Assembly (NCBI GenBank): GCA_023053545.1
Contig: JAKZAN010000005.1
Coordinates: forward strand, 8,308,001 to 8,372,000
Length of the DNA stretch: 64,000 nucleotides
DNA from: Lepidurus packardi
Taxonomy: Eukaryota; Arthropoda; Branchiopoda; Notostraca; Triopsidae
Direction of reading: 5' to 3'
Position numbers and translations under genes: made by a program. Below the pieces are notes generated by a model. The model was given only the letters and a program-made list of their open reading frames with translations, was not told the DNA's origin and searched no databases. Shown here in pieces: positions 1 to 64,000 of this stretch. Position 1 is the stretch's first letter; each line of letters starts with the position of its first letter.

Positions 1-3000
1 TAAGACAAAAACTTTTTTAGTGACCAAAAAGCTTTCTTGATCAAGGGGCCCCCTTTATGCAATCTTCATCAAAGTGAGGTCTCCTCGTTTTAAAACGTGT
101 TACTTCAATTAGTGATGACTCGCGATTAGGCAGGGCAAAAATAGGAATGAAAGGGCCCACTCCATGAAAAATTCAAGCAAAAAAAGTTACTTTCCCTGCG
201 TTTTTCAGACTCTTCCTCCCGCGGGGATTTCTCACCTCAAGGCTTTTGTCTTGGGAAGAGGCAGTTGGGGAATCCGCATTAATCCTGGCTAGTTTGGTGA
301 CTTCATGTCCAACGTCGACAGCTAAAAGCTTGAGCGTCTCTTTTTATTCCGCGAAAGCGTTCCAGAAAGCCACGGAGACAACAGCGCATAAAGATATCGC
401 TAGCTAAATTGGCATGAGAAGGAGCACTTTGGAAAGGAAAGAGACTCGTTTCTTTGTCTCAACTCGAAACGTGTCCGCCAAGGAGACTTGAAACAAGACA
501 TTTAGACGTTAGTTCTGTGCCCCTCCGCCTCGCATGCGACCCCCAAAAAGTCTTGGTCCCGCGTGACTCAATTAACAGCAGAAAACTTGCCAGCAAGGCC
601 AAGTTTCAGTTTTCAGTTTTTGACCCCAAAGCATGTCAAAGCGAAGTAATCTCAAATTAGGGCTATTTTAAAACGAAACTAAAAACACTTGACGTTTTGG
701 GGAGTGGACGCTACGTTTCGGAAAGTTTTCATATTAAATCGATAAGTCTTTAAATGCGGGTTCGTGCCTCTCAAAAATCTTGCGGTCAGAAAAATCCGAG
801 AGAAAATCTCTAGCGAAAACTCCAAGGGATAAAAAGGAAGGACCCCGAACGCAGCATATTTCTCCAGAACCGCCGTTCAGTGGGCCCGCCACGATAAATG
901 CCTGACTCAAACTCGTTTTTCGGACAACTGACATGTCGACCACCAACGTGGATGATGCTGTCGATAAGTTGCCCACACCCGAAACACGATACACTCACAC
1001 GTGCTTAGCTCCAGCCTTGTAAGACCCTTTGATTAGAGACTTTTCCTTCCTTACGTAATAAAAAGGGACTCGATACGATGTATACTCAGAGCTGCTTTCA
1101 AAATGAGGCTGGGAATCTCCAAGACTACCAGAATTTTAGCCCAAACATGCTATGATTTCATAAACCTATACTCAAACTCTTCATCACTCTTTTTTTCCTT
1201 ATTTATTATTTTCTTTTTTATTTATTATTTCCTAACATGTTGTATGGGAGGTCTCATCAAGCATTGGCAACGAGATCTTTGCATGTGCCAGGCAGTCACT
1301 CATCACAATTTACGGCTTCTTTCCTTGATGTTTGGGCTAGCCCGAGAGATTACTCCCCCAAATGAAAAAAGAAGTTAATTTCACATGGGATAATGAGTCT
1401 CTAACTCGGCCAATTATTACGTCATTTTACCTTACCAGCTTCATAGCGCGCACCGCACTCACAACAGGGTAGGTTTCAAGTCACGCATTTAGCAGCGGAA
1501 TTCGTGCAAAAAATTAAGGTGAGTTAGCCCGGTTAATTCCGATACCCCGAGGTTAAATAATTAAATAGGAGTAAACAACTGTGGTTGGCCCAAAAATTCG
1601 AAATAAAAAAGCACAGTTTAGATTGAACCTACGTGAGAACACTTCCCTACAAGCTGATAATTTTTATAATTCCAGTGTTCCATTCTGCTCCAATTGTGCA
1701 CCTGGCACCTCATTGCTTTTCACCTGTCTTTACACAGCCATCCCACATAAAATCTGATACTGTCGCTATGTTCGAATATTGCCAAACTTTTCATGCAAAG
1801 CGGAAAAACTTGCCTCTCCTAAAACGCTCAAAAGAGCCCAGTCATCTCCCACTCTCGTTCTAGTTTCAAAGAAACTGCCAACTAGCTTCCCAAAACACTT
1901 TGCGTGAAATTCGCAATGTTAGGATAACTCCGCTCCACAAGTCCACAAAGAAATTTATAAGGAATTAAAAGTGTATATGACAGACTCCCATGAGGTGATG
2001 GAAACACTATTTGCTCTTCAACTCCGAAGTTGGGAGAGATTCCCGTAGACCAAAGTTCGGGAAGAGGTTGTTGGGCTAATGGTGATCTTTCTCCTACTTG
2101 GAAGAGGTAGTACTTCTTTAGCACAAGTGAAATACACGTTTAGAAAGTGCTCTATAAGAGAATTTAATAATAATGCCCTCCATTCCCATGCCAGCATATG
2201 TTCGTTCTGGTGTGTAAACGTCAAGTGCCAGGGGAAGTTTGTTGGGACGCTGATGGATGAGGAGATGTTGCAGGCCGAAACAGGCCATTCATCTTTGCGA
2301 GCCAAAAGGACTGTATCGCTGAACACCATCTCCTTTTGGGCCCGTAGCGCGGCGTCTTGAGCTCAAACTTTTATGCATGTTATCTTGAGAGCACATATGC
2401 AAATTTTGTATGGGTGCTTGTGTGGTTACTGCTGCTGGAGTTATTTGTTAGCTCACCGACCTGTTTCATTCCACTCTGACAAGGGGGTTGAAACTCGGAA
2501 ATATACGTCAACCAGCATTTCTGCGACAATCTAAAAATGCAAAACTTTTCGATCAAAATTCTTCATATGGAATTTCGTAAGAAAAAAAGTGGTTGGACTC
2601 GTTCGCAAAACTTGAACGGTACACATGGAATGCATTACGTGAAATTACTTGTTTGTTATGTATGTATGATGAAAGATTATAGTGGAGCATGTAATTTTAC
2701 ATCATGTAATTTTGCTTCTTTTATTCCCGTTTCTTTAGGACGAAGTAAGTGACTCAAACTGATGCTGTGTCAAAGTGTGATGAGAAACCTTTGGCACGAC
2801 CCCCCACATATCACACTCAAACACACATCAGTCTCCACGCAGCCCCTCCAAGATATACGCAAATGAGCTCATAGCTCCCCAAACATAGCTAAGTATCCGA
2901 ATAAATAGCTTACTTGGAATCTCATAAACCCTAGTATTATCGTAGAAAGCTTAAGGGGGGAATGAATAAAGCGCTGCTCGAATCTATTAACAAATTGCGT

Positions 3001-5685
3001 ATACGCGGGAATTACCAACATCATTGAGCAAATTCGTCCCTGCGTCTTTATTACTTCGATTAAATCTTAAAGAGTAATTTTATATTTTATTTTTTAAGAT
3101 GTAGGCCGCCATTTGACCTTTTGATTCATGGTCCATTTAACTTGCTGAATCACTTTAAATAATAAAAGCATGGACCATATAAAACTGCATTAACTATAAA
3201 AATCCAAAGTGAAATTTACACACGGCAGGTGCCTTACAATTAGGATGCTTTTCTGACTAGCCCGTACCATTGACCCTTATCTAAAAACCCGTTTTCGAAA
3301 AAGGCTCGAAATAGGGAACTTTGGGTAGCATATGGCAATCAAATGACCAGACCACATTTCTATACGAAGCAAAACGGCCACATTGTCCTGCTTGTAAACT
3401 GACACCAACAAGACACGTTTAGTTCAATAAATAATCCTCATTTTTTAATTAAAAAAGAAAGATATTTTTTTAAAGGGCATTTTTTTCTATATCACGATAA
3501 TGGGGTTTAAGACCAGCAATGTTACGATACACTGACGTCATATCCTGAAATGTAAATTAAGGGATCCGGTATACGTCAGAATCGTTTATATATTTATCCT
3601 AATATTCCTTGTAATTTAGCTTGAGACGTTTTATAAAATGTTCAATTGCAAACCAGATTCTGTTAACGAAAATTAGTTAAAGAAAATAATTAATTGATTC
3701 TGAACTAGTTAAAGAAAATAAATAGTTTGATTGGACCTTTCCGTCAACTTTGAAGAGCGATCTTTAAGGAGTGTATACTTTTTGGTGTGAATTTACTTTA
3801 CAATTTCTCAAAAACATGGGTGCCGTTCTTCTGATAGTAAGCGCTGCGGACTGTTCACTGTTTTTGCACTTGGATTTCACCACGCAGATACTTGAGATAT
3901 CGTTACACCTAAGTGCTCTAACAAGTTTCGGATTCCAGATTCGCGTTCCCTTTTTCCCCTATTTAACTTTCTGGCCAAGATGGTGATCAGATCAGGTACT
4001 TTTACGATGCAACAAGAACGGGAGATTCGATGATAAAACATCGGTTCTTCTCTACGCTAATAAATAACAGGTGGCAGTAATAAACTTCGATCTGAATCGA
4101 CTCTGTGTTTGCAAGAAAGTTCGCAATAGAGCTCGCTTTCACTGTCACAGCGTACCTTCATTCGCGAATTCTTCCCCAATGCTTCTTAATAAAAATGTAC
4201 TATTTGATAAGTGTCCATACCTTCTCTTTTCAAAGACAACCACCATTCTACTTTCTTTTAAAATGCCACAATTTTTTTTTTAAATTAATTGCGGGCGTAG
4301 GCTGAAAGCCTGTTGCCTGACTTGTTTATGCCACAATTTATTCCACATCTTAGGCCACTTTTGGTGCTTTCTTTCGCATTTTTTAAATCTACTTTTGTGC
4401 TCAAATGTAAAGTGGGTCGGCACTTGTAAGTCAACTAGAGTTTACTTTCCTGTGTAGTACCTAAAAGCACACCAATCATTTTTACCTGTGAAACGTGCCT
4501 CTTCACCTGGTTTTGCCCGCCTGCTAAGGAAACCAGGACAGGCATACATGTTACACATTCGCCTACCCACAATACCACATGAGCCACGTTAATGTATGTA
4601 GCTTGACATTTTCCTGCGACATATCATACTTTATGTGACTCACAACAAAGTCAAAAATAACCCCAAAGTTCAATGAGAAGATTCGTGTTTTTTTATGTGT
4701 TTTATTCTGATTTTAGAACGCATAACTCTTAAAAGAACAACTCGAAACACCTTTTGCATTGTCATTCTTTTAACTACGGAAGAAGCTGGGTGGTCCTTGT
4801 TGCCGGCTCGAAAGGTGGAAGACACCTCCACAAAGCTTCCTGACAAGGCTTTTCATACACAACAGCACGACTTATCTGTATCAAATCAAATTGTCTGTTC
4901 AAAGCTCACTCGGGCCTCGTACACAGCCCCGGTAAATAGACACTCAAACTCTTGGACCCGCAGAAATGGCTTAATTTTCAAGTCATGCATGACTTTCATC
5001 ATGGCGGGGCGTCATGTTTTTTATTTTTTTTCCCTGCTCAGAGTAATACCCCCGTTATATTCCCTCTCGTATTTCCTTTTTTTTATTTCTCCTTCCGAAA
5101 CTCCACTCAGCCATTCTCGCAAGTGTGAATTTGACCAGCGGGCACCAATTTTTCTTTCTCACTTTGCGGTTCCTGCATAATTTTCAATTGGGAAGCCCCC
5201 CAAAGCCATATAGGAAACCGGATGGCTTCATTTTCAAAACGCATACAGGAAATTCAAATTTTCCTCTTTTTTTTTTTCCTCTCTTCGAAGTCCCCTTGAT
5301 TGTTTCCTCCTACTAGAAGGCCATAATGTATGTCCCAAAAGGAGCGGGTTTACTACAATAGGGACATAAATCGTCATTTGTCTCATGTCTGGACGCATAA
5401 TTTGATAATATCCGAAAGCGCACAAGGCTGCCTGGACTAATTTGGAAGTCCTGGCTTGATACAGCAGTAAGGATGCAATACCAAAAGAGAACGAAAGAAA
5501 GACAAAAAAGACAGGGACGAGCTATACGAATTTTCGCAATTCATCACCACACATAAATTCACAACAAAAGAGAAAAGGTTTCGCAAACAATAAACTCCCA
5601 TTACTAGATTCAAAACCCCAACCTAATCAATTAATCCCACGTCAAACAACCCAACAGCCGCCTGTTTTGTTTTCGCCTTTTCTAG
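1..5685 (+). other. en: 5' part of the last intron of en (partial), non-coding
   Basis: No exon is recognisable before the acceptor at 5685. In particular the EH2 motif (W-P-A-W ... Y-S-D-R-P) that must precede the homeobox exon is absent on the + strand, so en exon 1 lies outside the window and this stretch reads as intron. The intron of inv is over 9 kb, so a long intron here is plausible. Contents seen: AT-rich unique sequence, one exact Gli-type site (4787-4795), one AAAAGGGAC word (1061) and a local duplication of about 36 bp (about 3670-3735) around the word TTAAAGAAAATAA. The open frames here, up to 161 codons (4695-5180), show no domain and are judged chance. Confidence 0.6.
4787..4795 (-). 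promoter_or_regulatory. exact Gli/Ci-type site
   Basis: TGGGTGGTC, the reverse of the consensus GACCACCCA bound by Gli/Cubitus interruptus zinc fingers. It lies in the en intron about 0.9 kb before the homeobox exon. Confidence 0.45.
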
Positions 5686-6011
5686 GTCCACGAGCCAGGA
5701 GGATCCGCAAAAAGGATAAGAAACCCGATGAGAAGCGACCTCGAACCGCATTCACAGCCGAGCAATTGGCGCGTCTGAAAACGGAATTCAACGAGAACCG
5801 GTACCTGACCGAAAAACGACGCCAGGATTTGGCCCGCGAACTGCAGTTGCATGAAAATCAGATCAAAATCTGGTTCCAGAACAAGCGCGCTAAAATCAAG
5901 AAAGCCTCGGGGCAAAAGAACCCCCTGGCGTTGCAGCTCATGGCCCAAGGCTTGTATAACCACTCTACCATCCCTCTCCGCGATGACGAAGATATTGACA
6001 GCATGGAATAA
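5686..6011 (+). CDS. en: engrailed-family homeodomain protein, last exon (partial gene)
   Basis: This exon encodes the C-terminal 108 residues of an engrailed-class transcription factor, a nuclear protein that usually represses transcription and acts in segment-polarity and neural patterning. It starts after a pyrimidine-rich acceptor (TTTTCTAG at 5685), and its first two bases complete a Gly codon. Order seen: a basic EH3-like stretch ([14 protein letters not shown]), the homeodomain with the recognition-helix core [13 protein letters not shown] (Gln at homeodomain position 50), then EH5 with [17 protein letters not shown], and an acidic tail ending in DIDSME. The stop is at 6009-6011. The homeodomain and EH5 differ from the partner gene at 15703 by only one residue (Asn versus Thr in LKTEF-x-ENRY). 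Groucho- and PBC-binding motifs must be in exon 1, left of the window. The name en rather than inv is a choice: the other copy can splice in the Arg-Ser typical of inv. Confidence 0.95.
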
Positions 6012-6601
6012 GCAAAATCAACAAGTCAGTTCCTCCCCACTTTGCCACAAAAAGTCACACTGTGCAAACACTTCAAAAGAAGTCGACAGAAACAAAAAAA
6101 AGGGAAAAAGTCCTCGAACTCTTTGCCAGAACTTATAGAAATATATACCTACGCAATTATGACCCTGTCGTGGCTTTCTTTCTGTCAATTTTAAAACTTT
6201 GAGTACAATAGCCATTGCTGGATTGTTTGCAGTCCTCCCAGTTTTTCCACCGTGCTAATTTTGTCCAGTCCCCCCAAAACTAATGTCTTGTGTCAACATA
6301 GAGCAATAGTTCAAAGTACTCGCACCACATGTGTACCACTTGTGTAAAAGCTTATTCAGTCTCCACAGCTCCTCCATCTCCTATAACCTTGCCTTTACAA
6401 TGTAACAATTACAGGTTTGGTAAATTAGAAGACAAAAAAAATCAAGTCCCTTTCCCAACCACACTAGCCATAGAAATTTTTCTTTGCCTTGTGGTATATG
6501 TACATATTTATGGTTTCAAAAGACTTGGCTACGTGACTCAATGAATACGTGGCTTTGTTTGGAGAGCTACTGTTGTGTTATTTATCGTAGATGGGCTGCC
6601 A

Positions 6602-6607
6602 AATAAA
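6602..6607 (+). promoter_or_regulatory. en: candidate poly(A) signal of en
   Basis: AATAAA lies 590 bp after the en stop codon and is the first canonical hexamer I see there. It implies a 3' UTR of about 0.6 kb. Confidence 0.45.
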
Positions 6608-8994
6608 GATTTAAGTGTAAACATTGGAGATTTAATTAACTGTCCTTTTTTAAAAAGTAAAGAAAAAATATCGGGAAGCGAAACCGGAAAGCCCATACCT
6701 GCGGGAGTTGCTAATCAGCTCAGCTCTGACTCATCCCGTCAAATGACGTAAACTTTTTTCCTGGACGTACACACGTTTTTTCTGCTTCCTGCGAAGCACA
6801 CACCCTCTTTTAGATTTCATAGCGGAAAGCGTGGCTTTCAAGAATAATTCTTGTTCCTCAAGAGCGAATACTAGATACCATACCCCCGGAAAAATCTATA
6901 CAAGCGTTCAGAATCTAATAGCAGCCGATGACTCCAGCCACGCCTCCCTTATTATGGGCTGTAAATACTCTGTCGAAGGCGCCGGCGTCGCCGTCAAACC
7001 CCCATCTCATTGTTAATCTCCGTACAACCCCCTTTGATGGCATTTTCTCTCTCTTGCCATTATTTCTAGTTGGCATTTAGGCATTCCAGCGCGTCATATG
7101 GAGCCATGGGCATTACAACTCTTTTGAAGCTATAAAAAAGGTTATAACGATAGTAGCCAGCAATGGACGCTATCGACGTCGGTGGTCTTCCGTCTTCCTC
7201 CTGCTGGATGAAGGGGGTTTTGCTTTGCGGGCTTTGCGGGGGCATAAGCCTCTATGGAACATGACAGCTCCCCTTCGGCTCCGGCAGACGCCCCTGACAA
7301 AGTCGACGCCGCCTCTAATTGGCAGTCCCGAGTTGTTAGCTGTCAACTTTACTGCTCCCTGACTTAACTCGGGGCTTGTGCTCACACGAAGGCAAAAGGG
7401 ACGCACACATCCACACACATACGGACTCTGGTTTCTTTTTTCCTGGGCCTTTTATCTTTGGGCATGCCAGGGTGCAGAACTATGTGTCCTAATGGGGGGG
7501 AGCAGGAGCCAACTTCAGGAAAGGTCAAAGGGTCAAGACATCCCTCTCTTGAGCTGCTAACGACGCCTTGATACCTCCCTCCACCCTCTCTGCTGATCGT
7601 TTTCAGGATACTTGGTTTGTTTGGCTAATGGAACCAACCAAAGCAATTATTAGCAAGCTCCGGACTTGAAAACGAGAGAAATTATCGGAATTAATGGCAA
7701 ATTTGCGATTATCAATGTGACATAAATACAAAAGCGTGACGTAAAAGACAAACACCGACTTTAGACAATTAATTGCTACTTAATTAACAGGGGTAGCATG
7801 GGAGACAATGTTGCGTGTCCGACGAGTAATGATTGTTTTCTTGTTGTTTTTTTGGCTATCGGGTTTTAGGAACTTGGGCGAAGAAAAGGGGAAAAAATGA
7901 CATGGGGAGCGTGTGTACGACAAATGGCTTTCGAACATCAAGTATAATGAGCCACAACAGGCGTAAAGGAAAGGAGACGGTAAAAAGGGAAACGAAATAT
8001 GTAATCAGGATGGCCAATCAAATTCCTGATCTGCCAAGTAAATGAAGCTGAGTTTGTCACGTTCTTTTACAGTCTGGTGTAGTATAGTTCAAGCACTACA
8101 AAAAAGAAAAGAAAAGGTTTATCCGGCTTTGTTTCACGTCACCATGCGTGGGGAGGTAATTTAACATTCCATTCCGCTTTTGTTCTGCGTAGAAAGGGTT
8201 GGGACGACGTGTGTGGTCTTATCAAGAAGCATTAGCTGTCTTGTCAGATGGTATGAGCACATTATGCACTTTGTGGTGGTCGGTGCCTTTTCTTACTTTT
8301 TTTTTGCAGTTTGGGTAGTTTTTGCAATCTTGCTCGGATGCCAGTGAGGGGACGAAATAGCCCGGGACAATCGCCAAACTTGAGCAAACTGCCGAGGTAG
8401 CTCTTCTCCCGTGGGGCTCCATAATTTTGTCCCCTTTCCTTCCCCAGAGCAAGTCCATACAGCAAAGCAAACGTTGCTTGAAGGGGTCTTCGTCGTTGAG
8501 GAAAAAAGGTTCAGGAGTTATGATCACGCACACCTAAATTGCTACTGTTCAAGCACTTTAATCACAGAGTGCAAAGGTCTGTTAAACGATCAACACAATG
8601 AGCTTTAAATACATTAAATTAAAGCTTGATTATACACGAACACAAACAACATTCAACCCGCAACACTCAAAATTACAACGTGGCTGCTCCACGGCGATTT
8701 GGTCAGCTTTATTTAGCACGATTTTAATTTCGATGAACAAGGTCGATTTGAATTTTCGCGCCAAGACGACATTTTAAAGTATGGATGGGGTTGTGGTTTG
8801 TTAGCGGACGGCGTACCGGGGTGTGAATATTTTGGTAACAAAATCTGTGTTTATTCATTTCTACAAAAGCCTTTCGAAGCAAATCAAGTATGTCCATTTG
8901 TTGTAAAGAGGACCTATTGGTCCTCTTTTCATTCACTTGCTTTAAGCTGTGTTATTATAAACCCTTTCTACAGATGAAAACTTGGCAGATGTTT

Positions 8995-9126
8995 TATAAC
9001 ACCCACTTCTAAGCAGGGAGCAAGGCAGTTTGGGCTGAGCTTTAGATTAGCTAGCAAATTATAACACCCAATTCTAAGTTATAATTGTAAGTTAATCTAA
9101 AGCCGAGCCGAAACTGTCTTGTTCTC
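8995..9126. repeat. imperfect foldback with interleaved direct repeat
   Basis: Arms at 9018-9052 and 9092-9126 are inverted copies (about 30 of 35 positions match, and several mismatches are G-U compatible). The loop is about 39 nt. A second layer is a direct repeat, TATAACACCCA-C/A-TTCTAAG, present once before the left arm (about 8995-9013) and once in the loop (about 9060-9078). Transcribed from either strand this would fold into a hairpin of about 110 nt. It could be a small foldback element or a hairpin RNA precursor; sequence alone does not decide. Confidence 0.6.
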
Positions 9127-11158
9127 TGAGTTCAAACTAGGGAAATTAATATATGAAAACTCGGGAGTGAAAGGGTGGATTAGTTTAAGCATGGCATTAA
9201 CACACAACACCGTGGAACAATATATCGAAGCCCTTGGATGGCCCTAGACGGCACAGCATCCATTTTCAAAGTATTCTGTTGAACTAACGTTTACTAAACT
9301 TACGTCTAAATTGTTTAGCAGATCTTACTCACATCTGCCAAATCTTGCGGCGTGGCCATTCACATACTTTGGCATCTTGATGATCAGCTTTGACAGCCCC
9401 TTTCTCAAATCCCCCCAACATTTGTTACTTCTAGTCACAAACACGGCTAAGTATGCCAAGCTGTAAGTTATCTCGCTCGTCGACTTGCAGCTGGGAACGT
9501 TATACTTCTTCGCAAAGCAAAAAGTTTGAGGTTTTACTCAGGGAGGCACAATGTTGGTGCTCGAATGTAACCGAAGGGATATTCGAACTGACAGAAAATC
9601 TATAATTAACAAGCCGTTGAGCACAAAGGGTGGGCTCGCTCCTTTTTGCTGTGGGGCAGGACCTGTTTGTCAAGCGCCCCTAATGAGTTTTGACAGCAGC
9701 CACATGCTTTGGAGCCTTTAGAGTTGTGTTGTAGCACGTAATCCTTTTTCTGTTGGGTATGTTGGAGTATTTTTTTTTCGGTCTCCCCTATCCATTGTAT
9801 TGTACTTCGGAAGGTAAATGTTTGGCTAGTAAAGGATCTCCCATTTTCCCAAAGTCAAATTGCAGCAATCCAGCATTTGCAAAAAGGGACCAGCTCTACT
9901 GCTACGGTTTCACCAAGTTATGTCAAAACTCCCAGCTATTTCTTTTCCCAGATAACGCACGCAGATTCAGGGCCAAGACTTTTAGGACCGCAAGACAGAT
10001 GACAGATCAATGTGACCCTAACTGTAAGGTTATTTGGGAGAAGTCAAGCTGATATTGCGTTTCTTTCTTTTGCTCTTGGACTTAGATGACACCCCAAGAT
10101 AGGTTGATCTGTCATCAGAAGATGCAACAGTTTAGGAACCAGCTCGCCTCGACATGGAAGTACTTTCTCGATACATTCCGTTGGTGAACGTGTACACTTT
10201 TCTATTTAAAAAAAATCAAGGGGAAAAAGGTGGGATGAAGAGAGTAAACCTAAAGGGAAAACAGGGTATTCAGTTCTAATCTGGATCCGCAGCAAAAGAA
10301 GGCATTTTAGACAAAGTGTGGACTTTTAGGATGCCCAATATGTCATTTTTCTAAGGTTTTGTCACTGGAATCTTATACATCCCTCACCAAAAGTGAGCTT
10401 AGAAAGCAGCTTCCTTGACTGTTGAGACTTTAAGTCCAGCAGCGGTGTTGTTCTTCTTAAAAAGCCATTTCTTGTTCAACTGTCCCCTTTGCGTTGTCTC
10501 TTGAAAGGCCATATAAGCCCAAGACATGCCGAGAAGCACATCACGGACGGCGTAAAAGACTGTGCGGATTGTCGTCCCTTTTTCTCTGGATACTAAACTG
10601 GACTCTGCTTTTACAAATTGTACTGCCAGACCACCATGGAGTCACGCACCTTACCCACCTTGGTCCATTAATTGTTTTTTTCTTTTTTCTTTTTACCCTT
10701 AAGAGAAGCTGCCTTATGTCACAATCCTACAGAAAGTAATGAGGCAAGTCCTTGCTGTTGCTCTTCGCATTCATCCATGAATCAAAAACCCGAGCCACGC
10801 TTTTATTCAATCTAACTTGTCTGTTCCTAAAAGCATTCGTTTGAATGCACAGCCACTCCCAAGTACTCTTATGTTCTATCCAATGTCGCGGGGGTTTCCT
10901 GCACGCTTAAATCTATTAGCTAGTCTATCGTTTAGGAGTTTGGTGGTTAAAAATATTCTAATCTGCTTTTACCTACTAAATAAAGGCTGACTGGAATCCA
11001 ACGATCAGTGGCATACTTATTTTATGGATATGTAGCATCTCGTCTTCATCTCCGCCGTTCTTCTCTGCAATTTTCCTCATGGTAAAAAAAGCGAGCCGGC
11101 AGCTAGCAAGAAAGCTATGAGGCGATTGTGATTAATCTCTGGAGCAAGTCTCGCCACT

Positions 11159-11167
11159 TGGGTGGTC
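11159..11167 (-). promoter_or_regulatory. exact Gli/Ci-type site
   Basis: TGGGTGGTC on the + strand, the reverse of GACCACCCA. The - strand context CAGACCACCCAAGT matches the copy at 19348 over 14 bp. Confidence 0.5.
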
Positions 11168-11733
11168 TGTTCCGCGGCCAGCAATCCTGACATGAACTGT
11201 AATCTTATACTCCATGCAACTAGCCATAACCTATACCCAGCTCCCTTTTTTTTGTGCTATATGTCCGCAGGAGTGACTTTCAGGACTTTTTTTTTGGAAA
11301 TTCGCTTTTGGTTACACGGGCACGGCAACATTTCATCCGCTATCTCTTCAAGATTGCAAAGAAGTTAAAAAATAAAAAAAATAAAAACTGCAACAAAAAC
11401 ATGGACGCGGAACTCTAAAACTGATTTTCGGAACGACACAGCGTTCACTTTCTATGCTTGCTAAAAGAAAATCTTCGTCATGTGCTAGGTTAAAAGTGAT
11501 TTTTTTAATGTACGAATGCACAACAAACCTTTTCTGCGGGAAATGATTTAGAGCCGTGTTGAAACACTAATTTGCCTCTGTAACCATCACGTGTCATAAT
11601 GTTTAAAAAGCCTTGGCGGTTAAGGGCTAGACAGCAGACCCAGGCATTTTTCGCATACCGAAGAACTGTTTATATGTGTACAGACTTGGTAATTACATGT
11701 TTTGGGGTCGTGCCTCGGCAAGGATCGGTTCCG

Positions 11734-12088
11734 TCCGAGAGCCTTTGAGTTTTTTTCTTTTAACTTAATTTTTTAATTATTTGGCCTCAGATAAGGTGTA
11801 TATATATATTTTCAAGAGCAAAGTCTAGAGGTAAAGAAAATGTTTCGTTATCGCATTTTTTCTTCTAACTTCAGTTAATTTAATATTTTTTAATTTAATT
11901 ATTTGGCGTCACATAGGAAGTATTTTCGGTAAAGCGCAAAGTCTATAGGTAAAGAAAGTGTTTCGTTATGTCCGAGAGCCCTTGAATTTTTCTTTCAATT
12001 TAATTTAATCTTTTAATCATTTGGCGTCAGGTAGGAGATAGTTTGGGAAATAGCAAAATCTATAAATAAAGAAAGTGTTTCGTTATGT
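11734..12088. repeat. three-unit tandem repeat, about 118 bp per unit
   Basis: Units start near 11734, 11854 and 11971. Each runs from a T-rich block (the first and third open with TCCGAGAGCC), through ATTATTTGGC-type sequence and an AAAGTCTA-like word, to AAAGAAA-A/G-TGTTTCGTTAT. Units have diverged by substitutions and small indels, so the array is not recent. Confidence 0.8.
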
Positions 12089-15040
12089 CAAGTCGTGGAA
12101 AAGGATTGTGAAGGCAAATTGTTTTCGTGGGTGGGTTGGGTGGGCTGCAGTAAAATTCCATTCCATTGGGTTTAATTGTACATGTTAGACCGTGGTACTC
12201 GGCTTATATGACAGTAGAGTGGCAATTGCTGGCTGGGATGAGGGTTTTTCCCACTGTTGACCATCATAAATCACGGTAACCGAGACTGGCCACCCAGTGG
12301 AGTTTGGTTCAGGTAAAAAGCCAAGACTTGCCTGGGCTTGTGAAGAGCAAGGTGTCCCAAGCTCCAGCATGTAGCGGAGTAACTTGACTTTTAAAAGCGT
12401 CAGTTTAGAGGTGCCAAATAGACAGCTAAAGGCCACAGCGACCGTAAAAGGCTACTCGGTTCTGCAATTCCAGTTCAACTGGGGTCAACCGCAACAACGC
12501 AAGATTACTGCCAAGATTCCGGGTGAGTACTGTCCCATTCCGCACCAAATGTAACCCCGGTTTTGACTGTGGGAATGGACACAGATAGGATATCCCAGAA
12601 AGATACAATGCAGTGGCCAGTTAAGCTTATCCAACAATAAAAAGAGAGAGAAAAAAGTGAACAACCCCCCCAATTGTTGTTAAACGGTCAGTCAGTCAAC
12701 AAGCTGACCACAATGTAGAACCTACAATGTTGACCTGTTGGGAGACATCGGAGAAAAGGCTGTTGTAAACTCAGCAGGTGTGAAGCTTTAATTTAAATTG
12801 GGCAAGAGGGTTCTCTGCTACGAAATTCCGTTTCCTCGGCCCATTTCCGCTTGCAGCTTCTGAGGTAGGATTTTATCTTTGCGTAGCGAATGAAAAAAAA
12901 GGCAAAAAAGAGTCCATATACTCTTAAACCCCCCAAAAAGTGTCGTATGCCCGTCAAACTGCATATATGCGAGGTCAGAGCTGACGGTCTGTTGAATGAT
13001 GGCGTTAAAAGAGCATAAAACATGTCGTCGGCAGGTAAAACGCGGACTCTTGCCGAAACCCAGGCGCCATTTCCTGGCAAACAGACTCGACTCAGACTGG
13101 GTCATAGACCATGTATTTCCGTGTTTAATCATAAAAAAGAAAATCCCCTTTTCCGCTGCCATGGAACTGAAATCGAAAATTACCGACAGCCTATTACGAG
13201 GTACTTTTTCTTTATTCTCCCCGTGTGTGTTGTGTAATGGCTGGTTTGGTGCATATTATATAGACCTCCTTGCGACCAACTTATTCATAGCGTTGTCAAA
13301 ACGGAAACTACCCGTCAATGGCAGTTTACCCAGCCTTTAGTCTGACTTGGGAGCCCCTGTGTATAGAAACGACGAGGCTTGGCGTCTGATATGGGGGAGA
13401 CACCGTAACAGAGCAATATTGTCGTATATATGTAGGGGAGATGAGAACGTGAGGGCAACGTAGATGAGACCGCGTGATATTCCAGGTGATACAGGCACGG
13501 GGACCTGCTTGCCCATAAGAAAGCTAATTTGGTGACGTGACTGTCGGGTTGATGTGACGCCTTCTACGTTTGCGATTTGCATGAATTGGTCCAGGAAGTT
13601 GGAATTGTCAATACATTCATTGTCTCCTCGTTTTTAAAAATAAAAAATTCTGATGTGAAGATTTGATTTGAAGCTAATTGTGGGCGAGTCTTTTGATTTC
13701 ACGAAGGTTTACTCGTCGGTGGGCTGTTTAGGTTGACTCTGCTCCGCGATACAGGTTTAAGGATGATACGGGTCATCTGTGATTGTGTCCGCCTGTATTG
13801 ACACCCTTGACGGATGTTTTGGAAACATGTCGGCTACGCATGAACACCGACTTGGATACCTTCTATTTTACTTTTTGAATGCTTCATTGCACATCCCATT
13901 TGGGTATTATTCCCCTTCCAAATACCGAGGCTCCCCCTTGGCTCTCTTTCCAGCTTGTAAGAATCGGGTGGTCGCTGCGGTTTAAGTCGCTATTGTGGAC
14001 GTTCGCTCTCTCCTCTCTTCAGCTCAGCTACTCTTTCCCAAAGAACGTCTATATGGTAGTGTGTTTCTTTGTGACAACAATGAAAAGCGCCCGATATAGT
14101 TGCCGTTTTGGGGCTAATCGATTCGTCACGCTGGTACTGATTAGTCATTGAGAAGGACGAGACCTAGAGCTTTGGATTCTTGTAAAACACAAATGTTTTG
14201 CTGGCTGCCAAAAGGGACCAATCAGGGATGTCGTTACTGCAGCCATGCGTGGGTTTGCAGAGTTAAGAGAGGAGAGGACATGGGGGCGATCTTTCATTGT
14301 TGAGCACTGGAGTTCGCTCAGTCATGGTGGCTAACGAGGTGGATTGTTCACTGGTGGTGGACGTGGGTTATATTGCCAATAAATACATGGCAAGTCGGGG
14401 ACGTTTTTAGAAAGACGAGAGAAAATGAGTCAAATCACCCCCTTTCACGGAAATTGAAACGGGCAGGGCAAGGACAGCTTCTATCTGAACCCTAAAGTTC
14501 ACAAATTGGTTTAGTGAGAAGCAAATCCGCTTGAGCAAGTCCATTCATCATAATGGTCGGTTTGCTTTAAAGTATTCACTGTCTTATGACGCTCCATTAC
14601 AGGAGGTGTGAGATTACAGGTCTCTAGCATTTCCCTTGTTTTTCAATTACTAATACTTCGGGTGCCATTAATCTTAGGGGCTGGTTTCGTACCATTGTAT
14701 GGGTCCATCCGGCCGTCCCAAGAATCATGTGTGGTAGAAGGGGTTTGGTGATCCTGCGAAAAAGACCCACCACCCAAGTGCTCTGTTCAGCTAGGGCCTT
14801 CATCAATTGCCAGCTTGTTAGACAGGGTCCTTAATTAAGGACCTTGACGATTCATTAGGCCTTATGAAAGCCACCTGCATGTGGTCATGTATATGTGGTT
14901 ATTCGATGGTCGCCCCAAGGCGGCCTGGCGCTAGTGGAGAAGGAGTGTGCACTGTTGTGTATATGTATGCATGACTAAAGGGGCCCATTTACTTTGCGTT
15001 GAATTCTGGGGACCCAAGGCTTCCTCTTCTTCGAACTCTT

Positions 15041-15054
15041 TTTATTTATTTATT
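15041..15054 (-). promoter_or_regulatory. inv: candidate poly(A) signals of inv
   Basis: TTTATTTATTTATT on the + strand reads as overlapping AATAAA on the - strand, about 650 bp after the inv stop. It implies a 3' UTR of similar length to that of en. Confidence 0.45.
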
Positions 15055-15702
15055 TTTCTAAATAATGCTACTCAGGAACCTCGCGTTACGGTGACGTAAT
15101 ACGGTGAGTAGGAGCAGCAGGGACTTCCGTGAAGGATCAGAATCTACGAATTATTTAAATGATTTTTTAAAAATAATAGAAAGGTCTTAAGCCATGTTTA
15201 AATTAGGGAAGTGAAAGTGTGTAATGGGTGAAGTGATTTTTTTTACACGTAAACCACGAAAAACTGTAACAAGACAAGTAAACTTGAAAACTGGATAGCA
15301 CTGTGCATTATATAGACATTTTCTTGAATTTTTGAAGCATACTTCCAATTTTGTACACACTTGAGAACAGAAAGATTGCACTTAGATCAAATTTCGCCAG
15401 TAGATCGTTGTTTTTTTAGCCAGCTATGATAAATCAACCCATTAAAGTAAATGCGGAGAAATTGTACGTTCTCATATGAAGTATGGCACAAAGAAGGTTT
15501 TTCGTGTAGTTATGGTATTAGCGTATAAGCTGATGAATTGCGGAATCGACACTGAACAATCTAAATTTGCCTAGATGATCCAAGAAAAGCCCAAACGAGC
15601 GGAGAATTACATCTTGAACTTTCTTTTCTTTCATACGGCTACAAAGTCTTTGGCAACACAAGAATGCTGTACAGAGGGAATTAGGAAACTGGACTCGAAA
15701 TG

Positions 15703-18700
15703 TCAACAAGCATTGTTGCTGCTGCTACTGCTGGCCTCCATTTCCATGTCCATTTCGCCCTCTTCGTCGTCGTCCATCGCCATGGTGGAATGGTTGTACA
15801 ATCCTTGAGCCATAAGCTGCAGAGCTAAAGGATTCTTTTGCCCGGATGCTTTCTTGATCTTGGCTCGCTTGTTCTGGAACCATATTTTGATTTGATTTTC
15901 GTGCAACTGCAATTCGCGAGCCAGGTCTTGGCGCCTCTTCTCGGTCAGATACCGATTTTCAGTGAATTCCGTCTTGAGACGGGCCAGCTGCTCAGCTGTG
16001 AAGGCAGTCCGAGGACGTTTTTCGTCCGGCTTCTTCGTCCTTTTCAAACGACGAGTTCGTGGACCTGATCAAAACAAACTTACAATTAGTACTACAATCA
16101 GCAAGGTAGCGAAAAGGTGAGGGTCAGAAGAAGTTTTCAAACGTCTTTTTGAACTCTTGTTTTGCTCTATTTTCGCTTAGACAAACGCCTCATTTCAGTA
16201 GAGTCCACAAAGGAAAGGTAAATGGAACAATGAGCCTGAAACAAACCCTTTAGAAGTAAAAAAAAAACTTAGGGGAAGTTTCCTGGAACACCCAAAGTTT
16301 TATCCTAGGTTTTTATGTGACTCAAATAAGGGCTTAAATCACGACTATACTGGGTAGCACAGGGCTAGAACGGCAGGGTGCAACTCGTAAAACTTATTTC
16401 AACGTGAACTAAAAAAGCACTCATAAAGTAGCTGAAAGTAAACCAGAAAAAAACGACATTCGTTAACTGTCACGTATGCAAGCTTTTTAAAATGACGAGT
16501 CGTGGTTCGGTAAAGTTCACTTTTACCCACTTTATACTGTCTTGTATATTTTTATTTTTTTATTTTTGAGGGAATTTTAGCAGGCTAGTATCCCCGGGGT
16601 TTAAGAGCTTATGCCGCAGTCACGCAAACTGTGTCAAAATGAGTGCCAACCCAAACTCTCAGCCAGTTTCAGACAGACTGATGACTGATATCCCGTAATG
16701 CTAGGTCAGGTTCGGGAAACCTCCCGCTGGGTTAAGGAGCATGTTCAACCCAGGGTGTCCTCTTGTTTCTTAACCGTAAAGACCCAAAGTGTCGTAGAGC
16801 GATGCAGGATTTCGAGACTTTTGATCACTGTAGGACACACACATACACACAAAGCAAAAGAAAGGTTTGCGATCTAGGAACTAGAACTTTTGTAGTAAAC
16901 AGGTCAGTTTTTCCGGAATTTCTGAGCCCTAATTTCTTGTGGTGATTCAAACATGGTCCCAAGCGATGTACCAGCCCTGCAGTGTAGAGCGGCAGCGACC
17001 ACACACGGAAGCTCAGCTCCGGAACCCATGCTGAGTTATGGACGTTAACTAGCATACCAATATGTTTATAGGACTCGGAAAGTCAGTTGGTGTACTGTAC
17101 CTTGGCAATATTCAGACAGCGCATAGCAAAAAGAGTTCGCGGTGACCGTATACATGCCGATCAGACGGTAAAAGTGTCACTTTCGGGGCACCAAGACCAT
17201 TCCGCTCTTCAAGGGGATTTTTGGAGTTTGAATGGGATTAGGGCCGGGTTTAGGACGTGTTGTGGGCCAAAACCTTGGACGTCTCTACTTCCGAAACAGG
17301 GGTGTTTGAAGTCTATTTTAGCCGCACAAAAAGGGACGCCAATTAAAACGAGGACTGTCAGTGTCGTCGGTGTTGGGCTTGAATCAAATCGCCATGACAA
17401 GAGATAACCCCTTCAGAGAGCCCTGTCAATCCAGTGCAAACTCAGCCAAACTCTCGGAATAGTGTGGCCTATACATGAAGTCGTTTCCTGTCAGGTTGTA
17501 CTTGTCATTCTCAAGCGATTCTGACGGGATGGTCTGACAGTATGCTTGGTCTGTTGGCCCATTTGTCAAAAGGCGCTCATTGTGCGAGGATTTCTGTCTT
17601 TGATGCTCTGAAGGTGTTTCAAGGTCCAGCGCCACTTTTTGTTTTATTTCCTGCGTCAAGATTACAAAATGTGCGTCCAATTGGCTTCTCTTTGTTGGGA
17701 AAATGCGAAATAACGGCAACGGAGTGATTGATCTTGAAATCGTTGGCTGCTGCATGGGTCTCGCGAACCACACCCCAATATTATGCGGCTTGGCTATGTG
17801 AAGGTTCATTAGCTTATTCTAAAGCGTTGCAAGCTTTAAATTTTACGTTTTTGTTTTGACGGACAAGTTCACAAGTTTGGCTTTCGGGGGCAATCCAACC
17901 CATGTACCCGCCGTGCTAAAAAGGGACATTCCTTCGAGTTCCGGGAGGTGATTCTGACGCTTTTGACAGATGAAACATCCTGTCGATACATCCCAGGAGG
18001 GCCCTCAAACTATTAGTGTTTCGCTCATAAACGCCGTTTAGTCTTGTAAACGTTTTGCTGGGAGCAGGAAATGATATGGGAAACTGAACGCTGGCATTGG
18101 GAAGGGTTTGCAACTGCTCCTCTGGGAGCTGTGAACCATTCATTTGGCCCTATTGTTGGAGCACGACTACTGCCAACTGAACGCTGGCAATGCAGTTTTT
18201 GACTTGACGTATGAATGCTTAATGAGTTGGAAACATTCGAAAACTTTCTAGAGTCAGTTAGGTTGTGCGCTGCAGTGTATTTTCCCCGAAAAAAAGGGAC
18301 AAATAAGGGAAATTCCTCAAATTCACTGTTGGAAGGTTACTCAGCTCAAAGGCTTTACAAGGGGGCGTGAATTGACTGAGGTTAGAAACGAAGCGAAACG
18401 GCTTTGCTAAAAGACGATGGCATCAAGCTCTCCCACAGTCCAAGCAGTCCGTCGAGTTAGATCAGTGCAATGCTTGAATCTCGACGACGGAACTTTGCTG
18501 TCGATGATAGGCATCGGTTATGCGCGTAAGCTGTCGACAAAGCTTTGATCGACCAGCCGTGAAACGAACCTCCGGCCCGCAAGAATGCGATGTTGGGGTT
18601 TTCTTCTGCGAGGCTGCGAAACTTGATAAAAATCATCTTTACCTATTGACCAAAGCTCGTCAAGAATGTGGAAACCGTGTCAAATCCATTACTCAATTGG

Positions 18701-21700
18701 ACTCAAGCTCGCCCACGGAGAAAGCTTCACAATCGCGCGATTCAAAGCTTTTTTGACAAAAACTTTTAAAAGAATTTATATGTATATAGTCTATATCTGT
18801 ATGTGTGGCTGTACAGTGTATGGCGTGCAAAACAACGGACGCAATAGCACTGGTCCCTTCCCATACACTCGTTACGCGCAACCAAGTAAAAAGTAAAAGC
18901 CAGCTGGTTAATGGCATTAATTTAGAAGGCCGGATCTCGCCTTTTTCCTACTCGTCCTGGTATATCTATGTACTACGTACTGTACATATATATCCGCGGC
19001 AGTAACTACGGGGACTGTTGCGAATTTAATGACCATGACAGACACTGCCAGAGCAAGAGCCAGCTAAAGGTCTTTTCCACCAAAGTCCTCGACCATAACG
19101 TCACCCTCTTCTTGTTCCGTATAGTACAGTAAGAGTAACCATAGCTGGTTGGGCTTTTGGGCATTTCGAGTGGGAATCTTTTCTCAGAATGCTAGCATTT
19201 TTGGGGACTATAATCACGTATATTGCCGAGCGTGAGTTCCAATTGAATAAAATTGCATTGTTGGGTCTTGGAGCAGTCGCTGGCCTTTTGACTTCTTCTT
19301 CTTTGCTTTTTTTCTTATTTTAACTCCTGATAAAAGCTTGAGTAACAGACCACCCAAGTTGTTGCACACAACCAAAAAAAAGATACTTTGCTTGCCATTC
19401 AAATTACCCAGGTTTCTAAGCAAAGCTCCAAACCACAGCGACTTTTTTTTATATACAGATATTTTTTATTTGCCTTTGCTAAAGTTGAGATCAGTTCTGC
19501 TATTTTACCCCGTATATCTTAGAACTCCCCTATTAAGGATTCGGGTCTGGTACATTGTCTTCTGATGCGCTCGGTTATTATCAATTTAAATTCTTGGGGA
19601 ATTTTTTCTTTCGTTTTTGCAAATCCGTAGCCTTGCACAAATGCGACTCAAGCGTTTAAAAGGTTTTTTTTTTTACTGTCATGAAAAATAGTTTCGTCTC
19701 CAACTAACAAGCTGGCAGCGACCGTTTTCCATTCCAGGCCTTTAAGATACGTTAAAACGTCTTAATAGTTGGTTTACAGCTCCTTTAATCGAAATTCTTT
19801 TCGTTTTAACTGTCCGTGTTAGAGCATGCGTATGTGTGTGTGTGGCTGATACACTTCCAAGGACCCTTTTAGTCTCATTAAGGGTTTGAAAGAGAGCGTG
19901 GGAACTTGCTCAGTGCATAAAAAGAGACATTTTGATTACGACGCCCCGTCCATCGTAGCAAACGTTATGTGCACCATGTCCTGCAGGTCTGGGTAGCTGA
20001 AAGCGAGCAGAGCAGTCCTTGATGAAGTTGTTGCCTAGATGTTAGTAGCAAGGTATCGTTTTTGCCTGAGCGGAAAGCCCTAGTTTCCTTCTCTTCCTTT
20101 TTTGTATAGGAGGATTCTCTTTACCCCTCTTAATTTTTAACTTTTTTTTTTTTAACTTTTTTTTCTGGAGTCGAGAATGAACTGGAAATACAGCCATTAA
20201 GCGTAAAGGCCAGCCCTTCGGCCAGCACGGGAGCGTCCCAACTGCAGCCGAAAGGATTACACGACATGACCGTGGAAGACCACACTGTGTGGATATGTGT
20301 GTCCCAAAGTCTCAGAGAAGCTTCCTTATACAGATTCTTTTCTCTGGCTGTCCGCCCTTCTTAGACCTTTAGCGATCTGGGGGGTTTCTGACCCTACGGA
20401 AACGGTGGTCCCCAGAAAGTTGTGTCATAATTACGATGATCACTGCAGGCGACTTGAGTTCACTTTTACACGAAAAGGCTTCTGGTATTCCACACGGCCG
20501 AGACCAACAGGGAAACAACAGGGGGAAAAAAAAGGGTGAAGAAACTAGTCCAACCGCTGATAAACCCTATTGTTAGCGAGGCCGGCATAACAGGGGAGGC
20601 TATTTCATGAGTTTTCAAAGTTCTGACAAGCGTGTACGCCTATCATCAATCCTGACGACGCGTAAGATTTTTGTCTTTTTCGGTACGTACAACAGACCTG
20701 CTGAAGCGTAATCGGATGCTGCAGCACGCCTGGTGCCTGCTTTTATATTACAGTCCTTTTTTTTAAGAAAAATAGTTGTGGGGGTCGACAAGTGAAGCTG
20801 CCCGACTTTACGATGCTGCATAGGTTCTTTTAAAAAAATAGAAGAAAACGCCGCTGGAGCATATGGTCGGGAGGTGAAGTGAAAATTGAATTAAACTGTG
20901 TTTACCAGAAGGGCTTATCCGTGAGTCAGGAGTTAGGGACCGAAAAAGAGCTCGCAGGGAGTTTAAATGGCTATAAATTGTGAATGAGGACAGGCTTGAA
21001 GTGGAAGGAGAGCCATGCAAATGAAGTTGTTGAAGAGCACATAGGGGCCATCCCTTTTCTTCGCATCTTATAATACCAGCCACCAGGGCTTATCAGAAAG
21101 TTGGCGACAGTCGTATCTCGTGGGTGGTCGCGGCACTTTTGTGCTGGTGAGCCATCATCTTTGCTTGCATCATTACAACGTTTTCCAGGGCTGGGTTTCC
21201 TATACGTACTGGTTGCACGAGCTTGGTGTGTGCACAGGCTTAATTTTCCACTTTTTCTTGTCTTCTTTCTTTAATCGCTTTTTGTTGCTGATAGCCTTCC
21301 CCTTTCTCTTCTTTTTTGTAAAAAATAAGAAATAAATAAAATAAAAACACATATTTTTTTTTAGGTTTGGTAACCTCATCTGTCAAGTAAGCGTCTGTGC
21401 CTTGTAAGCTTTCTTATTCCTTATGGATTCTATACATCTCCGTCATCTTTTTTCCACTTCTTCTTCCTCTTCATTTCGACCCAACAAAAAAAACTTGAAA
21501 AAGAGGCTTGTATACCGCAACAAGCGACCGTTTTGGTGGTTTTGGGATTTCAGAAAAATAAAAAGCTCGCGGATTGTTGGGTTTGGGGATATCGTAGCTG
21601 TGAAAGCCAGCATTGGTTAAGCATCTTAACTCTTTTCCCCATTGTGTGTATGTGTGTGTGCGTGCAAGGCAAGGCAAGGGGCCTTCAACTTCACGTCTTC

Positions 21701-24700
21701 ATTAGTAGAGCTCTCTCTCTCTTTCTCGAATTTACAAAAGCTCATGCAGACAGGGGCTTTGGCTTCTTTTCTTATGGAGAGGGTTATGGATGAGGAAGGC
21801 CCGTCAGGCTGCCACGAAGGTAAAAGGGGAATTAGATAGGAAAAAAAGGAGCTGTAGAAAAAAACTGACCACCGTGAGCGATAAGGCCCATGCAGAGATT
21901 TCATGCGGCGCAAGATTGATCTGATGTGCAATGAGTGGGTTGGCATGCAATAACAACCTGTTTGGCCTATTGACTTCTGTCGAGGCAGATTCACGTTGCT
22001 TTTCTGTGTTTGCTAAATCTTGTCGCACAGACAGGTAAAGGGAAGACTGTTGGAAGTAAAGGGAAGGGTATGTGTGCAGTAAAGGGCAAGGGTAGTGAGG
22101 TAAAGGGATGCTTACGTGGTAAAGGGCAGCAAGATGGTAAAGGGAAGGTTACGTGTGCTATTGGTAGCGAAGGGATGGCATGGGTATCATGTGTTTGCTG
22201 TGGCTACATCTTGTTTCGGACTGCCAAGAACTAACTACAAAGCCAATAGCATCCGAAAGTAACGTAACAACTCTATAGAAAAGACAATAGCGTTTGAGAT
22301 TGTGGCAGAAAGGTGAGAAGAACACTGCAAAAGGCCCGAGTCATGAAGGTTACGTCATATTTAAAAAAAAAAATAAAAAAGAATTGAGAAACGGCCAGTC
22401 TAGCAGTAGGTCAACAATTGAGAGCCACAATTTTCACTTCTTGCATATGGATTGGGAAGGATATGTATTTATGCAACAGCAACTATGCTTATTCATTGTG
22501 TGTGCACGTTGGCTGCTTAAACAAGTGCCTTCTAGGAAACCAGGTATTTTTTATTTTATTTTTTAAGGCGCAACTGACGTCAGAGGTTAAATAGGCATTG
22601 TTGAATTCGATACATCCTTTAAGGGGGAGCATTGGCTTGCTCTGTTGGACCCAAGCTAGGTTTTTGTCACAAAAGGTTGGGAAACCGGATCCCTTGAAAA
22701 CCGAACTAAAGTTGTCCCCTTTTGGCACCTGGCTACAAAGTTTTTAGCTCGCACGCTAGGCATAAGCAACTTTTTGGCCTTATGGTTCATAAAGGCATCT
22801 CTTTGCTGAAGGCAGGTTTGACTTACAAAGAGTGTCTGGAACCACCCAGGCCGCCAGCGTTGGGTGGTCGAAGCCTCTTGGCCCGTAAATCTCGGCGGGC
22901 TTTTTGTGGGCGCGTGAGCCGTGAGTCAAAAACATAAGAGTCTCGGCCATCCCATCCCGCTCCTTCTTTTCTGCGGGAGTTTCAAACCACATACACAAAA
23001 AACAAGAGTTCTTGCTGGGACCCAAAAGGGGGTACCCACAACAACAAAAAAAGGAGGAGAGACATCCCCCGTGTAGTAGCAATGGAATAAAGACTTGGTT
23101 TAACTGTCACCTCGGCTCTTTTTTTTTCGATTTGTTTTGCCATTTAATTAAGTATTTGCTCGAAAGTAGTAATACGAGCGCCCTTATCGCCCGTGACCAG
23201 ACCCAGAAGGGCAGGGACATTGTTTGGTCAGCCAAGCGACCCGTAGCTATCATCGATGACGTCTACTTTTGGCAGTGAACCGTGTAAACTGGTGCAGTAT
23301 TTCATGGCAAAGGACGAAGAATGTTTCTCTCTAGGGCGATATGGCGTTCTCTAAACCCACTCCATGTGGCTGCGAGACTTAAAGCGCTTTCTGGGGTGGG
23401 GGTTGCCACTCGTGTTATATATTGTTACGGACAGGCCCGTGTCGTTATCGACCTAATTCCCTCCCCCGGAGTAAGTTCCTTTTTCTCTCAATGTAATGAT
23501 GGGATCGCTCCTCGTTTCTGCTCACCCAGCACAACAACTAATTCGTGTATAGTTGTAATAAGTGCTGTGGGTTACCAACCACATGCTCCCAGTGCCTTTT
23601 GCACTGGGACCCACATATTGATCCTAGGGTAAAATCTTTTACGTCTCTATAACCACCTTTGCCAACTAAAGGTATAGAGCACACCGCACAGCACGAGCAA
23701 GAAAAGGTCCTTTACAATTTTTTTTTATTTTTTTTTAAAGGAGCCGCGGATCGAAGAGAGGGACTGTTCCTTGCTTGACATTGAACATAACCAACAGTGA
23801 CAGTTAAATGAGTCATATTAGATATGATGAGCTAACAACTCTTAACGAGGCAAACAGCTTTGGCATTTGGCATTCACAAGTTGAAACGCGTTTTGAACTC
23901 TTTCCCTGTATTTCTCTATATGCATTCTTGATATTACTAACTTGTTTCTTGAAGGCAAGCAAAAAGTGACGGATGACTGTTGAAGGTTTCGTGCGACGAG
24001 CAATTTGCAGCAATCCAGACTGTTTAAAGGTTACTTATTATGGACACTGTTTTCAGCGTTTGCTGTCTCAATGGAGCAATTGTGGAGGTGTACCGTAAGA
24101 AGTCGGGGCGTAGACAGACATGCAAGCTATTTTTTCCTTGTTTTCGTTTTCGCAGAACGAGCCAAAAGCGCCAAGTTATCGAGTTGCCATACCAACACCT
24201 AACAGACGCGTTTCGGGAAGTATCCTAGCGTGAGGCTCTATTATTAGAGACGGCCTAGGAAAAAGACGTGTTTTTATTGTTGCCTGACCTGCCTTTGCAT
24301 TCATGGACATGGCATAGGTATTACTCTTGTGGGTAGGGCTAATTAAAAGCCATAAAGCAATGTAGGTCGAGTAGTTTGGGAGCTCCTGATGGTTGACGGT
24401 TTGCAATTGAGATAACTCGGTAGCCAAGCCAATAATAAATATAAAAAATAAGTAAATAGATAAAATAAAATGATGCTCCCCTGTGATAAATCAAGCAACT
24501 TTTTACAAGTCAAGCCTTGCGCTGGGAAATATCAAACGACCGTTTTATGCATTTTACGCAGCCATAATAAGAGTGGCATGTGGCTCGCTATGCCGATAAG
24601 CATAAATTTCGACTTGTCAAGTGGTCTAACCTTAAAAATGTGGCCTGGAGGAAACGAACAATCGTGTCTTCAGGAGTCCGGCCCATTAAGTGAATGGGAC

Positions 24701-26379
24701 TCGCGGTGATACATTGGCTTAGAGGAGCTCTTGCTGGCTTTCTGGCTGTTTTAAGGTGGCCACAAATCCCCCGAAGATGAAATAAGTCTTCTCTCTATGC
24801 AAAATCGTTCCATATTTTCCCTCTACAAGCAATATGAGTATTTTCTGTTTCTTTTACCCGGTTATACAATTTATGACCTGTTGGTTTTAACTGCTTCTTG
24901 AACTTTTATTGAACTTAGAGACATTCAACCTATAAATGTCCTGAGCTGCTTGAGTTTCAAGATAGTGTGGGTGCAAACATTGCAACAGTCCTAAGTGTTT
25001 GTGTGTGGATGGTGTTCGAAGTTAGTTTCGCTTCATTGGTAAGAAACTAATCATTAGAGGGCAAAAGCTGTTCCGCAGTGTTTAGAATTACCTTCCCAAA
25101 TGACCAAAGTAATGACCAAAATGACAGTCTTTTACTTCCGCTTTTCAGCTTGACAAATTGCTAGTTTCTATAGTGTGCCATTACGTGGATTGCTTCAGGC
25201 TCAGCATGATTCATTTTGAGACATATGGAGCAAAACAAGGGCAAAAAGACTTAAATAAACAAAGAATAAATAAAAATGTTTTAAACTAAAATAAAAACAT
25301 GGGGAACGTGGGGATTGAAATCATGGTAAACGAAAATTGTACTCACTCCTACCTGAAGAAGGCCTGTCCGAGTACCTAGTGCAGAAGATCCAGGCCGGCC
25401 ATTTATTCATTTCTAGTAATTTAGCTGGATCTGAGGGCAATTCTTCCACCGCTTGCGAGTCTGAATCGGTAACGGCTCCAGTGGACTCGGTTTTGCTCAA
25501 ATCCACCGGCGCTTGCTGTTCTTCTTGAAGGGTCTTGGTACTCTTTGGGGTTCCCTTCGGTGAGTCGGAGTCTGTAGGGTGCGCGTTCTCGGCAGCATGA
25601 TTACTGTCTTGTAGTCTTAGATTGACCGCTTCGAAGGCTTTGTTGTGGTCCAAATGAGGGATTTTGGAAGCCGATGACTCGGGTTTGGGGAATTCAGCTA
25701 AACGCTTGAGACTCGAGATTGCATTCTCGGTGATGTTGGCGTGATGATGCTTCGTCTTGGTGTTTGATTGAGTCTTGCTGCTGGATTTTGAGTGGGTCGA
25801 GGGTTGCGTGATTCGTCTAGGAGTATCCGCCGTGGCGGTCGGTTTGCTGATGGATACTGGCGCGGGACCAAAGTCCGGCTTGAGGATGTTCTCGACGGAA
25901 AAGGAGAGGGATCGAGTCGCTGGATTAGCCGGTCCTGTGGGCACAGGTTTGGCTGGTAAGTGTAATGGAGGTAGCAAAGGAGGTTGCGGGAGCCGATTGA
26001 GGATCGCACTGTTGGCTAAGGAGTTGTGCAGAGCATGATGTGGCATGCCGGGGAGCAACTGCGGCAGCGGCACGCCGAAGCCGTACGACGCCGGTAACGT
26101 GCCGTGATGAACGTTGCTGGCAGCCGCAGCCGCTGCGGCGGCAGCGGACAAGAAGCTCGGACTCACCCCGAGTCCCATGAATCCGAGTGTACTCATGTGT
26201 TGCAACGCGGTGTGGTAAGGAAAACACGGTGACAATAAAGGGGACGTAGAGAATCGGCCAGAAGCCGAAGATGGGCTATCAGGCGCGGGTCCAGGAGTTG
26301 AAGCACTGCGAGGACTTGTGCCTCGGTAACACTCGGGAGGCAAATGCAATGGGGTCATGTCCATCGTAGTAGAACACAT
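15703..26379 (-). CDS. inv: invected-like engrailed-family homeodomain protein, complete, two coding exons
   Basis: Exons on the - strand are 26379-25347 and 16064-15703, giving 464 aa with the outer donor or 462 aa with the inner donor at 25353. Motifs in order: a Pro/Ser-rich N terminus, a run of nine Ala (about 79-87), EH1 [15 protein letters not shown] (157-171, Groucho recruitment), PVDLS (291-295, CtBP-type), EH2 [17 protein letters not shown] (327-343, contact with PBC/Extradenticle), optional Arg-Ser, EH3 [11 protein letters not shown], homeodomain (about 358-417, [13 protein letters not shown]), EH5 [17 protein letters not shown], and an acidic tail with five Ser before NNAC. It should act as a nuclear repressor in segment polarity and neural patterning. 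The start is the first ATG in frame (26379); a second ATG at 26364 has the better context (ACG-ATG-G). The acceptor is GATCAG at 16065. The gene is convergent with en and carries regulatory-like words throughout its intron. Confidence 0.93.
19348..19356 (+). promoter_or_regulatory. exact Gli/Ci-type site in inv intron
   Basis: GACCACCCA within CAGACCACCCAAGTTG. The extended context is shared with 11159 (reverse), 43098 and 43659. Confidence 0.5.
21121..21129 (-). promoter_or_regulatory. exact Gli/Ci-type site in inv intron
   Basis: TGGGTGGTC on the + strand. The flanks (CTCG before, GCGG after) do not match the other copies, so only the core is shared. Confidence 0.4.
22035..22144. repeat. 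six GTAAAGGG words in near-regular phase
   Basis: GTAAAGGG starts at 22035, 22056, 22079, 22100, 22119 and 22137, with steps of 21, 23, 21, 19 and 18 bp. The spacers differ in sequence, so this is more like a homotypic site cluster than a clean minisatellite. Steps of about 20 bp put the words on roughly the same face of the helix. It sits inside the inv intron. No factor is assigned. Confidence 0.7.
22840..22869. promoter_or_regulatory. inverted pair of Gli/Ci-type sites in inv intron
   Basis: AACCACCCA (22840-22848, one mismatch) faces the exact TGGGTGGTC (22861-22869) with a 12-bp gap rich in CpG. Such close inverted pairing occurs only here in the window. Confidence 0.5.
25341..25354 (-). 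promoter_or_regulatory. inv: tandem 5' splice donors of inv exon 1 (plus or minus Arg-Ser)
   Basis: On the - strand the exon end reads TCAG-GTAGGA-GTGAGT. The inner donor G/GTAGGA (intron from 25352) joins to the acceptor exon as Ser-Gly-Pro-Arg. The outer donor A/GTGAGT (intron from 25346) joins as Ser-Gly-Arg-Ser-Pro-Arg. Both keep the frame because they lie 6 nt apart. The outer donor is by far the better consensus match, so the Arg-Ser form is probably the main one. Confidence 0.8.
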
Positions 26380-26746
26380 ACTATGTTGTGCTGACACTTT
26401 TGTATTTAAGGAAACTCAAGATTCAATCTAAAACTTTCGATCGTGTTTCGGAGAAGGTTAGTATTTTAACAAATCACTGGCTGAAACGCACAAAATGTCT
26501 CAAAATGAAAACCCACCCTCAAATGGGTAACTTGTGTAGGTGACGTGCACGCACACGGTGTTGTGGATTTCTTTGACACACGACACTTTGCACGCACTCG
26601 TAGCGAAGTTGTTGTCACCTTGACAGGCGCGCTGGTTATGGAATGTCTTTGTTGATGAGCAGTCAAGTTAGGAATTGTTGACAGGCCAGCACCTCCACGT
26701 ACCCAGCGGTACACGGACTTGGATGTGCCTTGTGTGTATATACTTC

Positions 26747-27190
26747 TATAAAGGATGCACCGGCACACGGCTGGGTCCGAAGCTTCTTTCACGACCGAGT
26801 TCTGAGGCGAGACTTACCTCTCTGGTCCGGGCAACTTCCAACTTGGGGCTGTTCTTTCCGGGCAAGCTGGGAGTTCCAGGGCTTTACTGCAGGGGAGGCA
26901 AAGTGGGGCCGGGCTCGGCTAGAATGCGGGCTCACCAACCGGGGCTTAGGGTTTCTGTCCCTGGGTTGGGCTCACGGACGCTTTCGCAGCGGCTCGGGCG
27001 GCGTGGCTCTGCTGTGCCCGTCCCGAATCCCGCCCTTGCAGGGTCGCGGTCCGCGCGTTGCCGCCCAATCCAGAGCCGAAAAAGGGTAAGTAATTTGCAT
27101 GACACTCGATCGGGGGAAAACCGACATAAGCGAAGCAAGGGACCGAGTGCGGTGTTGAGGTTTATGCTCAACTTTTTTTTCCAGGTTAGC
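26747..27190 (+). promoter_or_regulatory. GC-rich block with a possible divergent promoter and spliced non-coding exon
   Basis: A TATA-type box (TATAAAG, 26747-26753) lies on the + strand 0.37 kb upstream of the inv start, followed by a CpG-rich stretch (about 26850-27080) unlike its AT-rich surroundings. A consensus donor GGG-TAAGT (intron from 27086) and a pyrimidine-tract acceptor ending CTTTTTTTTTCCAG (27184) would remove a 99-bp intron. No recognisable protein is encoded on either strand. Readings: a divergent non-coding transcript from the inv promoter, or simply the inv CpG-rich promoter and 5' UTR with chance splice sites. Confidence 0.35.
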
Positions 27191-27691
27191 TGCGAATTCA
27201 ATGTTGTTATTTTTTGTGTTTTGTTTTTAGTGCGAAGACGGGAGAGGAGGCGGCTCACTACACCCCTCAATATATGTAGTCAATTCTCCTTTCTTCGAGA
27301 TATGCCTTAACCTATAACACAACACAAGGGTTTTATGAAGTCTTAGAGGAGAGAAGCTCAGTGTACATTTCTGTCGAGCAGCTTCGCGGGAGGTCTAGGG
27401 CGCACAATCTGCTATAAAAGCGCGAGCTATTACCGCTTATAGGTTGGAGATAGTTAGTTCACTCATATTGACTAGCAAACGAGGCTTATAAAACCGTCAT
27501 AAAGATTGGCTTGGCTCAGCAGCTCTTTACATTTTCAAAAGGAACCTGCTATGCCATGTTAAACGCTCCAGCTTGGGAGGAAAAAGTGGACAAGGGATTT
27601 ATATTACAATCGTGTTTTCTCAACTATCATACTCAGGCATCCCGAGATCACCAATCATGTCACTCTTTGAGAAGCTAATTTATTAACCGCT

Positions 27692-28113
27692 ATGGAGCGT
27701 CGCTGTAATAGATTCTTCTTGATCTTTTCGAAGCCAGCGGTGATCTTGCGTTTATCGTATTTTTACTTGGGGAGATCCCTGTTTTATGAAAATCGTAGTG
27801 GTTATTATTTGCAAACTTCAAAGTTTTAAGCGTTTTGGGTGCTGCCTAAATAACACAGTCGACCTGTAGCACAGTCGAGCTGTAGTACAGTTGAGCTATA
27901 ATACACTGTAGCATAGTCGAGCTGTAGCGCAGTCGAGATGGAGCATCGCTGTAATAGATTCTGCTCGTTCTTTTCGAAGTCAGCAGTTACCTTGCTTTTA
28001 TCGTATTTTTACTTGAGGAGATTCCCTGTTTTATGAAACGGTGGTGGTTATTGTTTGCAAACTTAAAAACGTCAAGGGTTTTGGGTGCCGCCTAAATAAC
28101 GCAGTCGAGCTGT
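27692..28113. repeat. 246-bp tandem duplication with an internal minisatellite
   Basis: Copy 1 (27692 to about 27869) and copy 2 (27938-28113) begin ATGGAGCRTCGCTGTAATAG and share, in order, TTATCGTATTTTTACTTG, CCTGTTTTATGAAA, TTTGCAAACTT and CCTAAATAACRCAGTCGA. Between them are about six diverged units of CAGTCGAGCTGTAGYA (15-16 bp), which also end copy 2. The offset between copies is 246 bp. Confidence 0.85.
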
Positions 28114-29347
28114 CACGGTGAAAGTTCCGCCCCAAGCTTTGCGCTTTAGCTTGAATACTAATATATAGATGTTTCTGGCTCTTAATTGTCGCTTGGGTCG
28201 GACGCAAACCGTTGAAGTTGTTGCGTTACCTGCTCCTTACGTTTTCTTGGAATTCTTGTTTCTACTTCATATTTTTTGTATGTATTCGTCTTAATACAGT
28301 ATGACTGGAGCAAACATTGTGTGGAAGCTTCTGGCTACTGCGTGGGGGACTATTTTACCTGACCTGGTTGTCATTCCCGCAAATATTTTTTTTTTTTTTT
28401 TAAAGTAAAGAAATAAGCAAGCGAGGGCCGTATTTGCTCCATTTATCACTCCGACGTTTGCAGACTTGGTAATGGAGCGAAGCTTTATCGCTGCCTGGCT
28501 TATTTTGGGTGTTTCCTCTCATTGCGTATGCTGGCGGGGACGGTTTTTTATCTCGGCACTCGGTTCTGCTGTTTGCATTTTCTTTTTTTCTTTATTTATT
28601 TTGGCAAAGTAGTCGATGGAAATTGATACGTTGCTGGCAACCAGGTGAAGCGTGCAACACGTTCCTCGACGTATGTGCTGCTGCTACCGCCGTTTCTGAA
28701 CCCGGGGTATTTGCCTGGTTGGGAAGGAGTTGGATTGGTATTACCTTCGTTGAAGTGTCATTCCATACAAGGTTTGGAAAGGGGGTTATAAGAAGTCATC
28801 TTACTATTGTATTTGGTATCTTTTTGTTGTCTTTTTGGTTTTTCCTAAAAGGCAGATGGTTGTTAGTACCCTTCTCCAGCGAGTGGTTCTCAATAGCGTG
28901 TTGCCTGAGAGCTATTATGCATTCGGGACAAGAGCATCATCGCCAGCCACTATCACTCCAGCACCAGCCGAAGAGCAAGCCAGTCAATCCTGTAAAAGCC
29001 CCAAAGTTTTATAGTATGTTGCCCTGCGTGGCGACTGAACAAAAGCCCCCTTAAGCCCATATAGGAACTTTTTCTATTGAAACGATTGGATCATGATGTC
29101 GTAAGCTTTATTGTGGGACTGCTGCTGCTGCCGTGGTATTTGTATGCAAATGATCAGCTATGTGTGTGGTTTGACTTTCCAAAGGTTAGGCTGCGCAGCG
29201 GGGTGCTTCTTTACACCCAAAAGCCACAGCTTTAGGGATACGTTCGGGGAGGGGGGGGGAGATACAGTATATGCCGGGGGAAAACGAAACCTTTAACGAG
29301 GTTGTATGTGGCAATGGAATCGATGAGTATCGCACTGCTGTGACACT

Positions 29348-29356
29348 GACCACCCA
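29348..29356 (+). promoter_or_regulatory. exact Gli/Ci-type site
   Basis: GACCACCCA in the context CACTGACCACCCAACCA, about 3 kb upstream of the inv start codon. Confidence 0.45.
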
Positions 29357-32300
29357 ACCATAAGCAGTCGACAAAAGCTGAGGGGTTAACCCAAGTCAAA
29401 ACTTCTATTCAGAAAGCCGGCATGTTCATTTCATGCCTTGCACTGCGGTCAGAGCTTGTGCTCCTCTAGGATGGACAACCTATAAAGATATTACGACTTG
29501 AGCCATGGGAAAAACCCAGCAATATGTCTTTTGTCATCGCATTTTTCAAATTTGCGAGTTGAAAACTGTTTCTCCAAAGCTGCTGCTGTGTTCGATATCT
29601 CCATTCACCTCCCATCGAGCTATTGTGTGGAACCAAGGCCAGAAAGCTTGGCCAAACCGTTATGCTTTAGCAGTAATTATAATTATTGGTCAAGGTTGAC
29701 GACGTTTTCGACTCGAGAAAGAAAAAGCATTTACCACTTTTTAAATTTACGTTTGAAAAAGTACTTTCGGAAAGCGAGAATCGCTCACCCTTTGAAGGAA
29801 GTTTGGTGAGACATTTTGGCTTTCTAGTAGTTTAATTTTGGAATTGAATCCTCCTCAAGTGAAGCTTTTTAACTGCAAAATACTTGGATTTGATAACCTC
29901 TCCCCTTTCCGTATTGTGCACTCACGATAACTTGTTTTTCAATGTAACAAGTCGAAACGTGAAACGTATGCTCCAGCTCGGTTTTAAAAAAAATTCTGCC
30001 GATGGTGGGATCTGCCGGTCTGCAGAGGAAAAGTAAAAGCGTCTATTTTTCTCGCTTTAATACCTTAAATGTGTGAAGACGATGCGATGACGGTTAATTA
30101 GCCTAGATTACAGGGGGAGATGACTCCATAAATTCGACTCCTTTCCTTTGCGATGAAAGTGTGAGGAAGGAAGCATAAGTTGTACTTAACTAGCACCTCG
30201 TGAGAAATTAGCCTTGCTTGGTCTAACGTGGTCTTTTAACTCGACAAAAATATCAAGCTGGCCTCAAAACGGCATGCAGTCCCCGCAAAACTTTTTATTA
30301 GGCGTATTTAACTTTTTTAATATTTTTATTTAGAAAAAATTACTGCCTTTTTACGTAGTGTCAATGGGCGACGATTGCCACACCATTTGCTCTGCTGTGA
30401 AAAGAAACCCCCAATTGCGAGGGGCACGATATCAAGGCTAATGTGGGAGGAAATCCACAGGGTGCTGGAGTATTACATAGGAAAAAAAGATAAATTTTGC
30501 TGCTATGGCAACAGCTGGAGCAAACCATCCCTCGTTGTACTCATCTTCTGTGCTTCGCAAAACTAAATGAAAACACGCGAGTTTCGTCTCCCAACAATGG
30601 GCCTGAATCTGAGCTTCTCGGGTATATGGATTGTCCGAGGGATCTTTCTCTTTTTATGTCGTTTCCTTCCAACAAAAAAGAAACGGAAAAGAACAACAGT
30701 GGTGGGGTTGGAGGAAGGGAGAATCGTCGGAAATATGTGGCTCCACAGTTTCTCTTTACAACGCTATTACTTCCTTCATGTCGCCAGCTCTCTCGCCAAT
30801 GAAACTCCGTGAAACTGTTGATGATTGCGGAGTACGTATTCGGTCGAACGCAGACGGTTTGGGTTGAAGGGCAAGTCCCCCCAAGTGCTCTAGGCTATAC
30901 CCTTTCTGTGGAATCAGCGTCGACCGTCGAGTATCATTCTATTATCGGGATGTGAGAGAGCTACAGGGATAGGTCGAATTTTGCTCGGCTCCACTACTGG
31001 GAGCCAAATTGGTCCATTACCTTTAAGCAGAAAACCCGGACGTTTTTACTGAGAAAAAAGGGAAGGAGCCACACATTGCAACAACAGCTCGCGCTCGCGT
31101 TTTCTCGCCTTTTATGTCAGAAGAACAATTTCGTTGGTTAAGTAAGGTGCATTTGGGAAATTGCTTAGCCCACACACACAGCAACGGAACGCGGGAAAGG
31201 GAAAGGGAAAAGAGGCAAGGTAATGTTTTATAAGCCTAATTAGAGGGGGAAGGGCTTGTTCTCTCGATGGTGCAAAAGCAGTTTATATTTTTTTAAACGA
31301 GTTTGGTTGGCTTTTATACTCTTGCTGTTTCCCCTGGCAAACCAGAAACGGAGTTTATTGTGGAGTTGTAAAACGTGGAGCTGCTGCAAAACTTTTTTAA
31401 AAGAAACCGGAACAGACCTGTGAGCAGGGTATCGTAGGTTTTGCCTCTCGCACTGCTGTGTTTTTCCACGGTATCTCACCACACTATTGCTTTTTTCTTA
31501 GTGATGGCTTTATAGTAGCTGTCGTAATTTCAAGGTAAGACAGGTGTGGGAAGCTGAGTGACCACTGAAGACAATCAGGGACCAACCGCAACCCCCAGCC
31601 TTTTTTTCCATAGTATTTGACTGTCCACTTTTTTTTCTTTTTTTTTTAGAAGGACACAAAAGCTGAAACCAATCTTTGGTTTGTAGTATTGTTTAACTTG
31701 CAGTTTCCCACATTACAGTTGTACTATATTGCTCTCCGTTCTTTTGTTTGGAATATTTTGGTCGTGGGAGGAACACTTGGAATGCCTTTTTTCTTGGCTC
31801 TTTTGCGGTAGTAAAGATGGGCTCCGGATAGACACCAATTTCGCCCTAGTTTTAAACATTGACGAATTGCACGTAAAATAACATTGCAAAGGCAAAGACA
31901 GTGTCACTTTCCCAGAGCTCACTGCTGAAATGGACAGAAAAAAGTCTAGACGCCAAGCAATTTCTTCTGTCCTTTTTTAAGAAACTTAAAATCTTGTTCT
32001 TTTTATCTGCTGCTTGCTGACCTTTTCGACTAGACTATCTACGCTTTCACCACCCAACAAAAAGAAAAAAATAAGAGGACAGTAAATAGATATGGTTTGG
32101 TGGGGATTATTGAGGACCCGTCATCAACATTCTTTTTATGGCGAGGTCAAAGTGGCTCCGCGTACTTAACTACTGTCTTGGGACTGGCGGCACGGGGTCA
32201 TCATAGGTAGCCAGCGATGGAGCAAATGAACGTTTCATAGCAGCCGCCATTAACGCCCCTTTCGATTTGCCAATTGCCATTATCATTCGCGTGATTCTTG

Positions 32301-35300
32301 TGCAGCCTGTGTGCCAAGCCGCAAAACTGTCCCAAGAGCAACTTTGACCTTTATCTTCTCTCAGAAAGGATTTTTTTTTTATATTTATGGTGTGTTTCTT
32401 TTGCTTTTTCTTGTCTTAATCTTCTTAATTTGTGGTTAATCTCTTAATGTTTCCAAACCCGGGCGAGGCCCTCCCACGTGGATACGTGTTGATGCTGCGT
32501 GTGTGAAAAGCATGTGTTCGTATGTAGTGGGGTTAATTGGACGTGAAAATTATGTTACTGATATATGAGCCAAGAGATCATTAGCGGAGAGTTTAGACAA
32601 GCTGTTGGAGCAACAGTGTCTAGTGGAGGGGTTTTCTTAACGTGAACAAACCGTGTGGTAGGTGACCTGTGACCTGGCTAGCTTTTCCACTTTGGATGGA
32701 AGGGTGGACATCTTGTCTCTGCGGAGGCTCCGGGTCAAAGCATGGGCCCCGCCCGCTCCCCATCCCAGCCATTTCTCGAGTAGATATCGCCTTCACAAGA
32801 CCGGAGCCTTTTTTTTGTTAATTGTTGTCGCGCCGAAACGACATCAAAGGGTCATAATGATCTCATTAGTGCATAGCTAGGTATCATAAAGAGGTTTTCG
32901 GAATGTCTTTCTTTTTTCAGTTTTACTTCCTAGGAACAGTCGTTTTCAGTTCTGATCTCGAAAAGGATCCAAACCATGTTGTTCGGTAAAGTATATTTCC
33001 TTGTTTTTCCGTTGGTTTTCGGTTTTCGTTTCCATTGGGAAAACGAAAGTTCGTTGAAAGCATACCGAGTACTTGGGACGCTTTTTCCTTATTTTCTTGC
33101 TAAATCTGAAGAGCGTCGTTGCTCAGTGTAAATTGAAGGCAAAACAAACTAATTTCCTATCCGTAAAGTTGCGTCTTTAGTAGTGTTAAGACTCCCGTAT
33201 ACTTTAGCTTATTGATGCGAAACAGTCACAGATTGCATTGATGTTTGTTATTGTTTTGCGAAGGCCTTCCGTAAGAAAGTAAAAAAAGAAACGTATTGCA
33301 AGTTGCCGGCAAAGTTACTATGATTGTTTTGATGTAGCATCACAATGCCCCAATCAAATTATCAGCTGGTGTACAACCAAAGGACATATTTTTAGGAAAC
33401 GTATTTAACATAGTTGCAAATTTCATTTGGATGTCACTAATTTGTTACTCATTGGAAAAAGGTCGATTGGTTGTGCACTAGCTGTTAGTATGTTAAATTA
33501 CTGTAACAGAAATTTTTCATTAAATGTACTGGTTTTAACGAAAAGTCGTTCCGAAATTCTACATGCTAACCGCCTATACCGAGCTAAAGTATATGGGAGC
33601 CCTAAGCCCTAAATTGAACCCCTAATTTCAGAGCGATGTGCATACCTAAAATTTGTATTATCTCGCTTGTAAGACGCTTAATTTGTTTTTAATTCATCAT
33701 AAAGTCGTCCTGTATACGTTGCGCATGCCTAATTACAAATAAGTGCACTATAAACATGTATAAATTTGCAAGCAAAAAAACAAGAACAGACAACTTTTAA
33801 TAAAAAATCTTAAAACACAGTTTACAGGAATAACTTCTCTTTGGGGGAAAAATTTCCGTTCTCATAAATTTCCCAAGTGAAAATATTGTCGTCTGTCCAC
33901 TCAAACCTCCAGTAATAATTCGTAGACGTTTATACGAACCAGAAGAAAAGGGAAAAGGTTTTGTTGGATTTTTTTTTTAATTTCATTGTCATAAAAGAGT
34001 TCAAAGTCAGAACCGACAGTACAGTGTACATAAAAGTTTGAGGCAGTTGAGAAGTTATGCATCATTGAGTTTCGCTTGATGTTGCCATTTTAAGCTTTTC
34101 TAGAGATGTTCACTGTTAAGAGATGTTCTGGAGAGATTTTATTCGAAGCCGTGCCGCCAGCCCCTTTTAGCACGACTGTGCTAAGCCTCAATATGGGCGG
34201 CAATCAACCCCGGAGAGAAGTTTTGGTTCGAACTTTTCGAAGCCATTTTGTAGCCCCGTGTATAAAAATCCCTTAGCCCCATCATTTGCGGTGAACCTGC
34301 CCTTTTTGCAGCTAGTAATCCGCCAAGGCTCGATGGTCATGAAACTAAGTTTAGTACCATGTCGCATCATAGAGTTGGTCCTTCTTTGTGACTACCTTTA
34401 GAACAAGCAAAGCCATCAATGTGTGATACGGTTTCCCCTACATTGCAGGTCATAATCGGTCAGTTTGCCACCGACTGTGTAGGATACAAATAACGAGCGA
34501 AGGTGGGGAAAAAATAGAAGAAAATAAAATCATAAAAGGGAAGAGAAAACTTTCGTGTTGGTGGGCGTTTTTAATATATTGTACAAGTTGTGTGGGCGTA
34601 TTGAGAAGCGCTAACGGGCTTATGAAGTTGGGACTGAGGGGCGATATACATGTGTCATACCAAGTCTAAGGGTTCAACTTCGAGGTTCCCAGAAGTCTAT
34701 ATGGGGTGGAAGAAAAAAGTTAGCCGTTTGATTTATCGACATGGTCACCTTAAGTCGAGGGTTATTGCCAAGACGTCCTAGGGGGGGCGTCCCGCAGCGT
34801 CGTCGGCAGGAGGTTGTCACGTTGGCCGCCGCCTTGACCGACCGCACACATCGACCTGGAAATTTTGTCGCCGTCATAACGACCCACAACATACCACGAA
34901 TACCGAACATGACTTGTGCCTCCCTCACAATCTTTTTCGAACTGTAAATGGTCTACAAAGCTGGGCCTGGCTACCTTGTTTGACATCACTGCTACTTGGG
35001 AGTCATGTGTGCATAAATTCTCCGGATTATCGACAAAAAGTTCAGGGAGTACAGGGGAGGAACAACCCATGAGAACCATACCTGGGTTACAAACTAAAGT
35101 TTTACCATGTTATTCGTTCGGAAAACGTCGCAAATCTATAAAAACGAGTGCTGTAATGGGGCTCTTTGGTTTTTTCCCATGCAGCTAAAATACAAAAAAT
35201 AAAGTCAAAATATAAAAGGATTTTTAGTTGGCCTCACAAGTGCTTGGCCACATTCTTAGCATGCCTACGAAGAAACGATTTTCGTTTTATTGACTCGTTT

Positions 35301-37860
35301 TGGAAAGAAACCCAGCTAAGTTTGGGGTTAGTTATATGTTGTGGGTTAATGGCAATGGCTGATGGCTCCTCTAGGCTTTTTTCCCTGAAGCTGCAGACCT
35401 CCATATACCTGCAACAATGGGCGCTTTTGGGCACCCAGAGCAAAAGTGTCCATTTTGCTTGGCGCTATGGGTGCTCACTTTGGGTGGCTTTTTGGGACTC
35501 TTGGTGGCTTTCTGTCTCTACTCACCGCAGCACAGCTTTTCCAATTGGTCCATAATAATGGAATACTGTGTTACTACACTCTACTATTCTGGTGGTGAAG
35601 AAGAAAAAAAATAAAGAAAAAAGGTTGACGAAACACAAGTATTTCCCACCAAGTGCGCGGGAATGCACAGCCCAGCTGAGGAAACCCGAAAAAGCCTCGC
35701 TACATTTGCTGTGTCAACGTTTGACCACCTTCGCCACGTTTTATGGCACCGACAAGTTCAATGCAAAAGGCGACCCTATAATGGCTTTATGGATGCTGGT
35801 TATTGTCCTGAGAAAACCGAGCCGAACACAATCCCGCACGGTTTACACCGAGAGACCAGCCACAAAGCCTGTGTGGTTCCCTGCTCGTTTTTCGTTATTT
35901 CACTTTACTGAGACAAGAAAAAGAGACCAAAAATGGAATGTGCGTTGGAGTCTCCGCAGTATAGTGTTGAATTTTTTGTGTTTTTTTGTGTGGGAATTTA
36001 TCTAAGAGAATGATCCGGGGGTTTGGACTGGAAAAGGGGGTGGGGAGACTGTGTATATCCTGGAGTGGAGGTAATAGCGTGGGTGACATTGGAGCTACCA
36101 ACCCTCATTAAGTTTCTCTTCTGGGATACTTGAAGTACAAGCGGGAAGATGAGCCCACCCGCAAGACCTTTTTATAGCAGAGGATACATGGATATCATAC
36201 TAGCGACGGGGTTGTAAAACCCACGGAAACGAATACTTTTAATTGATTCTGTAATTCAACGCCCTCTTTACGTTTTTATACTTTTAAGAAAACGAAAAAC
36301 CGTTTTGGGGTAAAAAGGTCAGACAAGAAAATACCTCAAATTCTTTCCCATAAAAATCGCTGCGAGTTTTTCTAATTTCTTCCGCTGACTTAAAAAAAAA
36401 TCGTTTCCTTCCGCAAGCCAATTCCACATGAAACTCTTCCCTACTTTCCCGTCTTCGATATTCTGGCGAAATTCCTAATACGGGTAAATGGGCTCTCGTT
36501 TCGGGTTAATTATCCTACGTTTGAGCCCTGTCAAGTCTGTGTATGGGTCTTGGGTGACTCTTTAAGGACAAGCCACATGTGAGGTCTCTAGTGTCGGAAG
36601 TGTTAATGAAGAGGTTGGCCATTGTTAACAACCCGTGCCGACCTCACACGACGGTCCACGACTGTCGCCCACTCGCACATCGAATTTCTGAATTAAAAGT
36701 GCCCGTAGCATGATTACAGCTTCCTTTTATTTAATGAAATAAAAGCGACCTCCAAGCACCAAGAAACAACAAAAAAGGCCGTTTTATGGCAACAAGGCAA
36801 AACGGAGTTGGATAGAATGTAACGGTCATCAGCCCGATCTTCTGCGTCCCATTGTTGCTTACCACATTCCAACACGTAGTCATCAACTTTTCATGTCCCA
36901 AAGAGCCAGACTTTTATTTTGTTTTATTTTCTTGAGCCCATGTATCGAATTAATTTATCATCTAGTTAAACCTTCGCTTTCTGGTGTGCTGCTCCTAAGC
37001 CCAAAAAGGACTGTATATAATACAGCTGGCATGGGTGCCTCCTTGAAAAGCCTCAGAGCAGGCCAGTTGATGAGGTTCGGGTTGATGATGATGATGCTAG
37101 AACAGAAGGATCCAGGCGGTCAACCAAGCTTGCACGAACCCGTTGTCCTGTTGATAGAATTACGAAAAAGAGCTGTAACTAATTTGAACACCCACCTTGT
37201 CACACACAAAAACTCTCCCCAAATTGAACCTCCGTGGCTTGTAAGACTCGATGAAAAGGCTCCCTGAGAAAAAAAAGCTTCGTATGAAGCAACCACAAAA
37301 CGGAGATAATTTTTTTCTTTCTTTTTTGGTATCTTTTCAATTGGGTTTCATTAATAAGAATGTTGCCGGGCCTTTTTTTATTCCTAGTTTTTTTTTTCCT
37401 TTTCTTAAGTATTATTCTTTTCACACGGTGGATGTCTCTTCAGATTAATTTCTCTACATTTCAATAGGATTGCTTGGAAACAGTTTGTGAGTTTGTGACT
37501 GGACAATAGCGTCAAGTCCCAAATGCTTTTTCTGGTGGTATTCTTGGTATAAAGGAACGTTTTCGAGCTGAGTAATTGCAGTCAAACGTCCAATTTGCCA
37601 AGGGGCCTTTTACAACGTTGGTGGTCTGCAGCACCCAGCGCTTACAAACGATCGACGTAACACTAACAACGCTCTCATAAAAAAGGAGAAATGTTTTTTA
37701 AGACCGTGAAGAAAATGAAACATTGCTCTCCCACCATCTTCATCATGAACGCAGGCGACTCACTAGTCTACTAGCTCTGGGTGCTAACTCCTCAGGCAGC
37801 TTTTGTGTGTATAGAGAACTTTTGGCCCGCTAGAGCGACTTAAAAAAAGAAAAATAATAA

Positions 37861-37880
37861 GAGAGAGAGAGAGAGGGAGG
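37861..37880. repeat. GA microsatellite, GAGA-factor type
   Basis: A run of GA dinucleotides ending GGGAGG, followed by poly-A blocks. GA runs can bind GAGA factor near Polycomb-regulated loci, but a plain microsatellite is equally likely. Confidence 0.6.
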
Positions 37881-40800
37881 TAAAAAAAAAAGTAAAAAAA
37901 AAGGGCTTTTGTTACCCAGGACATGAATAGTGGATTCTCTTCAAATAAGCTTGATGACCTTATATCTTAGCATGACTGCTATATACATATCTCTTTTCTT
38001 CTTCTTAACAGGATGTTTGATGTTTGCTGTATGATGCTGTACAGCCACCAGGATAAACTGCGTAACTGTCCTGGAAAAGTCCGCGACGGAATCCCAAGGA
38101 AGCTCAAGGATGTTTCGTTTACGAAGGTTTTTGTGCCGGTAATGAGAAGGAATTCGTGAGTTGCTTAGACTCTTTAATGTTTCCCTAAATGTCCCCCAAA
38201 GTGACGCAAAAGCTGTCTTAAGGGGAATACTTGGAATGCTTCGAAGCCGCTTATTACAATTCCGAAAGTCTCGAACGGCGGGAACTGTATAGGAAGTGCG
38301 CTGGCCAATTTCGAATTTTTCTTGCTAATTGGATGAGGAGAAGCATAGCATCGCATTCCTTTTACAACCGTGAGACAAGCATTTGGTTCCTGTAATGCTG
38401 CACGTAAATCCGAGGCGTCGTCTCAGAGCTAACATATCGTGAGAGGGTTGTCGCTTCGTTGTGACATGCGTTTGGCAATGACTCGACATCACTGGCTTTT
38501 GACCAAATGCACATCGAAATGATAGGGACTTGTCAAAATGCCGGTTCAGCGGTTAAACGCTATAAGACCACGCCTTCTTTTCTTTGGGTCCAGGTGAAGG
38601 TAAACTCTATTGATTGAGGGGTAAAGGCAAGGGTGAGTTTGTTTTGTATACAAGTTTTTAGGCAGTTTTTGTGAGGTGCCGTCAACGCTAAGTTTTTTGT
38701 CGACATTCCAGGACGAAAGGTATTCTAATAATCGTGCTGGGAGTATATGCAAAGAGAAAAAACTCGGATGCACGATTTCCATTCGTCATGCAAATGACTG
38801 TTTTTATGAGAAGCATTAGCGTCGCTGTCTCGGCTCACTTTTTTTGTGCTTTGTTTTGACATCATAACGCACATCACGATGTCACAGCATGGTCCGGAAG
38901 AATAACTTGAAATGTGTGAATATTTTCCGAACAGGTATTTTCTTGAACTGTCAAAACCGTGACATTCTTCAGGTCGTGGAAACCTGACCGTCGGTTTCAG
39001 GCGCGGCTGAGGCGGTGGCAATAACAATAAGGATCAAGTTGACTTGTTAGTTAATCCCCTTGGAACCTTCAATTGCCTCAACATACCGCCGTTTAAAGCT
39101 TCCATTTGTACCCGACTCTAATCCAGTTAAAAGAAAAGGGAAAAGCTAAGCTAGACAGGAAAGCGACAGAAAAAGAACATTTACAATCGTTGCTTCTTTT
39201 TATTTAGTGTCTTTGGTCTGCAGTTCAGAAAGTCCCCTCAACTTTTATTAAATTAGAACTTGCTACTTAAATCAGTTCATATAGTTCAAATCAGTTAAGT
39301 TCTTTTACCTTTCTGGCATGGTTACGTTAAAACTTATTGCGTTAATTTTCTGTAACGAAAAACCTAAGTTTAAAAAACAAAAGTGCGACGTTTTTCTTTT
39401 TCTTTATTTTCCATCTACAAAATACATTCGAGAGTTTGACACTCGGTGCCTCAGGACCCCTTTATTCAGTTCTATTCAAAGTCCGTGAACAAATTTCCAG
39501 GGCGAGTCTCTTCTCCTTTATGGGTTTTTATAATTAGTTCAGTTAGTGGTTCAGCTCATTAAAAGCCCTAATTGTACCAGGTGCCCTGCTGCTATTTGCA
39601 CAATTTACCTTCTTTTCTCTTATTTTTCCTTTTTTTCCCTTGTTCGGAAGCGTTTGCTAGTAAACATTGGGGAAAGTTTCTCGTGTTAGAGCAGGGAGTA
39701 GCGCGTAAACTCAATTTATAGGATTAATCTATTAATCCATATGTATTTCATTTTTATGTTTTTTTGGTTAGTGTGGTCTTTCCTCGAGCACAGGTTAAGT
39801 AGTTGGACGAAAAAAGGGCTTCGTTGTGAGGTGTTCTTTGTGAGGTGGTTCTATTTTTTTGTGCCGATGTGGTGCGACGGCGTAAGGAAAGCAACATTTT
39901 GCCTGCACGCGAGTAAACGGGACAGAGGAAAATGGTATATCTATATATATAGCTAGCTATATGTATACAGGTTGTGTGGGTATCTACCTACGTGTGTGGT
40001 CTGAAAAACGTTGACTGTATTGCAGTTACGGGAAAACAAATTAGCGCTCGTTTCGCAGGCTATGGCCACTGTCACGTCTCTCGTTGTGGGGTTAGTGGCT
40101 ACCGTGCAAGGCATATAATTATGGTACTCGTCTTGATTGGGGAAGCTATTGAGAAACCTTGCCGTGCACCAAACGACAGCAGGCGAATAGCACCTTGGCT
40201 TTTGAAACCCTCTGATTTTTCATGTGGAGACTTGATCTCGGTTGTAGTCGTACACTTATCACTACAACTCTTACAAAAAAACAGATTTTCTGTTGCCCAA
40301 AAAGTGTCCTTGCAAAAAGAATTCAGCGAATTAGTATTCTAAAGGCATCATATAGCTTTTGGTTCTTAATGGGCTATTTCCCGAGAGCGAACGGAAGAAT
40401 ATATCCGTTCGTTCAGCTGGTCAGAGACAAAAACGAAAAAGCTGCCATCTATTGCAAGCTTTTTTAGTATGGCTGTTGTTTTCGTATGGGGAGAAATTCG
40501 AACCGAATTGAAAAGTGGGGTAGGAAATGACATTTGAGCCCAAAATTTCTTGAGAGAACAATAAAAGGGTATTGAATTGCTACAAAGTGTCTTACGTCAC
40601 GTTACCGATACGTAGGTATACGTTTGGGTGGCCGCCCCTTCTAACAATAATTACATTGTCACATTCGTTCTGGTTACTATAAAGATGGATGAGATTGGGA
40701 TGTTAAAGTAAAAACAGAAACCCAACTCACACGTGAGACCACACACAGCAAAAGTTCAAGCTTTCCGGAGTAATCGTCTGTTCCCAGCAAAAAACTTCTC

Positions 40801-41374
40801 TTATGCATCCTAGAGAGGAAATCATCCTAGACCTGCCATAGGAGGGAAGAAGAAATCCATCTTCGTTATTCGCCTTGGCTTCATCAATCTTCTGCTCTTC
40901 TGTTTTTATACACAGAAAATGTACCGCTCATTTGGGGGCCAACTATTACATGACTAAGTGTGTATTCTAATCAAGCAGGCCTTTTATTCTTGAGTTTATG
41001 GTGCATTGAAACAAAAAACACACAAAAACGAGCGTACACCAACGTGCGTCCGTTTCTCAATCAGCTGTACATACAGCTTTTCATTACCTCTCTCTTGATA
41101 GATAGATCAATATACGTATATAGATGGACACAGATGTATAAATAGATACATTTTAAAAGTAGTGAGCTTTCCTAAACGTGTACATAAAACTCAGTTTGCT
41201 TACCAAGCCTGTAACGACAACCCTATCAGTATTGATACTGTATTTGTAACGTTACGTCTAGCCCGTCTTGCCTATGTAACCTAACGAGAAATGTAAATTC
41301 TTTATTGTTTTGTTTCCACAGGAGGCTGTGTCCAAGTCTTTTTGCACAGTTTACCTGAGCGGTTGTATGGAAGG

Positions 41375-41668
41375 TTAAACACACTCCGAAGTGCATCCTT
41401 CCATGTTATACCTCCCATGATCGTCAATCGTCATAATCATCAAGTCATGGTCTTCTCTCGTACCTTGCTGCGAGGGCGTACCGGTCAAATTCAAACCTTG
41501 ATAGTTTTCCTCGCTGATGGTGTGCAATTCCTTTGGGTGAATCCCACTGGTTCTTACAACGCCTATGGAAGTTACGGGGGGCTCCGGAACAACTCTCCGG
41601 GACCTGAAGAACGGAGGTGCAGTTTTTGAATTCGGAACCCCCTCATTGTTACCACCAGCCAAGGGACC
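41375..41668 (-). CDS. candidate C-terminal exon, unrecognised protein
   Basis: On the - strand an acceptor-like sequence (TTTGTTGTTAAG, ending 41669) opens a frame of about 97 codons that stops at 41375 and ends in CTSECV. The stretch is more GC-balanced than its surroundings and the translation is hydrophilic (for example ELHTISEENYQGLNLTGTPS), as for a cytoplasmic tail. Against it: the + strand is also open through the same bases after its own acceptor-like TTTCCACAG (41319), I recognise no family, and I find no convincing upstream exon beyond a short open piece ending in a donor-like CCCAG/GTAACA near 41815. It may be coding on one strand or chance. Confidence 0.25.
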   Translation of the reverse strand, partial: GPLAGGNNEGVPNSKTAPPFFRSRRVVPEPPVTSIGVVRTSGIHPKELHTISEENYQGLNLTGTPSQQGTREDHDLMIMTIDDHGRYNMEGCTSECV

Positions 41669-43097
41669 TTAACAACAAACCTGAAATCTTCTCGTCCGCC
41701 CCTATAGCGTGATGGATGACCGCCTGGCAGCCATTATCCCAAAACTCGCTTTTGGCTCTTCTTCTCTCTCGCTCTCTCCGTTTCATGGTCTGCACACCTG
41801 GCTTTGTTACCTGGGCCAATCCAACGTGTAGAGTTAGAGCCGCCCTGGCAGCGTTACAAGAACTCGGAGGGGGTCTGTAGAGCCGCCAATCACCACCTTG
41901 GTCAACCACTATCATGAGCGTCGTTAGAACCTCGTCATTACAGTGGCCAACATGAGGTTAAGGAGAGGGAAGAGAACGGATGCTGTTTGTTGGAAGACTT
42001 TTGTGTTATTCCAAGGCTCCGAAAACCGCGTCAAAAGCCTTTTAAACCTTGGCTACTTGGCTACAAGCTTTTGTAGATACGTCTGTATATTGTCCGCCTA
42101 CAAGTTACTGTTAAATGTAACTTTTTGTTAGCCTTTTTCCGACTCTACTTGGCCTATTATTACCGGAAGGTTAAACAAGCTTTTCACTGTGCAAAAAGCG
42201 ACCACAAACGAAAAATCCTTTGCTTTATCCAAGGAAAAAGAAACAGAAATGGGGTGGTAGAAGAGGAAGAAGGTAATATAGTTTTGGTCTGTGTCCAGTA
42301 AAATGTAATACGAGTTGGACATGCTATTTCTTGCTGCTCCTATATTGTCACATTTATGCATATTCGTTCTGCTGGTTGAGGTTTTCCGCCAAGTTCCATC
42401 TTTAACGACGTTCCTCACGTACTTATTATCCGCTTGGTAAATTGGCGTAGGACCTTTTTCCATACCATCCTATTTGAGCTTAGGATTTATGAACCTCCAA
42501 AGTAGTTGTTTGGGCCATTTCAAAATCTGTTTTATGCATTATACCACGGCCAAGTGTGAGAAAAGTCTTTAACGAGGTGTCTCTACGAATGCCAGGCAAA
42601 TGTAGGTATTTCGCGTGCTTTTTTGCTTTGATTACTAAAAGAAACCTTATTACCACTGTGCTGTTCAAAAGGACAGTTTACTTCCTAACTTGGGGAGTTT
42701 AGAATCTTAGAATTGGAAGATTAGAATCTTCCAAAGCCATTCAAGAAAAGTATGCATCGTAATGAGAAAATCTTACGCTGAACAAGATGAGGTATGAACT
42801 GAGCCTTTAGTTATTCAATCATAAGAAAACATGCAACAAGCGTTCAGGAAAACAATGACGTCAGTTGGGGAGGTTTTGAAAGCTTCATTACCATGCAAGA
42901 TCCTCGCCTCGTTAAGACTCGTTGCTGGGATATGCCACTTACTTTGTAAGTTTCTCCAAAGAGCTGTCCGCTATTCTCCGTTTCGCTATAATGATGAGAC
43001 GGCTTCTCTTCTTTGATTCTTCGAAACAGCTTTTGCTCTGAGCCATAGCAACATAGCAACCAAGCAAGTTTGCGGCTGTGGTCCAGGTGATGAGGTA

Positions 43098-43106
43098 GAC
43101 CACCCA
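43098..43106 (+). promoter_or_regulatory. exact Gli/Ci-type site, long shared context
   Basis: GACCACCCA inside TAGACCACCCAAGTTGAG. The full 18 bp are identical at 43659, 561 bp away. Confidence 0.55.
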
Positions 43107-43658
43107 AGTTGAGACCACGCTATAAAATGCACAAGCAAACGTTACCAAACCCCAAACTAAAAAAAAGAGCTCGTGGAAAAAAAATGACGGCACGACACAC
43201 TCATCATGGTCGTGAAAAGTCAGTGTTGACCGCCGGCACCTCTTCAGGTGGACCCATGTGTGTGCATAGAGAGAGAGAGTTTGGCTGCTCCCTGGTAATC
43301 CAGGTATGAAAGACAAGTTTTCGTGGGGGCTCCGGACCGGTCGCCAAGATCCATCAGAAGGTTTTTTTCTTGAAAGTCTTTTAGGAATCCGAGGCTGTCT
43401 TTTTTTTTCTTAAAAAAAATGCTTACAAATCCATTTCATTCCTGACGCAGACTATCTTCAGTATATTTTTACTTTAAGGACCCAAGAAAAAAAGAAATGT
43501 CAAGGCGTGGATGCTTGCGGTGCCGCATTTAAGAAAGTCTTAGGGAAAAGCGCCAACGACTTTGTTGGAATTGGCGGGGCCCATCACAACATTCCACTCA
43601 CGAGGAGGCCAATGTAACAACGTTGGACACGAAAGCGAGGCACCCTTTTTGCATAATA

Positions 43659-43667
43659 GACCACCCA
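43659..43667 (+). promoter_or_regulatory. exact Gli/Ci-type site, long shared context
   Basis: GACCACCCA inside TAGACCACCCAAGTTGAG followed by CTA. The sequence outside the 18 bp is unrelated to that at 43098, so this is not a simple segmental copy. Confidence 0.55.
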
Positions 43668-45729
43668 AGTTGAGCTATCAATTATTCTGTTAACCTGCAA
43701 GTCTCTCTTTTTACGTGCCTGCCTGTGAACTCCTTCCCGGCCAGTCCCTTGTCAATAGCCCGGGCTCTTTTTGTGCTGGACTAACTCTCTGTGGACCAGC
43801 TTTCCTGCGGAACGCAAACAAGCTCAAACGATCATGTTTTTTTAGCTGGTGCGGCGTAAAAAGTTGTTATTTCTGTTTCTAAACTTCTTCCTTACTTTCG
43901 TTCTAAATCCTTAGCTTGAGAACAGCGAGTTTCTCGGAAATTGATACAAAAAGAAAAGGAAGAGCTGTGTAAGTTTTTAAGTATTAAATTTTCGATTAAG
44001 GGTGTGAGGCAACAATAGAAATAGTTTCCTGACATGAACAAGGCTTCTTCAATGCATCCTACATGGCCCTCCCTCCCTCGAAAACAGGATTCTTTGATTA
44101 AATAGAATGTCAATTGGGTATTGTCGGACTCCCCATGCCTTCGCCATTGCGGAAGGTTTTTGGGGCTTCACCTGCCTTTTTAGCTGTGGGTGCTAAGTCT
44201 TGCCCAGCACCTTTTGCCGAATTGAAAAGGCCGGTTTCCTTTAACTTTTTAACGTGGCTCTTGTAAGGAGCCCCCTTTTGGGTCGACTATCAGCAAAAAA
44301 AGAAGCCTCTCTATAGCACCCAAGCCGTTGATTGTAATGGTAGTAAGGAACAGCGAGATATAACCTCAATTCCAAAAAGGCAGAAACCTCGGTCCTTTTT
44401 AAGGAGACATGTCCCATCTCTCCCTCCAAACTAGTAAAAGCTGGCTCCGAATGGTCCAATACCTTCGGTTTGCTCCTGTATCGCCCCCCAGAAAGACAAG
44501 ATATGTGTGTGTTCACCTTATGGCTCTTTTCAGAATCCGAAGAAGCTTTTAAAGACCTCCCTGTTTGCAGAAGAATGGCATAGTCTCCTGTAGCTAATGA
44601 CAAGCTTGAGCAACATAAAAACCCGCGTTGACTTTGTCCAGATAATACGCGTCTCCTACTTCCGCCGTATAATCGACGAATTTATGGCGCGAGAGCAGCA
44701 GCAATGGATTCCAACTGTAACTAAGGTATACATAGGGCAAGTCAGAATGCTTTAACTATGGAGAAAACTGTATATTCCACCCCAATGCGTGCTTAAATGT
44801 AGTAGCCAAAGCCCAAGGATCTTTTTTCAACCTCCCCAAACGGTAAAGGAAGGTTCTTTTTCGTATCAGATTCATTGAAGATATCCCGCAGTGTCAAATT
44901 TCGGTGGCATGCCCCAGACCGATTTGGTTCTTCTTGCTTGTACTAGCACCCTTGATGTTTGTACCATTACCCTTTTTTTTAGAAGTGTATGGCCAGGGTT
45001 GTATTCGGAATACTCCCGACGAGTTGCCGTCATAGAAGCTGCTGTCCTAAGAGCAATGAAGCCGATTTCCATTAATTTGACTTTCATCCCCCCTCTTTTC
45101 CTTGTTCTTTTCTTTTTTCCCTCTTGACATGCAGCGGAATAACTGTGCTACTCGGGTTCAGCACGGTATTCCACGAAGCAAGGTTGAATTGCTAGAAAAA
45201 TAAAGAGGGAAAAAATACGAGCTGGAACAAAACACCCCCTACAGCTTAATTTGAGGCTAAATCAACCTGCAACTTAAGGAACCCATGTCTATCCCCCAGA
45301 ACGCCCCAAGTTATATCTTGACACGCAGACATGATGAGGACCAATGCTTTCGATGGTATTCACACAAACTGGCAAACAGTTTTTAAACTCACCTTTTTAA
45401 TTTTCTACGTCGCTCTCAAGTGTTTCCAGAGGTGGATTTTCGGGCCAGCGAAGGAACGAAAACGGCCCGGAGCCCCCCCCTACCAGCACCTTAAAAGCAC
45501 CCTGTGATGAGCCCATCGCGGGTAAAAGCCAAGAAATTTCCAACTTTCGGACGCCGGGATTGGAAAAGTTAATAACACACGAACCCTCCCGCAGGTTGTC
45601 ATGCATATCTCAAAAATTTGTCCCGTGGGCCGTCTCAAACAAGGCCAAAAGCTTCGACGAAAAGCGACAAGCATCTCGAACTTGGCATTCTGTTGAAGTC
45701 ATCTTGACAGGCACTTCATTAACGGTTCC

Positions 45730-45905
45730 AGATAAAAACCAAACCCAAAAAATCGAATAGAAATAAAAATCAAATAAAACCGGATAGAAATGTAAAAGAA
45801 TCGAATCGAAATCAAATAGAATCTAATTTAAATAGAATATAATAAAACATAATAGAAGAAGAATGGAATAGAATGGAATCGAACAGGAATACAAAAAACA
45901 GCGCT
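45730..45905. repeat. A-rich degenerate pentamer tract
   Basis: Many variants of GAATAGAA, AATCGAAAT and AAATAGAAT follow one another over about 170 bp. It is simple-sequence DNA that has decayed, with no open frame. Confidence 0.7.
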
Positions 45906-46423
45906 CTTTGGAAGAATCACAAAGGACGCGTTTTGTAAAATCGAAAGCCGAAACGAGAGTTGTATTTAAGGAGAAACTCAGTGAGATAAGGTCTTTTTTC
46001 GTTAGCAGTTACTCATTAGCAAGACCATTAGCGAGAGTCGAGGGTGTGATGGAGTTGGAACTTATGATTTACAATCTCCGTTTCAACCCCTGCTTGTGGT
46101 GGTCGCAGTTAAGGCCTTGGAGAACCAGCAGGACTTAGCTTACAGGGGGAAACCTGTATACGTTTTCTTGGTGGAAAAAAAAATAAATATTTTTTTCTTC
46201 GCTTGAGAGCTGTGGGTGCTCCTGCTTTGTTTTCCGCTCTGGTAGGCTTGCTATGTTATCTTGTACCTGAAGCGCTTGCCTATCTGTCCAAACCAGCCTT
46301 AGTGTACGCGTGAGACGAGGAAGGTCGAATGCCAAATGCCTGAATTGAATTTTAATTTGGAAGCTAACAGCATTTCTGTGCTGCCATGGCCATGCCAGAC
46401 CTCCCACGTTTTCCTCAACGGCA

Positions 46424-46440
46424 CCCCCCCCCCCCCCCCC
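46424..46440. repeat. homopolymer C17
   Basis: Seventeen C in a row. The exact length is likely unreliable in any assembly. Confidence 0.9.
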
Positions 46441-47365
46441 AACTTTCGGAACCCCATCATTTGAAAAAAGGGGTCACCCTTATCATTATTCCTGGTAGCA
46501 CCCAACTCGGCCTGGTGTAGCAATCGGTGCACATTAACATCGCTAACAACCCATCTTCGAAATTGGAAGGGATCTCTTCGTTAACGTTTTCGGGGGTCTG
46601 TTTGGTGTGTATTCCAAGTAAACTTTCGATGACTGTGATGATGCTCGGAGGCCTTTTTTCTTACCTTCATGTTCGGAAAAGACTTTTAACAATGTAATGC
46701 GCATCCACAACTTCTACAAGCTATAAGGGGTGGAGTTTTGTAAAGGTATTCGAAACTTGGGACTTGTTTGACTTCGGGGGGTAAGCGATTGCCTATTGCT
46801 GGGTCGTTTGTTGTCCCAAGGGTGCTGTTGCATGTCGAAACGGGGAGGCTTTTCCACCAACAAAGCTTTTAAAGCTCATTATGTGTTCACGGAGAAGGCT
46901 TTTGTAACATTTTCAAATAGGCTAACGGCGTTAACAATGGCGTGTTTGGGGATCCGCATACTGGTGGATGAAGCTTCTAAATTGTTTAGTGAGCCTTGTC
47001 AGACGAAATATTGCGTCCCAGCCCCTCTTTTTGCATATGAGCATTCGAAAATTGTAGAGATTCAGGTAAAATACTGACTGCTTCCAATGGAAAACTAACT
47101 ATGCCTCGCTACTCCCATTATCATCGGCACCCTTTGGAGCTTGGGCCACCGCGGGAAATTGACAGATTGGAAAATGACGACAGCGACAATGACAACGACA
47201 AAACGAGCCCCAGCTCTTTCGAGAACTCATTTGCCGTTTAAAAGGTTTGCTTCCAAACCGCTAATTGTCGTTTATGGACCATAGCAAAACTGATGGAATG
47301 CTAGGGAAATATTTGGGTCTCCAGATTTAGCATTCAGAGGAAAGTGGCACGTTTTGGTATGCAGC

Positions 47366-47380
47366 TCAACTTGGGTGATC
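47366..47380 (-). promoter_or_regulatory. diverged Gli/Ci-type site
   Basis: On the - strand GATCACCCAAGTTGAGCT, which matches the 43659 copy at 17 of 18 positions. The one change (C to T) is inside the core. Confidence 0.35.
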
Positions 47381-50300
47381 TTTCCTCCCTTCGAAGAGCT
47401 ACACGGATACACGCAGTTGTAAACAGGCGGGTATGCTATATAGGGCAAGAAATGTTAAGTTATGGCAATTAAAATCCTAAGGCTCTGTTGCGCAATTAAA
47501 ACGACTGCCGTTTGGGATGAAGCTCGTGAAAATGGAATCCCATCCATCCTTGTGTTTCATAATAGCATCATTTCTACTCTAAATGCTTGGAGCCTAAGCT
47601 TATTACAGAAGTCTTCAGGTGGGGGAGGGAGCTCCGCACCCTGAGCTCATTCCAATTTCCACATTATAGGTCCTCCTCAGCAGAGTACAAAGACCCAAAA
47701 ACTGTACTTAGCAAAGCTTGACGTACGCACCTGGGCCATAACGAATGCATAGACGACATGCTGGAAGGGTGTTTTTGGTTAAAATCGAACCAGCAATATT
47801 TCAATTTCTCGGTAAAAGGCCCTTTGCTTGTACCGTGGCGTGCGAAATTAAGGGTGGGTGGATTTGTGGTTCAACGATCGGCAGGTTTCCTGATGAGGTA
47901 CTTTTGTCTCCGCTCGTATTTCTAACGGGCGAGCAACTTGAAACCGCCATAACTAATCAAGCGATAGGATTCAGCTCCCAAATAGGAATTCGGAGAAGCA
48001 AGTTACCTGTATGCTCTAAGGAAAGAAGAGTGGATCGTAGAGGGTTTACTTTGAAATCATTTTATGAGATGCACGCACCCATGACAGGGATTTCTCCGTG
48101 ATTTGTTACTCCCTTTAATGATTGCTTGGCTCGTAAAACTTCTGACAACCCTATTATCTTTTTCTTGTGGACGTAGAAGCGTTCCTCCTCGAAACTCTGG
48201 CTGGATGAAGAGAAAGAAAAGCAGCCTTGAACTCGCGTAAAGCCAGCGTATGCAGTTCAAAAGGGTCGTGCGAGTCGTGTGAAGTTTTTATCGGATCCAA
48301 TCGTAATCCGGAATCGCTTCATAAAGTAAAATCCTTGATTAAGTTCAATTATTCGGGTGACGTTGGTATATTTCCTAGGTACCAATGAACCTCGGTGGAG
48401 TTTCCGAACCCCTGTACTCCATGCTCATTGGTTGGCCAGGAATCCTGCATGGCGGCTGCGGCAGGCTCGCACCTTCGAGAACTCGACGCATTGTCCGTGC
48501 CAAGCTGGGCCGGGCACAGCCGAAAAAAGACGACCTGGAAAAACAGCCCCAAAGGAATGATTATGGAGATGGAGGCTCTAACTTTAAAATAACCTTTAAC
48601 AGTTAACATATAGCCGAGAGGGGAAAAAACCTTGCCACATCTTCATGATTGGTTTATGAGCACCACTCAATATGCGGGTTGGAATGGACCCCCAATTATC
48701 CAAGCCTCTCCTCCATTCCGTACAACATCATTACAAACTCCCCGAGACCCTTGAGACAAGCAATCAACGAAGAAAAAGATGGAGCCTACACACGAGATGC
48801 CCGAGAACAAAGACAAAAAGGAGAACTAGGAATTTTCCATCTCTGCGCTGCATTGGGCTTGCTTATGCACGCAGGTAGACGCACTTATCTAGTTGGTTAA
48901 TTTTGGGGGAGCCATTTTCTTTTAGTCTAATTAATTCTCAAAAGCCCAGACATACAGTATAGCTTTACCTCCATTTTTGTTTTTTCTTTTATTCCTTCGA
49001 AAATTGTCGGGCGTGTCTTATTTTACCAAGTGTTACAGTGCAGTACTCGATTACTAGTAAGTAAACATTCAGGAGCTTTTATAGGAGTTTCAGTTCATAT
49101 AACTCAGGAGTTTCCGCTATATAAGTGTAGCGAAGGTTTGGTTTTCAGATGCGACGGTTTACCTTAAATATACATTGGCGGAAGGGCTTTCATCCGTGAT
49201 ACATCATTGTGTTGGTTACTGCGATGCATTGAAAAGTATTACTAGCAATATCACGACATGGTCCTCGAGAAAATAGTTCCTTGTCAATTCCGCAAAAACG
49301 CTTCTGCTGTTGATAGGCTTAGTTTACGTCAACGATACAGCTAGGCAATCTTGTGATCACGCTCTTGGGTGAGATTGAATCAATCGAGCTTTCCTTGCCC
49401 ATTGTTCCCAACAACAGTTCAAACTTTAGCTACGGGATGCGAGTTCGTTCCTTAACACTCATTTTAACCGACATCCGGTGACGAGAAGGAAAATGTCCGC
49501 TGTAACTAATGCGATCTGCCTTGTTGGTTGTATTGAACCTATTGTGCGCTGCTATTGGACCTTATATCAACATGATAGATTTGGAAACCTTCCAGCCCCA
49601 ACAAAACAATAGGTTTTCGTGGTGCTCCGTGTATATACTTATACAAAGGGTTCATACCTTTGAAAGAAATTTTCCTGAGCCGCGATGCAACGCCCTGTAA
49701 ACACTAACAGGGCCGGGAGTTGTGATGAAAACCTTTGAAATTTTCTGCTCTTGGCACTTGGGTTAGACAAAAGCGGAATTAGCTACACTCGAGCTTCGGT
49801 CAGCCCTAGATTTTTAGCACCAAACAAAGAGGGTTAGAAGTAAAGGAAGACGATGAGGATGGAAAGAGTCGCACGCCCCCTTAAGTGCGTTGTTGAGCTC
49901 CACAAGGAAATCTTTTTGTATTCAAGAGACCTGTTCATCAAAGTTGGAGATTGGAATTGGTATAGGCCGCCCCAGAGCGACTTGATGAAGTAAAGGGAGG
50001 AGTTGGTTTGATCCCTTACATATTGCATTGCTTTCCGATGAATCTTGTTCTTCGGAACACATGGGCGTGACTGATGCATGCGGACAGCTTTTCCAAGCCC
50101 GTAAGAACTCGGATAAAGAGCTTGTTCGAAACTCATCCCCAATGCCAATTCCATGCATGACATATGAGAATCCTTGTTTGCTGTTCATGGTGATACGGAG
50201 ACCGAAAGCACGAAGCAGGAATGAGAGCTATATTAGCGGAAACGGAAAATCGTTCGGTGACCGTGTACACAAGCTGCGCCGGAAAAGCGTATAGTGTATA

Positions 50301-52542
50301 TACCTGATGCCGCCACGGTCCCGTAACATCTATAGCTAATTGAAAACCCCTCTTGTGCAAGCCCAACGAATCAAATTTATGGAGAAATGTAATTATCATA
50401 ACCCAGTGATGACAGTGATTCATGAGCACACGTTGTAAAATCTTACTTATCTGGATCAAGTTCTCCTTTTTTTATGTTACCTAAAAAATTCTGACCGCTT
50501 TGGTGCGTGAAAAGAAAAAAGGATGTCTATACTAAACTAACTTTCGTATACTTCAGATCAGATTAGTGACTTTGGCTAGTTTTTTTCCTCCGTCCTCTGT
50601 TTTGCGTTGTTATATAAGCTGGGATATTTTGTTTGGTAACCAACAGCCAGCAGTCGCAAGCCCGACAACAATCTTCCCATCCGCCCAACACACAAAAGCT
50701 TCAGCCGAGTTACTTTAAAAAGATTGAATCTCTCTTTTTTTTTCTCTTAAGAAAAGGAAGCCTGAATAAGAAAATGATGGAAATGTAGACTTGGGTGTTG
50801 AGTTAACGGTTAGAGGGGGCTCCGGTTCCGGATAAACCGGATTCTCAAATGATACTTTTGTTCTCTGGCTGTTTTGCTAAGCTGTTTTAATTTTTTTTTT
50901 AAATGTATTATACAAAGATTGTTCAATATTCTTGTTGAAAAGTCAATGCCAGGAAATTGTATGGGTGCCATCATCTTAGGATTTGGGGGAGTCTTCCTTA
51001 AAGAAGAGACCACCTGGATGGATTTTTTGCCTTAGTATTTTATTTATGAAGGGCAAGATGTAAGACGTAAGAAAGCAGTATGAGAAGCAGGAGTATGAAA
51101 GCAGTATCAAACATTCTTCTGTCGCTTTATCTCGCCTATCGTTACATGTCATGTGACGGAGCAGAAATTCTTGGAGTGGTACGCTTATGACAAACTAAAG
51201 CCTTTCATATGGCCAGACGTCAACTGTTTAATAATTCTGAGTACGCTTTATACACCTGCGATGCTGGACTGAGATATCAGAATATCAAAATGACAAGAGA
51301 AAATCATTATGTTAAGCTTGATGTCATTGTCCAAGTCTTGACTCTGGCGCTCTTTCATTTTGGTCTTTCAAATAACGTACACAGCTTTGGATAATTTGAT
51401 ACTTAAATTTGCCTTGCAAAACGGAGAAGGAAAAGTCACCGGAGCGACCTTTGGGAGTTCCGTCTTTTTTTAGGCGTGGTAGATGATGAGTTCGTAAGTC
51501 GAAAACTTCCTACCTCGCCCGTCACGAGAAAGCGCGTTTGACTTCATTACGCATGTAAATAGCAACAGACCAGAGTTTAGTCTCGGAACCAGCGGCCCAA
51601 TGATGACTGTGTTGGGAAGGGGTTTTGCTAAACCGCCAAGATGTTTTCTTGACGATAACCATAGTTAACGCAACTATAAATCATCAACCCATATTCCTCG
51701 ACGTCTTAGACCCAAAGGTTTCCTTTTCGTGAGTAACCTATCAGGAACCTTATCCTCCACACATGTGCGTGACCAGTAAGAAATGGTTCCGTGGCTAGTG
51801 CCTAACCACGCAGATACGAAAATTAAGAACTAACCTAATTTGCATAGCTATTAGCATAAGGGATTGCATATGTATACGTTTTCCCCCTCCGCAATATCCC
51901 TTTCTGTTTAAACAAACTGATTTACTTGGTAGAGACCAGCCTTGTGAGCACAGAGAAGGGAACTTTACTATCTATCTTGCAAATGGTTTCAAAGTGAAAA
52001 TCATTCCACCATGCCTTCTCTAAAATGTAACGCTGGTGTTCCTTGATGAAATCAGCTTGAAAGCTTCATGTCAGTTAGTGTGTGCGTGGCGGGTGGGGAG
52101 TCGTATATTAACACCCCATCGATGTGGGGAAACTGGGAAATTTTACATATTGGTGTAACACTTTTGCTTTCCTGATTGTATGTTGTGCATCCTTTTGTGG
52201 TAATGTTGGCTTTTTGACCCTATGGCTACGCTACAATACGGCCCTGCCGAGTTCTGCGGTAAAGCGTGTAAGGCTTTTTCTGTCTGTCGACAGTTCGTGG
52301 TTTCGCTTACATTAGGTTACTTAGTATTAATAGGCTAGCCCCTCCAGAATCCAATCTTCTTAATAGAATAGTATGGAACGTGGGAGATAGAGATTAATTC
52401 TGTTTGCCCTTATCCTTAAGAGAGCGCAAAGGCAATTTGGGATGAATCCAACGAACTCCACGAGTTCATACGGAGCCGATAAATGTTAGCAGACGCCATC
52501 TAGGTAGCCATTAAGGAGTCTTAATAATAATCTTAGGTAGTC

Positions 52543-52610
52543 TAATTCGGTGTCACTATCGCTTCTCTGCCTTTTGGCTAAGATCATAAGTGTAGTAATT
52601 CGGTGTCACT
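52543..52610 (+). repeat. 15-bp target-site duplication around a U2 fragment
   Basis: TAATTCGGTGTCACT occurs at 52543-52557 and again, identical, at 52596-52610, directly abutting the U2-like 38-mer. This is the mark of a retrotransposed insertion using LINE machinery. Confidence 0.85.
52558..52595 (+). pseudogene. 3'-truncated U2 snRNA retropseudogene
   Basis: The 38 bases from ATCGCTTCTC to GTGTAG match the 5' end of U2 snRNA, which is extremely conserved (ATCGCTTCTCGGCCTTTTGG and on). They begin at U2 nucleotide 1. Differences seen are one G to T (CTCTGCC) and a two-base insertion in AGATCA-TA-AGTG. The copy includes the branch-point recognition word GTAGTA, whose last bases merge with the duplication, and nothing of U2 beyond it. 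It cannot be a working snRNA gene, because the Sm site and all 3' stems are absent. There is no poly(A) tail. Confidence 0.88.
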
Positions 52611-52747
52611 GATTACCAGGTCTAGGAGGACGGTTAAGAAAATGTCCAAGGTTAGTTAGTAGACAAAAATTCAAGAACAAGAGCAATTGGTAGGTAACCA
52701 CGGTTGTATTGACAAAAAGATGGTGATTCAAGTAACACAATCCCTGG

Positions 52748-53565
52748 TTAAGCAATGCTGCTGGCATTGGAGGCAATCCTAGGCCACAAATCCGCGCACT
52801 CTTTAGCAACAGGTCCAGTGATAGCAGAGCCTATTTAAGAAAGCACGTTAGTCACAGTTGTTAGACGACGGCAAACTCGGTACCTTTCATTTCTCCTTTG
52901 TTATTAACTATCACCCCCGCATTGTCCTCGAAGTACAGAAAGATACCATCCTTCCTCCTAAACGGCTTTCTTTGGCGGATAACCACGGCCGGCATAACTA
53001 AGAAACAAGGACAATATATTACATATTCTAAGAAACAAACCAAGTTTTACCTTTTTTTCTCAGCTCAGGTTTACCCTTCTTAACTGTAGCCACGAACATG
53101 TCACCGACTCCCGCAGCTGGGAGACGATTCAAACGCCCCTTGACTCCATAGACGGCAATTACGTACAAGTTCTTACCCCCTAACAAGCGATTACATGTTT
53201 AGACAATAGTTCACATGTTTCGATGACATTACTAACCTGTGTTGTCGGCACAGTTCATCACTGCTCCCACAGGAAGACCAAGACAGATCTTGAACTTTCC
53301 TCCCGCGGTACCACCACGTCCTAGAAGATAAAACTTATTTAAACTCAATGTACATACAATCCAACAACGCCTAAAAACATATCACATTCTGAACACCAAA
53401 CCTACACACATAACCCAGTAAAAAACATAACATGATGGGCACTGCTTTTTCCATTTAATAACGAAACTTAAGATGGATCAAAAGGAACAGTTATATGCTT
53501 TCCAAACTCAGAAATGTTTCAGATATTTCACGATAAAGGGAAAAAGATTTACCTCTCTTCGACAT
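52748..53565 (-). CDS. RpL23: ribosomal protein uL14 (RpL23)
   Basis: Five exons on the - strand: 53565-53553, 53320-53237, 53179-53051, 52997-52884 and 52830-52748. They total 423 nt, or 140 aa, the usual length for animals. The protein starts [20 protein letters not shown] and ends in ASNASSIA. It is a core protein of the large ribosomal subunit that binds 28S rRNA near the factor-binding side. Conserved stretches seen: [54 protein letters not shown] and [20 protein letters not shown]. The first exon carries only MSKR and one base of the next codon, as often seen in ribosomal protein genes. A pyrimidine tract (CCTTTTCTTTCT, - strand) 20-35 nt before the ATG fits a TOP-type 5' UTR. The last donor is GTACCG, a poor match; if it is not used the protein would end early after MKGTEFAVV. 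The gene is divergent from UAP56. Confidence 0.97.
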
Positions 53566-53827
53566 GTTGGATGTGTTGTAGAAAGAAAAGGTTGACCAAG
53601 GTTGCCAATTCCTTTATTTTGCCTCAAAGTTATTCATTATAATAAAATTTTGTTTTATTGTTAATTTTTATATATTAAAGTATTAGATTTAAAATAAAAG
53701 CCCGAATAGTAGTTTCAGATTAAGATTCTGATTCCTATAAATTTGTTTTGTTTTTGAGTTTGAATATTTCGAGCTGTCAACCTTGCAAAATAGCTGTTGT
53801 GTGATTGTGTTGGCGTCCTTTTTCTTC
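53566..53827. promoter_or_regulatory. short bidirectional promoter of RpL23 and UAP56
   Basis: About 260 bp of AT-rich DNA separates the RpL23 start codon from the first UAP56 donor. No TATA box sits at a convincing distance on either strand. Co-expressed housekeeping partners (translation, mRNA export) sharing one promoter is a common arrangement. The region also holds both 5' UTR starts. Confidence 0.6.
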
Positions 53828-54031
53828 GTAAGTAAAAACTGTTATTATCGTTGTTAATTTGTGTGATCCGTAATTTTGGTTGTGCCAAGCTAACATATAA
53901 ATACGTTTACAACATTTTTACCATATTCTTTGGTTTGTGGGTGTTTTAACAAAGTTTGTGTTGGAAGAAAAAGCAAAGGCGTTCGTTTGCATATAGTGGC
54001 CCTTTGTTTACGGAATTGTGTATTTTTCTAG
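53828..54031 (+). other. Hel25E: 5' UTR intron of UAP56
   Basis: A consensus donor CTTC/GTAAGT (53828) and an acceptor TTTTTCTAG (54031) frame a 204-bp intron before the start codon. The second exon begins 28 nt upstream of the ATG. Confidence 0.6.
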
Positions 54032-54059
54032 GTTTGACTCAGAACTACATATACATAAA

Positions 54060-56718
<2,659 letters not shown>

Positions 56719-56882
56719 ATATTTGGATTTGCCCCTTTTTAATTGTTTTTTGGACACTTGTGTACCGTTACGTCATTTTTTCAAGTAAGAAGAATACAAA
56801 TGTAGACGTTCTGATACGCAAATCGAATTCGATTGTATTTTGCTTGGATTTTGCAAGGAACAGAAGAATACACTTTTTCTAC

Positions 56883-57890
56883 TCACTTCCTGCTCTTGAG
56901 ACGCTTCGCGTGACGATATGCACCTGATGGTCTCCGGTTTGTGATAATTTCAGCAAACTTTTTCTTGTTCATACTGAAAGAAACGACAAATTATAACGTA
57001 ATGCGACATTAACATGCAATCTTACTTTTGGAACTTAGCATCTGCCAGAAGTTCGTCAACTAGATTATGCTTGCGTTCCCTTCTGGGAACCCGGCTTGCA
57101 TAGAAGTCTACTGGTGAGTCAACGACTGTTCCAAGCTAAATTATTAGGTAATGTTAGACATCAGAATTTAACCAATTTAAGTACAAACCTGAAAGTACTT
57201 TGGTAAGACTTTTAGGTCATTCTTCTTGTAAAACTGTTTAGTATCTAGGATTGAGCGCATCTGGATGACTTCTAAATCTCGCTTTCGTTCTTCGGTAAGC
57301 TCGGTAGCGGGAAGACCGTACCAAGCATTTCCTTTTGTCTTTGAACGTTCTTTCTACAACCGTAAGAAATTATTTTAGAAAGTGTTTAACTTAAGATACT
57401 AAGTTAATTTACTCGTCTTTCAAGCTTTTCTTTCTTTTTGGCTTCTTGATAAGGCGGAATGGTATGTTGCTGCTCAAAGCCAGGTTTAACTACCGAATTA
57501 GCAAGTAAATCGTCCTCTTTCGTCAGATGAAGAGAGAGATTTTGCATCTTTTCTTCTCTGCTAAGAGACTTGGCAACACCGGACTGATCCCCTTTCCCGG
57601 GTGTGACATCAATGTAGCTGCTAACCTCAACATCGTGAGTTAAGGAAGACGATAAGCCCCTTTTGGGTCAAGAAAAATTGATAAAAGGAAACCTTAAAAC
57701 TATAATTGTTTACGAACTTCGTGGTTCCTTTTGTTATTGTGGACAATCCTGGTTTCTGTTTTTCAAAAACTTTTCTGTTCTTCTGTTCGTGAAATCCCTT
57801 TTTTTCATGTGTACTCGCAAATTTCACTGTGTTTTCTTCTTCGTCCACTTCGCCATCAAGATTAATAGGATAACGTACCGGTAAACTCAT
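56883..57890 (-). CDS. Fcf2-domain pre-rRNA processing protein (DNTTIP2-like)
   Basis: Proposed exons on the - strand: 57890-57718, 57659-57413, 57353-57189, 57135-57026 and 56973-56883, giving 786 nt, or 261 aa. The C-terminal half matches the Fcf2 domain: WYGLPATELTEERKRDLEVI, RSILDTKQFYKKNDLKVLPKYF, GTVVDSPVDFYASRVPRRER, LVDELLADAKF and NKKKFAEI, then a basic tail ending RLKSRK. Fcf2 and its animal relative DNTTIP2/TDIF2 work in the nucleolus in early cleavage of the 18S precursor. The N-terminal half is acidic then polar without a domain. The protein is much shorter than human DNTTIP2 and closer to yeast Fcf2 in size. The first intron (58 bp) must use a weak donor, GTTCGT, to keep the frame; read through, the frame stops at NSRC. 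The gene is tail to tail with UAP56. Confidence 0.88.
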
Positions 57891-58630
57891 TGTCCACGTT
57901 GTCTTGATTTACAGAAAAGCCAACACAACACGAAACTAAATGACGCGTTTGGGGAGGAAGTTTTCCCTCCAGTACGAGCTGCCACCTATTAGAAAGCTCA
58001 ACAAGAAGTTAGTAGGTTTCGACACTAGCGCCCACATTTTTCAAGCATCGAACGTCCAGAAAAAGCGAGAAACTTAATGTTTGATAATTGTTTGCACCAC
58101 AAATAATCTTTGAGTTATATTATTGTATTTCTTAGTAGAAAAAGTAATTATAAATAAGCAGTTTGTAATTTATTAAATGAATGATGACAGATTTGTGTCG
58201 AGCCTGACTTGCATAAACCTATGATAAATGTCTTAGCGGCTTAAATTTGGTGCCCTCCTTATGGTTTATTTTGGCTTCAAGACGCAACACTGGACGTGAC
58301 TGGCAGTTAATTTGTGGACCGTAACGACCATAGGTTGTCATTGAATTGTACTTGTTAGCTTATAATAAAAATAATTAAAAGCGAACACATGACCTTCGTA
58401 ATTATTTTTGAATGATTTTGACTCGTGAACCAAAATTAAGTAAGGATTTTTATTGCATTTTTAAATGCACACAATGTAGCAATGCAAACGTCTAGAGAAT
58501 ACAAGGTTTGGCTATAGGCGGACCGTCACATTTTTATAAATGGATCGAAAGATGAATCACTATCTACACACAATGTACTTGCTTACTTCGTATGGTAGAA
58601 TTATAGAAATTTTAACGCATTAAAGATATA
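57891..58630. other. intergenic, AT-rich, with one dispersed repeat
   Basis: This holds the promoter and 5' UTR of the Fcf2-domain gene and then AT-rich sequence. At 57976-58017 is one copy of a repeat found again at 62825-62865. Short inverted words occur around 58018-58050 (GTGTCGAAACC-like and GCATCGAACGTC). Nothing else is recognised. Confidence 0.5.
57976..58017 (+). repeat. dispersed repeat, copy 1
   Basis: GAGCTGCCACCTATTAG-AAAGCTCAACAAGAAGTTAGTAGG aligns with 62825-62865 in the same orientation at roughly 33 of 41 positions. Its neighbours on both sides are unrelated in the two places. Confidence 0.6.
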
Positions 58631-58702
58631 GGCGTGTGACCAAGTGGTTAAGGCGCAAGCCTAAGGAGCGAGAAGTCCTCGGTTCGATACTCGCTTGAGG
58701 CA
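58631..58702 (+). pseudogene. tRNA-derived sequence (tRNA-Leu/Ser type, not a working tRNA)
   Basis: It has an A-box-like GTGACCAAGTGGTTAAGGCG and a good B box GGTTCGATACT at tRNA-like spacing for a class II tRNA. The anticodon position would read AAG (loop CTAAGGA). The acceptor, anticodon and T stems do not pair properly (for example GGCGTGT against TGAGGCA), so it is not a functional tRNA. It is either a decayed tRNA copy or the head of a tRNA-derived SINE. Confidence 0.55.
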
Positions 58703-58752
58703 ATTTATTCCGTAAATGGTTTCTTTCTCTATACTTTATACCTTCTCGGCAA

Positions 58753-58822
58753 GGTTCCTATACCCGTATTCGAAATTGTGAAGCTTCGGCATCACAAGCT
58801 CGAATTTCGGGGATAGGAAACC
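58753..58822. repeat. foldback about 70 nt, 50 bp after the tRNA-like head
   Basis: Arms at 58753-58783 and 58790-58822 are inverted copies with gaps. Shared words are GGTT-TCCTAT-CCCG and TTCGA-TTGTGA. The loop is only about 6 nt, so the arms form a long near-continuous hairpin. It may be the body of the same element as the tRNA-like head. Confidence 0.6.
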
Positions 58823-59572
58823 AAGCAGGGGAGTTGGGAAAGGGGTGAGGCTCTCAATTTTTCACGATTTTTGAAGGGGACCCCCTTGATCGTGCAGGGA
58901 TCCTTATGGAAAAAAGCCCAGAAAACACTTTTCCAGATCGAAAAGAGACCACGCCCCCTTTTTGTCCCGATCCACCAATAGGATTCGTCCTTTTGCGGAA
59001 GACACACCCCTTTTGGCGGACTTTTCGAAAAGTCACGCAAAAATTTCCCAAATTTTCAATTTTATTTTTAAAATGGCAAATCATACAACAATCGACACAA
59101 TTTTGGAAACCAACATTTTTACCGGGAACGTTTGGGTACAACTAGAAGTAAATAGAGAATTCCGTGAGGAAACAAAACATCTCATTTGCATAATTTTAGA
59201 ATTAAACTTCTGGAGCTAAGGAAAGTCACAGATCTAAAATTCCGAAGGACTGAGCGGTAGAACAATGTTCGCGAAGCAGAGGTGCCGATCCCCCCCTGAG
59301 CCCAAGAGGAGTTCCCCCCCCCCCCAGTCTGAGAATACCCCCCCCCCCTAAATGTTGCGATTCATTTGAAATGAATTACAGGGTTGAAAAAATGTTTAAA
59401 ATTAGAAAAAGGAAGCATAACTAGTTTTATTCATCTTGGATAAGAGTATGCGTAAAAAGTTGTTACGAAGAATTACCAAGGATCTCTAGCAAATATTTCG
59501 ATGACAGGGCAAACCGATTAATGATTTCATCGTTGGAGATGCTGGAGACAATATCAGATTCTGCTGCCGTTA
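58823..59572. other. repeat-like region with C homopolymers
   Basis: No gene is recognised. It holds short open frames on both strands at 58854-59219 without a domain, and two C runs (about 59316-59328 and 59339-59348) in the context CCAAGAGGAGTTCCCC, which resembles a CCAAGAGGAGTAACTC context near a C run at 62150-62187. So C-rich repeat pieces lie on both sides of the hAT-derived gene. Confidence 0.45.
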
Positions 59573-61372
59573 TCATGCAATTAGCCATCCAGGTATCGAG
59601 CATCGTAATTTGTCTTTAATTATCTTTTGTTTGCTTAAAGCCCTTTCAGCTGAGCAACTGGCGACCGCTAAGCTCACCAAAATCTTGTATAGGCTTGTTA
59701 AATTCGGGAATCTAGACAACTGGTTAACCAACCGAAATGGTTTTATGAAGCCTTTCTTGACCCACAATCCAACGAATGCATCTTGTTTCAGTTCTGAGAC
59801 AGCGCTGCCTTCATTGGACAGAGTTTCTTCATCGACGTTGACTTCACCTTTCTCAGCTTCAACTTCACTTTCCGAGTCCTCAATACCATCCGACTTCGTA
59901 GGTTCCTTAAAATTAGTTTGCCTTCCCCGACAAACCGACGTGACTGGAAGTCCCCGCTTCTTCCGTTTCTTTGGCAGAAGGTCGTCAACAGAGATCTCTT
60001 CTTGAATAGATTGATACACGTTACGAAAGTCGCGATACTCGATCGCAACATCAACCGGGTTCAGTCCATAATACTCGCATAATGTTGCGACGCAGGTTTG
60101 AGTGACTAGGTTTTCCTTCATAAGACTCTCGTGCGTTAGGAGACTAGCTTCACGGATTATCTTCGTGTTTTCATCTGAGAATCTGTCTTCAATCTGGACT
60201 AGAAGCAGGTCGGTAGCTCGAAAGAAGACTACGGTTTTCAACTTGCGAAAGGGATCTTCAATCACTTCATCCAAGCCAAGCTCGTCGAAAAACTTCTTCA
60301 CCCTCGGAATTCGCTTGCTCTGAGGAAACTCAATACGGTGCCTTTCTGCAAACGACCGTATTTCAAGTTTAATCTTTTCCCACTCCTCATCGCATCGCAT
60401 ACTTCTCAACTTATGGATTGCACCGTCAATAACCCCAGTCATTGATCCTAGAGGAAAATTTGCATCACGCTAAATGTAATGGGTCATAAGGAAAGACTAA
60501 CACTTATAGAAATTAGCTATTGTACTGTAATGATATTATGTAATGTACCATGACTAGCAGTCAGGGTGACAGGGTTGCCAAAGAAATTTCGAAGGCTCTT
60601 TGATGGTTGAGTTTCAGTAGTAGTTGCTTCTTGGCTACTCAAAGAATTACAAAGAAAATAATTAATGCACAGGGCAGACAAAATTATAGCTATTACTCTG
60701 ACCTATAATGGCTATAGGATACCTAACACTTTTATGGTCAAACAGGAAACATATCAGGTCATCGCACGAAATTCGTTCGATATTTAACAATATCTTTGTG
60801 TCTCTAATGATATGAGAAGTAAAATTTAATAAGTATCGAAGAGACTTTTTTAAATATTGCATGATAAATTTGTAAATAGGAGTCGAGTTTTTGTTTCTAA
60901 AATAATTCAGAAACTGGGCTTCGAAGTGTACTGTTTTTTTAAATGAATTTAAAAGAAAATACCATTGCAATCCGACTACTAGTTTTTGATGTATGACTTG
61001 ATAATTTTTTCCTGCTGAAAGCCTTCTCTTTAAAGCATACTAGCCATAGGTATCCCGTAGCCTTAAAAGGCATATTTTTTGAGTCAATATTGGGTAGTAA
61101 CAAATTATAATTATTAAATTAAATCAAATTAAATTAAGTAACTATTTGGTAATAACAAAAAATAAGTGGAGAATTAATTAAGGTAAATAGATACTTTACC
61201 TTATTCCAGAAGGACTTGGACGTTTACCCTTCAGAATTCTTCTCACTTCGATGTTGTTGAGGCACTCATATTTGTGCTTTTCTCGAAGGTGAGAAAGCCA
61301 TTTGTCTTTCCGCACGCTAAAACCACATCCAGTCCCTTGACATCGATAATATTCCGAATGTCCTTTAGGCAT
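59573..61372 (-). CDS. hAT-transposase-derived protein, spliced
   Basis: Exons on the - strand are 61372-61200 (possibly starting further upstream, open to about 61554), 60634-60549 and 60447-59573. The splice phases agree (AG plus C; G plus GA) and the sum from the ATG at 61372 is 1134 nt, or 377 aa. An N-terminal zinc-finger-like motif C-x4-C-x11-H-x4-H (RCQGTGCGFSVRKDKWLSHL and on) lies in exon 1. Exon 3 ends with the hAT dimerisation signature: FPNLTSLYKILVSLAVASCS, then AERALSKQKIIKDKLRCS. A basic patch (LLPKKRKKR) and an acidic linker lie between. The frames are intact, but the protein is short for a hAT transposase and the catalytic Asp/Asp/Glu core cannot be placed, so it is either a deleted element or a host gene derived from one. 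The stop comes soon after the dimerisation motif. Confidence 0.75.
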
Positions 61373-61886
61373 ATTAATAGCGTTACAGGGCTCGTAAAGA
61401 GAATTGAGTTTGTAGTGTCGACCGTCCCAAGAAGTGAGTTTTCTGCCTTGTGACTTCACGGTTCGCTCGCTTGAGTGCGACGCCCTACTGTTTACTTTTG
61501 CAGTGGCGGCATTTTGAAGAGCGGCAAATGGGTTAAAAGCCCATATGAGTTTAGCTATGGGATGTCAGCCCAATTTTTTTCCTTAAAACTGCTGTAAGCT
61601 TTTTATTGCAACAATTTGGACCATAGGGTGCAATACAGCCTCGACACCTCGCAACATACAGCAACTGTAAATATGGCTTCATCGGACTACGTTCGAACTT
61701 TGTATGCAAAGAAAAACGCAACTATTATTTTTAAAAAAAACACTTGTATTTATTTAAGATTTCAATATGGAATTTTGCTTGGGGGACATGTGAGTTTCAA
61801 GGGGGGGTGGGCATGGGAGTTTCGGGGGGGGGGGGGGGGGTCATATGCATTTTTTTGAAAATTTGCTTGTTGGCTATGCTCACAAG
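61373..61886. other. 5' flank of the hAT-derived gene, then unassigned repeat-like DNA
   Basis: The - strand frame of the first hAT exon stays open to about 61564, and an acceptor-like CATCCCATAG ends at 61555, so a further upstream exon is possible. Beyond it 61740-61840 is AT-rich DNA leading into a G run (about 61827-61840). The words AATATGSAAT and AAATTTCGGGG or GTTTCGGGG recur here and inside the adjacent MITE. Confidence 0.45.
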
Positions 61887-62058
61887 CAGGGCCGTACCCA
61901 GGATTGGGGGGTTGGAAAGCTTTGGAGGGGGTTTTCAATATGCAATCTTATTGGGCGTTTATTATTCGCATATCCTTACCATTATAAAATACAAATTTCG
62001 GGGGGGGGGGGGGGCGGCTTAAAAGACCCTCCCCCCTGGCTACGGCCCTGCTCACAAG
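61879..62058. mobile_element. hAT-type MITE with 8-bp target-site duplication
   Basis: The element spans 61887-62050 (164 bp). Its left end CAGGGCCGTACCCAGG and its right end, read inverted, CAGGGCCGTAGCCAGG match at 15 of 16 bases. It is flanked by a perfect duplication CTCACAAG (61879-61886 and 62051-62058). Eight-base duplications are the rule for hAT transposons. The inside is non-coding and G-rich next to both ends, including a long G run (about 62000-62014). Being non-autonomous, it would need a transposase supplied from elsewhere. Confidence 0.88.
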
Positions 62059-62083
62059 TATAAACTTAACATCTCAGGCGCAG

Positions 62084-62215
62084 TTTAAACCCTTCCCCCC
62101 CTGTATTCGGCGGTATCCCCCCCCCCCCCCCCCCCCCGGCCAAGTGGCCAAGAGGAGTAACTCCTCATGACCCCCCCCCCCCCCCCATCAGCACCACTGT
62201 CGGGAAGGATGAATT
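62084..62215. repeat. long C homopolymers with an AGGAGTAACTCCT palindrome
   Basis: C runs of roughly 23 bases (about 62116-62138) and 17 bases (about 62170-62187) flank GGCCAAGTGGCCAAGAGGAG and the palindrome AGGAGTAACTCCT. Exact run lengths are uncertain in any assembly. Confidence 0.8.
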
Positions 62216-62455
62216 GGGAGTCGAACTCAAAAGCTGCTATGTTTAACATTGGGACCCTTCCTTTGTGTCAATCTTGCCTTGGAGTCAAGCTCAATCGTAC
62301 ATCGAGTTGAAGAAATCTCTGTTCATTGGCTAACTTCACAGATTCAAACAAAGCCGCATTGATAAATACGTCATAGAAGTCATTATACCTAATTTAAATA
62401 CGTAATCTTAAATAAATTTCTTTTTTTTTAATTTTAACTTTCAGAAAAAAAAACT
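62216..62455. other. short non-coding stretch
   Basis: AT-rich sequence with nothing recognised on either strand. Confidence 0.5.
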
Positions 62456-62651
62456 GCTGTTTCCCTCCAAAGTGAACTTCATGTTTCTTAGTATTACGAT
62501 TGGTTAGGTTAGGTTACGCTAGGTTAGGTTATGGTAGGTTAGGTTAGGCTAATTTGGTTAGGTTATGGTAGGTTAGGTTAGGCTAATTTGGTTAAGTTAG
62601 ACTAGGTTAGGTTCGGTTTAGGCATTTTCTTTGCACTTTGGAGGGAACAGC
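62456..62651. repeat. TTAGG-like interstitial telomere tract between inverted repeats
   Basis: From 62503 to about 62621 the sequence is made of TTAGG and close variants (TACGC, TATGG, TAAGT), including a 34-bp higher-order unit present twice (GGTTATGGTAGGTTAGG, then TTAGGCTAATTT). TTAGG is the ancestral arthropod telomere repeat. The tract is framed by an inverted repeat: GCTGTTTCCCTCCAAAGTG (62456-62474) and, inverted, GCTGTTCCCTCCAAAGTG (62634-62651), differing by one T. Confidence 0.8.
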
Positions 62652-62751
62652 AGCGCCACAGCCGACGCGAAGCTACCGCTTCTACTCCAAAGTGCAAACC
62701 TGTAGCTATCTGAGGAGCATTTATCTTTGCACTTTGAAGGGAACTGCAGCG
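62629..62751. repeat. repeated end sequences next to the TTAGG tract
   Basis: CTTTGCACTTTGGAGGGAAC (from 62629) recurs as CTTTGCACTTTGAAGGGAAC (from 62725) with similar GCAGCG sequence after it, and an inverted piece CTCCAAAGTGCAAA lies at about 62684-62697. Together with the copy at 62456 this makes four related copies in 300 bp. Confidence 0.75.
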
Positions 62752-62824
62752 TCAGAATTCGATGCGGAGGTATTAATAGCTTTATGGTGCAATACATTCG
62801 ACAAAGAGCTTTTTCAACCATTAC

Positions 62825-62865
62825 GTGCTACCACCTATTAAGAAGCTCAACGACGAGTTAGTCGG
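62825..62865 (+). repeat. dispersed repeat, copy 2
   Basis: GTGCTACCACCTATTAAGAA then GCTCAACGACGAGTTAGTCGG, the partner of 57976-58017. Both copies follow sequences related to TTTCCCTCC or stand near them. Confidence 0.6.
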
Positions 62866-64000
62866 GGAAATGTACGCGTATCAGGATCAGGATTTCTTTC
62901 CCTTTTTCTCTACCAATAATAAGATCAATAGAAAGTATGTTTCAGAATAATAATAACCTTTATAAAAAAAATAAAAAATCAGAAATATTAAATGGTCAGA
63001 AATAGTCGATAATGTGCCCGTTAGATGGCACAGTTTTGACTAAAAACAGATCAACAACAACATCAGGATCAGGAGCTATGCTCTCTATGGAGCTATCAAG
63101 GGAGTGGAATGGAGATCAAGAGCTATGCTCTTGAGGGAGTCCTAACCTGAACCTAACTGAGATTTGAAAACGTTGCTTTCGTTTTTGGAGCAGTTGAGAC
63201 ACAACTGCATAGCCTCCTATCGATAGCTAGTCAGAAGATTGTAACACATATGACCCAGAAACGCGTCATGTAGTGGTAGCTGCAAACACATAGTCAGCAT
63301 TTCGCAGCAAACCCCAGATGTGGTGCTAGTATCGCAAAAACCACGTTGTCATGCAAACATAACCGGTCGGATATTTTCTAAACACAAGGTTACTACGTCC
63401 TAGCCCTCACGTGTACGACAGCAACGTAAATACTTATATAACAGCAACACGTGTTTCCAGTCAGGAACCTGTTTCTGCTTGATCTTTTTATTTTAAGAGT
63501 TTCACGAATATTACATTGTAACATTGGTTGAATAGTGCATTCTAATTATCTTATTGCATAATCTGCAGATGTTTGCAATAAACATTTTCGTTCCTCAGGT
63601 CTCGTAAATTTGAAATTCCGCTATTTCCTAAAACGCTAAATGAGCGTACGAGGTCGGTCGGTCCATCATAACGCCTATAGCCAACCACTGAGAGACCAAG
63701 GTCAATTCGAACCTCTTTTTTTCAAGGCTGGAGAGTAACTGATGCGCTCAACGCAGGACGATATTTCGGACCTCAGTCACCCAGCAACTGCTTTGCTATA
63801 GAGTGGGGCCTTGTTTTCCGTGAACTCGACTTTGATTCCGCACACATTCTTAAGATGGAAAACAAAAACTATGGTAAGGAATTAATAATTGCGATAAGTA
63901 TTAGTATTAAAAACAAGTTCAATTAGCATTATTGAGCGTTTCCGATAAAAGCGGATTGAATGACCTTGCAAAACATTTGAATTCGTTGGGTTTTAATCTC
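62866..64000. other. right end of the window, no gene recognised
   Basis: AT-rich DNA with small local duplications (GAGCTATGCTCT words at about 63070-63135) and a 13-base word TTGGCTATAGGCG (- strand, about 63677-63689) shared with 58508. A tRNA-like B box on the - strand near 63705 has its possible A box on the wrong side. An ATG at about 63854 begins a short open frame at the edge, which cannot be judged. Confidence 0.45.

Follow-up and report, generated by a model that had tools for sequence, protein, structure and literature searches.

Adjacent splice donors as a possible Arg-Ser switch in an engrailed-family gene whose convergent paralog carries a candidate Arg-Ser microexon

In this work, we present a gene of the engrailed family whose exon 1 ends with two GT donors placed 6 nt apart. 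It probably belongs to a convergent en/inv pair as the member of en type. We propose, with a probability of about 0.58 as judged from the genomic sequence, that the two donors would form a tandem 5' splice site switch deciding on the presence of an Arg-Ser dipeptide. Both paralogs of the pair can, by prediction, encode Arg-Ser and would do so by different routes, one through a candidate mini-exon and the other through the choice between adjacent donors.

The RS dipeptide serves to distinguish invected from engrailed in insects, and the 6 bp exon of Drosophila invected is the one which codes for it. To our knowledge insect En is devoid of RS, and Peel et al. are said to have found in 2006 that RS is coded by only one paralogue per hexapod species. 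Passages of published papers describe the 6 bp exon of Drosophila invected (PMC7392893), the RS-motif carried by Inv proteins (PMC5648497) and the convergent order of en and inv in hexapods (PMC3199776).

Materials and methods

The window, i.e. the whole stretch of DNA analysed (64,000 nt), corresponds to positions 8308001-8372000 of contig C4 in an assembly of 108.6 Mb and 344 contigs. Two frames on its minus strand were recognised by eye, one similar to the C-terminal portion of a hAT-type transposase (59573-60469) and one to a BED zinc finger (61196-61564).

The donor model of the genome was built on two small sets, 27 introns of myosin-head genes and 37 donors of homeobox genes, 64 in all. 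The 146 myosin matches were used only within 20 chosen regions of contigs C1-C6. This excluded the small contigs, the majority of the near-duplicate and subtelomeric copies and a number of other partial genes, and the 44 adjacent pairs obtained gave 27 unique junctions, 1 ambiguous and 16 unsolved. Among 101 homeodomain matches, 38 ending at profile positions 44-48 were taken (four others ending there were omitted) and one of them, L057, was removed by hand due to its poor fit. Exon-side frequencies come from the myosin introns alone, because homeobox donors follow a fixed codon. The matrix treats positions as independent and the U1 pairing energies were computed without pseudouridine; the U1 5' end, ATACTTACCTG, was read in two of three U1 loci, the third not having been read in the right orientation. 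One of the myosin heavy chain loci (L079, C2:11535026-11536248, plus strand) has three exons in a row which all match profile positions 376/378-435 and are likely mutually exclusive alternatives.

Kinase domains were dropped as a source of introns, with 127 of the 136 listed matches (128 of 988 candidates scored) located outside C1-C6, mostly with in-frame TAA or TAG. These outside matches lie mostly on contigs C73-C337, and their in-frame stops are commonly TAG/TAA and hardly ever TGA, which fits a ciliate reading TAA/TAG as Gln; judging by this pattern, the contigs outside C1-C6, mostly C73-C337, are probably ciliate sequence within the assembly. Elsewhere in the assembly, Cu/Zn superoxide-dismutase-like exons precede, on the same strand, two of about ten vitellogenin-type exon clusters (SOD/vitellogenin N-terminal exon places C1:706141-714694, plus strand, and C4:11903280-11908701, minus strand), which suggests SOD-vitellogenin fusion genes at two places. 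This arrangement fits a branchiopod, as such fusions are known in that group, and the DNA comes from an arthropod that is probably a branchiopod crustacean.

Exon scans covered exons of 6 nt. For chance calculations base frequencies of 0.29 (A, T) and 0.21 (C, G) were applied.

Results

Two in-frame donors at the end of exon 1

The right gene of the pair lies on the minus strand and is composed of the following elements (window coordinates):

25353..26379, minus strand: coding part of exon 1, from ATG at 26379 to the inner donor, defined by open frame and splice geometry
25347..25352, minus strand: optional hexamer GTAGGA, intronic with the inner donor and exonic with the outer one (g/GT AGG A/gt, Gly-Arg-Ser)
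25351..25352, minus strand: GT of the inner donor, CAG/GTAGGA, U1 pairing -10.7 kcal/mol, matrix score 3.57
25345..25346, minus strand: GT of the outer donor, GGA/GTGAGT, U1 pairing -6.2 kcal/mol, matrix score -1.78
16065..25346, minus strand: intron 1 in its outer form, GT...TTGATCAG, without a candidate for a 6-nt RS-coding microexon
15703..16064, minus strand: exon 2, GTCCACGA..., with homeodomain (PF00046) and engrailed C-terminal signature (PF10525), stop at 15703

Exon 1 contains the boxes EH1 and EH2. From 25357 downwards the minus strand reads TTCAG GTAGGA GTGAGT, so the last exon base is 25353 with the inner donor and the intron begins at 25346 with the outer one; this confirms the exon end TCAG-GTAGGA-GTGAGT with GT donors at 25352 and 25346, as given in a preliminary description of this DNA. 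Each of the two GTs, 6 nt apart, is in frame with the acceptor at 16064, and from ATG 26379 to stop 15703 both joins remain open, giving 462 aa with SGPR or 464 aa with SGRSPR. The expectation that the outer donor adds Arg-Ser at the invected position is borne out by the latter join. A separate Arg-Ser microexon in the gene's own intron, which the preliminary description had named as one of two observations to be set against its proposal, did not appear: AG-N6-GT coding Gly-Arg-Ser occurs 0 times in the 9,282 nt of intron 1, the mean of 200 first-order Markov sequences being 0.155.

Strength of the two donors

Judged by the donor model of this genome, the inner donor is average. The outer one ranks low on the matrix and in the middle of the range for U1 pairing. 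The matrix score of the inner site is above 14 of the 27 myosin donors and 21 of all 64, and is equalled or beaten by 1.7% of the GTs in the window; its U1 pairing is stronger than that of 25/27 myosin and 30/37 homeobox donors. The outer site scores above 2/27 myosin donors and 2/64 of all donors, with 29% of window GTs equal or better, and its pairing with U1 (-7.7 kcal/mol with longer flanks) exceeds that of 17/27 myosin donors and only 6/37 homeobox donors, which speaks against a switch. The difference in favour of the inner site is about 5 bits by matrix and 4.5 kcal/mol by U1 pairing, or 3.1 kcal/mol with longer flanks.

On the intron side the order is reversed. The intron part of the matrix gives 1.20 to the outer and 0.43 to the inner donor, and their six intron bases pair with U1 at -5.2 and -4.0 kcal/mol, respectively. 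The inner donor is itself imperfect, which also weighs against a switch: its +4 G is rare (2 of 64 donors), and when only the intron side is compared with the 37 homeobox donors it falls below all of them, the outer donor being above 6. The better intron side of the outer donor would suit a gene in which that donor alone is used, with RS constitutive by means of an extended exon 1 and GTAGGA serving merely as part of the codons GGT AGG; the A at -1 of the outer site is, moreover, common among donors of this genome (7/27 myosin, 5/37 homeobox). We consider such a gene quite unlikely, as the whole-site advantage of the inner donor in both measures stands against it, and constitutive use of the outer donor should have weakened the inner one.

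Masking of one donor by an RNA hairpin was rejected as an explanation, with no clear difference between the sites in predicted folding: within 121 nt the mean unpaired value is 0.23 for the inner and 0.34 for the outer site, and such similar pairing of both lends the proposed alternation no support. Taking the scores together, the inner site is likely the major one and the outer weak but possible. Formation of two isoforms from one site, as suggested in the preliminary description, is plausible on these predictions, given that the inner donor is unexceptional among donors of this genome.

A candidate Arg-Ser microexon in the left paralog

The convergent left gene, on the plus strand, consists of:

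C4:8303469-8304819, to the left of the window: exon 1, with donor CAG/GTAAAA
2739..2744, plus strand: candidate RS microexon GACGAA, in the context tcttttattcccgtttctttag/GACGAA/gtaagt, predicted from sequence (g/GA CGA A/gt, Gly-Arg-Ser)
5686..6011, plus strand: exon 2, GTCCACGAGCC..., with homeodomain and C-terminal signature, stop at 6009-6011

When its first intron (8,866 nt) was subjected to the same Gly-Arg-Ser scan, the single candidate found was 2739-2744, preceded by a strong pyrimidine tract and followed by the donor GTAAGT. This candidate, absent from the preliminary description, would place Gly-Arg-Ser at the same position and in the same phase as in the outer form of the right gene. 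The predicted protein has 560 aa and SGRSPR with the microexon included, and 558 aa and SGPR with it skipped. In 1,500 Markov versions of this intron a hexamer coding RS and flanked by AG and GT appeared 0.099 times per intron, and in no case was it combined with both a pyrimidine tract of at least 16/20 and GTRAGN. In the window together with L009-L012, both strands (208,000 strand-bases), a strong pyrimidine tract followed by C/TAG-N6-GTRAGT, whatever the six bases, is present only at the left microexon, and AG-[G N Arg A]-GT was found five times, with only the right-gene site and the left microexon continuing as GTRAGN.

The hallmark of invected, a 6-nt phase 1 RS microexon in intron 1, is on sequence grounds thus found in the left gene and missing from the right one. 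The left paralog is probably the better inv candidate by the insect RS criterion, because of its canonical 6-nt RS microexon, and by the same criterion the right gene is the candidate for en. The name inv, previously given to the right gene, is therefore left without support, as the microexon sits in its convergent paralog and the right gene may be of en-type; nor can it be upheld that the pair makes its RS without a microexon.

The pair and its age

Both proteins score above the cut-off for PF00046 and PF10525, and in both genes the EH2 box WPAW(V/I)(Y/F)... is directly followed by an intron. Throughout the genome the EH2-to-homeodomain query gave 74 matches, with the EH2 part covered only at the places of the left and right gene. 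The two are linked convergent paralogs as in an en/inv-type cassette, left on the plus and right on the minus strand, with stops at 6011 and 15703, 9.7 kb apart. Drosophila en/inv are flanked by E(Pc) and toutatis. Linkage of E(Pc) to the pair was not found, the one EPL1 match in the genome being on contig C1, and the same applies to toutatis, represented in the search by its DDT domain, whose 4 matches are on C46 (two), C2 and C4, there at 3.77 Mb with the pair at 8.3 Mb; orthology could not be assigned through synteny, E(Pc) and the DDT-domain genes being unlinked to the pair. Contig C46 has DDT matches at 32 kb (plus) and 263 kb (minus) and myosin matches at 83 kb (plus) and 222 kb (minus), with equal or near-equal scores and opposite orientation, which suggests a large inverted duplication or an assembly palindrome. 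No relatives were confirmed in viral and prokaryote collections.

The homeobox stretches of the two paralogs share 82 of 83 residues, with 45 of the 82 identical residues written with different codons; four-fold sites differ in 19 of 30 cases, and identity extends over 17 nt at the longest. By this measure the paralogs are old, and recent copying accordingly fails to explain RS in both: gene conversion of recent date is ruled out by the codon divergence. The hexamers themselves, GACGAA and GTAGGA, differ in 3/6 bases, all changes being synonymous (GRS), which is true of 3 in 540 hexamers that distant.

Is the Arg-Ser hexamer a coincidence?

The strength of the inner donor, higher by matrix and by U1 pairing alike, invites a reading in which it alone is used, the protein has the SGPR of a typical Engrailed, and the presence of RS codons before GTGAGT is an accident of the intron. 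It is in keeping with this reading that the sister already has a candidate RS microexon, making the right gene an RS-less en, and that a second GT 6 nt further on is seen in 2/37 homeobox donors (but GTRAG at that place in 0/37); should the right gene be orthologous to en, exclusive use of the inner donor with RS present by chance is possible, which counts against a switch. The probability of such an accident can be calculated because the place of RS was fixed beforehand by the family motif. An Arg codon, A, and a GT scoring at least as high as the outer donor are expected at the exact spot with P = 3.5e-4, a lax threshold which 29% of window GTs pass, and with P = 8e-6 when GTRAGT is demanded. 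In view of these figures we regard use of the inner donor alone as unlikely.

Discussion

We infer that both donors are used and that the left microexon is included, that RS has a function in the right gene and is coded homologously in the two paralogs, and likewise the orthology of each gene of the pair. In the proposed tandem-donor switch, U1 bound to CAG/GTAGGA would lead to SGPR and U1 bound to GGA/GTGAGT to SGRSPR, and the choice would be exclusive because the two U1 footprints overlap. The inner site would gain from its better U1 match and exon side, and the outer from its better intron side at +3 to +6, the part of the donor later read by U6. A mixed output with the inner form as the major one would be expected, and the Arg-Ser of the outer form would be the same trait as the product of the sister's microexon and of insect Invected.

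The nearest precedent is the tandem donor of FGFR, also with a distance of 6 nt, which is responsible for the VT insertion. A passage on this system (PMC2423196) cites the choice between the donors as shown to be determinable by U6 fit; it differs from ours in concerning an unrelated gene and other residues, and in the right gene donor use is a prediction only. Tandem donors of the delta-6 type are, by the text of another paper, present in 142 of 140,975 human CDS introns, with selection overall against such events (PMC2279118). As in those cases, a close donor pair would alter the protein by two residues; unlike them, the residues of the right gene match a family motif and are independently codable by the sister. 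Drosophila homothorax, a homeobox gene as well, is described in part of PMC7392893 as making a micro-exon (micro-Ex8) and a longer form of one exon by 5' splice site choice, which resembles the short and long forms proposed here, but there the forms have 3 bp and 48 bp, the exon is internal and the choice was experimentally shown. Among open-licence papers we found no report in which RS is coded through a tandem donor in the engrailed family, and none of a branchiopod RS microexon.

With hexapod Invected the pair has in common the same dipeptide between EH2 and the homeodomain, and the left paralog also the form of a 6-nt exon. In the right gene, unlike in Drosophila invected, the six bases directly adjoin exon 1, to which donor choice would add them; and where hexapods reportedly have one RS paralogue per species, here both genes can code RS.

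The preliminary description had considered exon extension as the ancestral state of the microexon or, alternatively, fusion of a microexon to exon 1, and both proposals now apply to a pair with one form in each member. The right gene may once have had a separate RS microexon, fused to exon 1 after loss of the preceding intron, with recombination with a partly spliced copy as a possible route, since exon 1 joined to the microexon in such a copy gives just this layout. The split form is kept in the sister gene, but without outgroups this course is indistinguishable from the reverse one, intron gain in the sister, and we hold it to be somewhat unlikely; it is compatible with the tandem-donor switch as the present use of the site. 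We put forward equally tentatively, and on the unlikely side, that Arg-Ser is older than the en/inv duplication and was situated on an exon end with tandem donors, from which inv developed its microexon, while en kept the switch here and lost RS in insects.

Conclusions

The pair would present the same two residues made by a microexon in one member and by donor choice in the other, and the birth of a 6-nt exon is testable across the exon 1 ends of crustaceans. If Arg-Ser predates the duplication in the manner just put forward, this genome would show together the form from which a microexon was born and the microexon that resulted. If the species is a branchiopod, the RS microexon is older than the branchiopod/insect split; were it a hexapod, the microexon would come as no surprise and the tandem donor of its partner would be the sole unusual feature. 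Should both paralogs be able to encode RS in an arthropod that is not an insect, the dipeptide is no diagnostic marker beyond the insects and may have arisen before en and inv separated.
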